Source: Nitrospirota bacterium
GTDB taxonomy: Bacteria; UBA2233
Assembly: GCA_011620345.1 (NCBI GenBank)
Contig: WOZJ01000057.1
Span: 165,246 to 229,245, forward strand
DNA: 64,000 nt
Reading direction: 5' to 3'
Shown here: positions 1-64,000 of the stretch, one piece after another
Position numbering within the stretch: the stretch's first letter is position 1
Layout of the letters: each line of letters starts with the position of its first letter
Notes under the pieces: model-generated
The model's input: the letters and a program-made list of their open reading frames with translations, nothing else
Databases searched by the model: none
Told to the model about the DNA's origin: nothing
Translations under genes and position numbers: made by a program

Positions 1-19
1 TCCATCAAAAATTCTTGTA

Positions 20-604
20 ATGGGTAGCGTAGCCTATCTCTTGGGCACAATTCCGTTCGGGATCTTGATATCGAGGGCGTTTGGTTCTGATGATCCCCGA
101 CAAAAAGGTTCTGGCAATATCGGGGCTACGAACGTAGCCAGGGTGGCCGGGGTGAAGGCGGGAATCCTCACGCTCGCCCTAGATGCCGGAAAGGCATCCT
201 TAGCCGTCTCGCTTCCTCTAGCCTTTGGGCTTGGGCGGGGGCTTGCGCTTGCTTGCGCGCTCCTTGTCGTCCTCGGCCATATGTTTCCTGTATGGACAGG
301 GCTTCGGGGAGGCAAGGGCATTGCCAGCATCCTAGGGGCGACACTCGTCCTCTCACCTGCTGTGGCGGCTGCTGGGCTCGTCGCGTTTGTGTTGGTTGTC
401 TGGCTTACGCGGTACGTTTCGTTGGGGTCGCTCTTGGCGCTCCTTTCGGGGTTTGCAGCCTCTTGGCTTATGGCACCATCGGATTCTGGCCTCAAGGTAA
501 TCCTTTTCGCTTTCTTCCTGCTGGGAGCCATAAAACACGCGCCAAACATTAGGAGGCTTGCCAATGGGTGCGAGCCCAAGTTTCGGACAGGTTCGAGGGC
601 CTAG
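20..604 (+). CDS. plsY: Glycerol-3-phosphate acyltransferase PlsY (5' end may extend beyond the window)
   Basis: AYLLGTIPFG...GSGNIGATNVAR...GGKGIA motifs typical of PlsY. The frame is open to the window edge, so the true start may lie upstream. Confidence 0.93.
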   Translation: MGSVAYLLGTIPFGILISRAFGSDDPRQKGSGNIGATNVARVAGVKAGILTLALDAGKASLAVSLPLAFGLGRGLALACALLVVLGHMFPVWTGLRGGKGIASILGATLVLSPAVAAAGLVAFVLVVWLTRYVSLGSLLALLSGFAASWLMAPSDSGLKVILFAFFLLGAIKHAPNIRRLANGCEPKFRTGSRA

Positions 605-605
605 A

Positions 606-890
606 ATGCCCAGGGTATTCTTTGAGGGGCTAGAGCGTTGCATCGAGGTGGAGTCCGGCACGACACTCTTAGAGGCGGCAGAACGGGCGGGAGTTGCCCT
701 CCATCCCGATTGCCGCTTCGGCTGGTGTGGCTCGGATCCGGTAGTTCTTGTCGAAGGGGAGGGGCATGTAAGCCCCCAAGACGAGGACGAGGCAGAAAAC
801 ATCGCGTTCAACCACTTTCCAGAAAGCGTAAGGATGGCCTGCGTGACAAAAGTTTATGGCGATGTTCGAGTCCGCCTTTTTAACCTCTAG
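606..890 (+). CDS. Short 2Fe-2S ferredoxin-like protein
   Basis: Plant-type ferredoxin layout (TLLEAAERAGVALHPDCRFGWCGSDPVVLVEGEGHVSP...RMACVTKVYG). ATG follows the plsY stop. The third Cys position is Asp. Confidence 0.75.
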   Translation: MPRVFFEGLERCIEVESGTTLLEAAERAGVALHPDCRFGWCGSDPVVLVEGEGHVSPQDEDEAENIAFNHFPESVRMACVTKVYGDVRVRLFNL

Positions 891-893
891 TCC

Positions 894-1685
894 CTATTTG
901 CCCTTGAAGTCAGGCTTGCGCTTTTCCAAAAACGCCATAGGCCCCTCGATCGCATCCTCCGAAGCAAACACCCGAAAGCCGTACTCGAGTTCCTTGTCAA
1001 ACGCCTCCCGCAATTCTAACCCCAAGCACTCGTAAACAGACCGCTTGATCATCTGGACGGCGAACGGGCCGTTCGCCTTAATTCGCTCGAGGTAGTCCTC
1101 GGCCTCATCCATAAGGTTTTCATGCGTGACCACCTTGTTCACGAGCCCCATACGGCACGCCTCCTCTGCGCGGATCTTCCGGCCTGTAAGCAGGATGTCG
1201 AGTGCATGGCAAAGGGGGATTTGCCTAGGCAGCCTGACGGTCGAGCCGGCCAGTGGGAACAGCCCCCAGCGGGGCTCTTGAAGCGCGAACACGGCCCGCT
1301 CGGAAGCAATGCGGATATCCGTGGCGAGCAACATCTCAAGCCCGCCCGCGATGCAATAACCGTTGACCGCCGCGACGATCGGCTTGCTGAGCGTCCTGCC
1401 CCGTAAGAGCGCGTTGGGCATTGTTTCTGTAAGCTCCTTTGGAAGGGCGCTCTCTTTACGAACTGCCGAAGTGGCGAGGGGGATGAGCTCGCCAAGGTCC
1501 GCTCCCGAACAAAAGCTGTCTCCCACCCCTGTAACGAGTGCTACGCGAACAGCCTCGTCCGCCTCGATGTCGTCCCAAGCTTGAGCAAGTTCCGTTAGCA
1601 TTCCCGGGGTGAGCGCATTCTTGGCACTGGGACGGTTAAAAACGACCCTTGCGACCCCGTTCAGCTTGCTGTAGAGAATGTTCAC
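894..1685 (-). CDS. Enoyl-CoA hydratase/isomerase (crotonase) family protein
   Basis: Crotonase motifs: SFCSGADLGEL, VNGYCIAGGLEMLLATDIRIASERAVFALQEPRWGLFPLAGSTVRLPR. Confidence 0.92.
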   Translation of the reverse strand: MNILYSKLNGVARVVFNRPSAKNALTPGMLTELAQAWDDIEADEAVRVALVTGVGDSFCSGADLGELIPLATSAVRKESALPKELTETMPNALLRGRTLSKPIVAAVNGYCIAGGLEMLLATDIRIASERAVFALQEPRWGLFPLAGSTVRLPRQIPLCHALDILLTGRKIRAEEACRMGLVNKVVTHENLMDEAEDYLERIKANGPFAVQMIKRSVYECLGLELREAFDKELEYGFRVFASEDAIEGPMAFLEKRKPDFKGK

Positions 1686-1688
1686 GGA

Positions 1689-2105
1689 TTATCCTCGGAT
1701 GATGAGCGTTGCCTTCGAGATGACGACCGGATCGTTCGTATGTTTGTCTCTAGCCTCTGTCTCAAGAACGATGAGCTTCATTGGCCCTGTTTTTCCCTCT
1801 TTTTCGGAGACATCCGCGATGCGCGAGGTGCAAACGAGCGTATCGCCGGCCTTGATCGGCTTGAAGTAAACATACTCCTGCTCTCCGTGCAGTAGCCTCA
1901 AGAAATCAATGTTCAACTCGGAAAGCAGGTCGATCGGGAATCCGAATGTGGTCGGAAACGTCGGAGGAGCGTAAAGGGTTCCGCCGGAATCATCGGAGAA
2001 TAGTGGGTTAGCGTCTTGCAAGGCTTTAGCAAAAGCCTTTATGCGGTCTGCTTCGATGGTCACTTCGTAAGGTTTGCCGGCCCTTCCGATGATGCTTGCA
2101 TCCAT
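1689..2105 (-). CDS. MaoC-like dehydratase (FAS1-DH / MaoC N-terminal type)
   Basis: Hot-dog fold-like sequence DRIKAFAKALQDANPLFSDDSGG..APPTFPTTFGFPID..LLHGEQEYVYFKPIKAGDTLVCTSRIADV. ATG with upstream GAGGAAGGA. Confidence 0.82.
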   Translation of the reverse strand: MDASIIGRAGKPYEVTIEADRIKAFAKALQDANPLFSDDSGGTLYAPPTFPTTFGFPIDLLSELNIDFLRLLHGEQEYVYFKPIKAGDTLVCTSRIADVSEKEGKTGPMKLIVLETEARDKHTNDPVVISKATLIIRG

Positions 2106-2320
2106 TGTGTTTCCTTCCTCTTCTACTTGGTTTTTCCCATAAAAAAGCCCATTTTGCCCAAACATACCATAGAATATGGTTGCTTTGAAAGGGCATCTTT
2201 CAAAGCCATCCTCCGTTGCTTTCTGATCAAACACTTGATGGAATGGTATTTTGTTGTGTAGGATGGATGGCGAGGAGTTTTTCTATCCAGGGTCAGGTAG
2301 ATGCAAAAGGAGGTTGTCCG

Positions 2321-3184
2321 ATGAAGTGGTTCCGAGTGTGTACGGCGGGTATCCTTGTGGTTGGAATGGCAGGATGCGGATTTATAGAGCGAAAAGGCGT
2401 AGACACGGCCACGCCGCTGCTTTCTCGCACAGTAGACAACATGATGCGCCTAAAAAGCGCTAGGTTGGCAGAAAGTGGGCTACCTTCTCAAATTCTGCTC
2501 ATTTCGGCGCTCGTGGAGTTCACCCCAAACAATCCACGCCTCTTAACGATTGCCTCCCAGGCGTACGCCTCCTACGGACTCATGAAGGAAGATGCGGATC
2601 CAAATTACGCCTCCGAAATCTATCAGATCGGTAAAGAGTACGGGTTCCGGGCGCTCAAGCAAAACGGCAAGTTTGAAAAAGGCCTAAAGGAAGGCAAAAA
2701 ACCCCACGAAATGGTCTCGTATTTTGGCAAGAACGACGTGCCGACGCTGTTTTGGGCGGCCATGAACTGGGGGCAGTACATCAACATGCACAAGAGCGAC
2801 CCCAAAGCGTTGGTAGAAATCCCAGGCGTGATCGCATTCATGGGGCGATGTATCGAGCTAGATGAAACCTACTACTACGGCGGCCCGCACCTGTTCTTTG
2901 CCGCTTACTACGCTGGACTTCCGCCAATCATGGGAGGAGGAGCGAAGAAATCGATCGCAAGCTTCAAAAAATCCATTCAGGTTTCGAAGGGCAAGTTCCT
3001 GTTGCCTTACGTGTTCTACGCGCGATACTATACGACGCTCGTCAAGCGCGAAGACTTGTTCGAAAAGACGCTGCAAAAGGTTCTCGACACGCCTTCGAAC
3101 GTCTTACCGGAGGCCTACCTTGCCAACGAGATCTCGAAGAGCAAGGCAAGGTTCTACCTCGAGCACAAAGAGTTGTATTTCTAA
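2321..3184 (+). CDS. TatT-like (TRAP transporter T-component) lipoprotein
   Basis: Lipobox-like VGMAGCG; helical repeat-like protein directly upstream of dctQ/dctM/dctP; AGGAGG before ATG 2321. Confidence 0.75.
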   Translation: MKWFRVCTAGILVVGMAGCGFIERKGVDTATPLLSRTVDNMMRLKSARLAESGLPSQILLISALVEFTPNNPRLLTIASQAYASYGLMKEDADPNYASEIYQIGKEYGFRALKQNGKFEKGLKEGKKPHEMVSYFGKNDVPTLFWAAMNWGQYINMHKSDPKALVEIPGVIAFMGRCIELDETYYYGGPHLFFAAYYAGLPPIMGGGAKKSIASFKKSIQVSKGKFLLPYVFYARYYTTLVKREDLFEKTLQKVLDTPSNVLPEAYLANEISKSKARFYLEHKELYF

Positions 3185-3195
3185 GGGAGCACCGG

Positions 3196-3732
3196 ATGCG
3201 CTGGATAGAGAAGCTAAACGGCATCGTTGCGCAGTTCGAGACGTTCATTTTAATCTTGCTGCTAAGCGTCATGGTGCTTCTAGGGTTTTTTCAGGTAATC
3301 CTGAGGGATTTCTTCTCTTACGGGTTTACCTGGACAGATGAGCTTTTAAGAAACCTCGTCCTTTGGAGCGCGCTCATGGGAGGCTCGCTCGCAACAAAGG
3401 CGGGAAGGCACATCAACATCGACATTATTACCCGGACCCTCCACGGCAGGAGTCGGGCCATGGCGGAGGTTCTGGTAGATTCGGCCTCGACTGTCGTGTG
3501 TCTCTTCTTGCTCAAGGCTTCGCTCGATTTTGTCCGGATGGAACGGGAATTCCCCCAGGCCTCGATGTTCTTCGGCATGCCTGTTTGGGCGTTCGAGGTG
3601 ATCTTTCCCGTCTTCTTTCTGCTTTCTGCGGCGCGCTTCCTCGTTCATGCGATGGATGGCCTTTCAGCGGTGGTTACAGGAAGAGAGCTCAAGGGAGGGG
3701 TTGTGGCCCACGATTTTAAGGTGGGAGGTTAG
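3196..3732 (+). CDS. dctQ: TRAP transporter small permease DctQ
   Basis: 4-TM protein with FFQVILRDFFSYGFTWTDELLRNLVLWSALMGGSLATKAGRHINID, typical of DctQ. Confidence 0.93.
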   Translation: MRWIEKLNGIVAQFETFILILLLSVMVLLGFFQVILRDFFSYGFTWTDELLRNLVLWSALMGGSLATKAGRHINIDIITRTLHGRSRAMAEVLVDSASTVVCLFLLKASLDFVRMEREFPQASMFFGMPVWAFEVIFPVFFLLSAARFLVHAMDGLSAVVTGRELKGGVVAHDFKVGG

Positions 3733-3735
3733 GCC

Positions 3736-5052
3736 ATGATTGAGGCCGTTGTCGGAATCGGAGCTCTCGTCCTCATCCTTATGGGGCTTCCTTTGTTCGT
3801 TGGGTTTGGACTGTTGTCCATCCTGTGCTACCACTACATCGCCCAGATCGAAATCGCCAGCATGATTGCGGAGTTTTACCGATTTGTTGGCGCCCCTGGG
3901 GTCATGGCTATCCCGTTGTTTACGTTTTCCGGCTACCTCCTTGCCGAATCGGGGGCGCCCAAAAGACTCGTCGAGGTCTCCCAGGCGTTCTTTGGATGGA
4001 TGCCGGCCGGGCTTGCGATGGTCTGCCTCATTTCTTGCTCTATCTTTACCGCGCTCACGGGTGCCTCCGGCGTGACGATCATCGCGATCGGCGGGCTTTT
4101 GTTCCCGGCGCTCATTGAGGCCGGCTACAAAGAAGAGTTCAATTTGGGGCTTCTCGTCTCGAACGGCTCGCTTGGGCTTTTGTTGCCGCCATCTTTGCCC
4201 GTGATCATCTACGCGCTTGTGGCAAAGGTTGACGTGGAGCAGTTGTTTGTCGCGGGGATTCTGCCCTGCCTCCTGTTAATCGCCCTTTTGTTTGCCTATG
4301 TATGGTTTCGTTCTGCAAAATGGAATATTCTTTCCCAGCCGTTTCACTTGAAGCATTGCTACGAATCGCTTTGGCGGGCCCGCTATGAAGTTCCACTGCC
4401 CTTCATCGTGATCGGCGGCATCTACTCGGGCTTGTTCACGGCTGCCGAGGCGGCCGCCATCACGGCCTTCTACGTCCTTGTCGTGGAGGTTTTGATTTTA
4501 CGGGATATTCCCCTCCGGAAGCTGTTTAGCATCATGCAGGATGCGATGATGATGGTCGGAGCGATCATCGCCATCCTTGGGTTGGCGCTGGCCTTAACGA
4601 ATTTCATTATTGACCAGCAGATTCCGATGAAGCTGTTCGATTACTTAAAAACGGTGCTTCCCAACCGCTACGCGTTCTTGATCGCGCTCAACGTGTTTTT
4701 GCTGATCGTGGGCTCCTTGATGGACGTCTTCTCCGCTATTGTCGTCACAGTGCCGCTGATCGTCCCGATCGCTCAGCAGTTCGGCGTGGATCCGATCCAT
4801 TTGGGGGTCATCTTTTTGGCAAACCTTGAAATCGGCTTCATTACCCCTCCCGTGGGGATCAACCTTTTTATATCAAGCTTTCGGTTCAACCGGCCTATTA
4901 CGGAGCTCTACCGTGCGAGCCTGCCGTTTCTGCTCGTTTTGATTGTTGGGCTCCTTATCATTACTTACTGGGAGAGCTTGAGCTTGTTTCTCCCGGAAAT
5001 TTCGGGCATGCGGGCCCATGACCTTCCCGCCTATTTGCGAGGCGTGAGGTAG
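3736..5052 (+). CDS. dctM: TRAP transporter large permease DctM
   Basis: DctM motifs SGYLLAESGAPKRLVEVSQAFFGWMPAGLAM, GASGVTIIAIGGLLFPALIEAGY, GLFTAAEAAAITAFYVLVVE, PPVGINLF. Confidence 0.96.
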   Translation: MIEAVVGIGALVLILMGLPLFVGFGLLSILCYHYIAQIEIASMIAEFYRFVGAPGVMAIPLFTFSGYLLAESGAPKRLVEVSQAFFGWMPAGLAMVCLISCSIFTALTGASGVTIIAIGGLLFPALIEAGYKEEFNLGLLVSNGSLGLLLPPSLPVIIYALVAKVDVEQLFVAGILPCLLLIALLFAYVWFRSAKWNILSQPFHLKHCYESLWRARYEVPLPFIVIGGIYSGLFTAAEAAAITAFYVLVVEVLILRDIPLRKLFSIMQDAMMMVGAIIAILGLALALTNFIIDQQIPMKLFDYLKTVLPNRYAFLIALNVFLLIVGSLMDVFSAIVVTVPLIVPIAQQFGVDPIHLGVIFLANLEIGFITPPVGINLFISSFRFNRPITELYRASLPFLLVLIVGLLIITYWESLSLFLPEISGMRAHDLPAYLRGVR

Positions 5053-5097
5053 GCCATGCGACGTATAGGAACTAACCGTTCAAAAAAGGAGGGTGCG

Positions 5098-6114
5098 ATG
5101 AGACAGGTTTACAAAACTCTTGCCGTTTTGCTCACGTTTTTTGTCGGGTGTTTGGCGCTTTTTTCCCCAGGCCCAGCGCTAGCTCAAGAAGAAACCTACG
5201 AGATCAAGGTGGCCACGCTGGCCCCTGAGGGGACGGACTGGATCGACGTGGCCAACATGATCAAGCGCTACATGGAAGAAAAGAGTAGTGGAAGAGTAAA
5301 GGTATTGATCTATGCGGGCGGTGTCATGGGAGACGACCCGGACGTAATCCGGAAGATGAGGTTGGGGCAGGTTCAGCTTGCCGGGTTCTCTGGGCACGGC
5401 ACGCATCTGTGTGCGCCCGAAATGGCCTTAATGGAATTGCCCTACATAGTCGATACCGAGGCCAAAGTAGATGCGCTTTACAAGCAAATGAACCAGGAAT
5501 TTAAAGGGTTTTTTGCCAAGCACGGGTTTCGGCTGCTCTATCTCGTTCGTGAGGGCTACAACCAGCTCTACACTCAGATTCCGATCCGTACGCTGGAAGA
5601 CATGAAGAAGATCAAGCCCCATATGTGGACAGGAAAGGTCGAGGAACTAACCTTCAATGCCCTCGGCTCCAGGCCTCAGGCCATCGGTGCCGTAGAGAGC
5701 GTGCCCGCTATGCGCGCCGGCATCATCAACGCGCATTTTTCGCCCGCGCTTTGGGAGCTTGGCACGCAGCTTTTTACCATCGATAAGTATATTAACTTTC
5801 CCACCATGCGCTACCATCCAGCCTCGCTCGTCGTCGCCGAAAAGGCCTGGCAGCGCTATCCCAAATGGGTGCAGGACTTAGGCGTTGAGGCCTGCGAAAA
5901 GTACGGGCCCATCCTCTATCAAAAAGCGAAAGAGGGCGAGGTGAAATCGATCAAGGCGTTTGAAGAGTACGGGATGAAGCTCGTCAAGCTTAGCCCTGAA
6001 GAAGAACGGCCTTTTCGTGAGGCAACGAGGCCCATATGGGATAAGCTTGCTGGTGACGCCTACCCTAAAGATGCCCTCGGTAAGGCACTCGCTATTCTGA
6101 AAACGGTGAAATAG
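5098..6114 (+). CDS. dctP: TRAP transporter substrate-binding protein DctP
   Basis: Signal peptide, IKVATLAPEGTDWIDVA..., SVPAMRAGIINAHFSPALWELG; GGAGGG before ATG 5098. Confidence 0.92.
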   Translation: MRQVYKTLAVLLTFFVGCLALFSPGPALAQEETYEIKVATLAPEGTDWIDVANMIKRYMEEKSSGRVKVLIYAGGVMGDDPDVIRKMRLGQVQLAGFSGHGTHLCAPEMALMELPYIVDTEAKVDALYKQMNQEFKGFFAKHGFRLLYLVREGYNQLYTQIPIRTLEDMKKIKPHMWTGKVEELTFNALGSRPQAIGAVESVPAMRAGIINAHFSPALWELGTQLFTIDKYINFPTMRYHPASLVVAEKAWQRYPKWVQDLGVEACEKYGPILYQKAKEGEVKSIKAFEEYGMKLVKLSPEEERPFREATRPIWDKLAGDAYPKDALGKALAILKTVK

Positions 6115-6132
6115 GTTAAACTGAAAAAGAGC

Positions 6133-6209
6133 GCGCCCGTAGCTCAGGTGGATAGAGCACCGGATTCCGGTTCCGGGTGTCGGGGGTTCGAATCCTCTCG
6201 GGCGCGCCA
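6133..6209 (+). tRNA. tRNA-Arg (anticodon CCG)
   Basis: Cloverleaf: GCGCCCG/CGGGCGC acceptor, anticodon arm CCGGA-TTCCGGT-TCCGG, GGTTCGAATCC T-arm, encoded CCA. Confidence 0.96.
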
Positions 6210-6671
6210 ACTTGCCATTAAGAAGGGTTTTCTCTTCTTTTTGCCCCCGCAAGGCCAAAACCTCGAGACGGTAGCCGCTAATGCATAACCGTGGGATGTG
6301 CAACGCGCCCTAGAGCCCTTTCATCCGCCAAAGAACGGCTACGCTGTGCGATATGCTGTCCTGTTGTCCATCTTAAGCGAACACCAAGGGCCTATTGAGC
6401 ATGGAAGAGGCTTGAGCGCGCCGTACCCTCCCATACGTCGTAGAAGCCTAGGTTTTTAATCAATGTCTTTTCTCCTGCCGGCCGGGAATCGGGCCCTAAG
6501 CTGACTTCGTCGCACCCTTCGCCCGCATGGAGAGGTTGGTAGGGCTTTTCCATGCAACGCCCGCCCGCGCTGAAGCTTTATCGCCTAGCGTGCGAAAGAC
6601 TTTTTTGGGGGCTCTAGGGAGCAAATAGGCTTCATTAGATGGACATCTTGGCGGGACGAAAAGATAAATGC

Positions 6672-6758
6672 TGGTGCCGGAGGCCGGGATCGAACCGGCA
6701 TGGAGTTACCCCCGCGGGTTTTTGAGACCCGTGCGTCTGCCTATTCCGCCACTCCGGC
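6672..6758 (-). tRNA. tRNA-Leu (anticodon CAA)
   Basis: Reverse strand GCCGGAG...CTCCGGC acceptor, anticodon loop CTCAAAA, long variable arm, GGTTCGATCC, CCA. Confidence 0.95.
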
Positions 6759-6825
6759 TAGCATGGTCTATGGGGTAGTTAGGATACCATAACTTCTTAA
6801 GGCTTTGCTAATCCGCTATTGCACC

Positions 6826-8682
6826 TCATGCCCCATTAGGATTCGCAACGTGGAAGAGGGCTGTCTTTAAGGTTCCTCCAAAGGCATGGCATTGGTTGCA
6901 GAGTGCGGGGGCGTTGTGCTCCTTCTTGTCCACATGGCAGGCTAGGCACGTGTCCCTCGAGGACAGCTTCCAGTTATGGGGCTTGTGGCAATCGGTGCAA
7001 GCGGCGCTGGGATGGCCGCCAGCGGCATGGAGCCCTCCTAGGCCAGTATGACAACCTTTGCAGTCGTTCTGCGGTTGGCGAGCTCCTGCGAGCTGATGGC
7101 AAGTCCCGCAATCGCCGGACATCATGGGCGCGCGCTTATTCAGCTTGTGGCATTCTGCACAGTCGATCGGCGGCCGGTAGCCAGCAGCATGGCATTGGTT
7201 GCAGAGAATTTCTTTGTGACGACCTTCCAAGGGAATTGGGTGCCAGGACATGTCACTCTTGGGAAAGGTACCGGCCAAGGGGGTAAAAGGCCCACGTTCA
7301 GGCATGGTATGGCAAGCGGTGCATTCATTGGTTACAACCTTTCCTTCTGAGGAGACGTGCTTGCCGTCGTGGCAACGGAAGCATCCAGGCCAGTTCCTGT
7401 GGCCAATGTTCATGGCGTAGGTTTTCCAGTTGACGTTCATGGCTGGAAAGACAGAGCGGTCGTAAATCCCGGAAATGGCCCGGACGGAAGCATTTAGATC
7501 CGCCTTGCGGTATTGGAAGACGGTTGGATAGTTTTCTTTGTAAAACCCCTCGATCGCTCGAGCCATGCGAGTGTGTGCATCGCTGCGGTCCTTGTAGGAA
7601 GCTACGAGCGTGTCCACCGCAAGCTTTTTCATCCACGGAAGGTCTTTGGGGATGATGCCGCCGACCAGTGCCTCGTCTACAGCCTGGTCAGGGGCCAAGA
7701 AAATGTGCGTTGGGCGGTTGTGGCAATCCATGCAATCCATGGTGTGGCGTGGAACGGCCTCTAACTGCTCTTTGGAGAGTTTCGTGTTTTTATCGGTGTA
7801 TGTCGTGATTCTCCCTGTTCTGTTGTCCTTTACGCGGACCCAAGGGATTTTCTGAAAGTGACGGTCTTCTGCGGCAAAGGTAACCTGGTTCTCGATAACC
7901 ATGTGCCAATGAACCCCAGAGTTTATCCCGAGGTTTGGGCTTCCTCCGCCCGTTTTCACGAGCAGGCTGACCTGTTCGGCCGTATTCTTCTCGTCGTAGC
8001 GAAAATGTGGGATTTGGAGCATCCGTGCCCCGTAGAACTTTTGCGGCCAGTGGCATTCTTCGCATGTTTCGCGTGCCGGGCGCAGGTTGGCAACGGGAAC
8101 GGGAATTGGTCGCTCGTAGCTGTTGGTTAATACGGCCCATACTTGTCGCATTCCCGAAAGCTTCGAGCGAACGTACCAGGAAGCGCCAGCTCCCACATGG
8201 CAATCCACGCAGCGAACACGGGCGTGGGGCGAATAAAGGTATGCGGTGTGTTCGGGTTCCATGACAGTATGGCATACCTTGCCGCAAAAGGTAACGGACT
8301 CCGTAAAAAGGAAGGCGTTGTAGCCTGCAAAGGCTAAAAGAAGGAAGAGGATAGAGCTTGCGGCCAACGCAAGTGCGAATTTTCTCCTATGGCTAGGGTC
8401 ATTCAAATCGAGCCTGGGGAATGGGGGCGCTTCTGTGATTCCAAGCCTACGCCTTCGGAGGCTTTCAAGGGCCATGCCAAACAGGAAAAGGGCTAGGCCA
8501 AGCGTAAGGATGCCTGGGAACACCATGTACGTAAAGATGCCTATGTACGGGCTGGAAGGCGCTAACCCTATCCCCCACAGGGCGCTTCCTAGGATGAACA
8601 AGGCGCTGATAGCGATAATGAAAGCGCCAAAGTAGCTCACGGTGTTCTTATACAACCCTACGCTACTGGAGCGTTCCCCCAC
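6826..8682 (-). CDS. NapC/NirT-type membrane-anchored multiheme cytochrome c with extended C-terminal multiheme region
   Basis: N-terminal TM segments, FCGKVCHTVMEPEHTAYLYSPHARVRCVDCHVG (NapC/NirT-like); counted 12 CXXCH plus 1 CX3CH motifs. Confidence 0.9.
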   Translation of the reverse strand: MGERSSSVGLYKNTVSYFGAFIIAISALFILGSALWGIGLAPSSPYIGIFTYMVFPGILTLGLALFLFGMALESLRRRRLGITEAPPFPRLDLNDPSHRRKFALALAASSILFLLLAFAGYNAFLFTESVTFCGKVCHTVMEPEHTAYLYSPHARVRCVDCHVGAGASWYVRSKLSGMRQVWAVLTNSYERPIPVPVANLRPARETCEECHWPQKFYGARMLQIPHFRYDEKNTAEQVSLLVKTGGGSPNLGINSGVHWHMVIENQVTFAAEDRHFQKIPWVRVKDNRTGRITTYTDKNTKLSKEQLEAVPRHTMDCMDCHNRPTHIFLAPDQAVDEALVGGIIPKDLPWMKKLAVDTLVASYKDRSDAHTRMARAIEGFYKENYPTVFQYRKADLNASVRAISGIYDRSVFPAMNVNWKTYAMNIGHRNWPGCFRCHDGKHVSSEGKVVTNECTACHTMPERGPFTPLAGTFPKSDMSWHPIPLEGRHKEILCNQCHAAGYRPPIDCAECHKLNKRAPMMSGDCGTCHQLAGARQPQNDCKGCHTGLGGLHAAGGHPSAACTDCHKPHNWKLSSRDTCLACHVDKKEHNAPALCNQCHAFGGTLKTALFHVANPNGA

Positions 8683-8911
8683 TACTTCTCCCTTTAAGGG
8701 CTTTCAATGGTTTAACGTATACTGAACGGCTATTCTATTTTTTATTTCTGGATCCAAGCGGTACAGAAGGCCTAACATGCCGACCGCCTGGTGCATGGCA
8801 TGCCCTTCTTTGTTTGTTTCTGGACAAATTCTTGCGCTGGTTCCATACCATAGCGCACGAATTGCCCAAAAGTCAAAGGTGTAATCTTTAATAGACTAAA
8901 TAAAATACGGC

Positions 8912-8960
8912 AAAAAAATCCCTTGAAAAACCCCCGATGGCATCGGGGGTTTTTCAAGGG
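8912..8960 (-). terminator. Rho-independent terminator for the minus-strand 9683-9010 transcript
   Basis: 20-bp arms (8920-8939 / 8941-8960, CCCTTGAAAAACCCCCGATG) around one central base; on the minus strand the hairpin is followed by ATTTTTTTG. Confidence 0.85.
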
Positions 8961-9009
8961 GCAGGTTCACCTTAAGGGCGATATTCCTGGAGGAAGGAGG
9001 GATACGAGG

Positions 9010-9435
9010 CTAAGGCCTTGCAGCTGCCGCCTGTGAGATCCCCTTGACAGTCATCGTCCCATCCGGCTGGACGCTGTGGCAATCCTGGCAGCGGCCGCCG
9101 TAGAACATGACAAAGTGGTTGTTTTCTCCCAAAAGGTGTCCTTGATGGAGAACTTTATAGAACTCTGGTGCGGCCGACCCGTTGTGACAAGCTTGCATGC
9201 ATTGGGTAGGGGTGTTGCCCATGTTGGAGTCTACCTGGGGGTGCCTACCTTCTCTTTGCATTAAAACCATCATTGCGGGCAAGGAAAAGAGCGATGTGAC
9301 CCCTTGTGGGGTATGGCAAGTCAGGCAGACAACGTCCTGATCGGCGGCCTTGGCTTTTGAAAGGCCGAAGCCAGGTACCGCTACCATGCCTATTAGGCCA
9401 AGCCCAAGAAAGGAAAGCGCCGTTTTCTTTTTCAT
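9010..9435 (-). CDS. Small exported cytochrome c (putative triheme)
   Basis: Sec signal peptide; CLTCH, CMQACH (CX3CH) and CQDCH motifs; AGGAGG-type RBS. Confidence 0.82.
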   Translation of the reverse strand: MKKKTALSFLGLGLIGMVAVPGFGLSKAKAADQDVVCLTCHTPQGVTSLFSLPAMMVLMQREGRHPQVDSNMGNTPTQCMQACHNGSAAPEFYKVLHQGHLLGENNHFVMFYGGRCQDCHSVQPDGTMTVKGISQAAAARP

Positions 9436-9482
9436 TGTGTATTCCCCTCCTTTTTTATTTTATTTGTCGCAAGTTTGTAGCG

Positions 9483-9683
9483 TTAATGGATCAAGCTCGT
9501 GACTCCGGGCATGATGTCGAGGAAGATCGGCCCAAGGATTGGAATCTGAGCAATTGAGTTCACTATGGGGAAAATGACTCCCATGAGCGTTGCGGCGAGG
9601 TCGGCCGGAATCGTGATGGGTAGGTTGACAATTGGTTGAATTAGCGGGCCGACAACCGGCTTGATCGAGGCAGCCGTGTTCAT
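9483..9683 (-). CDS. Small hydrophobic Pro/Ile-rich protein of unknown function
   Basis: 66 codons (MNTAASIKPVVGPLIQPIVNLPITIPADLAATLMG...), strong AGGGAGG upstream of ATG, co-directional with and 47 nt from the triheme cytochrome gene. Confidence 0.6.
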   Translation of the reverse strand: MNTAASIKPVVGPLIQPIVNLPITIPADLAATLMGVIFPIVNSIAQIPILGPIFLDIMPGVTSLIH

Positions 9684-9884
9684 GGAAAACCCTCCCTTTT
9701 TTGTTTAACTAGAACATTGGCGCAAAAGCAGAACATATGCATACATTCAGGAGGAATTTTAGTCTCGTAACTGATGCCTTGTCAAGCCCTCCATACCATA
9801 TGGTCCGTTTGACCATTTTGTGCATAATGTGCTAGGTTACAACCCAATATTGAGATTGAAAACTGGGCATCATTGAGGAGAACG

Positions 9885-11933
9885 ATGAAATTCATATTAA
9901 AGTGTAGTTGGGGTAGGATGAGCAGAATGTTGATGCCTTTAGGAAGAATCGGGCTCCTCGCTTTTTTTTGTTTAGGTCTTTCCGGGCCAACGGCATACGC
10001 GCTTACCAACGAAGATTGCCTGATGTGCCATGCCAACATGGAGCCAAGACTCGATGCATCCGTATTTTCTCAAAGTGCCCATGGCGGGCTGAACTGCCAA
10101 GACTGCCACGAGAACATCCAAGACGTTCCCCATCAAACGCAGCTCAAATTGGTTCGCTGCGGGAATTGTCATACGCAGGAATTCGCGGAATATCAGCTGG
10201 GGGTCCATGGCAAAGCTTTGGCCAATGGAACGAAAGACGTCCCTTCCTGCGCTTCTTGCCATGGAACTCATGATATTTTCCCTAAAAGTGATGTTCGCTC
10301 CAAAGTAAACCCCCTGAACCTCCCCGGGGTTTGTTCGGGATGCCATGCCAGCCAAGAGATCACTCGCCGCCATCCTCTGCCATCTCCGGAATTTATCGAA
10401 AGTTACCAGAAGAGCGTCCATGGGCAAGGTGTGTTGAAGAGTGGCCTGGTGGTCGCGGCCGTATGCTCGGACTGTCACGGTGGCCATAGAATCCTGCCCG
10501 CCTCGGACCCCGCGTCCTTGGTCAATCCAAAAAACATCCCTAAGACCTGTTCTAAGTGCCATGCAGGGATTTTTAGGGATTTTACCAGGAGTGCTCACGG
10601 AGAGGCCTGGAGGGCTGGCAAGAGTTACGGGCCTGTGTGTACCACTTGCCATACGGCGCACAGTATTTCCTCACCCCGTACGGCGGCGTTTCATGGGGGG
10701 ATTGCCGAAGAGTGCGGAGGGTGCCATGTCGACAGGACCCCTAGCTATAGAGATACCTTCCATGGTCAAGCCACTTCGCTCGGTCTTATTCGGGCGGCAA
10801 CCTGCCCGGACTGTCATACCGCGCATTTGAACCTTCCAAAAGAAAACCCTCACTCCAGCATCAACCCCAAAAATCTCCCCGGGACTTGCGGCAGGTGCCA
10901 TGGACAGGTGTCCAAAGGGTTTATTCAATACGACCCCCATCCTGATCCAAAGGACAAATCAAAGAACGCTGTCGTTTTCTACACGTACACGTTCATGAAT
11001 TGGCTGCTTTTGGGGGTGTTTGCCTTTTTTGGCCTTCATTCCGCACTTTGGATCCAGCGGAGCCTCGTTGCTTCGGTGCGTGGGGAGTTCCCTAGGCTTG
11101 ACAAAGAGGGGCCATGGGTCCGGCGCTTTAGCCAGACCAACCGGATGACCCACCTAGTCATCGTGATCAGCTTCTTGCTCCTTGCAGCTACGGGACTGCC
11201 CCTGAAGTTCCACTACACACCCTGGGCAAAGGTTGTAGAGGCCATATTTGGCGGGATCGAGGTGACTCGCTATCTCCACAAGCTTTTTGCCGTCGTGACG
11301 TTTGGATATGCGATTACGCATGTCAGCTATCTTGTCTACCGCATTTACAAAAAAGGCGAGCTAAACCTTCTGTACGGCCCTTTCAGCCTGACTCCGCGCC
11401 CCAAGGATGCGCTTGACCTTCTTGCAAACCTTCGCTGGTTCCTCTACATGGGGCCGAGGCCCAAGCTCGGACGCTGGACCTACTGGGAGAAGTTCGATTA
11501 CTTCGCCGTGTTTTGGGGAATTCCGATCATCGGAGGATCCGGACTCATGCTTTGGTTCCCGGGTTTTTTCACAAAATTCCTCCCCGGCTGGGTTCTGAAT
11601 GTGGCCATGATCGTCCACTCCGAAGAAGCGCTTATGGCTATCGGGTTTATCTTCCTGTTCCACTTCTTCCACACCCACTTAAGGCCGGAAAGTTTTCCTT
11701 TAGACACCGTCATCTTTACTGGAAGCATGCCCTTGGAGCGGCTCAAGGAAGAAAGGCCGGAGGAGTACGAGCTTTTGGTCAAGAAAGGCGAGCTTGAACG
11801 CCTGATTGTCCCGGCTCCATCGAATAGTTTGCTGCGTGCCTCTCGGATCTTTGGCTTTGTGGCGCTTACCGTGGGGCTTTGCCTGATTTGGGCGATCCTG
11901 ATCACGGCGGTACTCCATATGTTGGCTTTATAA
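9885..11933 (+). CDS. Multiheme cytochrome c (11 CXXCH) fused to a C-terminal b561-type membrane domain
   Basis: Signal peptide, 11 CXXCH motifs, then several TM segments with spaced His (FHYTPW, RYLHKLFAVV, ITHVSYL, IVHSEEALMA, HFFHTHLRPESFPLDTVIFTG); GAGGAGA before ATG 9885. Confidence 0.9.
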   Translation: MKFILKCSWGRMSRMLMPLGRIGLLAFFCLGLSGPTAYALTNEDCLMCHANMEPRLDASVFSQSAHGGLNCQDCHENIQDVPHQTQLKLVRCGNCHTQEFAEYQLGVHGKALANGTKDVPSCASCHGTHDIFPKSDVRSKVNPLNLPGVCSGCHASQEITRRHPLPSPEFIESYQKSVHGQGVLKSGLVVAAVCSDCHGGHRILPASDPASLVNPKNIPKTCSKCHAGIFRDFTRSAHGEAWRAGKSYGPVCTTCHTAHSISSPRTAAFHGGIAEECGGCHVDRTPSYRDTFHGQATSLGLIRAATCPDCHTAHLNLPKENPHSSINPKNLPGTCGRCHGQVSKGFIQYDPHPDPKDKSKNAVVFYTYTFMNWLLLGVFAFFGLHSALWIQRSLVASVRGEFPRLDKEGPWVRRFSQTNRMTHLVIVISFLLLAATGLPLKFHYTPWAKVVEAIFGGIEVTRYLHKLFAVVTFGYAITHVSYLVYRIYKKGELNLLYGPFSLTPRPKDALDLLANLRWFLYMGPRPKLGRWTYWEKFDYFAVFWGIPIIGGSGLMLWFPGFFTKFLPGWVLNVAMIVHSEEALMAIGFIFLFHFFHTHLRPESFPLDTVIFTGSMPLERLKEERPEEYELLVKKGELERLIVPAPSNSLLRASRIFGFVALTVGLCLIWAILITAVLHMLAL

Positions 11934-11939
11934 GCATGG

Positions 11940-11979
11940 ACTCTGGAGGCCTCAGCCCTAGGGCTGAGGCCTCCAGAGT
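11940..11979. repeat. Perfect 40-bp palindrome, possible transcript-end hairpin
   Basis: actctggaggcctcagccctagggctgaggcctccagagt equals its own reverse complement; 6 bp after the cytochrome stop; no downstream T tract. Confidence 0.9.
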
Positions 11980-12262
11980 GTCGCCTTGAGCGGGGGCCTT
12001 TCTAGGGTTCGTATTGAACGCTCCTGCCACCCTTGTTTGTCATCCTATTCGTTGCCGTAGGGTAAGTGCGTTTGCTTGCCTAAGCAATCCAATATCCTTG
12101 TTGTTTGTGTGTTTGGGCTAATTGTTCAGTAACGCCCGGAGCAGGGCCCGTTTTCAGCGTATACTTGCCATGCATTCATTTATCTTGGGAATGGGCAGAA
12201 ACAAGCAATACGGGTATACTTGTGTAGGTCAAGAGTTTATTCCGTGGTTTACATAAAAAAAC

Positions 12263-13246
12263 ATGAATGTTCTTTTTGAGTCTTTCTTGCACGCGATCGT
12301 GGATGCCGTCCTTGTAGGGGTCGGGCTTCGGGTATGGGGGATTGCCAAGGCAGAGCCCAGACAACGCTTCATGTCCCTTATTTTAATCCTTCCCGTCTCG
12401 ACGCCAATTCTTTTTTATGGGTGGAGTACGGAGGGGAGCTTGCCTGGTTTTTATCGTGGAGCCCTCTTTAATGGTGAGAGATGGCTCCACGTAGAGCTAT
12501 TAGGCATTCCTTTCTTTCGATGGGGGTTTTTCGTGTTAATGGGGGCTTGTGCGGCCGCCTTCTTGTTCCAAGAGCTTTTGCCTATCTACTGGCACTTCAG
12601 ACAATCGAAACGCATGCGAAGGTTGCTTAAGGACCATTGGGAGAAAATAATCCCCCTGGAAACGCTAGGCATCCCCCCTATAAAAGAGCTCGAGGGGTTG
12701 CGCATTCAAGTGTTGCCGGACCATTGGGGTGGCATTAGCTCTCTCTACGGAGGTTCGCCCAGAATTCTGATAGGGGAAGGGCTGCTTGAAGAGCTTGACC
12801 GAGAGGAGCTTCGTGCGGTTGTGGCGCACGAAATCGCCCATCTTGGCATAGGGCGCAGGCCTTTTATGCTCCTAATGTATGTGTTTCGAGCGATTGCTTT
12901 CTTAAACCCAGTCGCGCTTGGTGCGTTTCGGTTCATCGCTAACGAAGAAGAGTGCGTGTGCGATGACAGGGCGGTGTGGCTGACTTCTGTCAGCCCACTA
13001 GCCTTGGCAAGCGCCCTTAAAAAACTCTACCAGCCCGATCAAGAGCCCGAGCTTGCGGACTGTAGTAAACAGGAGGTGCCAGGACTGTTCCGGAACCTAT
13101 CTGCCGTGGGGCTAAGAGAGCAGCTTGACAAACGCATCGAAAGGCTTCGTTCCAGAACCTACTCCTCGGACGACACTGAGTATTGGTCAGAGCTGTTTAT
13201 CGTGACGCTTGGGTGCCTGGCGTTTTCTTTTGCCGTTGTGGGCTAA
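12263..13246 (+). CDS. M56/M48-like membrane zinc metallopeptidase (BlaR1 peptidase-domain-like)
   Basis: HEXXH motif VVAHEIAHLGIGRRPFMLL, downstream NEEECVCDDRAV, N-terminal TM segments. Confidence 0.8.
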   Translation: MNVLFESFLHAIVDAVLVGVGLRVWGIAKAEPRQRFMSLILILPVSTPILFYGWSTEGSLPGFYRGALFNGERWLHVELLGIPFFRWGFFVLMGACAAAFLFQELLPIYWHFRQSKRMRRLLKDHWEKIIPLETLGIPPIKELEGLRIQVLPDHWGGISSLYGGSPRILIGEGLLEELDREELRAVVAHEIAHLGIGRRPFMLLMYVFRAIAFLNPVALGAFRFIANEEECVCDDRAVWLTSVSPLALASALKKLYQPDQEPELADCSKQEVPGLFRNLSAVGLREQLDKRIERLRSRTYSSDDTEYWSELFIVTLGCLAFSFAVVG

Positions 13247-13249
13247 AAA

Positions 13250-13774
13250 ATGGGTCGATTGAAGGGTCTCCTTTGTTTTTGTATGTTCGGCGTCTTGTTT
13301 GCTGGAGCACTGTGGATCCTGAACGCTGTCCCTCTTTTGCTCAAGCAGGAAGGTTTCAGGTCCTTAAAAAACATTGGGGAAACGCAAGCCTACCTAGGCA
13401 CAAGGCTTTCACTTCCCCGTTATTTTTCTCCCGGGCTTGTTTGGCCACCGTGTGCAATCCTAGCCCAACGAAAGCCGTTTCCCGCCTACGTTGTCCAATT
13501 TCAAAAAAGGGGGAGGGACGGGGTTTCGTTGGTCCTTTCGATGTCACCCGCTAGACACCCGCTATCCGGGGTCCACATCGAGCCCGCCATGGGCTTGCGT
13601 CGCATGCGTGTCAAGCTTACAGACCAAAGCGCGGAGTTGATGATAGGTCGCCTTCGCTCTGGGGAGCGTTGTTGCCTGCTTTCTTGGGTGCAGGCTGCCA
13701 AGAGATGGACGTTAAGCGGGGTGTTGCCCCCTTCCGAGATCCTGAAGATGGCCGAGAGTATGGACTTGCCTTAA
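13250..13774 (+). CDS. Hypothetical membrane-anchored/secreted protein
   Basis: Single N-terminal hydrophobic segment; starts 4 nt after the peptidase stop, suggesting translational coupling. Confidence 0.6.
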   Translation: MGRLKGLLCFCMFGVLFAGALWILNAVPLLLKQEGFRSLKNIGETQAYLGTRLSLPRYFSPGLVWPPCAILAQRKPFPAYVVQFQKRGRDGVSLVLSMSPARHPLSGVHIEPAMGLRRMRVKLTDQSAELMIGRLRSGERCCLLSWVQAAKRWTLSGVLPPSEILKMAESMDLP

Positions 13775-13849
13775 AAAATACCTCATTGCATTGAATTCAA
13801 AATACCCTGTATACTCTCAAGGAGGTACAAACTGGAAAAGGGCGATACT

Positions 13850-15280
13850 GTGAGGCTAACGCAGGGGTTTGTAGGGTTAATTTTTGTTGGTCTAGGTCTG
13901 GCTCCTACAATGGCTTTGGCTGAGACGACGACCCAGCAAGAGCTCGGTCAATGCATGTCTTGCCATGCCAAGCCAGGGCTCGTGAAACGCTTGGGAAAGA
14001 ATGAGAAAGTCTCGCTAACCCTCGACCTTCAAGCCTACCGGGCCTCGGCCCACAGCTCGCTCGTTTGTCAGGATTGCCACACGCGGTATTCCACGAAGGC
14101 TCATCCGGTAGGTTCGTATACGAGCCGGGAGGAGCTCGCCAGGGAGCACTCCGGGGCATGCACGAGTTGTCATTCGCTCGATCAGCTAAGCGCGTTGCCC
14201 GTCCATGAAGATGTCCTGAAGCCAGGGCATCCGGTTGCATGCTCGAGTTGTCATGGGGCTCACGAGATCCAGCGGGTCGTGGGCGGCGGGGCTATGGTGA
14301 AGGAGCGTGCCTACTGCCTTTCGTGTCACGAGCAGCACATTGAGATGACCTTCGAAAATGGGGAGACCAAGGATATTTATGTCGAGCTTCGTTCGCTCCT
14401 TGCCTCTCCGCATGCGAGCCTTGCATGCTCGGACTGTCACGTGGGGTTTTCAAGAGATCACCACCCGGATCGCTCGTTTCAGGACGGGAGGTATTACACG
14501 CTTGTTTTATCCGAGAGCTGTAAGCGTTGCCATTTCGACAAGTATACCCGGACTCTAGACAGCATGCATTACCGAGTCCTCATGAAGGGAAATGCGAATG
14601 CGCCGGTATGTACCGACTGTCACGGCTCGCACGGTATCTTGCCTGTCGGCAAGGACCATTCCATAAGCGCGAAGCGCTGCATGCGATGTCATGAGACCAT
14701 TTATACGACCTATACAAAGAGTGTGCATGGAAAGGCCTTGTTAGGTGAACACAACATGGATGTGCCCGTATGTGCCGACTGCCACAAGGCACACGAGATT
14801 CAAGACCCAAGGACGCTAACCTTTCGTGACCGGATCCCGGAGATGTGCGGGAACTGCCATGCCAACAAAGAGCTCATGTCTCGCTATGGGCTTTCCCCAG
14901 CAGTAGTGAAAACATACCTCCAGGATTTTCACGGAGTTACGCTTTCGCTTTACAAAATGCAAAGGGAACTAGAGGGTACAAGCTCGGCCAATCCTATTGC
15001 TGTATGTTCAGACTGCCACGGGATCCATGACATCCAGAAGCTCTCGGAACAAGAAACGGGCCTTGTACGCCAAAACCTGCTCAAGCGCTGCCAGGCATGC
15101 CATCCTGGGGCCACCCAGCGGTTTCCCGATGCTTGGCTCTACCACTATGAGCCAAGCCTTGAAAAGGCCCCCTTGGTCTACGCAGTAAACCTTTTTTACA
15201 AAATTTTCATCCCGTTCATGGTCGTGGGATTGCTGTTGCAGGTTTTCTTACATGCCTGGCGCTACATCGTGAACCGTTAA
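13850..15280 (+). CDS. Multiheme cytochrome c (13 CXXCH) with C-terminal TM anchor
   Basis: Signal peptide, 13 CXXCH motifs counted, C-terminal TM (FIPFMVVGLLLQVFLHAW); GTG start. Confidence 0.92.
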   Translation: MRLTQGFVGLIFVGLGLAPTMALAETTTQQELGQCMSCHAKPGLVKRLGKNEKVSLTLDLQAYRASAHSSLVCQDCHTRYSTKAHPVGSYTSREELAREHSGACTSCHSLDQLSALPVHEDVLKPGHPVACSSCHGAHEIQRVVGGGAMVKERAYCLSCHEQHIEMTFENGETKDIYVELRSLLASPHASLACSDCHVGFSRDHHPDRSFQDGRYYTLVLSESCKRCHFDKYTRTLDSMHYRVLMKGNANAPVCTDCHGSHGILPVGKDHSISAKRCMRCHETIYTTYTKSVHGKALLGEHNMDVPVCADCHKAHEIQDPRTLTFRDRIPEMCGNCHANKELMSRYGLSPAVVKTYLQDFHGVTLSLYKMQRELEGTSSANPIAVCSDCHGIHDIQKLSEQETGLVRQNLLKRCQACHPGATQRFPDAWLYHYEPSLEKAPLVYAVNLFYKIFIPFMVVGLLLQVFLHAWRYIVNR

Positions 15281-15285
15281 AAAGG

Positions 15286-16050
15286 GTGGGAACCGTGACC
15301 GAACGAAAAATGGCCTTTGTGCAACGCTTGTCTTGGGTGCGAATCATCGAGCACTGGGTGAATGCTTCCGTGTTCATCCTTCTTGTCGTTACAGGGCTTT
15401 CCCAAAAGTTCTATACGTTCGAGCTGTCCCAGCGCTTGATCCTGTTTTTTGGCGGCATTGATTCGACGCGCTTGATTCATCGTGCCTGCGGGGTGCTGTT
15501 TGCCGCCGTTTTGGTTCTCCACATGACCGTCGCGGTTGTAGGGGTCGTGCTGAAGCGTTGGCAGCCGACGATGCTCATCAACAAAAAAGACTTCTTTGAC
15601 GCCATAGACAACCTAAGGTACTACTTTGGGCTTTCCGATCACCCGGCAGCTTGCGACCGTTATGATTACAAGCAGAAGTTCGAATACTGGGGAGTGGTCA
15701 TGGGAGGTATTGTCATGGTGGCTACGGGGTTTGTCCTTTGGTTTCCGACGGTGGCGACGTATCTGCTACCCGGAGAGCTAGTGGCCGTATCGAAGGCCAT
15801 CCACACGAACGAGGCTATGCTTGCCTTCCTGATCATCTCCATCTGGCATATCTACAACGCCGTCTTTTCCCCGGAGGTGTTTCCTTTAGATACGGTGATC
15901 TTTACGGGGAAGATTTCGAGGGAGCGCATGATGCACGAGCACCCTCTAGAGCTTGCAAGGCTCGAGGGAAAAAGCTTAGAAGAGCTCCTTCAAGAAAAAG
16001 AGGGCTTTTCTCATGCATCCAGCCCTTTAAAGCCCCCTCCGAACGACTAA
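15286..16050 (+). CDS. b561-type cytochrome b membrane subunit
   Basis: TM protein with RIIEHWVNASVFILLVVTG, LIHRACGVLFA, AIHTNEAMLAFLIISIWHIYNAVFSPEVFPLDTVIFTG; same C-terminal signature as the membrane domain of the 9885-11933 protein. Confidence 0.85.
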   Translation: MGTVTERKMAFVQRLSWVRIIEHWVNASVFILLVVTGLSQKFYTFELSQRLILFFGGIDSTRLIHRACGVLFAAVLVLHMTVAVVGVVLKRWQPTMLINKKDFFDAIDNLRYYFGLSDHPAACDRYDYKQKFEYWGVVMGGIVMVATGFVLWFPTVATYLLPGELVAVSKAIHTNEAMLAFLIISIWHIYNAVFSPEVFPLDTVIFTGKISRERMMHEHPLELARLEGKSLEELLQEKEGFSHASSPLKPPPND

Positions 16051-16066
16051 CCCAAACAGGCCACGC

Positions 16067-17854
16067 GTGCACCTCCCCCAATTAACTCGCCGCATCCTCC
16101 TGCTCGTTATCGCAAGCCTTCTGCCGCTCGTTCTGGGCTATGCCCTGATCCTTGCCGCTTCGGTCCGGTATGGCAATCAAGGTGCGCTACGATTTACGCA
16201 GACCAGGGCAAGGATTCTTTCCGAATCGGTTAAGCTCCATTTGGAGAAAAACCTCGTTTGGCTCTCGGACATCGCGCTCGGTCTTTCTTTTGGCGAGCCC
16301 GCCAAGGAGACCCTTAGACAGTCAAACCCCTACTCGTTGCTCCGTCATGGGTTGATCGTCACCGATCTAGAGGGGAACGTCAGGGCCTCATGGCCGGAAA
16401 CAAGCATTCGCAAGCTTGCCCCGGAAGTGCTGGCTAGGTTGAAGGAGGAAGGTTCCCCGAGCAGACCTTTCGTATCCGGCCTCGTGGCCAAAGAGCCCTC
16501 GGGCCGAACCACAGGCTTTATGCTCGCGCCGGTACGCGAGAGCGCCGGCAAGATTAAGGGTTGGGTGGGAGGAGAGTTGGACTTCCAAGACCCTGTTTTC
16601 GTTCGGCTTCTTGAAGCAGGCAGAGAGCCTTCAGACAACTTCGTCGCAATTTTAGACGATGCCGGTCGGGCTTTTGCGTTTATAGGAGACTCTAGGGCCT
16701 TTCTCGTTAAAGGGCATGCTGGACTGATTAACCAGGCCCGCTACGATGAGAGCCCTCGGACTGTTCGCTGCAAAGGGTGTCACAAGAAAGGCGCTCGTGG
16801 GGGCGTGTTGGCCGTTGCTTCCGTTACGCTCGCCCCTTGGTGCGTCGCGATCTTAACCGTACCGAATGGTCCATCGGGTTCTCCGCTTGGCCTGTGGAAG
16901 GCCTTTGGGCTTTTGGGATTGGGATTGTCGCTGGGTGGACTTATTCTTGGCGTGGGGATGTCCCGCTCGATTCTTCAGCCTATACGCTCACTGATCGAAG
17001 GGGCAAAAAGGATCGGGGACGGTGATCTCTCCATCCCCGTCCCCATCCAAGGAAGCGACGAGATTACGGTTTTGGCGGAAGGATTGGAGCAAACCCGGCT
17101 TAGGCTCCTCGAGTCGTTTCTAACGATCCAACGGGTTAATGAAGAGCTCGAGGCCAAGGTTCAAGAGAGGACCATGCAGGTGCAGTCGCTCTTAAGGAAG
17201 GTCATCGGCTCCCAAGAGGAGGAGCGGAAGCGAATTGCACGCGAGTTACACGACGTAGTCTTGCAGGACATCGCCGCATTTTTGATGAAGCTAGACGTGC
17301 TCGCGTTGAGCGAGCGCAAGGATCAAGGACGAATCGAGAAGATGCGCGGGCTTTTGACCAAAGCGATGGAGGATATTCGTGCCATCATTCAGGGCTTGCG
17401 TCCGAGTATTCTTGATGATTTGGGGTTGGATGAGGCCCTAAGGTGGGTTGTGGACCGAAGGTTTCAGGATCAGGAATGCGAGGTCTCGATTGAGGTCAAG
17501 GGCTATTCTAAGGGGCAGTTGGACTCAAACATAGAAACTGTTACGTTCCGGATTGCCCAAGAGGCCCTCACCAATGTCCTTAAGCATGCAAGAGCGAGCC
17601 GCGCTGTCCTCCGGCTGAGTTGTTCGAGTCGTAGGCTTACCCTTTTCGTTCATGATAACGGGGTAGGGTTCGCGGCCGCCGAGTACAAGAAAGAGGTCCG
17701 TACGACGGTCGGGTCGGGCATTGGGCTCCAGGGTATGGCAGAAAGGGCCTCGCTTGTCGGGGGGAGGCTCAAGATCCGGTCATCTCCGGGTAGAGGGTCC
17801 CATGTGCGGCTATTCATCCCTTTAGGGAGGTCAGTAGATGAAACAGCCGATTAG
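16067..17854 (+). CDS. NarL-type (HisKA_3) sensor histidine kinase with HAMP and an extracytoplasmic CXXCH motif
   Basis: Two TM regions, HAMP, QEEERKRIARELHDVVLQDIAAFLMKLD H-box, HDNGVGF and GSGIGLQGMAERA ATP-lid; CKGCH at nt 16769-16783 before TM2. GTG start. Confidence 0.92.
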   Translation: MHLPQLTRRILLLVIASLLPLVLGYALILAASVRYGNQGALRFTQTRARILSESVKLHLEKNLVWLSDIALGLSFGEPAKETLRQSNPYSLLRHGLIVTDLEGNVRASWPETSIRKLAPEVLARLKEEGSPSRPFVSGLVAKEPSGRTTGFMLAPVRESAGKIKGWVGGELDFQDPVFVRLLEAGREPSDNFVAILDDAGRAFAFIGDSRAFLVKGHAGLINQARYDESPRTVRCKGCHKKGARGGVLAVASVTLAPWCVAILTVPNGPSGSPLGLWKAFGLLGLGLSLGGLILGVGMSRSILQPIRSLIEGAKRIGDGDLSIPVPIQGSDEITVLAEGLEQTRLRLLESFLTIQRVNEELEAKVQERTMQVQSLLRKVIGSQEEERKRIARELHDVVLQDIAAFLMKLDVLALSERKDQGRIEKMRGLLTKAMEDIRAIIQGLRPSILDDLGLDEALRWVVDRRFQDQECEVSIEVKGYSKGQLDSNIETVTFRIAQEALTNVLKHARASRAVLRLSCSSRRLTLFVHDNGVGFAAAEYKKEVRTTVGSGIGLQGMAERASLVGGRLKIRSSPGRGSHVRLFIPLGRSVDETAD

Positions 17855-18497
17855 GGTTTTAATCGTGGACGATCATGCACTCTTACGTGAGGGCATTGCG
17901 GCCATCCTTCAGACGGCCGAGGACATCCGAGTTGTGGGCGAGGCGGCTGACGGGCTTGAAGCGATTAAAAAGGTTGAAGTGTTGCACCCCTCGATCGTTC
18001 TTATGGACATAGCCATGCCCGGGCTTGGCGGGCTCGAGGCGACGCTAGAGATTAAAAAACTGTTCCCGGGGGTTCGGGTGCTCGTGCTTACCCAGTACGA
18101 CGACAAAGAGTACGTTGACAGGTTTCTCAAGGCAGGCGCTTCTGGTTTTATCCTTAAGCGTGCGCTGGGTAGGGAGCTCATCGATGCGGTTCGGTCCGTC
18201 GATAAGGATGAGGTTTATCTCCATCCAGCAATCGTCAAGGACGTAGTCGAAGGATATTTAACGAAGGACAAGCCCGCTGCTTCTCCCTATGACAGGCTTA
18301 CAGATAGGGAGAAACAAGTCCTCAAATTGCTTGCAGAGGGGCATACTCACAAAGAAGCGGCGAGCCTGCTGGGAATTGGCGTGAAAACCGTTATTACCCA
18401 CCAGGCTCACCTCCAAGAAAAGCTTGGGCTCTCTAGCCGTTCCGAACTGATCCGGTTCGCCATCCAGCAAAAAATCATCCGAATCGACACTCCGTAA
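17838..18497 (+). CDS. NarL/LuxR-family response regulator
   Basis: REC domain (VLIVDDHALLREGI, VLMDIAMPG, VLVLTQYDDKEYV) and LuxR HTH (LTDREKQVLKLLAEGHTHKEAASLLGIGVKTVITHQ); overlaps the kinase gene by 17 nt. Confidence 0.95.
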   Translation: MKQPIRVLIVDDHALLREGIAAILQTAEDIRVVGEAADGLEAIKKVEVLHPSIVLMDIAMPGLGGLEATLEIKKLFPGVRVLVLTQYDDKEYVDRFLKAGASGFILKRALGRELIDAVRSVDKDEVYLHPAIVKDVVEGYLTKDKPAASPYDRLTDREKQVLKLLAEGHTHKEAASLLGIGVKTVITHQAHLQEKLGLSSRSELIRFAIQQKIIRIDTP

Positions 18498-18550
18498 TTA
18501 GCCTTCCGGGCACGAGCCCAAAGCCCTCACGTCTCTCGATCGCTCCTTCC

Positions 18551-18739
18551 TTACTGAACCTTCGGCGCTGTGGGAGCTCCGCTCTTGGGCGGACACTTGG
18601 CAATTTTGTCATCACCATGGCATTTCATCCCGCACCCGGGCTTGGCATTCCCACACATGTTGGGCTTTGCCAGAAGGGGAGCGCTAAGAATGCAGAGCGC
18701 CACGAATGCCGAGGATAAACAAAGGGCTGCGCGCTTCAT
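18551..18739 (-). CDS. Small exported Cys-rich protein, CX3CH family member 1
   Basis: 62 aa; signal peptide then KPNMCGNAKPGCGMKCHGDDKIAKCPPKSGAPTAPKVQ; AAGGAGG upstream; two paralogs nearby. Confidence 0.8.
   Translation of the reverse strand: MKRAALCLSSAFVALCILSAPLLAKPNMCGNAKPGCGMKCHGDDKIAKCPPKSGAPTAPKVQ
18554..18625. repeat. Direct repeat copy A (partner 20208-20279)
   Basis: 72 nt with 3 mismatches to the partner by hand alignment, coding the identical 24-aa tail KCHGDDKIAKCPPKSGAPTAPKVQ. Confidence 0.9.
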
Positions 18740-18812
18740 GCAATACCTCCTTTTTTGGTTGTGTTGTTGACCTCCAAGAATAACTTCCACCGCCATTTCT
18801 CTTTTTTCAAGG

Positions 18813-18841
18813 AGTATACCAAGAATAGTCACAAAAGTGAA
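18813..18841 (-). promoter_or_regulatory. Predicted promoter of the 18551-18739 gene
   Basis: On the minus strand: TTCACT, 17-nt spacer, TATACT (extended TTGGTATACT), upstream of the small exported protein gene. Confidence 0.5.
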
Positions 18842-19012
18842 GGGCCTTTTATGCCATTAGGAAAGAAACCATGAAACTATACCATAAGGATCTAATGAGG
18901 ATATATTGTACATTCCATGCGAACAAATCATATTATTGCAGGGTTGCATTCTCGTTATTTTTGCTTTAAAATTCCATTGAGTTCAACATTCAACCCCAAA
19001 AGGAGGGAGCCT

Positions 19013-19246
19013 ATGAAAAAGCTCGCGTTTCTTACGGCTGCGGGGTATTTCGCCCTTGCATTTCTCTTTGCACCCGGTGTGTGGGCAAGGTCCAGCATGT
19101 GTGGGCAGGCAAAGCCCGGGTGTGGGGGGAGTTGCCACGGCGACGACAAGGTGCAGAAGTGCCCCAAAAAGAAATCTGGTGCTCTACAGCAATTCTTCGG
19201 CCTGGATGGCTTGGAGTCTGGCTTGAGTAAGAGCTTGCTTCAATAA
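19013..19246 (+). CDS. Small exported Cys-rich protein, CX3CH family member 2
   Basis: 77 aa; signal peptide then RSSMCGQAKPGCGGSCHGDDKVQKCPKKKSGA plus a C-terminal extension; AGGAGGGAG RBS. Confidence 0.8.
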   Translation: MKKLAFLTAAGYFALAFLFAPGVWARSSMCGQAKPGCGGSCHGDDKVQKCPKKKSGALQQFFGLDGLESGLSKSLLQ

Positions 19247-19269
19247 CCCAACAAAAGAAGGAGGTTGCG

Positions 19270-19461
19270 ATGAAACGCCTTCAGATTGGAATCCTAAGCA
19301 TTGCCGTACTCTGCGGCTTCGGGATGTTTTTGGGCTCGCAGGCCTTTGCTTCAGGCGGGCTGACGGTTACCGGGTGTCCTTGCCATGGGGCCATGAAAAC
19401 TCAGGTTCAGCAGCCGAGCATGGATGGCCTGCTCAAGGCTCTCCTTGGAAACGCCAAGTAG
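19270..19461 (+). CDS. Small exported protein with CPCH motif
   Basis: 63 aa; signal peptide, then SGGLTVTGCPCHGAMKTQVQQPSMDGLLKALLGNAK; AAGGAGG RBS. Confidence 0.72.
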   Translation: MKRLQIGILSIAVLCGFGMFLGSQAFASGGLTVTGCPCHGAMKTQVQQPSMDGLLKALLGNAK

Positions 19462-19492
19462 CGGGAAATAAACCATAAAGGGAGGAGACGGC

Positions 19493-19774
19493 ATGTCGAG
19501 CAAAAAGGCTATTGCAATAGGAGTAATGGCGGGCCTGATGGGGAGTGCGGCGTTAGCTAGCAACGCGTTTGCCATTGCGCAGACCGGGCTTCTGGGTACG
19601 CTCTCCGGTCCACTCATGCAACCTTTGGTTGCCTGGGGTTGTGCACACACTTGCCACGAGAGCGAGGTTTTCCCGGATGTCGTTGCCCATAACGCTGGCC
19701 TTTTGAAGGCCCCGGTCAGCGGCCAGGCCTCTCAAGAAGCTCTCCTAAAAGCGCTTCTTGGGCAAGCACAATAA
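19493..19774 (+). CDS. Small exported protein with CX3CH motif
   Basis: 93 aa; signal peptide, WGCAHTCHESEV, C-terminal EALLKALLGQAQ resembling the neighbouring DGLLKALLGNAK; GGGAGGAG RBS. Confidence 0.75.
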   Translation: MSSKKAIAIGVMAGLMGSAALASNAFAIAQTGLLGTLSGPLMQPLVAWGCAHTCHESEVFPDVVAHNAGLLKAPVSGQASQEALLKALLGQAQ

Positions 19775-19799
19775 ATACAAACCAAGAAGGGGTAGGAGC

Positions 19800-20084
19800 A
19801 TGAAAAAGCTTGGACGTTTATCCATTGCCGGTATTTTAGGAGTAGGGCTAATGGCCACTCCTTTGTGGGCTTCGGGAACGGTAAGGCCGTTGCAGTCCGT
19901 AGGTAACATCTGCGGGCTCTACATGTGTCATCCGATGATTGAATCCGTAACCTCATTGGGAGGAAACGTTTTGGGTTCTATGGGACTTTTCTCCATGCTC
20001 GAAAACTGGGAAACAGTCGGCATGGGCTCGCCCTACTACAAGGCAGACGTCCAGCGAACGTTGCGCTATAGCCCAGAGCGTTAG
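19800..20084 (+). CDS. Small exported protein with CX4CH motif
   Basis: 94 aa; signal peptide, NICGLYMCHPMIE; purine-rich RBS (GGGGTAGGAGC) before ATG. Confidence 0.72.
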   Translation: MKKLGRLSIAGILGVGLMATPLWASGTVRPLQSVGNICGLYMCHPMIESVTSLGGNVLGSMGLFSMLENWETVGMGSPYYKADVQRTLRYSPER

Positions 20085-20118
20085 CCCTGTTTGAGCAAGG
20101 CGTTGTTTGCTCTAAGCC

Positions 20119-20157
20119 AATCAAGCCCTGGCCTTTAAAGGCCAGGGCTTGATTTTT
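20119..20157 (+). terminator. Hairpin terminator after the small-protein operon (possibly bidirectional)
   Basis: Perfect 36-bp palindrome aatcaagccctggcctttaaaggccagggcttgatt followed by TTT; lies between convergent genes. Confidence 0.8.
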
Positions 20158-20204
20158 AAGGGGTAAAGCTCCGACAGGATAAATTACTTACCCTGTCGTC
20201 CTTA

Positions 20205-20393
20205 CTACTGAACCTTCGGCGCTGTGGGAGCTCCACTCTTGGGCGGGCACTTGGCAATTTTGTCATCACCGTGGCATTTCCCGGCGCATCCAGGCTTGGC
20301 TTGCGGACACATGGCAGGGCGGGCCATCAAGGGGGCGGTGAAAATCCCTAGCGCAACGAGCGCCGCGGACACCCCAAAAACTGTGCGCTTCAT
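20205..20393 (-). CDS. Small exported Cys-rich protein, CX3CH family member 3
   Basis: 62 aa; signal peptide then RPAMCPQAKPGCAGKCHGDDKIAKCPPKSGAPTAPKVQ; AAAAGGAGGAG RBS. Confidence 0.8.
   Translation of the reverse strand: MKRTVFGVSAALVALGIFTAPLMARPAMCPQAKPGCAGKCHGDDKIAKCPPKSGAPTAPKVQ
20208..20279. repeat. Direct repeat copy B (partner 18554-18625)
   Basis: See copy A; about 1.65 kb apart, same orientation. Confidence 0.9.
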
Positions 20394-20757
20394 AAAGCTC
20401 CTCCTTTTCGTTTGTGTTGCCGGCTTTCATTGAAGCCTTGCATGCTAAGCGCAACATGCGCTCCAAAGTATACCAAAAAAATTGAGAACATATACTCCAT
20501 CAACGGCGCCCTTGCGTGTCTCGGGCTATGCATCCATCAGGAAGCCGTACTGCACCTGTCGGCAGGAGTCTTGGTATCGAGCATGCCAGGTATAGGCTTT
20601 GATCGTAGAGTCAGCCCTTAATGGATGGTATCGAAAGCGTTCATGGTGTGCTTTTACTCAGAAACTATGGCCACCGGATGATCGTTTGCTGGGATTTTTT
20701 GGACGCTTCCCCTTCCCGTAGCCTTGGGATTGGACTATAGTAAAAGAAACAACTTGA

Positions 20758-22251
20758 GTGAGGCGTTTTGTGGAGGGAAACGAGAGGTATCCTGTAGCGC
20801 TTACCTTTGATGATATCTTGCTTCTGCCGGGAGAATCGGACTTTGTTCCTGCAGAAGCCGACGTGCGCACAAGGGTTTCCAGGGCTATTCCGCTCCATAT
20901 CCCCGTCCTTTCGGCCGCGATGGATACCGTGACCGAGGCGGCAACGGCTATTGCGATGGCCAAGGAGGGTGGGCTTGGCATTATCCACAGGAACATGCCG
21001 ATCGATAGGCAGGCCAAGGAGGTGGAGCGGGTCAAAAAGTCCGAATCGTGGATGATCGTCGACCCGGTTACGCTCAAGCCTGAAGCAACACTCTTAGAGG
21101 CGATCGAGATCATGGACCGCCACAAGATCTCGGGTGTACCAGTGACCCGCTCCGGGAAGTTAGTGGGGATTCTTACCCATAGAGACCTACGCTTTGTGCG
21201 CGACCTGGACCGTCCAGTCGATACAGCAATGACCAAGGATGTGGTTAGCGCCAACGAGGCTACCACGCTAGAGCAGGCGATGGATATTCTACAGGCGCAC
21301 AAAGTGGAAAAACTTCCCGTTGTAGACCCTCAGGGCAATTTAAAGGGCTTGATTACGGCCAAGGACATTCAAAAGGCGAAAGAGGCACCGTTTGCGCTAA
21401 AAGATGCATTCGGAAGGTTACGGGTGGGGGCGGCCGTAGGCGTGGGAGATATTGCCATCGAGAGGGCCCAGGCCGTGATTAAGGCAGGTTGCGACATGGT
21501 TGCGATCGATACGGCGCATGGCCACTCCAAGGCCGTTCGCGATACCCTCATGCAAATCAAGCGCTCTTTCCCGAAAGTTCCAGTTCTTGCGGGTAACGTA
21601 GCGACGTCCGAAGGGGCGAGGTTTTTGATCGAGGCTGGCGCGGATGCGATCAAGGTGGGCGTAGGCCCTGGTTCGATTTGCACAACCCGTGTCATTGCGG
21701 GCGTTGGCGTCCCGCAGTTGAGCGCAGTGCTCGCGTGCGCGAAGGTAACGCGGGATGCAGGGGTGCCGCTGATCGCGGACGGAGGGATCAAATACTCTGG
21801 CGATGTGATCAAGGCGTTGGCCGCGGGTGCAGACGCCGTAATGATTGGCAATTTGTTCGCCGGTACGGACGAAAGCCCCGGAGATTTAGTTCTTTATCGG
21901 GGAAGGGCCTACAAAGTCTACAGGGGAATGGGCTCGATCGAGGCCATGAAAGAAGGCTCGGCGGACAGGTATTTCCAGGCTTCAGGGCCATCCGATCAGG
22001 CCAAGTTTGTCCCAGAGGGGATTGAAGGGCGCGTTCCGCTTAGAGGGCCCCTCAAGTTTGTCCTTCAGCAGCTTGTGGGAGGGCTTAAATCTGGAATGGG
22101 CTACGTGGGGGCAAGGACGCTCGACGAGCTAAGGCGCAAAGCAAAAATGGTTCGTATTTCTCCCCAAGGGCTAAGGGAGAGCCACGTCCACGACGTGGTC
22201 GTCACGCGCGAGGCCCCGAACTACCCTCTTTCCGAATCAATGCTTGATTAG
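20758..22251 (+). CDS. guaB: IMP dehydrogenase
   Basis: [17 protein letters not shown], two CBS domains, [35 protein letters not shown] start. Confidence 0.97.
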
Positions 22252-22254
22252 CCG

Positions 22255-23808
22255 ATGGAAAAAATTCTTATTGTAGACTTCGGGTCTCAGTATACCCAGT
22301 TGATCGCGCGTGCCGTTCGGGAAGTCGGAGTATTTTCCGAGATCATCCCCGTCTTGGCGCTTCAAGAATCAACTGTGGAGGCGCTCAAGAATCAAGGGGT
22401 CATCGGGGTGGTCCTCTCGGGAGGACCCTCGAGCGTGTACGAGAATAAGAACGAAGCGCTTGGCCGCCAGGTCACGCGCTTGGTCGGGGAAGTCCCCATC
22501 CTTGGCATCTGCTTTGGCTACCAGCTGCTCGTGAGTTTACTCGGTGGCGAGGTCAAACAGGGCTTGGTTCGTGAGTATGGACCTGCAAACGTGAAGGTGG
22601 ATGCCCCGAAAGGGCCATTTCGCACCTTTTTGCCCGGAGAAACCCTGCGAGTTTGGATGAGCCACGGAGACGTCATCGCTTCATTGCCCGATGGCTTCCA
22701 GCCCTTCGCCCACTCGGAGTTTGTCCCGTTTGCCGCTTCGGGAAACCCCATGCTCCATGCCTACGGCGTTCAATTTCACCCTGAGGTGTGGCACACCAAA
22801 GAGGGGTCAAAAATTCTCGAGAGTTTTCTTCTCGACATTTGCAATGCTTCGAGAGATTGGCAAACCGAACAAATCTTGGAGCTCCTTTCTAAAGACATTC
22901 AAGCCAGGACCAAAGGCCGAGAGATACTCCTTGCGCTTTCCGGCGGGGTGGATTCAAGCGTTATGGGGGTGCTCCTGAAGCGCATGGTCGGCGAACGCCT
23001 CCATAGTTTTCTCGTGGATACCGGGCTTTTGAGAGAGGGGGAGCCAGAAAGCACGCTCAAGCTGCTTGAACCGCTCGGGCTGAATGTCCATGTCGTGGAT
23101 GCCAAGGACAAGTTTATGGAAGCGCTCGAGGGCATAAGCGACCCGGAGCTCAAGCGCAAGCGTATCGGAGGCCTATTCATCGATCTTTTGAGAGAAGAAG
23201 CGCGTAACATAGGGTTCCCCGAGCTTCTTGCGCAAGGAACGCTCTACCCGGACGTGATCGAATCCATGCCCGTAGTTGGCCCTTCGGATACGATCAAATC
23301 CCACCATAACGTGGGCGGGTTGCCCAAAGACATGCCGTTCGAGCTCTTGGAGCCCTTCCGCATGCTCTTTAAAGACGAAGTTCGGCGAATCGGAGAGGCG
23401 CTAGGGATACCAGAAGAGGTCGTTTGGAAAGAGCCCTTCCCTGGTCCTGGGCTCGCTGTGCGTATCCTTGGACCGGTAGACGAGGCTAGCGTAAAAACCG
23501 TCAGGAAGGCGGACGCGATCGTCATGGAAGAGGTATCGAGGTCCGGGATTGGCCGGAGCCTATGGCAGGCCTTTGCCGTTTTGTTGCCAGTGAAGTCGGT
23601 CGGCGTTAAGGGCGACAAGCGCTCGTACGAGAACACCGTTGTCCTTCGTGCCGTCGAGAGCCGCGACGGGATGACTGCCGGCGTGGCCAAGCTTCCTTAC
23701 GAGTTGTTGGAGCGCATCGCCCACCGCATCGTGAACGAAGTGGAAGGTGTGAACAGGGTTGCTTACGACATTACCTCAAAGCCCCCTGCCACGATCGAGT
23801 GGGAGTAA
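22255..23808 (+). CDS. guaA: GMP synthase (glutamine-hydrolysing)
   Basis: GATase (LGICFGYQLL, GVQFHPEV), ATP-PPase ALSGGVDSSV, C-terminal RPVESRDGMTA-like (RAVESRDGMTAGVAKLPYE). Confidence 0.97.
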   Translation: MEKILIVDFGSQYTQLIARAVREVGVFSEIIPVLALQESTVEALKNQGVIGVVLSGGPSSVYENKNEALGRQVTRLVGEVPILGICFGYQLLVSLLGGEVKQGLVREYGPANVKVDAPKGPFRTFLPGETLRVWMSHGDVIASLPDGFQPFAHSEFVPFAASGNPMLHAYGVQFHPEVWHTKEGSKILESFLLDICNASRDWQTEQILELLSKDIQARTKGREILLALSGGVDSSVMGVLLKRMVGERLHSFLVDTGLLREGEPESTLKLLEPLGLNVHVVDAKDKFMEALEGISDPELKRKRIGGLFIDLLREEARNIGFPELLAQGTLYPDVIESMPVVGPSDTIKSHHNVGGLPKDMPFELLEPFRMLFKDEVRRIGEALGIPEEVVWKEPFPGPGLAVRILGPVDEASVKTVRKADAIVMEEVSRSGIGRSLWQAFAVLLPVKSVGVKGDKRSYENTVVLRAVESRDGMTAGVAKLPYELLERIAHRIVNEVEGVNRVAYDITSKPPATIEWE

Positions 23809-23810
23809 GC

Positions 23811-24200
23811 ATGGAGCCCAATCAAGGCGGATGCCACTGTGCTGCCGTGCGGTTTGAGATGACGGCCGACATCGAGCCCATTGTAATGTGCAACTGCAGC
23901 ATTTGCACAAAAAAGGGCTATCTTCATCGTATTGTCCCTAAGAATGCGTTTGAGCTGCTTCGCGGGGAAGAATCGCTCGCTTGTTATACGTTTGGCACGA
24001 AGGTCGCAAGGCACATCTTCTGCAAGCACTGCGGCGTGGCGGCGTTCTACATTCCGCGTTCGCATCCGGACTGTATCGACGTGAACGTTCGGTGCCTGGA
24101 CCGTTTCGATCCGGCCGTTCATCTGCCGTCCGTTCACTTCGACGGCAAGCACTGGGAAGACGCCGTCCAGACATTCAAAGAAAAGCTCTATACGTCCTAA
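23811..24200 (+). CDS. GFA-family (glutathione-dependent formaldehyde-activating-like) zinc protein
   Basis: GGCHCAAVRFEM, MCNCSICTKKGY, HIFCKHCGVAAFY motifs. Confidence 0.88.
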   Translation: MEPNQGGCHCAAVRFEMTADIEPIVMCNCSICTKKGYLHRIVPKNAFELLRGEESLACYTFGTKVARHIFCKHCGVAAFYIPRSHPDCIDVNVRCLDRFDPAVHLPSVHFDGKHWEDAVQTFKEKLYTS

Positions 24201-24212
24201 CGGAGGAAGCGC

Positions 24213-27200
24213 GTGAATTTAAGCCCCCAAAAGCCCATCGCCCATTTGCACGTGCACACCCAATACAGCCTTTTGGATGGCGCGAGCAAGTTCGACAGGC
24301 TGTTCAACACGCTCAAGGCAAAAGGGGCGTCTGCATGCGCCATTACAGACCACGGCAACCTTTTTGGAGCGGTAGAATTTTTCGAGGCTGCGAACAAGGC
24401 TGGTGTCCAGCCCATCATCGGCTGCGAAGCCTACCTGGCCCCCCTTACGCGTTTTGATAAGACAAAAAGCCTGCCTGGGTTCGAGAAGGACTACCACCTG
24501 ATTCTTTTGGCCAAAGACGCAACGGGCTGGAAAAACCTTTGCAAAATGATTACCAAGGCTTATTTGGAAGGCTATTACGCCAAGCCGAGGATCGACAGAG
24601 AATTGCTTGGGCTCCACCACGAGGGGTTGGTGTGCCTTTCGGCTTGTATGCAAGGGGAGATCCCGTACCTCCTTCGAAACGGACGGGAGAAGGAAGCCCA
24701 CTCGGCCCTTGAATACTACGCCTCTCTTTTCAAAGAAGACTTTTTCGTCGAAATCCAGGCGAACGGCCTTCAGGAGCAGTACGCGCTCAACGAGCAACTC
24801 TACGGGCTTGCTAAGCGTTTTGGTGTAGGGCTTGTAGCCACGAACGACTGCCATTATGTCGCACCCGAGGATGCCAAGGCCCACGACGTCCTTCTGTGCA
24901 TTCAGACAAACCGGAAAGTCTGGGAAGAAGATCGCTTTAAATTCCCGACAGAGGGGCTGTACGTCAAATCGGCGGACGAAGTGCTCGAAGAGGTTGGGTC
25001 GCAGTTTGAAGAAGGGATAACCAACACGCTAGAGGTTGCCTCGCGCTGTCATTTTGACTTCGATTTTACGAAAAAACGCTTCCCCGTTTATAGGCCCAAA
25101 GTAGGCGAAGAGGGAACGGATGCAAAGGCTTTGTTGAGGGTAAAGGCAAAGAAGGGGCTTGAAGAGAAGCTATCAAATCTTGAGCCCCAGAAAAGGTGTG
25201 AGTACGAAAAAAGGCTCGAGCAGGAGCTCGATATTCTTATTGACAAGGGATTTGCGGATTATTTCCTGATCGTCCAAGACTTCACGAACCATGCAAGGTC
25301 CCAAGGGATCGTCGTTGGTCCGGGTAGGGGGTCGGCGGCAGGCTCGCTCGTGAGCTATGCCTTGGGAATCACAAAGATAGACCCAATCCAGCATGGGTTG
25401 CTGTTTGAAAGGTTCTTAAACCCGGAGCGTGTCTCGCTCCCCGATATTGACGTGGATTTTTGCTACGAGAATCGCGAACGTGTCCTCGACTACGTCAAGG
25501 AACGCTACGGCAAGGAGAATGTCTCCCAGATCATTACCTTTGGGACGCTCAAGGCCAAAGCGGCCATCCGTGACGTGGGGAGGGTGCTAGGCCTTAGTTT
25601 TGCCGAGACGGACAAGATCGCCAAGCTGATCCCCGCGCCAAGGCAAGGAAGGGAGTGGCCCCTTGAAGAGGCGCTCAAAATGGAGCCAAAGCTTTCTGAG
25701 CTCTCCGAAAAAGATCCGAGAATCAAGGAGCTTTTGAGTTATGCGCTCGTCTTGGAAGACCAGGTCAGGCATGCTTCGACTCATGCCGCAGGCGTAGTGA
25801 TCTCTGGCGAGCCTCTCGATGACTACGTCCCCTTGTTTAAGCTGCCAGACGGCAATATAACGACACAGTTCTCGATGAAGTACGTCGAAAAGCTGGGCTA
25901 TATCAAGTTTGACTTTTTGGGGCTCAAGACGCTTACGCTGCTGGACACGGCGAAAGGGTTAATCCAGAAAGCTCGAGGCATCACGCTCGATTTGGACCAT
26001 CTCCCTTTTGATTGTCCGGAGGTGTACGCACTTCTTGCCAAGGGGGATACGACGGGCGTGTTCCAGCTCGAAAGCCAAGGGATGCGGGATTTGCTCGTTC
26101 GTTTAAAGCCCGGTGTCTTCGAAGATCTTGTTGCCGTGTTGGCACTGTTTCGTCCAGGACCTTTGGGCTCTGGCATGGTTGACGATTTTATCGAACGCAA
26201 GCATGGGCTTAAGCAAGTGAGCTACCCCCTCCCCGAGCTGGAGGGCATACTAAAAGAGACGTATGGCGTGATTCTTTACCAAGAGCAGGTCATGCAGATC
26301 GCAAGCAGGCTTGCCGATTATAGCCTTGGCGAGGCAGATTTGCTCAGGCGGGCGATGGGGAAGAAAGACCCGAGGGAAATGGCCCGGCAAAAAGAGCGTT
26401 TCTTGTCCGGGGCGGCAAAAAAAGGGGTGGATCATTCAAAGGCACAGGATATTTTTGCGCTTATGGAGAAGTTTGCGGATTACGGGTTCAACAAATCTCA
26501 TAGCGCGGCCTATGCCTACATCTCCTACCAGTGTGCCTATGTGAAGGCCAATTTTCCAAAGGAATGGATGGCGGCAATTCTCTCGATCGACATGGGAGAT
26601 ATGGATAAAATTCTCAAAGATATCTACGCCTGCAAGGAAATGGAAATCGCCGTTTTGCCGCCGCACGTGAACTCAAGCGACACGTCGTTCACGGTCACGG
26701 AGGAAGGAATTCGTTTTGGCCTCCTGGCGATTAAGAACGTCGGCGAGAAGGCTGTGCAGCAAATTCTTCAAGAGCGCAAAGCAAACGGGCCCTTTAGGGA
26801 CATTGCCGAGTTTGTCTCAAGGGTTACGAGTCCGTTGGTCAACAAGCGAGTGATCGAGAGCCTGATTAAGTCTGGTGCGCTCGATGGCCTGGGGCCCTTT
26901 AGGAAGGCAATGTTTGAGCGTCTTGACGTGCTCCTGAGCAAGGCGAACAAGCGCGCAACTAAGCGCCAGTCCAGAGACTTGTTTGGAGGCTTGGGCGTAC
27001 CTGAACCGCACGCTTTTGATACAAATGTTGACGGAGACCCTTCTGAATGGCCGGACGAAGAAAGGCTTGCTTTCGAGAGGGAAACCACCGGGTTTTACTT
27101 GAGCGGCCATCCGCTCAAGCCCTATTGGGGAAAGCTTCTTAGGCTCTACGGGGGGAAAGTCGTTCAGATCGAAGCGATGGACGCCTCTGCCGAACCATGG

Positions 27201-27695
27201 GTTGGCGGAGTTGTAACCGCTTTGAGCGTCAAGACGACGAAAAAAGGGGAAAAGTACGCCAATCTAGTTTTGGAAGACTTGCTTACGACATACGCCGTGC
27301 TCGTGTGGCCCGACACATTCCGCCGCTACGACGGTCTTATCCAAAAAGGGGGAAAGCTGATTTTGCGAGGCCATCTCGACGCCCAAGGAGAGGGCTCAAG
27401 GAAGCTCGTGGCCAAGGAAGTTTATGACCTTGAAGTGCACCTAGAAGAGCTTGTTTCACGCTATGGCGTGACGTTGGTCCGGTTGAATGCCGAGCGTATC
27501 ACCAAAGGGGAGCTGTTGCGCTTAAGGGAGTTGTTTTTATCGACGCCCGGAAGCTCACCTGTTCTCTTGTTCTTTGAAAATGGAGAACTCAAAAGGACGC
27601 TCAAGCCTGAAGGCAGACTTCGTGTAGACCCTAGGGCTCTAAAAGCAAAGCTCTCGGACAGATTCGGGAGAACGATCCGGGTGTCGGAGGAGTAG
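24213..27695 (+). CDS. dnaE: DNA polymerase III subunit alpha
   Basis: PHP domain (HLHVHTQYSLLDG, ITDHGNL), GPGRGSAAGSLVSYALGIT, LPDIDVDFCYENRERV, FNKSHSAAYAYISYQ. Confidence 0.97.
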   Translation: MNLSPQKPIAHLHVHTQYSLLDGASKFDRLFNTLKAKGASACAITDHGNLFGAVEFFEAANKAGVQPIIGCEAYLAPLTRFDKTKSLPGFEKDYHLILLAKDATGWKNLCKMITKAYLEGYYAKPRIDRELLGLHHEGLVCLSACMQGEIPYLLRNGREKEAHSALEYYASLFKEDFFVEIQANGLQEQYALNEQLYGLAKRFGVGLVATNDCHYVAPEDAKAHDVLLCIQTNRKVWEEDRFKFPTEGLYVKSADEVLEEVGSQFEEGITNTLEVASRCHFDFDFTKKRFPVYRPKVGEEGTDAKALLRVKAKKGLEEKLSNLEPQKRCEYEKRLEQELDILIDKGFADYFLIVQDFTNHARSQGIVVGPGRGSAAGSLVSYALGITKIDPIQHGLLFERFLNPERVSLPDIDVDFCYENRERVLDYVKERYGKENVSQIITFGTLKAKAAIRDVGRVLGLSFAETDKIAKLIPAPRQGREWPLEEALKMEPKLSELSEKDPRIKELLSYALVLEDQVRHASTHAAGVVISGEPLDDYVPLFKLPDGNITTQFSMKYVEKLGYIKFDFLGLKTLTLLDTAKGLIQKARGITLDLDHLPFDCPEVYALLAKGDTTGVFQLESQGMRDLLVRLKPGVFEDLVAVLALFRPGPLGSGMVDDFIERKHGLKQVSYPLPELEGILKETYGVILYQEQVMQIASRLADYSLGEADLLRRAMGKKDPREMARQKERFLSGAAKKGVDHSKAQDIFALMEKFADYGFNKSHSAAYAYISYQCAYVKANFPKEWMAAILSIDMGDMDKILKDIYACKEMEIAVLPPHVNSSDTSFTVTEEGIRFGLLAIKNVGEKAVQQILQERKANGPFRDIAEFVSRVTSPLVNKRVIESLIKSGALDGLGPFRKAMFERLDVLLSKANKRATKRQSRDLFGGLGVPEPHAFDTNVDGDPSEWPDEERLAFERETTGFYLSGHPLKPYWGKLLRLYGGKVVQIEAMDASAEPWVGGVVTALSVKTTKKGEKYANLVLEDLLTTYAVLVWPDTFRRYDGLIQKGGKLILRGHLDAQGEGSRKLVAKEVYDLEVHLEELVSRYGVTLVRLNAERITKGELLRLRELFLSTPGSSPVLLFFENGELKRTLKPEGRLRVDPRALKAKLSDRFGRTIRVSEE

Positions 27696-27701
27696 GGCGA
27701 G

Positions 27702-28838
27702 GTGCATAAAGATTTAGATACGCCCGAAAAGGCTATCCTGGTATACCCAGTAGTGGGGAAGGCTTCCTTTGGCGACTGGCAAGCAGATTTTGACGAACTT
27801 AAGGAATTGGTACGCAGCGCCGATTTGGACCTTGTGGACGAAGAGGTGGTTTTTTTAAAAGAGGTCAACTCGAAGACATTGATCGGCAAAGGAAAGCTCG
27901 AAGAGCTTCGGGGAAGGGCTGATGCCTTGGGGGTAGACCTCGCCGTTTTGGGGGTGAACGCCAGCCCTAGCAAAGAGCGCAACCTTGAAGAAGCCCTTGG
28001 GGTGCCCGTCGTCGACCGGACTCAGCTGATTTTAGGGATTTTCGCCAAAAGGGCGCGTTCCAAAGAAGGAAAGGTTCAGGTTGAATTGGCGCAGCTACGC
28101 GACCTCTTGCCAAGGCTTTCAGGCAAGGGAGGACAGCTATCGAGGCTTGGCGGTGGCATTGGTACCCGTGGCCCCGGCGAGAAGAAGCTCGAGGTGGATA
28201 GGCGCAGAATAGGCACTCGTATCCACGTCCTCAAGCAAGACTTAAAGCAGGTCGAACGCCACCGGAGGCTGCAGCGTGGGTCTGGCAGGAGAGAGTCCTT
28301 TCCGATGCTTGCGCTCATCGGTTATACCAACGCGGGAAAATCCAGCCTATTCAACATGCTGACCCACGCGCATGTTGTGGCCGAAGACAAGCTCTTTGCC
28401 ACTCTCGACCCTACTGTACGTCGGGTGCGGCTGCCCTCTGCACAAGAGGCACTGCTTGTGGATACAGTAGGCATTATCCGAGACATGCCCGAAAATTTGC
28501 TTCAGGCGTTTAGGGCAACATTTGAGGATTTTGAACAGGCCGACGCTTACATCCATGTCGTTGATGGAAGCCAGCCCAACTACAGAGCTAAGATTGAGGA
28601 AGTAAACGACGTCCTTAGGAAACTCGAGCTTTTGGGGAAGCCGGTTTTGTACGCCTTAAACAAGTCGGATCTCATTCAACCCGAGAAGCTTTGTCTGGAG
28701 GAGGACCTAAGGAAGCAGGCCGTTGTCATAAGCACAAAAACAAGCGATGGTATTCCCAAACTTGTTGAGTCCATTGAAGGACTCCTTGAAGCGCTAGCCA
28801 AACTGCCCGCCCCTAAGGGCGGTGCGGTTGGTTCGTAG
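27702..28838 (+). CDS. hflX: GTPase HflX
   Basis: GPGEKKLEVDRRRI, LIGYTNAGKSSLFN, FATLDPTVRR, DTVGIIRDMPENL. GTG start. Confidence 0.95.
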   Translation: MHKDLDTPEKAILVYPVVGKASFGDWQADFDELKELVRSADLDLVDEEVVFLKEVNSKTLIGKGKLEELRGRADALGVDLAVLGVNASPSKERNLEEALGVPVVDRTQLILGIFAKRARSKEGKVQVELAQLRDLLPRLSGKGGQLSRLGGGIGTRGPGEKKLEVDRRRIGTRIHVLKQDLKQVERHRRLQRGSGRRESFPMLALIGYTNAGKSSLFNMLTHAHVVAEDKLFATLDPTVRRVRLPSAQEALLVDTVGIIRDMPENLLQAFRATFEDFEQADAYIHVVDGSQPNYRAKIEEVNDVLRKLELLGKPVLYALNKSDLIQPEKLCLEEDLRKQAVVISTKTSDGIPKLVESIEGLLEALAKLPAPKGGAVGS

Positions 28839-29229
28839 GGGGGTTCGGGTGTCCTGGCCCGTTAGGCTGATGGGGGGGCTTTTTGTGGGATTTTTTTTGA
28901 TTGGCAACGCCCGCGCCTATCCAGCCGTGGGGAGCAACCCATTGAATCCGCCAATGGTGAACGATGCCTCGTCTCTAGAGCTCGTTTTTTACGGGGTTGA
29001 TTACGATACGGTCCAGACGGTCTTGAGTGAGGCGTTGGGAGCGAACGCCACGCCAGAGACATATTTTGATCGTGCCTTCCATGCTGCGCTCGTCCTCAAA
29101 GTCCATTCTAGAGCCGATCTTGGCGCCATCAAGGCAAAGATCGAGCAGCTTTTTAGGCGAAGAGGAATATCGGGTGGGGTGTTCTTGTTCAACAGCCGCG
29201 GAGTTGTCGTTTATGGCGCTCATCCTTAG
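28822..29229 (+). CDS. Hypothetical exported protein
   Basis: Signal-like N-terminus; overlaps hflX (17 nt) and the CDP-alcohol phosphatidyltransferase gene (17 nt), consistent with an operon. Confidence 0.6.
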   Translation: MRLVRRGVRVSWPVRLMGGLFVGFFLIGNARAYPAVGSNPLNPPMVNDASSLELVFYGVDYDTVQTVLSEALGANATPETYFDRAFHAALVLKVHSRADLGAIKAKIEQLFRRRGISGGVFLFNSRGVVVYGAHP

Positions 29230-29791
29230 AGGCGTGGCGACCTATCCGAACCTCGTGACCGGAGTAAGGCTTCTCCTTGTTCCGTTGTTTGGGCTGTTCC
29301 TAAAGCATGAACGCTGGGCTTTGGGCCTCTGGCTTTGTCTTCTACTGGTAGCCACAGACGCCCTGGACGGCTTTTTGGCCCGTAGGCTTGGCCAAAGAAG
29401 CGAGCTCGGTTCCTACCTGGACCCTTTGGCAGACAAGCTTTTGGTCTTGATGGGCTTTTCTATGTTGAGTACGAAAGGGTATGTTCCCGCATGGCTGCTC
29501 GCCCTTGTTCTTTCTAGGGATGGGCTGATTCTAATCGGCGTAGGGGTCTATTTGTTGGTCAAAGGGAAGCCGATGGAGGCAAGCCCGACAAGGCTCGGAA
29601 AGGCTACAGCCGTAACGCAGTTCTTTTTTATTCTGTACTGCCTATGGGTTCTCGAAGCGGATCTTTCTAGGAATGCCATGGATCCTCTTAGGTGGGTTGT
29701 TGCAGCCTTTACTGTTGGCTCGTTTGTGCAGTACGGCTGGATTTTTCTTCGTTTATTTTATGAGCGGCCCGAACCGGATGCGGTGCCGTAA
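29213..29791 (+). CDS. pgsA: CDP-alcohol phosphatidyltransferase, PgsA-like
   Basis: Signature DALDGFLARRLGQRSELGSYLDPLADK (DGx2ARx8Gx3Dx3D); TM-rich. Confidence 0.87.
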   Translation: MALILRGVATYPNLVTGVRLLLVPLFGLFLKHERWALGLWLCLLLVATDALDGFLARRLGQRSELGSYLDPLADKLLVLMGFSMLSTKGYVPAWLLALVLSRDGLILIGVGVYLLVKGKPMEASPTRLGKATAVTQFFFILYCLWVLEADLSRNAMDPLRWVVAAFTVGSFVQYGWIFLRLFYERPEPDAVP

Positions 29792-29859
29792 AGGGCCTTC
29801 ATGGTGCTTTTCCTTCCAAAGGGATTGTGCTAAACTCCCCTGATGAAGGAATTCTTTTT

Positions 29860-29934
29860 AGGCGCGTAGCTCAGGGGTAGAGCGCTGCTCTGACGCAGCA
29901 GAGGTCGGCGGTTCGAAGCCGCCCGCGCCTACCA
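29860..29934 (+). tRNA. tRNA-Val (anticodon GAC)
   Basis: AGGCGCG/CGCGCCT acceptor, anticodon arm CTGCT-CTGACGC-AGCAG, GGTTCGAAGCC, encoded CCA. Confidence 0.95.
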
Positions 29935-30048
29935 AAGCTGTTAAAGGCATGCTCAAGCATCTATTGCTTATTCTATCCGCTATCGTTCGAAGCTTCAGGG
30001 GTAGAAAAGGCGAGGGCTAGGCTTGAAGCAGAGCTGTTTGGAAGGATC

Positions 30049-31983
30049 ATGGTTAGTATCGTATACAACGGTAAGTCCTACGAAATCCCGGCGGGACGGC
30101 GTTTTCAAGATGTCGTACGGGATGATTTCGAAGAAAACCTCGAGGACGTGATCGCCGTGAGTCTCGATGGTATTCTTTTGGACCTTACCTCTTCCGTAGA
30201 GCACGGCGGGGAAGCGAAGATCGTCTGGAAGGACGATCCGGAAGCCGTTGGCATTGTTCGGCATTCGTCGGCCCACTTGATGGCCCAGGCCATCAAGCGG
30301 CTGTTCAAGGGGGTAAGGCTTGCGATTGGTCCGGCGACGGACACCGGTTTTTACTACGATGTCGACCTTGATGTTTCTTTAGGGCAAGAAGACCTTGCCA
30401 GGATCGAAGAAGAGATGGCCCATATTAGGGAGGAGAACCTGCCGATCGAGCGGATAGAGATGCCGAGAGAGGAGGCGATCAAGCTGTTCGATGGGATGGG
30501 CGAGCGCTACAAGGTCGAGCTCTTAAAAGAGATCAAAGACGACACGGTCAGCCTCTACAGGCAAGGAGAATTCATTGACCTCTGCAGGGGGCCTCATGTT
30601 TCCTCGACCGGAATGTTGCGCGCATTTAAGCTCGAAAGCCTGGCCGGGGCGTACTGGAGGGGGAATGAGCATAACCCTATGCTTCAGCGAATCTATGGGC
30701 TTGCCTTTCCAAAAGAAGAGCAATTGCAAGAACAGCTTGCTTTCTTGGAGGAGGTCAAGCGTAGGGATCACAGAAGACTTGGGGCTCAGCTTGAGCTGTT
30801 TGCCGTTTCCGATAAGGTAGGGGGCGGCCTGATCCTCTGGTTGCCTAACGGAGCCATCCTGCGAGAGCTGATCGAATCAGACCTCAAAGCCCGCCAAAAA
30901 CGTGCCGGTTACCAGTTTGTCAATACGCCCCACGTTGCGCTCTCCGAGCTTTGGCGTACGAGTGGCCACCTGGACTTCTACGAACAAAGCATGTTTCCGG
31001 CGATGGAGCTCGAGGGGTCAAGCTACCGTGTGAAGCCCATGAATTGCCCGTTTCATACCCAGATTTACGAACAAAAGGTTCGAAGCTACCGCGACCTTCC
31101 GCTTCGCCTGGCAGAGTTTGGGACGGTCTACAGGTTCGAAAGGTCCGGAACGTTGCATGGGCTGCTCCGTGTGCGGGGTTTCACGCAGGACGATGCTCAC
31201 GTCTTTTGCAAACCATCGGACTTAAGCGCGGAAATTGAGGCGATTCTCGGCCTTATGGACGAGATCTACAGACAGTACCACTTCGATCGTTACGAAGTGT
31301 TTTTAAGCACGCGCCCCGAGAGGTACGTAGGCGATGAAAAAAGCTGGGATATGGCTACTCAAGCGCTCGAATCGGCGCTCAAGGCCAAAGGAATTGCCTA
31401 CGAAATAGACCCAGGAGAGGGCGTTTTCTACGGACCGAAGATCGACGTCAAGGTGCTAGATAGCATCGGAAGGCTTTGGCAGTGTACGACCATCCAAGTA
31501 GACTTCAACCTGCCAGAGCGTTTTGGCTTGTCCTATACGGACGGGGACGGAGTGAGAAAGCCCCCAATCATGGTGCATAGGGCTCTGTTGGGTTCGTTGG
31601 AACGTTTTGTCGGTATCCTAACCGAGCACTACGCGGGGTATTTCCCGTTTTGGTTGGCGCCCGTTCAAGCGTTGATCGTGCCTGTTTCTCAATCGCAGCT
31701 ATCTTACGCCAGGGAACTCGCGTCTTTCTTTGCCGAGAAGGACCTGCGCATTCAGGTGGACGAAACAGACGAACGTCTAGGGTTAAAAATTAGGCGTTCA
31801 GAGCTCAAGAAAATACCCGCCATTTTGGTGGTTGGCAAAAAAGAAGAGGCATCAGGGACGATAAGCCTTCGTTTGACCGGTTCAGGCCAAACGCAAACGA
31901 TGAGCCGAGAACAACTCTTGACTATCCTTTGGACCGCCGTTGCGAGCAGGACGAAGGAGCTGTCCGCGCTGAGTGTTGGATAA
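30049..31983 (+). CDS. thrS: Threonyl-tRNA synthetase
   Basis: TGS domain, HSSAHLMAQAIKRLF, MNCPFHTQIY, RVRGFTQDDAHVFC, HRALLGSLERFVGILTEHY. Confidence 0.97.
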   Translation: MVSIVYNGKSYEIPAGRRFQDVVRDDFEENLEDVIAVSLDGILLDLTSSVEHGGEAKIVWKDDPEAVGIVRHSSAHLMAQAIKRLFKGVRLAIGPATDTGFYYDVDLDVSLGQEDLARIEEEMAHIREENLPIERIEMPREEAIKLFDGMGERYKVELLKEIKDDTVSLYRQGEFIDLCRGPHVSSTGMLRAFKLESLAGAYWRGNEHNPMLQRIYGLAFPKEEQLQEQLAFLEEVKRRDHRRLGAQLELFAVSDKVGGGLILWLPNGAILRELIESDLKARQKRAGYQFVNTPHVALSELWRTSGHLDFYEQSMFPAMELEGSSYRVKPMNCPFHTQIYEQKVRSYRDLPLRLAEFGTVYRFERSGTLHGLLRVRGFTQDDAHVFCKPSDLSAEIEAILGLMDEIYRQYHFDRYEVFLSTRPERYVGDEKSWDMATQALESALKAKGIAYEIDPGEGVFYGPKIDVKVLDSIGRLWQCTTIQVDFNLPERFGLSYTDGDGVRKPPIMVHRALLGSLERFVGILTEHYAGYFPFWLAPVQALIVPVSQSQLSYARELASFFAEKDLRIQVDETDERLGLKIRRSELKKIPAILVVGKKEEASGTISLRLTGSGQTQTMSREQLLTILWTAVASRTKELSALSVG

Positions 31984-32539
31984 AAAAAGGGGGGGAAAGA
32001 TTACACAGCGAGACGTTACCCAGGAACCTCGAACAGGACCGGAAGAGCCGCTTCCCGATGTGCTTCGCCTCGTTGACGAGGAAGGGGGGCAGTTGGGGGT
32101 TCTTTCTTCAAAAGACGCACTCGTGATCGCCCAGGAAAGAGGGCTGGATCTTGTGGTTGTTTCTCCTAAGGCCGATCCACCCGTGTATCGGCTGATGGAT
32201 TACGGCAAGTATAAGTATCTCCAGCGCAAGAAGCAGCAAGAAAGCAAGCGCAAGCAAGTCTCCATAGAAATGAAGGAGATTAAGCTGAGCCCAAGGACGG
32301 ATACCCATGACATCGAAGTCAAAGTAAAGCATATCCTTAGGTTCCTAGAAGAGGGCAATAAGGCCAAGGTAAACGTTGTCTTTAAAGGAAGAGAACTTGC
32401 AAGGCCGGCCTTAGGGCTTGAAATCTTCGAACAGATCAAGCAAAGGCTGGAGGACGGCGCCCTTATTGAATCTGAGCCCAAGATGGAGGGGAAGGTCATG
32501 AGCATGGTCCTTGCCCCAAAGGCCAAGAAAAAAACGTAG
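31973..32539 (+). CDS. infC: Translation initiation factor IF-3
   Basis: PPVYRLMDYGKYKYLQRKK, EIKLSPRTDTHDIEVKVKHILRFLEEGNKAKV; likely non-AUG (GTG) start overlapping thrS. Confidence 0.95.
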   Translation: MLDKKRGGKITQRDVTQEPRTGPEEPLPDVLRLVDEEGGQLGVLSSKDALVIAQERGLDLVVVSPKADPPVYRLMDYGKYKYLQRKKQQESKRKQVSIEMKEIKLSPRTDTHDIEVKVKHILRFLEEGNKAKVNVVFKGRELARPALGLEIFEQIKQRLEDGALIESEPKMEGKVMSMVLAPKAKKKT

Positions 32540-32549
32540 AGGAGCAACC

Positions 32550-32753
32550 ATGGCAAAAAACAAGATCAAAACCTGCCGGTCTCTTGCAAAGAGGCTGAAG
32601 ATAACGGGTGGGGGGAAGATCAAAAGGATGAAGTCGGGCAAGAGTCACCTCCTTACCTGCAAGTCAAGAAAGCGCAAGAGGGGCCTTCGGCATGCCGCGC
32701 TGGTCGATACAACGCTGGTATGGGCGGTCAACCGTATGGCGCCATACCTTTAA
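32550..32753 (+). CDS. rpmI: 50S ribosomal protein L35
   Basis: MAKNKIKTCRSLAKRLKITGGGKIKRMKSGKSHLLTCKSRKRKRGLR; canonical infC-rpmI-rplT order. Confidence 0.95.
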   Translation: MAKNKIKTCRSLAKRLKITGGGKIKRMKSGKSHLLTCKSRKRKRGLRHAALVDTTLVWAVNRMAPYL

Positions 32754-32771
32754 GGAAAAGGAGACGGATCG

Positions 32772-33131
32772 ATGGCACGCGCAAAAGGTGGCCCGACTCG
32801 GGCAAGGCGTAGGAAGCGCATTCTCAATAGGGCGGAAGGATACTACGGGGCAAGGAGTAGGCTACATCGAATTGCCTCTCAGTCTGTAGACAAAGCGCTC
32901 CAATATGCCTACGCAGACAGAAAGAAAAGAAAACGCGAGTTTCGCAAGCTTTGGATCGTTCGGATCAACGCAATGGTCAGGGAGCTTGGGCTTACCTACA
33001 GCGCGTTCATGGGCATGCTCGCAAAGCGAGGGGTAGCCCTGAATAGAAAAATGCTCGCTAAAATGGCCTACGAAGACGCCGCTTGGTTCAAGGCGCTCGT
33101 TGAGGAGCTGCGCTCGGCGAATGCAGCCTGA
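32772..33131 (+). CDS. rplT: 50S ribosomal protein L20
   Basis: MARAKGGPTRARRRKRILNRAEGYYGARS...RDRKKRKREFRKLWIVRINA-like L20 sequence. Confidence 0.97.
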   Translation: MARAKGGPTRARRRKRILNRAEGYYGARSRLHRIASQSVDKALQYAYADRKKRKREFRKLWIVRINAMVRELGLTYSAFMGMLAKRGVALNRKMLAKMAYEDAAWFKALVEELRSANAA

Positions 33132-34152
33132 AGCACCAGAACGCCTCGAAGAGCTCGTAGCACGCGCGCTCGAGGATTTAGAAAGCGTCAAGACGATTGA
33201 AGCGCTTGATTCGCTCAAGACCAGGCTCTTGGGTAGGAAGGGCCTTCTTGCCGACGCGTTCGCGGGCATGCGAATGCTTCCAGAGGATCGGCGTGGCCGC
33301 TTTGGCAAGCAGCTAAATGAAGCCAAAGCATCCATGCTGGAGAGGTTTGAGGCAAAAAAGCGCCAGCTCGAGACAGGGCAAAAGGCTAACCCCTCCTCTT
33401 CTGTGCTGGATGTCTCCTTGCCAGGGCCTTTGCCGCAAGTAGGAAAGCTCCACCCCATAAGCCAGGTGCAAGACGAGATCCTTGCCATCTTCATGCAAAT
33501 GGGCTACAGCGTCGCCAAAGGGCCGGAGTTGGAAGACGACTACCATAATTTTGAAGCGCTCAATATCCCCAAGCACCATCCGGCGAGGGATATGCAAGAC
33601 ACCTTCTTCGTCCAGGATACGGGTGGTTTTTTGCTGCGGACTCATACCTCTCCGGTCCAGATCCGGGTAATGGAGCGTCTAGGCGTTCCCGCTCAGGTCG
33701 TGGCTCCTGGAAGAGTTTACAGAAGAGACCTCGACCCTACCCACTCTCCTATGTTTCACCAGGTTGAGGGGCTGATGATCGACAAGGACGTCTCGTTTGC
33801 AGACCTAATCGGTACGCTTGATTTCTTCTCCAAGCGATTCTTCGGCCCGGACGCCGCCGTTCGTTTTAGGCCTAGCTACTTCCCCTTTACAGAGCCCAGC
33901 GCCGAGGTTGACGTACGCTGTATTTTTTGCAAAGGGGAAGGCTGCCGGGTATGCAAGAATTCCGGCTACCTCGAGGTCTTGGGTTGCGGGATGGTTCATC
34001 CTGCCGTCCTTGAAGCCTGCAGGGTCGACCCGGATGCGTGGCAAGGCTTTGCTTTTGGCCTGGGAGTCGAGCGGTTGGCCATGCTCAAGCTTGGCATCGA
34101 CGACATTCGGCTGTTCTACGAAAACCACCCGAGCTTTCTTGCGCAGTTCTAG
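33121..34152 (+). CDS. pheS: Phenylalanyl-tRNA synthetase alpha subunit
   Basis: HPISQVQDEILAIFMQMGY, THTSPVQIRVM, FHQVEGLMIDKDVSFADL, GLGVERLAMLKLGIDDIRLFYEN. Confidence 0.97.
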   Translation: MQPEAPERLEELVARALEDLESVKTIEALDSLKTRLLGRKGLLADAFAGMRMLPEDRRGRFGKQLNEAKASMLERFEAKKRQLETGQKANPSSSVLDVSLPGPLPQVGKLHPISQVQDEILAIFMQMGYSVAKGPELEDDYHNFEALNIPKHHPARDMQDTFFVQDTGGFLLRTHTSPVQIRVMERLGVPAQVVAPGRVYRRDLDPTHSPMFHQVEGLMIDKDVSFADLIGTLDFFSKRFFGPDAAVRFRPSYFPFTEPSAEVDVRCIFCKGEGCRVCKNSGYLEVLGCGMVHPAVLEACRVDPDAWQGFAFGLGVERLAMLKLGIDDIRLFYENHPSFLAQF

Positions 34153-34154
34153 GT

Positions 34155-36557
34155 ATGCTGGCTTCAAAGGGATTGCTGGAAAGGCTTGCAGGTTTTTCTA
34201 TTCCGCTCGATAGGCTCGAGGCAACGCTCATGCAGGCCGGGTTTGAGCTCGAGAATATCCAGAACTTCGTACCCGAGTTTCAAGGCGTTGTCACGGCCTC
34301 GATCGAGGAAATTCGCAAACACCCCAATGCCGACCGGCTGAGCCTTTGTCGGCTTCGCTCGAATGGGCGAACATTCGACGTCGTCTGCGGGGCGACGAAC
34401 ATCCACGAGGGGGTTGTCGTCCCTTTAGCCTTAGAAGGCGCTACGCTTCAAGGGAGGACGATTTCTGCCGCCAAGATCCGTGGGATCGCCTCGGAGGGAA
34501 TGCTTTGCTCCCAAAAAGAGCTCGGCGTCTCCCAGGAGCACGAGGGAATCTGGCTGCTTCCTAAAGGAACACCCGTTGGCGTGCCCCTGGAGGAAGCCTT
34601 AGGGCTTCCTGACGTGGTTTTCGATGTCAGCATTCCTCCAAATCGGGGAGATGCCCTGTCCCATTTCGGCCTCCTTCGAGAGCTTCTTATGATTTTGGGC
34701 GAGCCTTCACCGCGGCTTCCCGTGCAGGAATCACTCCCGTTTGTTGGAGAAACGCCGGTTGAAATAGATCTGGCCGAGGATTGCGGCTGCACAGGATATG
34801 TCGGAACCTTGCTCGAGAACTTAGAGGAAATTCAAACCCCCCTTTGGCTATCTAGGCTTCTTTTGAGGCTTGGCAAGCGTTCCGTAGACTTTTGGGTCGA
34901 TCTTGCCAATTACGTGCTTCTGGAGGTTGGCCAGCCCTTGCATACATTCGATGCCGATCTCCTGAAGGGCGCGAAAATTCACGTGCGCTCGGACATAGGG
35001 GAAAGAGAGTTCCGTGCGCTCGATTCCAGGGCCTACAAAATACCGAAAGGGGCCGTTTGGATCCTCGATGAAGAAGGGCCGGTTGCCCTGGCAGGCATCA
35101 TCGGCGGTGCCGACTCGATGGTAACGTCATCTACCCGGCGGGTCCTTCTTGAAGCCGCCCGTTTCGACCCTATACGCATACGAAAGACCGCGAGAGAGCT
35201 GCGACTCACTACGGATGCGTCTTTCCGGTTTGAGCGCGGTGTAGAAAAAGAACTTGCCCCGTTGGCAACCATGCGCTTCCTTGGACTGACGCTGGAGGAG
35301 TGTCCCGGAGTTCAGCTTTACCGCCCCAGCGTTGCTGGGGATTTTCAAAGCCCTCGGACGACAGTGCATATCGTTCTCCCCAAGGTTGAAAAGCTTCTAG
35401 GCTTTCCCCTGTCCAATGAAAAGGCGTTTGATATGCTTGGGCGTTTGGGTGAAATCATCGAAGGCCCCGAAAGCGGGTTTGACCTGCGGGTTGCTTCTTA
35501 TCGGCAAGACATCCAAAGGCCGTGCGATGTTGCCGAGGAAATCGCAAGGTTCGTGGGCTATGGATCGTTCCTGCAAACCATGCCAAAGCCGGTATATTCG
35601 GTAGCGATGGAAGCCACGCTTGCCGAGCTTCCCGTGGTGGTTGAGACAAAGGCCTATCTTAGGGCTTATGGGTTCTGCGAGGTGGTGACTTACCCGTTTT
35701 CGAGCCGGAATATGCTCGAGGCGCTAGAGGGCTTTGACCCGTTTGACATGGGGAGCTCTTTAATGCTTGAAAACCCCCTCCAGGCAACAGACCCCTACCT
35801 CAGAAACACCCTTGCCTTAAGCTTGATGAAGGTATTAAGGACGCATACGGGCGCCGCAAAGGATGTCGTACGGTGCTTTGAGGTTGCACGTATTTTTGGA
35901 CGTTCAAAGGAAGGCAAGCCATCCGAGCGAGAGACGCTTGGAATCCTTCTCAAGGGCGGCCTCGCCAGGGCAGTTTGGGAAAGAGCTGTCCCTTTAAGCC
36001 CTTTGCAGGCCTTAAAGGGTATTGCCGAGAATGTCTTGAGTTTTTTGTGCCTTTCTCGTAGCGTCGTTCGGCCGGAAAGCGGCCTTTTCTGGGAGGCCAA
36101 CAGGGGTTTTCGTATCGAGGAGGCGGCCTCGGGCTCTCCTGTCGCCGTGTTCGGAGAGGTATCCCAAAAGGCGCTCCGAGCGTTCGATGTGAAGACGAAA
36201 GGGGTTTATTTTTTGGAAGTTCTTTTTCCTCAGGTCCAAAAGGCCAGGACAACGGCTTACCGGCCTTTTGGGCGCTTTCCGGCTGTATTGCGGGATATCT
36301 CGTTTGTCGCTCCCGAACAGTTGGCCTACCAAGAGCTTGAGGATGCCATCGAACGTTGCCGCCCTGAACTCTTGGCAGCTTACGAACTTTTCGACGTGTA
36401 CCAAGGAGGGGCTATCCCTCCCGGGTTTAAAGTGTATAATGTGAGGTGTACGTACCAGAGTATGGAGCGAACGCTTACCGATGAAGAGGCGAATGGCGTA
36501 CACTTTGGGTTCATCGAACAGCTCACCCAAAAGCTTCCCATCAAATTACGGACCTAA
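34155..36557 (+). CDS. pheT: Phenylalanyl-tRNA synthetase beta subunit
   Basis: tRNA-binding, B3/4, B5 (ITGG..), FDX-ACB-type C-terminus ([14 protein letters not shown]...); follows pheS. Confidence 0.96.
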
Positions 36558-36563
36558 GAAAGG

Positions 36564-36641
<78 letters not shown>

Positions 36642-36683
36642 TCTTCCTCCTAATACCTACGAACCAATCAGACGGGTAGGATC

Positions 36684-37493
36684 ATGCAGGAAACGCGGCC
36701 TCTCGTTCTCGTGACGAACGATGACGGCGTCGATTCTGACGGCATTGAGGCGCTGGCCGCTGCCGCTGGCGCATTTGGTGAAGTATGGGTTGTTGCCCCC
36801 AGTTCCGAACAGAGCGGAGTAGGGCATGGTATCACGCTTCACCGGCCATTAAAAGTTGAGCAGTGCTCCGAAAGAACGTACTGCGTCAACGGAACCCCAT
36901 CCGATTGCGTATGGCTTGCGATTCGAAGCCTATTGCCAAGAAAACCGAGACTTGTCCTTTCTGGGATCAACAGGGGTGCAAATCTTGGTGAAGACGTGAC
37001 CTATTCAGGCACGGTGGCGGGCGCAATGGAAGGCGCGCTGCGTGGAGTACCTTCTATTGCCTTTTCGCTTGTCGGCAGGGATGTGTTCGATTTTTCTTGG
37101 ACAAAAGATTGGGTGTACAAGGTCATCGAAGGGATGGAGGCGCTGCAAGACGAAGGGGATCTCTTGCTGTCCGTCAACCTTCCTCCTTTTGGAAACGGGT
37201 GGATACGCGGGATTCAGGTCACGCGAATGGCCAGGGGGCTTTGCAGGGTTGACGGCCATGTGGTTGCGACCACCGACCCGGAGGGCAACAAGATATACAG
37301 CTTTGCCAAAAAAGACATTCTTAGCGACCTTGAGCCGGGTACGGATGTGTACGCCGTCTTGAACGGATATGTATCTGTTACGCCTCTTGTTCTTGACTGG
37401 ACAAGATACAGCATGTCTGGGGCGCTAGAGCAAGCTTACGCCTTAAAGGCGCAGAACCCGAAACAGAGCACGGTGGCAAGGGAGGTCCTTTAA
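36684..37493 (+). CDS. surE: 5'/3'-nucleotidase SurE
   Basis: VLVTNDDGVDSDGIEAL, VVAPSSEQSGVGHGIT, VLSGINRGANLGEDVTYSGTVAGAMEG. Confidence 0.96.
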   Translation: MQETRPLVLVTNDDGVDSDGIEALAAAAGAFGEVWVVAPSSEQSGVGHGITLHRPLKVEQCSERTYCVNGTPSDCVWLAIRSLLPRKPRLVLSGINRGANLGEDVTYSGTVAGAMEGALRGVPSIAFSLVGRDVFDFSWTKDWVYKVIEGMEALQDEGDLLLSVNLPPFGNGWIRGIQVTRMARGLCRVDGHVVATTDPEGNKIYSFAKKDILSDLEPGTDVYAVLNGYVSVTPLVLDWTRYSMSGALEQAYALKAQNPKQSTVAREVL

Positions 37494-37517
37494 ATTTTTT
37501 GGTTCGATCGACGCGTT

Positions 37518-38342
37518 GTGCAGGTTTGCCTGTGGATTTTTCTACTCTTGCCTTCAGCAGAAGGGCGTGCGCATGGGCTTTGGGTCCAGGAGGAGAAGGC
37601 ATGGGTGAGCTACCTGTGGTTTACAAGGGTCGATGGCGAGCGCCCCTACCTTAAAATCCTTGGGCAAGCTTTGAACGAACAAGAACTTGAGCTCATCGAG
37701 AGAATTGCCCTGAAAGAAGTAGAGATGCTTAACGAGATATCCAAAATGAGGAACTCGAACCGTCAGAAGCCTGTCAAGATGTTCAAAGAGCTCCACGCGA
37801 TCCTCCCAGAACGAATCGCAGAATTATTAGGGGTTGCCGTGGAGCAGGCCAGGGAGGATTGGCTGAGGATGAGGGATCGGGCAAGAATTACCTTTCCCCA
37901 AAACATAGCGCTCGTGTACGCTACGCAGTATCACGGAGATACCGCTCTCGAGGCGGCGTTGCCGGATAAGTTTGTCAAGTTTGCCAACAGAGGGTGGAGG
38001 GTTCAGCCCGGTTACGAAAGCCCCCCCTTCTTTGCGTTTCTTCGCCTTCAAGCGGGAAGCGGCCAATTCATCGGATTTCCTGTCTGGGACGTTGGACCCT
38101 GGAACGAGGATGACGACTACTGGCACGATGGGGGCCGAAGGCGCATGTTTGGAGACCTTCCAAGAGGCCTTCCCGAGGCCGAGGCCGCTTTTTTTGACGG
38201 CTACAACGGGGGGAAGGACCAGTTTGGTAGACCCATCCTAAACCCGGCCGGTGTAGACCTGACTACAGAGGCTGCGGCACGTTTGGGCCTTGATCCGCTT
38301 GAAAATGCCTGGGTCGAACTCGATATGGGGGAACTTTCGTGA
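37518..38342 (+). CDS. Hypothetical exported protein, possibly double-psi beta-barrel-like
   Basis: Signal-like N-terminus; FIGFPVWDVGPWNEDDDYW and KDQFGRPILNPAGVDLTTEAAARLG resemble DPBB-like secreted proteins. GTG start. Confidence 0.55.
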   Translation: MQVCLWIFLLLPSAEGRAHGLWVQEEKAWVSYLWFTRVDGERPYLKILGQALNEQELELIERIALKEVEMLNEISKMRNSNRQKPVKMFKELHAILPERIAELLGVAVEQAREDWLRMRDRARITFPQNIALVYATQYHGDTALEAALPDKFVKFANRGWRVQPGYESPPFFAFLRLQAGSGQFIGFPVWDVGPWNEDDDYWHDGGRRRMFGDLPRGLPEAEAAFFDGYNGGKDQFGRPILNPAGVDLTTEAAARLGLDPLENAWVELDMGELS

Positions 38343-38764
38343 AGATCAAATGGCAGGTTGGGTTGACCCTATGTTTCTCGCTGCTCCTTGGCTGCGGCAA
38401 CAAGGAGGCATACTACAAAAGCGTTGCGCACGACTTAAACGCCACCATCCGGCTTCAAGAAGAGGTTGATTCGGGGCATAATACGGGCAACCTAGACCCT
38501 AAAGATACGGCCATGCGCTTTCTGAATGAATCCTTAAACGACCCCGGTCCGTTCGAAGATGTTCGCGTCGGGAAGGAAAAAAAGGGGCGCGTTCGGGTAT
38601 GGGTGCGTTCTTTACGGTCCGGCTATGAGCTTGAGCTATTTCGGCCAATCCGCCCTGACTCCAGCGGAATTTTTGTGGTGAGCGGCTACCGGACGCTTTC
38701 CCCAGAAGAGGTAGCCAAAAGCTTCCCTAAGGAAAAACCCAAGGATCCTTCGGAAACGAACTAA
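38339..38764 (+). CDS. Hypothetical lipoprotein
   Basis: N-terminal LLLGCGNKE lipobox; ATG/GTG overlap with the preceding gene. Confidence 0.6.
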   Translation: MKIKWQVGLTLCFSLLLGCGNKEAYYKSVAHDLNATIRLQEEVDSGHNTGNLDPKDTAMRFLNESLNDPGPFEDVRVGKEKKGRVRVWVRSLRSGYELELFRPIRPDSSGIFVVSGYRTLSPEEVAKSFPKEKPKDPSETN

Positions 38765-39863
38765 GCACTTCGAGCCCGTCTTTTGTGAGGACGACGTCGT
38801 CTTCGATCCGCACCCCGCCTAGATCAGGGTAGTAAAGGCCCGGCTCAACCGTTACTACCGCGCCTTCGGGCAAGGGGATATCCTCGTTTCCTATTCTTGG
38901 GGGCTCGTGGATATCCAGCCCAAGGCCGTGGCCCGTGGTATGGATGAACCCGAAGGGCAACTCGGCCGTCATGTCCGTTGAAAAACCGCTGGCCTCGAAG
39001 TGTGCTACAACAGCCCGGTGGACGCTCGAGGCGTTCACTCCGGCCCTTAAGCGCTCAATGGCGATTCCTTGTGCCTTAAGCACGGCACGGTACATCCGCT
39101 CGAGCCTTTCGGGCGGCCTGCCTTTGACGAACGTACGCGTGATGTCGGCAAAGTATCTTGTCTGTAGGCTCCTTGGGAACACATCGACCACGATGGGAGT
39201 GTGGGCCAGGATGGGGCCGTGTCCCTCTTCGTGAGGCAGCGCAGAGAGCGGGCCTGAGGCCACGATCGTGTGTTGCGCAAGCAGCCCGTTCTCAAACAGG
39301 GTGCGCTCCAACGCGTTGCGAAGCCGCTCGCTTGTAAGCGGCTCTCCTTCAAGGACCACGCGACCCTCTTTCACTCTTGCCCGCTTTAGGATGTCCACGA
39401 CAACCTGAAGGGCATGTTCGGTTGCCTCAATCGCAACCTTGATCCACCCCACCTCCTGAGGGGATTTTTGCAGCCGTTCTGGAAAGAAGGGCAGCTCTTG
39501 CTGGACATCAACTATAAGGCCCATCTCAGAAAGGCCGACATAGAACCGTGCCGGGAAATCGGGCGGGACGAGGAGCGATTCGATTTGATTCGTTAGAAGG
39601 AAGCGGCCGAGAAGCTCTGGAAGCTTTAGCGTTTCGCCTGGGCTTTGTAGCGCCCTCCGGAGGCTCTCCAAAGAAAGCACCTCCGTAACTCTTGCCGTCG
39701 CCTGCGCCCTGGCAAACTCGAGAGGGCTGACAAGAAGGGATGTTTTGGCGTCTTGCTCCAAGAACACGACGGGATCCGGGGCAAGAAAGCCCGTCTTGTA
39801 GAAAAGGTCGGAGGAATGCTCCGGGCTGGCAACAATCAGCCGTGCAGGAGGATGGCTACCCAT
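38727..39863 (-). CDS. M24 family metallopeptidase (Xaa-Pro aminopeptidase-like)
   Basis: C-terminal catalytic motifs HTTGHGLGLDIHEPPRIG, VTVEPGLYYPDLGGVRIEDDVV. Confidence 0.9.
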   Translation of the reverse strand: MGSHPPARLIVASPEHSSDLFYKTGFLAPDPVVFLEQDAKTSLLVSPLEFARAQATARVTEVLSLESLRRALQSPGETLKLPELLGRFLLTNQIESLLVPPDFPARFYVGLSEMGLIVDVQQELPFFPERLQKSPQEVGWIKVAIEATEHALQVVVDILKRARVKEGRVVLEGEPLTSERLRNALERTLFENGLLAQHTIVASGPLSALPHEEGHGPILAHTPIVVDVFPRSLQTRYFADITRTFVKGRPPERLERMYRAVLKAQGIAIERLRAGVNASSVHRAVVAHFEASGFSTDMTAELPFGFIHTTGHGLGLDIHEPPRIGNEDIPLPEGAVVTVEPGLYYPDLGGVRIEDDVVLTKDGLEVLSSFPKDPWVFP

Positions 39864-40372
39864 TTTGGCCCGTGTACTCCCTTGATTAATTTTTTTTCGA
39901 TGTCAGAGGTCTGGCTTGGCCCCGTGACAAGGCTAAGAATGGCAGGGAGAGGGGAGGTAAGCTCTAAAAAGAGTTCTTTGTAGGCTGGGAGAATTTTTTT
40001 TGCATCGAGCACCACAAGAAGCCCTGCCGGCACGAGCGTTACAAGCGGGTTGGTCTTGATGAAGGCTAACGACCCGGAATAGGCAAGCCCAAAATCTGCC
40101 CTTGCCACGCCGAGCGCCACGTTGGGGGAGGAGTCAATCTCCCGGGGCTCCAACGGAAAAGCGCTTTGAAACCCGGACTCGGATAGGGCTTCTTCGAGGA
40201 AGGGGGGAGAGTTTTCCATGGCTGGGTCCACCCAGGCCTCTTGAAAGCCGGTAGCCGTTCGGATTTTGTCGAGCCATTCCTTTAGTGCCGGGGTTGGGCC
40301 GTGTGGAAAGACGGCAACGTCGAGTCTTTCGGCCTGCTTCAGGAATTGCTCAAGCAGCGTCTGTGTGGTCAC
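39836..40372 (-). CDS. LUD-domain protein, LutC-like
   Basis: LUD-type sequence GVARADFGLAYSGSLAFIKTNPLVTLVPAGLLVVLDAKKILP; follows LutA/LutB-like genes; GTG start. Confidence 0.82.
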   Translation of the reverse strand: MTTQTLLEQFLKQAERLDVAVFPHGPTPALKEWLDKIRTATGFQEAWVDPAMENSPPFLEEALSESGFQSAFPLEPREIDSSPNVALGVARADFGLAYSGSLAFIKTNPLVTLVPAGLLVVLDAKKILPAYKELFLELTSPLPAILSLVTGPSQTSDIEKKLIKGVHGPKWVAILLHG

Positions 40373-41738
40373 CCCAAAACCTTTCCTGAAAGGAGCGGGA
40401 TGCCGGAACCGGCAGGTCTCTAGCTTTTCCCCAGCCAAGGACATGTTCGATGTAGGGAATGGCAAGCATCGGTCGTACGAGGCGCCTTGCCAAAGAAACA
40501 ACCCTTGGATGCCTGCCGATATGGGATGCCAACAAGAAGGCCAGGTAGCGAACCCCCTTGGCTGGTGAGCGCGCGGCGTGGTGGAAGAACTGTTCTCTTA
40601 CGGCTAGAAGCTGGCCAGGAATGTCGATCCCTACAGGACATATTTCCCTACAGGCGCCGCAGAGCGTCGAGAAAAACCCGAGCCGTTCCGTTCCTTTAGG
40701 ATGAATACCGGGCATAAGAATGGCTCCTATAGGCCCCATGTAGGGTGCTTGGTAGGCGTGCCCCCCTATGTGGCGGTACACGACGCAAGCGTTCAGACAG
40801 GCACCGCACCGGATACAAGCGAGCGTCTCACGCCTTTTGGGGTCAGAAAGGAGCCCGGATCGTCCGTTGTCGACGAGGATCAAATAGAAGAAACGGTCTT
40901 GTTCGGGTGCCTTGCGCCCAAACTCTGGCGGCGATAGGAGCGTTGTATAAGCGCCTGCGCGCTGGCCTGTGCCCGCAAGCGTCAGCACGGTCAGAAGCGT
41001 ACCTAGGCTTTCCATGTCTGGAGCGATCCGTTCTATCCCCATGAGGGCCACGTGAACCCTAGGGAGGAGAGCGCAGTACCTTAGGTTCCCCTCGTTTTCG
41101 ACAAATGCCAACGTACCCGTCTCGGCTACCCCAAAGTTGACTCCGGTGATCCCCATGTCGGCCGAGAAAAACTTCTCCCGCAAGAACACGCGGGCGAGCT
41201 CGGCGATGGCCGATTCTTCGTCCGGAACGTCTCTTTGGAAGACCCGGCTAAAAAGCTCTGCAATCTCGCGCTGGCTTTTGTGGATACAAGGCGTAAGGAT
41301 ATGCGAAGGCTTTTCTTTGGCCAGCTGGACAATAAGCTCGCCCAAGTCGGTCTCGACGACCTCGATCCCTGATTCCTCGAGGAACTCGTTGAGGCAAACC
41401 TCTTCCGAAAGCATCGATTTGGACTTGACCGCCCGCTTAACATCGTGACGCTTGGCAATGTCAAAGACAGCCCTGCGGGCCTCCTCGGCCGATTTAGCCT
41501 CGATTACACGAACCCCAGCGCCTTCGAGTACGCCGCGAAAGCGCTTGAGGTGCGAAGGAAGGCCGTTCAAGGTGTCCAGGCGGATCTTTCTTGCGCGCTG
41601 GACCAAATCTTGATACTCGGGAATTTCGGCCAGTGTAAGCGCGCGTTTCTGAAAGTAGTGCGCGATGGCGTTATCTAGGTTGGCTTCTAGCTGGAGGTTG
41701 GGCGAGGGAGTGTCGAGTAGCGAAAAGCGCGTCCTCAT
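40350..41738 (-). CDS. LutB-like iron-sulfur LUD protein
   Basis: LUD domain plus ferredoxin motifs CIRCGACLNACVVYR and CGACREICPVGIDIP. Confidence 0.92.
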   Translation of the reverse strand: MRTRFSLLDTPSPNLQLEANLDNAIAHYFQKRALTLAEIPEYQDLVQRARKIRLDTLNGLPSHLKRFRGVLEGAGVRVIEAKSAEEARRAVFDIAKRHDVKRAVKSKSMLSEEVCLNEFLEESGIEVVETDLGELIVQLAKEKPSHILTPCIHKSQREIAELFSRVFQRDVPDEESAIAELARVFLREKFFSADMGITGVNFGVAETGTLAFVENEGNLRYCALLPRVHVALMGIERIAPDMESLGTLLTVLTLAGTGQRAGAYTTLLSPPEFGRKAPEQDRFFYLILVDNGRSGLLSDPKRRETLACIRCGACLNACVVYRHIGGHAYQAPYMGPIGAILMPGIHPKGTERLGFFSTLCGACREICPVGIDIPGQLLAVREQFFHHAARSPAKGVRYLAFLLASHIGRHPRVVSLARRLVRPMLAIPYIEHVLGWGKARDLPVPASRSFQERFWGDHTDAA

Positions 41739-42478
41739 GGCTTAGGGAGTGCCTCATAAAGGAAACTTGCCAAATGGACGAAGCGAACGTTGCTTGGACG
41801 CTTCTTGGCGATGCTCGATAGGTGCATCAGACAGCCGGAATCTGCGCTGATTACCACTTCCGCCCCGGTTTTGGCGATCTCTTCGAGCTTGCGCTCGCCT
41901 ATTCTGTACGAGAGGAACGGAAGAAGCGTACTGAACGCACCCCCGAACCCGCAGCATGGCAAAGGCAGGGGGATTTCTTCCCTTTTGACTCCCCCCGTTT
42001 GATCAATCAGCGCAAGCGGGGGCTCTAGAACCCCGAGCTCTCGGCTCATATGGCAGGAGTTATGGTAGAACACTCTTGTTGGCCTCGGCATTGCCAAGGG
42101 GACGTCCTTGAGTTTACCGTAGGCAAGGTCGCTGAACTCTCTGATTTTGGCCGAGAGTTCTTTTATCTTTTTGTAAAGCCCGGGTTTTCTTTTGGCCGTT
42201 TCCGGTGCGTGTTTTGCAAGAAAGCTTGCACAAGACCCGGAAGGGACGACGACCGCATCCAGCTCTAGCCCGCCAAAACGGTCTACGAACCTCTCGATAT
42301 ACGGCAGCGCAAGCTTGGGAAGGCCTACGTTGAACCAGGGTTGACCACAACAGGTCTGGTTTTTTGGGACAACCACCACAAACCCGGCGAATTTCAAGAC
42401 TTCGATGGCGTGGATTGCGACGTCGGGCTCGAAATGGTCGATCAAGCAAGGGACAAAAAACCCAATCCGTTCAGCCAT
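41735..42478 (-). CDS. LutA-like (CCG-domain) Fe-S oxidoreductase subunit
   Basis: Two CCG motifs: NQTCCGQPWFNVG and LPCCGFGGAFST. Confidence 0.9.
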   Translation of the reverse strand: MAERIGFFVPCLIDHFEPDVAIHAIEVLKFAGFVVVVPKNQTCCGQPWFNVGLPKLALPYIERFVDRFGGLELDAVVVPSGSCASFLAKHAPETAKRKPGLYKKIKELSAKIREFSDLAYGKLKDVPLAMPRPTRVFYHNSCHMSRELGVLEPPLALIDQTGGVKREEIPLPLPCCGFGGAFSTLLPFLSYRIGERKLEEIAKTGAEVVISADSGCLMHLSSIAKKRPSNVRFVHLASFLYEALPKP

Positions 42479-44135
42479 CCAAGAGGGCCCCTTCGGAAGC
42501 GTCCCCCACCAAGGACGCATACCGGGAAAGGTAGCCTTTAAGAGGCTTTTGTCGTATTGGAGTTCTTTCTTTCCTTGTCTCGAGCTCGGTTTGGTCGATT
42601 TCAAGCCGGACTTCTTTAGATGCCAGGTCGATTACGATGGGATCGCCGTCTTCGATGTAGGCGATGGGCCCTCCCTTTGCCGCTTCGGGGCATACGTGGC
42701 CCACGCAGATTCCACGGGTGCCTCCAGAGAACCGGCCGTCGGTGATGAGCGCGACTTCTTTGTCCATGCCTCTTCCCATCAACGCAGAGGTCGGGGAGAG
42801 CATTTCTGGCATGCCTGGCCCGCCTTTCGGGCCTTCGTAGCGAATCACGACGACGCTGCCTGGCTGGATTTGCCCGTTCAAAATGGCCGTCATCGCCTCT
42901 TTCTCTTCGTTGAACACCCGTGCTCGTCCACGGAACGTCTTTAGCCCGGGGTCGATTCCCCCTGTTTTAATCACGCAGCCTTTTGGAGCAAGGTTGCCGA
43001 AAAGAACGCTCAGTCCGCCGTCCTGCCTGAAAGGCGCCTCAAGCGGACGAATGACATCCCCGTCAGGCTCCGGCGCTTGATCGATAAAGTCCCCAATAGG
43101 GTTCCCAAACAACGTCCGCGCCTCGGAGGCGATGAGCCCTGGTTTTTTTTGTAGCGCCTTCAAAACGGCCATAACCCCTCCCACACGCTGGAGGTCTTCC
43201 ATGTGAACCCTCGATGCGGGAGCAATTTTTACGATCTGGGGCACATCTTTGGCAAGCGCTCCGATCGTTTCCAGCGATATCGGCACCTGGGCCGTTTTGG
43301 CCAGCGCAAGGCCATGGAGAATGGTGTTGGTCGAACCGCCGATGGCCGTATCTAAGACGAAGGCGTTGCGGAAGCTCTTTGCGGACAGGACCGTAGAAGG
43401 CCTCCTGTCGTTCAAGACGGCCTCCACGATTCGCCTGCCCGTCTCAAAGGCCAGGTTCCTGCGGAGCTCGGAAACGGCAAGCGCCGTACCGTTCCCAGGA
43501 AGGCTTAAGCCCATGGCTTCGAGCAGGCAACCCATCGAGTTGGCAGTGAAAAGGCCCGAACAAGAGCCGCAGGTTGGGCACGCGGCCTGTTCAATGGCCT
43601 TTAGCTTGGCATCGTCGATCTTTCCCGCGCTCCTGGCGCCCACGGCCTCAAACACGCTGATCAGATCAAGGGGCTTGCCTTCTCCATCAAACCCCTTGGC
43701 CATCGGGCCTCCGCTTAAAAAAATTGCAGGGATGTCTACCCTCAGGGCTCCGATAGCCATACCGGGAACGATCTTATCGCAGCTTGCCAGGCATACGACA
43801 CCGTCAAAGGCGTGAGCCATGAGTGCGACCTCTAGGCTGTCCGCAATGAGGTCCCTCGATGGTAGTGAATAGCGCATGCCTTCGTGCCCCATGGCTATGC
43901 CGTCGTCTACGCCGATCGTGTTGAACTCAAACGCGACCCCACCGGCCTTTCGTATGCCCCGCTTGACCCAGCCGGCAAGCTCTCTTAGGTGCGTATGCCC
44001 GGGGATAATCTCGTTGTAGGCGTTGGCAACGGCGATGAACGGCTTGGAGAAGTCTTCTTCTTTGAGGCCGCAGGCATAAAGCAGCGCCCTGTGGCCAGCC
44101 CGCTCGATCCCGCGCTTGATCATGTCGCTGCGCAT
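42471..44135 (-). CDS. ilvD: Dihydroxy-acid dehydratase
   Basis: CDKIVPGM, ACPTCGSCSGLFTANSM, GGSTNTILH, ITDGRFSGGTRGICVGHVCPEAA. Confidence 0.96.
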   Translation of the reverse strand: MRSDMIKRGIERAGHRALLYACGLKEEDFSKPFIAVANAYNEIIPGHTHLRELAGWVKRGIRKAGGVAFEFNTIGVDDGIAMGHEGMRYSLPSRDLIADSLEVALMAHAFDGVVCLASCDKIVPGMAIGALRVDIPAIFLSGGPMAKGFDGEGKPLDLISVFEAVGARSAGKIDDAKLKAIEQAACPTCGSCSGLFTANSMGCLLEAMGLSLPGNGTALAVSELRRNLAFETGRRIVEAVLNDRRPSTVLSAKSFRNAFVLDTAIGGSTNTILHGLALAKTAQVPISLETIGALAKDVPQIVKIAPASRVHMEDLQRVGGVMAVLKALQKKPGLIASEARTLFGNPIGDFIDQAPEPDGDVIRPLEAPFRQDGGLSVLFGNLAPKGCVIKTGGIDPGLKTFRGRARVFNEEKEAMTAILNGQIQPGSVVVIRYEGPKGGPGMPEMLSPTSALMGRGMDKEVALITDGRFSGGTRGICVGHVCPEAAKGGPIAYIEDGDPIVIDLASKEVRLEIDQTELETRKERTPIRQKPLKGYLSRYASLVGDASEGALLDG

Positions 44136-44381
44136 AGTTTTTTCCCTTCTTTCTGTAGTACCTTCATTCAATGTAGCACCTTCTTGAGAACGATTGAAGG
44201 AAGGAGGCTTCCTAAAAGGTTTATGTGCCAAGCCGATCTCCCAGGCTTTGATGCCCTATCTGGTAGTTTTTTTAGGGGGCGCTGCGTGTCGGTTGTCCAT
44301 CGGAATCGCTTTTGTTTAGAATAGCGTAAGTGGAAACAAGCCGTGCTAATTCCATAAAATTGGGAAGAACGAAGAACAAGG

Positions 44382-44996
44382 ATGAGTGTAAAAACCTTCA
44401 AGGAACTGGCCCAGGGTTACGATGAGGACCCTAGCCGTCAGCAAAGAGCCGAAGCGATTTTCCAGGCAATTCTTCGATTGGTCCCCCTGTCCAAGGAGAT
44501 GGAGGTTCTTGAGTGCGGGGCGGGCACCGGGCTACTTACCGTTCTCCTTGCCCCGAAGGTAAAGCACATCCTTGCTACCGATGCTTCGGAGGGGATGCTC
44601 TTAGTTCTACGGGAAAAACGCTCCCGCCTTGGGTTGTGCAACGTGGATACAGACCTTTATGATCCCACGGGCCAGTCAATGGAATCCTCGTTTGGCCTGC
44701 TCGTGGCCTCCATGCTCTTACACCATATTCCCGACACGGAAGGGGTGCTTCGGCGTTTTTATGGCACGCTCACCCTAAATGGATGGGTGGCGATCGCCGA
44801 TCTCGAAGAAGAAGACGGCAGTTTTCACTCCCCCGAGATGCCAAAGCCAGCTCATTACGGGTTTAACCGGTCCAATGTTGTCAAGAGTTTAGAAGCGGCA
44901 GGCTTCTGCAATGTTTACATCGAAACCGTCCATGTGGTCGTAAAAAACGAGCGGCAATACCCGATTTTTCTTGCGGTGGCCAAGAGGGGGCAATGA
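44382..44996 (+). CDS. Class I SAM-dependent methyltransferase
   Basis: VLECGAGTGLLTVLLAPKVKHILATDASEGML motif I/II. Confidence 0.88.
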   Translation: MSVKTFKELAQGYDEDPSRQQRAEAIFQAILRLVPLSKEMEVLECGAGTGLLTVLLAPKVKHILATDASEGMLLVLREKRSRLGLCNVDTDLYDPTGQSMESSFGLLVASMLLHHIPDTEGVLRRFYGTLTLNGWVAIADLEEEDGSFHSPEMPKPAHYGFNRSNVVKSLEAAGFCNVYIETVHVVVKNERQYPIFLAVAKRGQ

Positions 44997-45111
44997 CAGG
45001 AAAAAGCCTTTAGGATCCCAGGCGTACAAGGTCGTTCGTTCTCTTTAAGCAGCTCGCAAGCTGTGATAGAATACATCCTTTAAAAACAAGGGCGCCTGGG
45101 AGGTTATCTGG

Positions 45112-45384
45112 ATGGGTAAGAAGGACAAAGAAGAGTTTTCGATCGACACGACAGCATCGCTCAGTCAGGTAATCGAAATGCTCGAGGGTCTCGTCGAAGG
45201 GTTTAAGAATGGACGGATTTTTCTAAGCTCCGGGCCGTCTAGCATCGTACTCAACCCGGCAGAGATTATCAAGCTCGAGATCGAAGCGAAGAAAAAAGAG
45301 AACGAAGCCAAGATTGAGATCGAGCTCAAATGGAAGTCGTTTCCGCCTGAACCTAAGGGCCTTGTCGTAGGCTCTAGCCTTTAG
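45112..45384 (+). CDS. amphi-Trp domain-like protein
   Basis: FKNGRIFLSSGPSSIVLNPAEIIKLEIEAKKKENEAKIEIELKWK pattern typical of amphi-Trp proteins. Confidence 0.7.
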   Translation: MGKKDKEEFSIDTTASLSQVIEMLEGLVEGFKNGRIFLSSGPSSIVLNPAEIIKLEIEAKKKENEAKIEIELKWKSFPPEPKGLVVGSSL

Positions 45385-45403
45385 ACGCGCGTCCGGAGGT
45401 CAA

Positions 45404-46822
45404 GTGGATAACTATAGCTTTTATACGAAGCATCCCCGCAGGCGGGTAAAGTGGCTGATTGCCCTCGGGGTGTTTTGCGGTGGAGTTCTATTGCTTGGGA
45501 GGTGGGGCTTGGAGATTTATCGCTCGGGTACTCAAGGCGAGGGCGTGTACGCTATCGAGGGGGAAAAGGTCACGTTCTCCTCGCTGAAAAATGGCCTCGG
45601 TGTGGTTATTCGAGAAGATCACCGGCTTCCTGTGGCTAGCGTCCAGGTTTGGTATAAAGTAGGATCCGTTGACGAGACGGATCAGATTGCCGGCATATCG
45701 CATTTGCTCGAGCACATGATGTTCAAGGGAACGCGAAAGGTTGGCCCTGAGGAGTACCCTAAGATCGTTCAACGAATGGGCGGCCAGGTCAACGCTGGCA
45801 CTTCGAAGGATTTTACGTTCTACTATGCCGACGTGCCGAAGCAGGGAATCGAAAGGGTACTCGAGCTCGAAGCCGATAGAATGAAAAACCTTGTCATCAC
45901 GGAGCAAACGCTTGCTCCCGAGCGGGAGGTCGTGAAAGAGGAGCGCCGATTGCGGGTCGAGAACGACGTGGACGGGCTGTTGATCGAAAACCTTTACAAA
46001 GAGGCGTTTTTGTCGAGCCCTTACCGTATAGATACGACAGGAACGATGGAGGCGCTCGATCAAATTACGCCGGAGAAGCTTCTTGATTACTACCGGCGGT
46101 TTTACTCTCCAAGCAACGCCCTTGTCGTAATTGCGGGAGATGTGGAATCTAAGCAGGCCATTATGCTCGTGGAGCGCCACTTTGGAGCCTTAGAGCCTTC
46201 CGCCCCTTCGAGGGGTTCGATTCCAGAAGAGCCTGCCCAAGAAAAGGAGCGCGTCAAAGAGGTTGTTCGGAGCGATGTGCAGTATCGTTCCACGGTTGGG
46301 GGGTTTAAGGTGCCCTCTTTCAAGCATGAGGATGCCCTGGCCCTTATGGCGCTCGAGAAGATTCTGGGGAACTCAAGCCTGAAAAGCTCGAGGCTTTATC
46401 GGGACCTTGTTGTGAACAAGCCCGTAGCGACAGAGGTACAAGCGATCGATTCAAGGGGTCGCTATCCAGGGCTGTTCATCGTGTACCTACAGCTCAGGGA
46501 GGGCGTGGATGCCCCGAAGGCCAGAGAAGAGCTGTTTGCAACGCTCGGGCAGATTTCCTTAAATGGCCCCACCCAAGAAGAGCTCGAAATGGCAAAGAGC
46601 CAGCTCACCCTTGAAAGGGGCAAGGCGCTCGAGATGGTGAACGGGCTTGCGTTTGAGGTCGGGCTTTCTTATGTCAATGCGGACGATCCGTCCTATTTGT
46701 CTTCTTTGTACGAAAAGCTATCCCAGCTTGGGTCTAAGGATATTCAACGGGTGGTTGATACCTACTTTAAGCCGGAGCACGCGACGTTTGTTGACCTCGT
46801 CTCCAAGGCGGAAGGTTCCTAG
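45404..46822 (+). CDS. M16 family zinc peptidase, catalytic (HXXEH present)
   Basis: ISHLLEHMMFKGT, N-terminal TM; GTG start. Confidence 0.92.
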   Translation: MDNYSFYTKHPRRRVKWLIALGVFCGGVLLLGRWGLEIYRSGTQGEGVYAIEGEKVTFSSLKNGLGVVIREDHRLPVASVQVWYKVGSVDETDQIAGISHLLEHMMFKGTRKVGPEEYPKIVQRMGGQVNAGTSKDFTFYYADVPKQGIERVLELEADRMKNLVITEQTLAPEREVVKEERRLRVENDVDGLLIENLYKEAFLSSPYRIDTTGTMEALDQITPEKLLDYYRRFYSPSNALVVIAGDVESKQAIMLVERHFGALEPSAPSRGSIPEEPAQEKERVKEVVRSDVQYRSTVGGFKVPSFKHEDALALMALEKILGNSSLKSSRLYRDLVVNKPVATEVQAIDSRGRYPGLFIVYLQLREGVDAPKAREELFATLGQISLNGPTQEELEMAKSQLTLERGKALEMVNGLAFEVGLSYVNADDPSYLSSLYEKLSQLGSKDIQRVVDTYFKPEHATFVDLVSKAEGS

Positions 46823-46826
46823 GCTT

Positions 46827-48206
46827 ATGAAGGCCAAATGTGTCCTAGCTTGCTTGACCGTCTTTACCGCATTCGTTTTTGGATTGGCAACGGCCGAGGA
46901 GGGGAGTGTGCAGTTCAAAAAAGTTTCTTTCCCGGAGCATCGAGTGGGCAGCCTGGAAAACGGCGTACAGACCTTTGTCATGCGTTGGGGTAGCGGGAAT
47001 TTAGCCTCTCTCGAGCTCGTATTCCCGGCTGGAAGTGCGAGAGACCCCAAAGGTAGGGAAGGGCTCGCATACTTTGCATCCAAGCTGCTTTCGGGAAATT
47101 TGGAGCTTGCAAAAGAACTCGAAACGCTCGGAGCCACCTTCGATGCGAGCGTTACCCGGGATGGCCTCTATATCGAGCTGACCTGCATCGCCCCTTCTTT
47201 GCAAAAAGCGCTCGGCCTGATCGGGGGCTTGTTGAACCGTCCGACGTTTTCTACGGAAGATTTTCAGCGGCAAAAGCAGCTCCAGCTTGGCGAGCTCGCA
47301 TACAACCGAGCCAACCCCTCATGGGTAGCCCAGGCGAGCTTCTACGAAGCCTATTTTCGCGACCACCCCTACGCCCATCCTCCCTTGGGTACTCAGGAAG
47401 GAGTTGCGGCCATCGCGCCGGAGGATGTCCGTTCTTATTATACGGAAGGGCTAAAGGCTTTTAGGGGAACTGTTGTCGCGTTGGTTTCGCCGCTTCCCTT
47501 GTCGGATCAAGAGAAGCTTCTGCAAAACACTCTGGCGGCGCTTCAAAGAGCCGACGAGGAGAAACCCTTTGCCAACCCGGCTCAAGCCCCCAAGGCCGGC
47601 GTGTTTATCGTGCCATTTCCAGAGGCCAACCAGGCGCAAATTGTCATGGGGCACGAAGGCGTTGCAGCAGGGAACCCGGATCGTTTCCGTGTCTTGCTGA
47701 TGAACTCCATCTTGGGAGGGAACGCCTTCTCGTCCCGCTTGTTTGAGAAGGCTCGGGTTCAAGGAGGGCTGACGTACTCAATCAGGTCGAGTTTTGACTC
47801 GTACAAGAATTCTGGGTTATTCCTCGTCCGGACGTTTACCAGAACCTCCGAAGCGGCACAAATGCTGTCCTTGGTTGGAAGTATTGCCGGACAAATGAAG
47901 GCAGAACCCCCCTCTAATGAGGAGCTTTCGGATGCTAAATCTAGCCTTGTGCTCGGGTATCCTCTAAAGTTTCAAACTGCAAGCAGCGTAGTAGACCGGT
48001 TTGCAGGCTCCCTTTTTTACGGGCTTCCGCTTAACGATATCCTTGATTACCAAGACTATTTAAATGCGGTAACCAAAGAAGACGTTCTTCAGGCTGCCAA
48101 TGCGTATTTATTTCCGGAGGAGCTGCTGAGTGTCGTTGTCGGACAGCCCGAGCCGCTACAGCAAGCGCTGGAGCAGTATAAGCCTACCTTGCTGCCCTCC
48201 AAATGA
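46827..48206 (+). CDS. M16 family protein lacking HXXEH (non-catalytic partner)
   Basis: Signal peptide, M16-like GREGLAYFASKLL without HXXEH; RNNP-like FQRQKQLQLGELAYNRANPSWVAQ; follows the catalytic paralog. Confidence 0.9.
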   Translation: MKAKCVLACLTVFTAFVFGLATAEEGSVQFKKVSFPEHRVGSLENGVQTFVMRWGSGNLASLELVFPAGSARDPKGREGLAYFASKLLSGNLELAKELETLGATFDASVTRDGLYIELTCIAPSLQKALGLIGGLLNRPTFSTEDFQRQKQLQLGELAYNRANPSWVAQASFYEAYFRDHPYAHPPLGTQEGVAAIAPEDVRSYYTEGLKAFRGTVVALVSPLPLSDQEKLLQNTLAALQRADEEKPFANPAQAPKAGVFIVPFPEANQAQIVMGHEGVAAGNPDRFRVLLMNSILGGNAFSSRLFEKARVQGGLTYSIRSSFDSYKNSGLFLVRTFTRTSEAAQMLSLVGSIAGQMKAEPPSNEELSDAKSSLVLGYPLKFQTASSVVDRFAGSLFYGLPLNDILDYQDYLNAVTKEDVLQAANAYLFPEELLSVVVGQPEPLQQALEQYKPTLLPSK

Positions 48207-48240
48207 TTACATCCGTAACGGGCAAGAAGGAGACGCGTTG

Positions 48241-48963
48241 ATGGCAAGACAAGGACGGGCAGCAGACAAATTTCGAGAAATAACCATTTCCACAAATGTA
48301 CTCAAATACGCCGAAGGCTCCGCGCTTATCCGGATGGGGGATACGCATGTCTTGTGCGCCGCGAGCGTCGAGGAAAAAGTCCCGCCGTTTTTGAAGGGTA
48401 CGGGGCAGGGGTGGGTTACGGCGGAGTACGCCATGTTGCCCCGTTCGAGCGCAGTAAGAAAGCCCAGAGAAATCTCCTCACTCAGAAAAGACAGCCGTGC
48501 GGTAGAGATTCAGCGTCAGATTGGAAGAGCCTTAAGGAGCATTGTAGACCTAGGAAGGCTGGGTGGAGAGCGGACGCTATGGATCGATTGCGATGTCATT
48601 CAGGCGGATGGCGGAACGCGGACTGCGAGCATCACAGGAGGGTTCGTGGCCATGTTCCTAGCGCTTAAACGGATGCAGGAGATAGGGCTCGTTCAGACGA
48701 TCCCTCTCGGCGATTTCCTCGCTGCCGTAAGCGTAGGGCTCGTAGACGGAGAGATCCTTCTAGACCTAGACTATCCGGAGGATTCAAGGGCCGATGTCGA
48801 CATGAACGTCGTGATGACTTCAAAAGGAGAAATCGTAGAGATCCTATCTACGTCCGAGCGCAAACCCCTTCCGGAGGCCATGCTCCATGAGATGCTTGGA
48901 ATGGCAAAGAAGGCCATCTTCGAGCTGATCGAAGTCCAAAAGAATGCGCTAAGCCTGCTGTGA
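48241..48963 (+). CDS. rph: Ribonuclease PH
   Basis: GQGWVTAEYAMLPRSS, RQIGRALRSIVDL, LDYPEDSRADVDMNVVM. Confidence 0.96.
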   Translation: MARQGRAADKFREITISTNVLKYAEGSALIRMGDTHVLCAASVEEKVPPFLKGTGQGWVTAEYAMLPRSSAVRKPREISSLRKDSRAVEIQRQIGRALRSIVDLGRLGGERTLWIDCDVIQADGGTRTASITGGFVAMFLALKRMQEIGLVQTIPLGDFLAAVSVGLVDGEILLDLDYPEDSRADVDMNVVMTSKGEIVEILSTSERKPLPEAMLHEMLGMAKKAIFELIEVQKNALSLL

Positions 48964-49583
48964 CTTCGTCTTGTAAGGTCCAAACGAGCCAAATTGTACT
49001 AGCCACAAAAAATTTAGGTAAATTGGCCGAGTTTACGGCTCTATTCCGAGATCATGGCCTGGATATAAAAATAGAAGGTACTCCACGGGGGCTTGAGCTT
49101 CCCAACGAAACAGGGATGAGTTACCGCGAGAACGCGAGCCTGAAGGCGGAGTGGGTAGGGCAAAGGCTACAAGCAACCAGCCTTGCAGACGATTCCGGCT
49201 TAGAAGTACAAGCACTCTCCGGCGCTCCAGGGCTGCATTCGGCCAGGTTTGGGGGGCCAAAGCTCTCGGATCCTGAAAGGGTTCAGCTACTCCTTGAGGC
49301 ATTAAGGGGGGTTCATGCCGAACGGCGGAGGGCGAGGTTTGTTTGCTGTCTGGCACTATTCCTCCCCTCTACTGGAAGCACGATCACATCCGAAGGGTTT
49401 ATCGAGGGGCGGATTCTTGAAGAGTCGAGGGGGCAGGGGGGTTTCGGTTACGACCCTGTTTTTTTTGTTCCTTTGTTGGGCAAAACGCTCGCCGAAATCT
49501 GCCCTGAAGAAAAAAACAAGTTTTCTCACCGTGCCAAAGCCTTAGAGCGCCTGCTTGCAGGCCTAAAGGGGCCGGGTGAATGA
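48960..49583 (+). CDS. rdgB: XTP/dITP diphosphatase (RdgB/HAM1)
   Basis: IVLATKNLGKLAEF, ENASLKAEWVGQRLQATSLADDSGLEVQALSGAPGLHSARF, GFGYDPVFFVPLLGKTLAE. Confidence 0.95.
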   Translation: MTSSCKVQTSQIVLATKNLGKLAEFTALFRDHGLDIKIEGTPRGLELPNETGMSYRENASLKAEWVGQRLQATSLADDSGLEVQALSGAPGLHSARFGGPKLSDPERVQLLLEALRGVHAERRRARFVCCLALFLPSTGSTITSEGFIEGRILEESRGQGGFGYDPVFFVPLLGKTLAEICPEEKNKFSHRAKALERLLAGLKGPGE

Positions 49584-49594
49584 GCGTCTAATCG

Positions 49595-49671
49595 CGGGGC
49601 GTAGCGCAGCCTGGTAGCGCACCTGCCTTGGGAGCAGGAGGCCGGAGGTTCGAATCCTCTCGCCCCGACCA
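49595..49671 (+). tRNA. tRNA-Pro (anticodon TGG)
   Basis: CGGGGCG/CGCCCCG acceptor, anticodon arm CCTGC-CTTGGGA-GCAGG, encoded CCA. Confidence 0.95.
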
Positions 49672-49860
49672 GTTCTTCTGAATATGCATTGCATATAATC
49701 AAACAGCATCCATTCTCATTTTACCTTCCGCCTTGTAGTCGATCTTGGTATACTTAACATCTGGGCTACGAAAGAGGCCGCATCCTTAAGGATGCGGCGA
49801 TTTACGGGCGATTTCTCAACGCGAACCCAAGAGACTGACCCCTACCGAGGAGGAAGCGCT

Positions 49861-52098
49861 ATGCGACTTTTGGTTGCCTCCAACAGGCTGCCCGTAACCG
49901 TAGAACGTACCAGAGACGCCTTTCATTTTAAGGAAAGCATGGGTGGGCTCGTATCGGGCCTAAGTGCTTACCTCGACTCGCTCAAGGGCAGGTTAAAGGA
50001 TGGGGAGGCGGCCGATTACACGTGGGTGGGTTGGCCTGGGACGAGCATTCCAGAGGCGCTCGAGAGCGACGTCAAATCGAAGCTGCTTCAGAATTGCCGC
50101 GCATGGCCCGTCTTTTTGCCGGAAGACCTCATGGATTCGTTCTACCACGGGTTTTGCAACAAGACAATTTGGCCTCTTTTCCATTATTTTACGCAGCATG
50201 TCTCCCTGGAGGAAGCCTGCTGGAACTCCTATCTCGAGGTCAATCGAAGGTTTTTAAGGGCCATCCTTGAGGTATATCAAGAAGGGGACATGATTTGGGT
50301 GCAGGATTACCACCTCATGCTTCTTCCGAAGCTTCTGCGCGAACAGCTAAAAACCGCGCAGATCGGCTTTTTTCTCCACATTCCCTTCCCTTCGTTTGAA
50401 ACCTTTCGTATTTTGCCGAGGAAGTGGTCGGCCCGTATTCTTGAAGGACTTTTAGGTGCCGACTTGATCGGTTTTCATACCTATAGCTACAGCCGTTATT
50501 TCTTACGGTGTGTCCTGCGCATCTTAGGCCATGAGCATCATATGGGACGCTTCATTCTCGATGACCACATCGCGGAAGTCAGGGCCTTTCCGATGGGGAT
50601 CGACTTTCGCAAATACCACGAGGCCTCCAAAAGCCCTCTTGTCGTGGAAGAAGCAACGCGCATTAAGGAAGCGATCGGAGATTACCGTATTATTCTTTCG
50701 ATCGACAGGCTTGATTACACGAAAGGCATTGCGAACCGGCTTCAAGCCTTCGAGATGTTCCTTGAGCGACACCCAAAATGGCAAAAACGGGTCGTGCTTG
50801 CAATCGTTGTGGTTCCCTCGAGGGTTGCGGTGGAACAATATTCGGACATGAAATGTAAAATCGACGAGCTCGTCGGCCGGATAAACGGCCGGTTCGGGTC
50901 GATTGGTTGGACGCCAGTGATCTACCAGTACCGCTTCCTCCCTTTTTGCCCGCTGGTTGCGCTCTACAGTGCCTCCGACGTGGCGCTCATTACGCCCTTA
51001 AGGGATGGGATGAACCTGATTGCCAAGGAGTATGTCGCTTCAAGGTCGGACAAAGAAGGCGTTTTGATCTTATCTGAAATGGCTGGAGCCTACAAAGAGC
51101 TGGCGGAGGCCTTAATTGTCAACCCAAACTCCAAGGAAGAGATCGTGGAGGCCCTACGCGAGGCCCTGGAGATGCCAAAGGCGGAGCAGCGGCGCAGAAG
51201 CGCGTTAATGCAGAATCGACTCATGCGCTACGACGTCGTCCGCTGGGCCAAAGAGTTCATCGAGAAAATCCAATCGGTCAAAGTGCTCGAGAGAAGGTTT
51301 AACTCGAGGCTTCTTTCCCCGCAGATTCAAGAAGAGCTTTTCTGCAGATACCACCAAGCAGGGAAGCGCGTGATATTTTTGGATTATGACGGCACGTTGG
51401 TTCCGTTTGCTCCGACACCCGAGGCGGCGAGGCCTACCGATGAGCTGCTTCAGCTCCTTTACCGGCTTGGGATGAACACAAAGAATGATGTTGTGATCAT
51501 TTCAGGAAGAGACAAACAAACGCTTCTTTCATGGTTTGGAAGCCTTCCTATCGGACTTGTGGCCGAGCACGGCGTATGGATTCGGGAGAAGGAGGGAGAG
51601 TTTCGTTTGATAAAGCCTCTAAACAACGCATGGAAAGCAGAAATACGCGACATTCTTGAAAAATTTGCCGATAGCTTGCCTGGTTCGTTCATCGAAGAAA
51701 AGGAATATTCTTTGGTTTGGCATTACAGGCAGGTTACAGACCTCGAGGCTGTATCCATGCTGGTTTCGGAGTTTCGAGATACGATACAAGGGTTTGCGGC
51801 AAACATGGACCTTCAGGTTTTGCCTGGAAACAAGGTGACGGAGATTCGGAATGCTGGGGTGGACAAGGGGGCTGCCGGGCTTGCGTGGATGGCCAACCAT
51901 CCCTACGATTTTACCCTTGCCATGGGAGACGACTGGACAGACGAAGACCTCTTCTCTGTGCTGCCCTCAACCGCCTTCTCGATCAAGGTAGGACTCTCCA
52001 GGGCTTACGGCTCTAGGGCGCTCTACTGCACCCAAAGCTACAAAGAGGCGCTTGAGCTTTTGCGTGGGTTGACCGAGTCCGAACTCGAAGCCCGCTGA
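49861..52098 (+). CDS. Bifunctional trehalose-6-phosphate synthase / trehalose phosphatase (OtsA-OtsB fusion)
   Basis: GT20 part (WVQDYHLMLLPKLLRE, FPMGIDF, IDRLDYTKGI, LRDGMNLIAKEY) and HAD part (FLDYDGTLVPFAP, GDDWTDEDLF). Confidence 0.95.
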   Translation: MRLLVASNRLPVTVERTRDAFHFKESMGGLVSGLSAYLDSLKGRLKDGEAADYTWVGWPGTSIPEALESDVKSKLLQNCRAWPVFLPEDLMDSFYHGFCNKTIWPLFHYFTQHVSLEEACWNSYLEVNRRFLRAILEVYQEGDMIWVQDYHLMLLPKLLREQLKTAQIGFFLHIPFPSFETFRILPRKWSARILEGLLGADLIGFHTYSYSRYFLRCVLRILGHEHHMGRFILDDHIAEVRAFPMGIDFRKYHEASKSPLVVEEATRIKEAIGDYRIILSIDRLDYTKGIANRLQAFEMFLERHPKWQKRVVLAIVVVPSRVAVEQYSDMKCKIDELVGRINGRFGSIGWTPVIYQYRFLPFCPLVALYSASDVALITPLRDGMNLIAKEYVASRSDKEGVLILSEMAGAYKELAEALIVNPNSKEEIVEALREALEMPKAEQRRRSALMQNRLMRYDVVRWAKEFIEKIQSVKVLERRFNSRLLSPQIQEELFCRYHQAGKRVIFLDYDGTLVPFAPTPEAARPTDELLQLLYRLGMNTKNDVVIISGRDKQTLLSWFGSLPIGLVAEHGVWIREKEGEFRLIKPLNNAWKAEIRDILEKFADSLPGSFIEEKEYSLVWHYRQVTDLEAVSMLVSEFRDTIQGFAANMDLQVLPGNKVTEIRNAGVDKGAAGLAWMANHPYDFTLAMGDDWTDEDLFSVLPSTAFSIKVGLSRAYGSRALYCTQSYKEALELLRGLTESELEAR

Positions 52099-52151
52099 CT
52101 TGTTTCCCCTCCTTCCGTTAAGTAAGCGCCTTTGTGTTTTTGAAAAAATAC

Positions 52152-52180
52152 TTGACTCATGAGTAATGATTTGATAATCT
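52152..52180 (+). promoter_or_regulatory. Predicted sigma70-type promoter of the rrf2-suf operon
   Basis: TTGACT, 17-nt spacer, TAATCT; 10-bp perfect palindrome ACTCATGAGT at 52155-52164 overlaps the -35/spacer. Confidence 0.6.
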
Positions 52181-52216
52181 TAAATTCAAGGGTTTTTAAG
52201 GAACAAGAGGCGTACG

Positions 52217-52708
52217 ATGAAAATTGCTCCGACATGGGAGTACGGATTGCGATGCCTTCTCCAGATTGCCAGGGCGCAAGAGGAAAAGTCCCTTAGTATT
52301 CCGCAGGTTGCTAGGGAGGAAGGCCTTAGCGTCGCTTACGTGGGCAAGTTGTTGAACAGGTTGGGCAAGGCAGGGATCATTCAAGGCCGTCGCGGAAGAC
52401 GAGGAGGGTATGTGCTGGCCAAGGATGCCGCGGCCATTTCTTTGTACGAAGTCTTCCAAGCGTTGGCGGACCCGTTATCGCGCTTTGAAGACTGCCAAAG
52501 CTACCCTGGAGCCCTACAAGAATGCATCCATATGGTTCAGAATACTTGTTCCATCCTTCCTGTCTGGAGGCGCTTGGATTTGCTTGTAAAAAGAACGCTT
52601 TCGTCCGTCACCCTCCAAGAAGTGCTCAAGGAAGGTACTGCATACGAACAAAATAGAGAATGGGTTAACGGGCAGAACTCTGCCGCCTTGTTGGTTAAGC
52701 AAGCTTAA
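52217..52708 (+). CDS. Rrf2-family transcriptional regulator (IscR/SufR-like)
   Basis: Rrf2 wHTH (YGLRCLLQIARAQ...SIPQVAREEGLSVAYVGKLLNRLGKAGIIQGRRGRRGGYVLAK) and three Cys (EDCQSYPGALQECIHMVQNTC) as likely Fe-S ligands. Confidence 0.93.
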   Translation: MKIAPTWEYGLRCLLQIARAQEEKSLSIPQVAREEGLSVAYVGKLLNRLGKAGIIQGRRGRRGGYVLAKDAAAISLYEVFQALADPLSRFEDCQSYPGALQECIHMVQNTCSILPVWRRLDLLVKRTLSSVTLQEVLKEGTAYEQNREWVNGQNSAALLVKQA

Positions 52709-52719
52709 AGGAGCTGAGA

Positions 52720-53481
52720 ATGGAAAATAAAAATATTAGTCCCCTGCTTGAAGTGCGCGACCTGCACGTAGAGGTGGAGGGAAAAGAAGTAATCAAGGGG
52801 ATAGATCTTGCCCTTTACGGGGGAGCAAAACTTGCCCTAATGGGACCGAATGGTTCAGGAAAAAGTTCACTCTCGATGGCGCTGATGGGTCATCCGGGCT
52901 ACAAAGTTAAGAGTGGATCCATCATTTTGGACGGGAATGACATTACGGGACTTTCTCCTGACAAGCGCGCCAAGGTCGGGCTATTTTTGGCGATGCAGAA
53001 TCCTGTCTCAGTCCCAGGGGTTAGCGTTGCTAACTTCTTACGGGCGATAATGAAAGCGAAACGCGGGGAAGAAGTCCCCATTCGTGAGTTTCGGGAGATG
53101 CTTGTTAAGGCTATGGGTCTTCTGGAAATGGAGCGCTCGTTCGCTAATCGCTACGTGAATGACGGGTTTTCCGGAGGGGAGAAGAAAAAATTAGAGCTGC
53201 TGCAGATGGTTCTGCTTAATCCCAAGGTAGCCGTTGTTGATGAGATAGACTCAGGCCTGGACGTTGACGCGCTAAAGATAGTGGCAGACGGGGTTAACCG
53301 GATTACAGGCGAAAATAACGCGTTCCTTCTTATCACCCATTACCGGCGAATATTGGACTACATCCGCCCGGATGGGGTGGTAGTGCTCATGGAGGGCCGC
53401 ATCGTTGCAAGCGGTGGTCCAGAGCTTATCAACCAGATCGATCGGCAGGGATACGACTGGCTATCGGCAAAAACCGCCTAA
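52720..53481 (+). CDS. sufC: Fe-S cluster assembly ATPase SufC
   Basis: Walker A MGPNGSGKSSL, FSGGEKKKLELLQM, DEIDSGLDVDALK. Confidence 0.96.
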   Translation: MENKNISPLLEVRDLHVEVEGKEVIKGIDLALYGGAKLALMGPNGSGKSSLSMALMGHPGYKVKSGSIILDGNDITGLSPDKRAKVGLFLAMQNPVSVPGVSVANFLRAIMKAKRGEEVPIREFREMLVKAMGLLEMERSFANRYVNDGFSGGEKKKLELLQMVLLNPKVAVVDEIDSGLDVDALKIVADGVNRITGENNAFLLITHYRRILDYIRPDGVVVLMEGRIVASGGPELINQIDRQGYDWLSAKTA

Positions 53482-53505
53482 CGAACGAAAACCAAGGAGC
53501 TTGCC

Positions 53506-54927
53506 ATGAGGCAGCCTGTTAAAGATATTATGGTTGGCGATGATTACGCGTCGAAATTCGGGTTTTCTTCGCCCGAAGAGTATTATTTTAGGGCCCCGAA
53601 AAAGGGCTTAAGTCACGAGCTCGTCGAGATGATGAGCAAAATGAAAAAAGAGCCGGACTGGATGCGGGAGTTCCGTCATAAGGCGTTGGATACGTTTTGG
53701 GCAAAGCCCATGCCTACCTGGGGCAATCAGGAGGCTTTAGGCAGGATCGACTTTGACGACATTTATTACTACATCAAGCCTATCGAGCAAATGGGGCAGA
53801 CCTGGGATGATGTACCCGAAGACATCAAGCACACGTTCGAACGGCTCGGGATTCCGGAAGCGGAGCGCAAGTTTTTGTCCGGAGTATCTGCTCAGTACGA
53901 GAGCGAGACGGTGTACCACTCGATTCGCGACGAAATTTCTAAACTGGGCGTCATCTTTCTCGGAATGGATTCCGGCCTCATGGAGCACGAAGACATCGTC
54001 AGAAGATTCTTTGGTACGCTAATTCCGCCGACGGACAACAAGTTTGCCGCCCTAAATAGCGCGGTATGGTCAGGGGGGTCGTTCATCTACGTGCCGCCCG
54101 GTGTGCACGTAGATATCCCTCTCCAGGCCTACTTCCGGATCAACGCTAAAAATATGGGCCAGTTCGAACGTACGTTGATCATCGCCGACAAGGGAGCACG
54201 CGTCCATTATATCGAAGGCTGTACCGCTCCCGTATACAGCTCGAGCTCGCTGCACTCCGCCGTGGTCGAACTGATTGCGCTCGAAGACGCCTACATTCGG
54301 TACACGACGATCCAGAACTGGTCCAACAACATCTACAACTTGGTGACAAAAAGGGCTATTGCTTACAAGAACGCCACGGTCGAGTGGGTGGACGGAAATA
54401 TAGGCAGCATGCTCACGATGAAATATCCTTGCGTGGTCTTGGCCGGTGAGAATGCGAGGGGAGAAATCCTTTCGGTGGCGTTCGGCGGAACCGGCCAACA
54501 TCAAGACGCTGGTGCCAAGGTCTTCCACATGGCCCCAAGGACGAGCTCGACCATTACGAGTAAGTCTATTTCGAAAGGAGGGGGGCGAACGACGTACCGT
54601 GGCTGGGTTAAAACGACGGCGAATGCCGAAGACGTCCGCGTTTCTGTCAAGTGCGATGCTTTGATTCTCGACCCGACGTCCCGCTCTGATACATACCCTA
54701 CGATGGAGATCGGCAACCCAAAGGTTCGAATTGAGCATGAAGCCTCTGTTAGCAAGCTAAGCGACGACCAGTTATTCTACTTGATGAGCCGTGGGCTTTC
54801 GGAAAACGAGTCGCGTGTTCTGATCGTGAACGGGTTTATTGAGCAGTTTGTAAAGGAGTTGCCGATGGAGTATGCCGTCGAGTTGAACCGCTTGATCGAG
54901 CTGGAGATGGAAGGGTCGGTTGGATGA
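53506..54927 (+). CDS. sufB: Fe-S cluster assembly protein SufB
   Basis: [62 protein letters not shown]. Confidence 0.96.
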
Positions 54928-56126
54928 ACGTTTCAATATCGCCCTTTGAGGTTGCTCAAGAGCCCGAAGGGCTAAAAAACCTTCGCTCCAAGGCCTGGAA
55001 TGTTTATACGCAGGCCCAGTTCCCAGATAGGGCAAGTACTCTTTGGCGCTTTAGCAACCCTGAGGCATTCTGGGTCATTCCCGAGAATATAAGCTCTATA
55101 CTCGAAAAGGGAAAGATTGCATACAGGCTGGAAGCTCCGAATGAGTTGCGGTTATCGGACCTCCAGGAGGCCGTCTCTAACGAATCCGTACCGGTTGGGG
55201 CGCTGGTTGGGCCTGAGTTCGGCAAGTTTGAGGCGCTCAATCTGGCCCTTTGGAAAAAAGGGGCGTACCTTCGGGTTCCAGAGGGTGTAAGGCTAGACCA
55301 GCCCGTTGTTTTAAGGAAGCACATATCAGGCGAAGGGTTGATACTGGACAGGTCTTTGATTCATGTATCCAAGGGGGCTTCTTTGACCATCGTCGAAGTT
55401 CTCGAAGGAGAGCTTGCAGGGAATGGGAATGGCTACCTGAATGCCGTGGAAGAGGTGCTTATCGAAGAAGGCGCGGCCCTTACTCTCGTTGGGATTGACC
55501 TTACTCAGGGGAAGACACGCGCATTCGTGACCGTTCGGCATTCAATAGGATCAAACGCCGAACTAAAATGGGTGCTGGCCCGCTTTGGCGAGGGGTCCAG
55601 CAAGGCAAACCTCGGGGCTCGCCTTGCTGGACGAGGGGCAAAGAGCGGAATTTACGGCGCTGTGTTTGGGTTCGGTCAGGGTAAGAGCGACATCCATACG
55701 TTTCACGATCATGCCGTGAAGCGTACGTTTAGCAACATCGACCTACGGGTGGTCTTGCAAGATCAAGCGCACAGCGCCTACACCGGCCTTATCCGTATCG
55801 ATACGGACGCTGGTTGTTCCGAAGCGTTCCAGGAAAATCGGAACTTGCTGCTCTCTGGAGGTGTGCGTGCCGAATCGATCCCGGAGCTCGAAATCTTGAC
55901 CGACGAAGTGCAATGCAAACACGGTGTAACGGTTGGGCCCGTAGAAGAAGAGCCTCTGTTTTATTTGATGAGCCGCGGAGTTCCGAGGGAGGATGCTGTT
56001 CGGCTTCTTGTTGTAGGGTTCCTTGAGCCAGTCTTAGGGCACATCCCAGGTGACTTCCGAAAGCCGCTCGATGGACTCGTAGCGAACCTCATTAATCCAG
56101 CTAGCGAGATTGAAAGCCCATTATGA
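54924..56126 (+). CDS. sufD: Fe-S cluster assembly protein SufD
   Basis: SufD-like beta-helix, C-terminal [32 protein letters not shown] overlap with sufB. Confidence 0.94.
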
Positions 56127-57355
56127 CGACTGCCATACAAACCCTTGGGGCTTCCCTTAGGAAAGATTTTCCTATCTTTTCGAGAAAGGTGCACGGTAAG
56201 AGGGTCGTATATCTTGATAACGCGGCGACAACTCAAAAGCCTTTGTCCGTAATCGAGGCTCTTAGCCGCTACTACAGCACGATGAACGCCAACGTGCACC
56301 GTGGGATCCATACGCTCGCCGAGGAGGCAACGGGAGCCTATGAGGGGGCCAGGAAAGCTGTAGCCCGCTTTCTTGGGGCAAGACCAGAAGAAGTGGTGTT
56401 TACGAAGAACGCAACGGAAGCGATCAATTTTGTTGCGCTTGGTTGGGCAAGGCATCGCCTCAAGAGAGGAGATGCCATTGTCCTCACAGAAATGGAGCAC
56501 CACGCCAACCTGGTTCCTTGGATTCTTCTTGCCAGGGAAATAGGGCTTGAGTTGCGCTATATCCCGATTGATGCCGAGGGAAAACTTAGGTTAGAAACGC
56601 TTGCCAAGCTCATCGATCACAAAGTACGGCTGGTCGCCCTTGTCCACGCGTCCAACGTTCTCGGTACTATCAACCCGGTTGAGGCCGTTATCGAGGAGGC
56701 AAAAAAGGTCGGGGCGAAAGTTTTGGTCGATGCGGCCCAGTCGCTTCCGCATTTACGGGTGAATGTCCGGGCGTTGGATTGTGATTTTCTCGCCTTTTCG
56801 GCCCACAAGATGCTAGGGCCCACGGGCGTGGGTGTTCTATACGGCAAGATGGATGCCCTAGAGGAGACGGTGCCCGTCCTTGGTGGGGGGGAAATGATCG
56901 AACGGGTAACGTACGATTCTGTAACCTTCAACCAGATTCCGTGGAGGTTTGAAGCGGGAACTCCCAATATCGCGGATGTCATCGCCTTCTTGCCCGCGCT
57001 CGCCTACCTCGAATCGCTCGATTCAAAGACGTCGATACAGCACGAACAGAACCTTTCCCAAGCAGCGATCGAGGCGCTCGAGCGGATGGGGTTTCGGGTA
57101 TTGGGTCCGAAAGCGCCAAACGAGCGGGTAGGGGTGGTATCATGGACTTCGGAGTTTGCGCATCCGCATGATACGGCAACCATCCTCGATCAATTCGGCG
57201 TAGCCGTTCGTGCCGGACACCATTGCGCACAGCCGCTGATGCACAAGCTTGGCCTTGCGGCGACCACGCGGGCAAGCTTTTATATATATAACGATATGGA
57301 CGACGTGGAAATGTTGATCGAAGCCCTAAAGGAGGTAAGGAGCTATTTTGGATAA
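56123..57355 (+). CDS. sufS: Cysteine desulfurase SufS
   Basis: YLDNAATTQKP, NVHRGIHTLAEEATGAYEGAR, FSAHKMLGPTGVGVLYGK, RAGHHCAQPLM. Confidence 0.96.
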   Translation: MTTAIQTLGASLRKDFPIFSRKVHGKRVVYLDNAATTQKPLSVIEALSRYYSTMNANVHRGIHTLAEEATGAYEGARKAVARFLGARPEEVVFTKNATEAINFVALGWARHRLKRGDAIVLTEMEHHANLVPWILLAREIGLELRYIPIDAEGKLRLETLAKLIDHKVRLVALVHASNVLGTINPVEAVIEEAKKVGAKVLVDAAQSLPHLRVNVRALDCDFLAFSAHKMLGPTGVGVLYGKMDALEETVPVLGGGEMIERVTYDSVTFNQIPWRFEAGTPNIADVIAFLPALAYLESLDSKTSIQHEQNLSQAAIEALERMGFRVLGPKAPNERVGVVSWTSEFAHPHDTATILDQFGVAVRAGHHCAQPLMHKLGLAATTRASFYIYNDMDDVEMLIEALKEVRSYFG

Positions 57356-57896
57356 CAAGAGCATGGCCGAGCTGAATTCCCTTTACAGGGAGGTTATCCT
57401 GGACCACTTTAAATGTCCTCGCGGCAAAAAGATGATCGAGTGTCCTGACGTAACGTTCGAAGGGTACAACCCCGTCTGCGGAGACGAGGTGAAGATCGCG
57501 ATCAAGATTCAAGATGGCTTCATTCAAGACGTTGCAGTCAACTCGATAGGGTGCGCCATTTCCGTTGCGGCTGGATCCATGCTGGCAGAACTTTTGCCCG
57601 GGAAAAGCCTTGCGGAAGCGGAGGAGCTAGGGAAAGCCTTCGAGGGTCTCCTCAAAGGAGAGATCGAGGGACTTCCGGAAGATATTGGCGATCTGGAGTC
57701 TTTAGAGGGGGTTAGCCGCTTTCCCGTTCGTGTCAAGTGTGCGATGTTGGCCTGGAAAACGATCCAGCATGCCGTTGGGCTCTTAAAAGAAGGCACACCA
57801 TCCAAAGAGCGCATATCGACCGAAGACGCAACGACGGAAGCTTCGCGCAGCGAAGCCGGGGCGGAGAAACACAACGGAGCAAACCACGTATGCTAA
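57348..57896 (+). CDS. sufU: Fe-S scaffold SufU/NifU-like
   Basis: YREVILDHFKCPRGKK, YNPVCGDEVKI, GCAISVAAGSML, RVKCAMLAWKT. Confidence 0.93.
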   Translation: MDNKSMAELNSLYREVILDHFKCPRGKKMIECPDVTFEGYNPVCGDEVKIAIKIQDGFIQDVAVNSIGCAISVAAGSMLAELLPGKSLAEAEELGKAFEGLLKGEIEGLPEDIGDLESLEGVSRFPVRVKCAMLAWKTIQHAVGLLKEGTPSKERISTEDATTEASRSEAGAEKHNGANHVC

Positions 57897-58219
57897 CTCC
57901 TGATGCCGTCAAGGAGGCTTTGAGGCCGGTTGTTGACCCTGAAATTGGGTTCTCGATCGTTGATTTGGGCCTGGTTTACGGTGTTAACGTGAGCGATGAC
58001 GGGCTCGTGAGCGTCGATTTGACCCTCACGAGCCCGATGTGTCCGCTCGGTCCTCAACTGATGCAAGCGGTTGAAGCGGTCGTTTCGAGCCTAGAAGGGG
58101 TAAAAGAGGCGCAGGTCCGGCTTGTTTGGAATCCCCCGTGGGATCCTAAGAAGCATGCGAGTGAGGACGTGAAGGCTATGCTGGGCATCTGGGATCTCGA
58201 TGAAGAGGACGGCTTTTAG
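57890..58219 (+). CDS. SufT/MIP18-family protein
   Basis: DUF59-like VVDPEIGFSIVDLGLVYGVNV...TSPMCPLGPQL; last gene of the suf run. Confidence 0.88.
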   Translation: MLTPDAVKEALRPVVDPEIGFSIVDLGLVYGVNVSDDGLVSVDLTLTSPMCPLGPQLMQAVEAVVSSLEGVKEAQVRLVWNPPWDPKKHASEDVKAMLGIWDLDEEDGF

Positions 58220-58224
58220 GTTTC

Positions 58225-60537
58225 TTACTTCGCCTTCTGGATGAGCTCTTGGAGTTTTGGAAGAATGCTCTCCTGAACAAACTGGCGGTTTTGCGCCTTG
58301 TCCTTGTACATCCGCTCATCGGCTATACGAAGAGCCTCTTTGAGCGTGCTTTCCGGCTTTTTTGCAACCGCGTATCCCGTTGCGATGCTAAGTGGCAAGG
58401 AAGGCTGCCCGGCGTTATAATCCTGGATGGCCTTTCTTAAGCGAGCCACGGCCTGTTTCGTCGTCTCCTCCGTTGCATTAGACAGGAGAATGATGAACTC
58501 GTCCCCCCCAACCCTGGCTAAGATGTCCTCTGCCCGGAAAGAGCTTCGGATAAGTGAGGCTGCTTCTACAATTAGCAAGTCCCCAGCTTCGTGGCCTAGG
58601 TTGTCGTTTACAAACTTAAGCGAGTCGAGATCGCACACGATAATGCCCGTTAGTTTTGGGAGCCTCGTAAGCTCGAGCCTTCTTAGCTCTTCTTCGAAGA
58701 AGGTGCGGTTGTAAAGACCCGTAAGCGCATCGTGCATACTCAGGTAGCTAAGGCGTTCTTCCATCTGTTTGCGCTCCGTGATCTCTTGGCCGATCGAGAA
58801 TACTACCTGCCTCCCTTGGATTTTAATGGGGACAATGTTCATAAGAAGTGTGCGCTCGGCGTTATTTGCCTTGTCTGGCCCGTTGCTCTTGTAGGCGGAT
58901 TCCACGCTGAAGGGGGAAAAGTCTTTTTTGCGGAGAACCTCTAAAATTTGGCTATCCCAGAGTGCCCGCTTGAGAAGTTCCTCTCGATTTATTCCCAAAA
59001 ACTGGATTGCGGCCTGGTTTGCATCGATGTAACTCCCATGCTCGTCGATCAAAAAAATAGGGTTGATTGTATTTTCAAAAAGGGCTCTGTAGCGTTGTTC
59101 GCTTTCTTTAAGCGCCTCTTCGGCTTTTTTGCGGTCCGTGATGTCGAGCAAAAACCCATGGATTTGCTTCAGCTTCGCTTCCGCCGACTCGATGTGCCGA
59201 ACATCTTCTCCCTCGTCGAACACTCCTAGCAGGTTTGCGAGGATGCTGAGCCTTTCACCTTGAATATTCTTGAAAGAAAGCTCAAGAAACTGGACTTTCC
59301 TTTCGTCCTTTATCCTCTTGAGGAGTTGGTCGTATGCACTCGGGTTCTCAAGGAGCTCGGGCAAGGACGTTTGGATGGCCTCAGGGGCTGAGGAGAACCC
59401 GAATAAAGCGGCGAACTGATGGTTGCAAAGTATGAGTGATCCATCGGGGTTTGCCAGGAAGTTGGCTGTAAGGGCATTAAAAAAGAGTTGTCGGAACCGC
59501 TCTTCGCTTTCTTGGATTTGCTTTGCATGCTCGAGCCCGGAGAGCATCATGTTGACCGCGGAGGCAAGCCTGGCAATTTCACCGCTCCCCTCCACGGGCA
59601 ACCGTTTGGTTAAATCCTGGCTAAACCCGATCGTCACCACGTTGGCCGCAAGCTGCTCAACCTCGTCCACGAGCTGCGTCTTGAGCAGCCAAAACAGAAG
59701 CACGAGGAATGCCAGACCGGAAACCACGAGCCCAATGCCGAAGTAGCGCATGCTCAAGAGACCCTGCTTAAAGACTGCACGATCTTGACTCGTCTGGATC
59801 ACAAAGGCGGGTTTTCCGTGGATGTCCCGGACAAGTCCGAACCCTGCGATCTGGTCTGCAGAAATCGCCTCTACCCAGGTATCGGCACCGCCTGACCGCG
59901 CTTCCTCGAAGGGCCTGACAAACAAGGGTAGACGAACTATGGCGGAGAGCCGTTTGATCTCTTTACGGTCGAGGTACCGCCCCATGATCAGCGTGCCCGT
60001 GATGCGGGGCGGGCTGGCCGAAGGGTCGAAAATCGGCCTTGAGGTGACAAGAACGGGGTTATTCTGAACCATGAGAACGCCGGACGGGCTGCTTTGAACG
60101 CTCTTGTGGTTTTGGAGGGCCTGATCGTGGACGATGGCGTTCCAAACGAGATCCGGAAAGGGAGTTCTTATTGCACGGTCCAAATCAAAATGGTCTGCCC
60201 GGACAACACTTCCGGAAGCATTCAGGAACACCATAAAATGAACCCGCATCTCGAGAAACGGCGTGATTACGAGGTTCTTCCGGACAAAGTCTGGATTCTG
60301 CCCAGCCACAAATCGGTCAGCCTCCTCCCAGCCGGCCCAGTCACCCGCTTTCGCGCTTAGGGAGGTGTACTCTTGTTCTAACGCACCGAGGACACGCCGG
60401 ACGTTTTGCCTGACGTTTTGGGATTCAATTTTTCGAAACCCTTCGAGCAGGGTAAGGTGAGATGTGGCGTACATCGCCAAAAACAAGACGCCTAGCGCAG
60501 CAAAGGCAATTATGAAGGCTTTTCTTCGAAGCGACAT
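58225..60537 (-). CDS. Membrane diguanylate cyclase (CHASE4-HAMP-PAS-PAS-GGDEF)
   Basis: CHASE4 (AGDWAGWEEADRFV), HAMP, two PAS, GGDEF with upstream RxxD I-site (RAEDILARVGGDEF). Confidence 0.93.
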   Translation of the reverse strand: MSLRRKAFIIAFAALGVLFLAMYATSHLTLLEGFRKIESQNVRQNVRRVLGALEQEYTSLSAKAGDWAGWEEADRFVAGQNPDFVRKNLVITPFLEMRVHFMVFLNASGSVVRADHFDLDRAIRTPFPDLVWNAIVHDQALQNHKSVQSSPSGVLMVQNNPVLVTSRPIFDPSASPPRITGTLIMGRYLDRKEIKRLSAIVRLPLFVRPFEEARSGGADTWVEAISADQIAGFGLVRDIHGKPAFVIQTSQDRAVFKQGLLSMRYFGIGLVVSGLAFLVLLFWLLKTQLVDEVEQLAANVVTIGFSQDLTKRLPVEGSGEIARLASAVNMMLSGLEHAKQIQESEERFRQLFFNALTANFLANPDGSLILCNHQFAALFGFSSAPEAIQTSLPELLENPSAYDQLLKRIKDERKVQFLELSFKNIQGERLSILANLLGVFDEGEDVRHIESAEAKLKQIHGFLLDITDRKKAEEALKESEQRYRALFENTINPIFLIDEHGSYIDANQAAIQFLGINREELLKRALWDSQILEVLRKKDFSPFSVESAYKSNGPDKANNAERTLLMNIVPIKIQGRQVVFSIGQEITERKQMEERLSYLSMHDALTGLYNRTFFEEELRRLELTRLPKLTGIIVCDLDSLKFVNDNLGHEAGDLLIVEAASLIRSSFRAEDILARVGGDEFIILLSNATEETTKQAVARLRKAIQDYNAGQPSLPLSIATGYAVAKKPESTLKEALRIADERMYKDKAQNRQFVQESILPKLQELIQKAK

Positions 60538-60679
60538 TCGGAGTGCTCTTTATTAATTACAGAGACGTATTGTAGCATAGCTTTAAGGCCAAAGGGGGCC
60601 TATTGACATCAAGGGACATCCTATCCCGCCACATCCTTGTTATTTTGTGAGGTTTTACGGACATTGCGAAGGAAAGCTC

Positions 60680-61438
60680 ATGGGTGATAATTTTGCAAAA
60701 GAGTTTCAGCATGAAATGGTCTTTATCCACGGGCTCTACGGCCAAAATGGTCAATACCGAGGGTTGATCAAGGCATTGGAAAAAAAAGGTGTACGCCTCC
60801 ATACCCCTTCCTTGCGAGGCTATTCTGCCGAACGATTATTTGTTCGGTTCTCGGCATCCGAGGTGTTAGGGGCAGCCAGGAAGGCCGTCGTTCAGGTTTA
60901 TAAAGACACGCAAAAAAAACCCTGGCTGTTCGGCTCATCGCTAGGAAGTATCTTTGCCGTAAGGTATGCCATAGAACACCCGGAGACGATCAAAGGGCTT
61001 ATCTTGCACACGATTGTAGACCCAGCCGTCCTACCGCTTACAAACGGGACTCAGCGGGCTTTCCATAGACTTGGGAGTTGGCTGCTTTGGGCTTCTCCGA
61101 TTCTCGGCCTCATTCCTTTCCCCTTCCCATGGTTTGCGGGAACGTACCCAAAGAAGCGCATTTTTTATTCCGTCAATGGCCTTATGGAGCTCTTTTATGA
61201 TCAAAGGTTTCGCTTGGGACTAGAGCAGATCTCCTTGCCTTCGTTTTTGATCGTCGGGAGTAAAGACCGCCTCCTTCCTCCTGATTATTGCCTTTCGGTT
61301 TTTAGGCGTCTCGGGGATGCTAGAGGGGATTGTCAGATAGAGAATGCGGGCCATGGGGTTTTGATGACCCATCCCTACAGAGTGGGACAACAAATCGCGG
61401 CCTGGCTGGCTGCAGAGCAACAGGCCTGCTTGACCTAA
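60680..61438 (+). CDS. Alpha/beta hydrolase
   Basis: VFIHGLYGQNGQYRGLIKAL, GSSLGS nucleophile elbow, late NAGHGV His. Start could be the GTG at 60647. Confidence 0.85.
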   Translation: MGDNFAKEFQHEMVFIHGLYGQNGQYRGLIKALEKKGVRLHTPSLRGYSAERLFVRFSASEVLGAARKAVVQVYKDTQKKPWLFGSSLGSIFAVRYAIEHPETIKGLILHTIVDPAVLPLTNGTQRAFHRLGSWLLWASPILGLIPFPFPWFAGTYPKKRIFYSVNGLMELFYDQRFRLGLEQISLPSFLIVGSKDRLLPPDYCLSVFRRLGDARGDCQIENAGHGVLMTHPYRVGQQIAAWLAAEQQACLT

Positions 61439-61449
61439 GGAGGCGAGGA

Positions 61450-62640
61450 ATGCGATTGGCCAATTTTCTTGGGGGGTTCCAAGAGGACGCCTCTTGGATC
61501 CGGGCGATGTTCGAAAAAGGCAGGGACCTGAAGGCGTCCCTTGGCGCAGAACACGTTGCCGATTTAAGCCTTGGAAACCCCCTGCAGGCACCAGACCAAA
61601 GGGTATTGAACGAACTTGTCCGCGTGGTTGCAGACCCCACCGCCCATGGTTACACCTCCAACCTTGGGCTTGACGAGACAAGGGATGCGATTTCGGCTTA
61701 CCTAAAAGGAAAGTCGGGCATCCCCTTCCAGAGGGCGCACGTGGCCGTTGTGGCCGGGGCCGCCGGAGGCCTTGTCGTAGCCCTTCGTGCGCTTGCAGAC
61801 CAAGGCGAAACAGTGGGGGTATTTTCTCCGTACTTCACGGAGTACCCTTTCTATGCCAAAGCGCTTGGGTTGCATTTCGAATCCCAAGCGCTCGCTCCCC
61901 CCTTCATCCCGACGCTTGAAGATGCCCGTCGGCTGATGAAAAAAAAGCCCAGGGTCGTGTTGATTAACTCCCCGAATAACCCTACTGGCCAGGTATGGGG
62001 AAATGAGGCCTACGCGGCAATCCGACAAGCGATAGACGAACTTGGGCCTAAGGATAGGCCTGACGTGGTCTTTGACGACCCCTATGCAGAGATTGTGTAC
62101 GACGGACTTACGCCCCCGTTCCCCCTTTCGGAAATCCCACAGGCCCTGTATATATCTTCTTTTTCCAAGACATGGGCGATCCCTGGCGCAAGGGTTGGGT
62201 TTTTGGCCGTTCATCCCGACAATCCGCTTGCCGTGCAGGCGATGGACGCCGTCGCTTTTTTGATGCGTGCACTCGGCTTCGTGAGTGCGAACGCCTCCGC
62301 TCAAAGGATGCTCGCACGGGTCGGAGTGGGCAACGTACACCCTGAGCTTGCGCTCTACGAAAAACACCGCGATATGCTCGTCCATGGCCTCCTGTCTCTA
62401 GGGTTCCGCTTCGTTGTCCCTCGTGGAGGGTTTTACGTTTTTCCGGATGTACCCGAGGCCTTTCAAGATGACATTTGTTTTGTTTCTCGTGCACTCGCAG
62501 ACGGGCTGATCGTTGTCCCAGGGAGAGGGTTCGGGGATGCCTCCAGGTTCCGAGTGGTCTTTTCCGTGAGTCAAGAGACGATCTGCAGAGCCATTGAAAA
62601 GCTTCAGAACGTCTTGCACAACCCGGGTCCAAAAAGATGA
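61450..62640 (+). CDS. PLP-dependent class I/II aminotransferase
   Basis: NSPNNPTGQVW, FDDPYAEIVYDG, SSFSKTWAIPGARVGFLA. Confidence 0.93.
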   Translation: MRLANFLGGFQEDASWIRAMFEKGRDLKASLGAEHVADLSLGNPLQAPDQRVLNELVRVVADPTAHGYTSNLGLDETRDAISAYLKGKSGIPFQRAHVAVVAGAAGGLVVALRALADQGETVGVFSPYFTEYPFYAKALGLHFESQALAPPFIPTLEDARRLMKKKPRVVLINSPNNPTGQVWGNEAYAAIRQAIDELGPKDRPDVVFDDPYAEIVYDGLTPPFPLSEIPQALYISSFSKTWAIPGARVGFLAVHPDNPLAVQAMDAVAFLMRALGFVSANASAQRMLARVGVGNVHPELALYEKHRDMLVHGLLSLGFRFVVPRGGFYVFPDVPEAFQDDICFVSRALADGLIVVPGRGFGDASRFRVVFSVSQETICRAIEKLQNVLHNPGPKR

Positions 62641-63692
62641 ACGAATACTCCGAGTTGGTCCGCCCCGTTCTTCGTAAGGTGCAAGGTTACGAGCCAGGCG
62701 AACAACCCAAGGAAGGCCCTATTCTTAAGTTGAACACCAACGAAAACCCTTATGGGCCATCCCCAAAGGTGGGGGCGGCAATTCGCAGGGCGATACCAAG
62801 GCTCAAGCGCTACCCGGACCCTGATTGCAGCAGGTTGCGCGCCAAGATCGCCGAAGTATACGGTATCCCAGAGTCTTGCACGCTAGTAACGAACGGGTCT
62901 GACGAGGCCATACGCCTGGTCTTCGAGGGATTACTGGATCCGGGCGAGCGCTTGATCCTTCCCGTTCCGACGTACACCCTATACGATGTACTGGCGACGT
63001 TTCGCTCTGCCGAGGTTGTGCGGGCCCAATTTGGAGACGATTTTGAGCTACCCCCCCTGCCGACTGCAGGGAAGCTCTTGGTCCTTCCCAATCCGCACGT
63101 CCCTTCTGGAGTGGCGTTTGCTGTAGAACGGCTTGCAGCACTGGCCCGAGATTTCCAAGGGCTTTTGCTCCTCGATGAAGCTTACGTCGATTTTGGGGCA
63201 GAGAGCGCAATCGGTCTTGTGGGGCAATTAGAAAACGTGGCCGTCCTTAGGACGTTTTCGAAGTCTTTTTCGCTAGCTGGGCTAAGGGTTGGTTTTTTGG
63301 CTGGGCCTCCTTGGCTTATCGAGACGCTTTTTAAGCTGAAAGATTCCTACAACGTAAGCCATGTGGCTCAGGCTGGCGCGTTGGCTGCCCTCGAAGACAT
63401 CGGCTGGATGGAGCTCAATGCCAAAAGAATCATGGAGGCGCGGGATTTTACCCGCTACCATTTGTTAAGCCTTGGGTTTTCCGTCCCCATCTCGAGCGCA
63501 AATTTTTTACTGGCCCAAAAGCCTGGCGTGGACTTGTACCCTTTGTACCTCGAGTTGAAGCGAAGGAACCTTCTCGTGCGGTACTTTGCCACGCCAGGCC
63601 TTTTTGACCGGATTCGCATCTCGATTGGCAAGGCATCCGAGATGGAGTTCTTTCTGGAAACCCTCCAAAAGGCCCTCGTGTCGCTAGCCTAA
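62637..63692 (+). CDS. hisC: Histidinol-phosphate aminotransferase
   Basis: LNTNENPYGPSPKV, VTNGSDEAIRLVFEG, LLDEAYVDF, RTFSKSFSLAGLRVGFL. Confidence 0.92.
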   Translation: MNEYSELVRPVLRKVQGYEPGEQPKEGPILKLNTNENPYGPSPKVGAAIRRAIPRLKRYPDPDCSRLRAKIAEVYGIPESCTLVTNGSDEAIRLVFEGLLDPGERLILPVPTYTLYDVLATFRSAEVVRAQFGDDFELPPLPTAGKLLVLPNPHVPSGVAFAVERLAALARDFQGLLLLDEAYVDFGAESAIGLVGQLENVAVLRTFSKSFSLAGLRVGFLAGPPWLIETLFKLKDSYNVSHVAQAGALAALEDIGWMELNAKRIMEARDFTRYHLLSLGFSVPISSANFLLAQKPGVDLYPLYLELKRRNLLVRYFATPGLFDRIRISIGKASEMEFFLETLQKALVSLA

Positions 63693-64000
63693 GCCTGTCT
63701 AGGTTTATTATGGGCGTCAAGGAGCTTTCTTAGGACGAAAGGAAGAATTCCGCCGTGTCGTAGGTATTCTACGTCGATAGCATTGTCCACCCTTGCAATC
63801 GCTTCAAACGTCGTAGTTTCACCCCCAGGCCGTGTGGCACGCACCGTGAGATGTTTGTGAGGGACCAAGTCTGTAATTCCCTCTATGTCGTAGGTTTCAT
63901 GGCCCGTAAGCCCGATTGTCGACCGGTTCTCGCCGGGTAAAAACTCCATCGGCAGGACACCCATGCCCACAAGGTTGCTTCGGTGAATCCGCTCGAAGCT
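63689..64000 (-). CDS. acnA: Aconitate hydratase, C-terminal fragment (gene continues past window end)
   Basis: SFERIHRSNLVGMGVLPMEFLPGENRSTIGLTGHETYDIEGI, open to window edge. Confidence 0.92.
   Translation of the reverse strand, partial: SFERIHRSNLVGMGVLPMEFLPGENRSTIGLTGHETYDIEGITDLVPHKHLTVRATRPGGETTTFEAIARVDNAIDVEYLRHGGILPFVLRKLLDAHNKPRQA

Follow-up and report, generated by a model that had tools for sequence, protein, structure and literature searches.

Six small genes, here P0001 to P0006, lie in the window (the whole 64,000-nucleotide stretch that was analyzed) between guaB and the histidine kinase/response regulator pair at the end of a cytochrome locus. For proteins of this locus, ImcH-like and CbcL-like are names based on architecture, not on a tree. 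The features are, in order along the window:

6826-8682, minus strand: ImcH-like multihaem cytochrome with three N-terminal hydrophobic helices, a CX3CH (CGKVCH) beside the third and then 12 CXXCH
9010-9435, minus strand: small trihaem cytochrome, 141 aa, middle motif CX3CH (CMQACH)
9873-11933, plus strand: CbcL-like protein with 11 CXXCH and a cytochrome b561 domain
13850-15280, plus strand: 13-haem periplasmic cytochrome (split CbcL-like partner)
15286-16050, plus strand: cytochrome b561 membrane partner
16067-17854, plus strand: histidine kinase (HAMP, HisKA_3, HATPase) with one CXXCH (CKGCH) in its extracytoplasmic sensor part, a possible haem-c redox sensor
17838-18497, plus strand: NarL/LuxR-type response regulator, convergent with P0001
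18551-18739, minus strand: P0001, 62 aa, CGMKCH; signal peptide plus KPNMCGNAKPGCGMKCHGDDKIAKCPPKSGAPTAPKVQ; family A
18813-18841, minus strand: promoter-like site of P0001, extended -10 (TGGTATACT), consensus match only
19013-19246, plus strand: P0002, 77 aa, CGGSCH; family A core plus a C-terminal tail; opens the four-gene plus-strand run
19270-19461, plus strand: P0003, 63 aa, CPCH (CX1CH); LLKALLG tail; probably a diverged relative of P0002/P0004
19493-19774, plus strand: P0004, 93 aa, CAHTCH (CX3CH); LLKALLG tail; probably a diverged relative of family A
19800-20084, plus strand: P0005, 94 aa, CGLYMCH (CX4CH); sequence unrelated to the other five
20119-20154, plus strand: perfect 36-bp palindrome with T-rich DNA after it, which probably terminates the plus-strand run
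20205-20393, minus strand: P0006, 62 aa, CAGKCH; family A; near copy of P0001

The first-pass annotation had described these genes as consecutive small ORFs of 62 to 94 codons, each with a signal-peptide-like start, a purine-rich RBS and a single C-x(n)-C-H (n = 3, 3, 1, 3, 4 and 3 from P0001 to P0006), and none with the canonical CXXCH. All of this was borne out, at the same positions, and the RBSs are good. The signal-peptide-like N-termini have AxA-like sites (as judged by a crude script), and the mature chains are ca. 36 to 70 aa long. The plus-strand genes (P0002 to P0005) are separated by only 23 to 31 bp, with purine-rich RBSs. Codon-usage scores were positive for the six ORFs, but low in the range of large genes, and 1 to 8% of wrong-frame windows scored as high. 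An extended -10-like sequence, TTGGTATACT, is common to the upstream regions of P0001 and P0006 (the P0006 copy at ca. 20466-20480), as a consensus match only.

The motif was compared with its background in a 427-kb sample of the genome, where 132 ORFs of 35 to 130 aa passed a crude filter for signal peptide and RBS. Eight of them contained C-x(1-4)-CH, i.e., the six of the cluster, a paralogue on contig C34 and a frame that is probably non-coding. When mature parts were shuffled, the motif was regained in 0.6% (P0003), 0.5% (P0004) and 0.15% (P0005) of trials. Given the genome-sample counts and the shuffling results, it is very unlikely that C-x(n)-CH occurs in these ORFs by chance.

Three of the six (P0001, P0002 and P0006) form family A, together with the C34 paralogue and the orthologue of this paralogue in G001, the other UBA2233 genome. 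Two genomes represent the phylum UBA2233 (“Ca. Cutipiota”), and their sources are oil-contaminated soil and a tailings pond (PMC11382960). The pattern C-x6-C-x3-C-H-x7-C is invariant in family A, with 17 invariant positions over the five members, and the motif His is kept in all five, in two species. The four invariant Cys and the His fall within ca. 21 residues, in a conserved AKPG...D...KCP frame; since there are thus four mature Cys, CX3CH accounts for just a part of what is conserved in three of the six proteins. P0001 and P0006 share 78% DNA identity over 231 bp, including ca. 27 bp upstream. The family is under purifying selection (dN/dS of ca. 0.35 for P0001-P0006 and ca. 0.27 for the C34/G001 orthologues). 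The C34 copy adjoins a lone TolC-like gene, an arrangement that the two genomes of the phylum share:

L008 4405-4632, minus strand: family A copy beside the TolC-like gene
L006 1477-1713, plus strand: family A copy beside the TolC-like gene

Paralogy seems to extend beyond family A. Among 21 pairwise comparisons (1,000 shuffles per pair, counts uncorrected for the number of comparisons), no shuffle was as good as the real alignment for P0003-P0004 (similar in their LLKALLG tails), P0004-P0006 or P0004-C34, two were as good for P0002-P0004 and 11 for P0002-P0003 (GC--PCHG over GCGGSCHG), and P0005 had no relation to the other five. These alignments are most simply read as descent of P0003 and P0004 from a P0002-like gene, with loss of the outer Cys. 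Having lost these and yet kept C-x(n)-CH, they would mark the latter as the retained core, and it is the sole unit kept in all members.

Profiles from Pfam, NCBIfam and PHROGs gave nothing above threshold for any of the six; with Pfam and NCBIfam, no known metal-binding small-protein family was matched, and the sole results were two weak ones that scored less than the curated cut-offs. A profile search of the PDB found no similarity to any solved structure, and the AlphaFold model of P0006 (from four sequences) had a pLDDT of 53, too poor for fold comparison. The earlier statement that no family could be recognized therefore stands as far as databases are concerned, but it had missed that several of the six are paralogues of one another. 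In the GTDB contigs, the UBA2233 orthologue was the only relative, viral contigs and plasmids held none, and relatives outside the phylum were not found in the databases and genomes searched. Three weak extra matches of the family profile against 386 genomes were judged to be spurious frames, and a weak match in the window's own genome (G000:C15) was discarded, as it lies over unrelated large ORFs.

Conservation in a related genome, which the first-pass annotation had named as a criterion, was found only for the separate C34 copy in the second species; the cluster region is missing from that assembly. Contig C59 of G001 starts inside guaA, and the assembly lacks counterparts of guaB and of the entire cytochrome locus. 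From 6.5 to 22.7 kb of the window there is a single match of 97 bp, which we take to be probably a tRNA gene. This looks like an assembly gap. P0003, P0004 and P0005 have no match in G001 but, since the region is missing there, the absence of the cluster is not evidence against the genes.

A haem-attachment (Ccm) system is encoded ca. 28 kb from the cluster, in the order CcmC, CcmB, CcmA, an unknown protein, CcmF and CcmE:

L043 10708-16060 (G000:C50, 150.7-156.1 kb): CcmCBA-x-CcmF-CcmE cluster

The 236-aa protein between CcmA and CcmF had no Pfam match, and CcmE, with CPSRY, is of the CxxxY (Cys) type. CcmH was not detected in the window's genome, while the same search found it in four control genomes, E. 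coli among them; as the genome is 97% complete, the case for a predicted absence of CcmH is strong but not final. The Ccm system of Methanosarcina acetivorans has a CXXXY CcmE and is without CcmDHI (PMC9084895), and its attachment of haem to CXXXCH and CXXXXCH was shown by mass spectrometry (PMC11024163). Because the Ccm system found here resembles that type, the chief objection to haem falls away for five of the six proteins; CX1CH is not covered. The first-pass annotation had stated that CX3CH and CX4CH can bind covalent haem, for which the precedents are proven (PMC11024163), and that CX1CH is not a recognized haem spacing. No experimental CX1CH haem site was found in the literature, and the one paper found to mention CXCH gives it only as a search pattern. 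In this organism CX3CH very probably carries haem, to judge from the CGKVCH next to the third membrane helix of the ImcH-like protein and from the CMQACH of the trihaem cytochrome, which aligns with CVRCH of the solved relative 3ouq (E 0.0034). One CX3CH beside membrane helices is typical of ImcH homologues (PMC6295460).

We tentatively favor the view, at somewhat less than an even chance, that the six are non-canonical monohaem c-type micro-cytochromes. On this view each is an exported microprotein centered on a single Cys-x(n)-Cys-His site, and most of the six are paralogues that arose by duplication and divergence next to an electron-transfer locus. How haem is attached, where the proteins reside, what they partner with and how they are regulated is our inference: the proteins would be exported by Sec and receive haem from the Ccm system with its Cys-type CcmE and no CcmH. 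They would then serve the adjoining ImcH/CbcL-type cytochromes as electron relays in the periplasm or at the outer surface, or as haem-protein partners, possibly under the control of the adjacent haem-motif kinase/regulator pair. The earlier suggestion of monohaem peptides serving the neighboring cytochromes has thus become more plausible, with ImcH/CbcL-like neighbors, CX3CH at haem positions and a Ccm system lacking CcmH, and it is strengthened by the retention of C-x(n)-CH in P0003 and P0004, which lost both outer Cys. Several points argue against it. CXXCH is never used, which would be odd for ordinary cytochromes, the mature chains are tiny and have no Pfam or PDB similarity, and two of the Cys conserved in family A are not required for haem. 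A distal ligand is not obvious in the C34 and G001 members, which lack a second His and a clear Met; in P0003 to P0005, by inspection, a His or Met is available. A bolder version, in which the CcmH-less Ccm system has allowed the spacer to become free (1, 3 or 4, never 2) and the proteins are minimal monohaem relays of ca. 36 to 70 residues for ImcH/CbcL-type conduits of an uncultured phylum, including the first CX1CH haem c site, would be unlikely, though not negligibly so.

The main rival to haem is that these are haem-free exported metal or thiol microproteins, with family A binding Zn, Cu or Fe by its four Cys and the His and the others by Cys/Cys/His, as periplasmic buffers or chaperones. 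We consider this rather unlikely but a serious contender, and the thiol/metal set unrelated to haem that the first-pass annotation had offered stays viable, with two more invariant Cys in three of the proteins, a distal ligand lacking in some and CX1CH in one. The close packing of the invariant Cys and His in the AKPG...D...KCP frame, the avoidance of the canonical haem spacer in every member and the habitats on record for the phylum (tailings pond and oil-contaminated soil; PMC11382960) all agree with it. However, no metal-binding family was matched, P0003 to P0005, without the outer Cys, would have only three ligands, and the neighbors are cytochromes and not metal transporters. Nor does the C34 copy lie beside an RND pump, but beside a lone TolC-like gene; a CusF-like reading of this copy was rejected, given the lack of pump genes. 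Small secreted peptides with a surface, matrix or antagonistic role that are held together by disulfides, with C-x(n)-C as the disulfide loop and the His incidental, would explain the signal peptide, the short mature part with an even number of Cys, the LLKALLG-type tails and the fast divergence and duplication. This reading is distinctly doubtful, however, as all members retain the His that follows the second Cys, even with differing spacers, and no immunity, transport or modification genes are found nearby.

That some of the six ORFs are not genes appears very improbable. The low codon scores and the unmatched P0003, P0004 and P0005 point that way, but every ORF has an RBS, tight spacing, a signal-peptide-like start and the motif, P0003 and P0004 resemble family members, and the gap in the other assembly makes absence there uninformative. 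A row of short signal-peptide proteins with few Cys also recalls bufferins, Sec-exported RiPP precursors whose Cys are modified by an MNIO enzyme. No modification genes adjoin the cluster, and MNIO (PF05114) was not found in the 97% complete genome by a search that was positive in control genomes; we rejected this reading as hardly credible.

The nearest known counterparts are MmcA of M. acetivorans and ImcH of Geobacter, like the six exported proteins with C-x3/4-C-H. In MmcA, the atypical sites are proven to carry haem by way of a CcmH-less, CXXXY-type Ccm system (PMC11024163, PMC9084895), and ImcH, with one CX3CH in its homologues (PMC6295460), has a like protein in this very locus. However, these are multihaem proteins with a single atypical site amid many CXXCH, whereas in the six the atypical site stands alone in ca. 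36 to 70 mature residues, and one is CX1CH. If they do carry haem, they would count among the smallest cytochromes c and broaden the accepted rule of haem attachment, tying relaxed spacing to a CcmH-less Ccm system. If haem-free, they would form a new family of exported Cys/His microproteins that is linked to an electron-transfer locus, in a two-genome phylum. Annotation that counts CXXCH alone overlooks such proteins. Also short and exported are the small periplasmic cytochromes c7 (PpcA type), haem proteins that work for membrane cytochromes of the ImcH/CbcL type. They have three CXXCH in ca. 70 residues and no sequence similarity to the six; the locus itself holds a small trihaem cytochrome with one CX3CH. 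Just upstream of the gene for the latter is a small hydrophobic ORF with an RBS (9483-9683, minus strand, 66 aa), which shares GPLIQPIV/GPLMQPLV with P0004 (10 of 1,000 shuffles as good).
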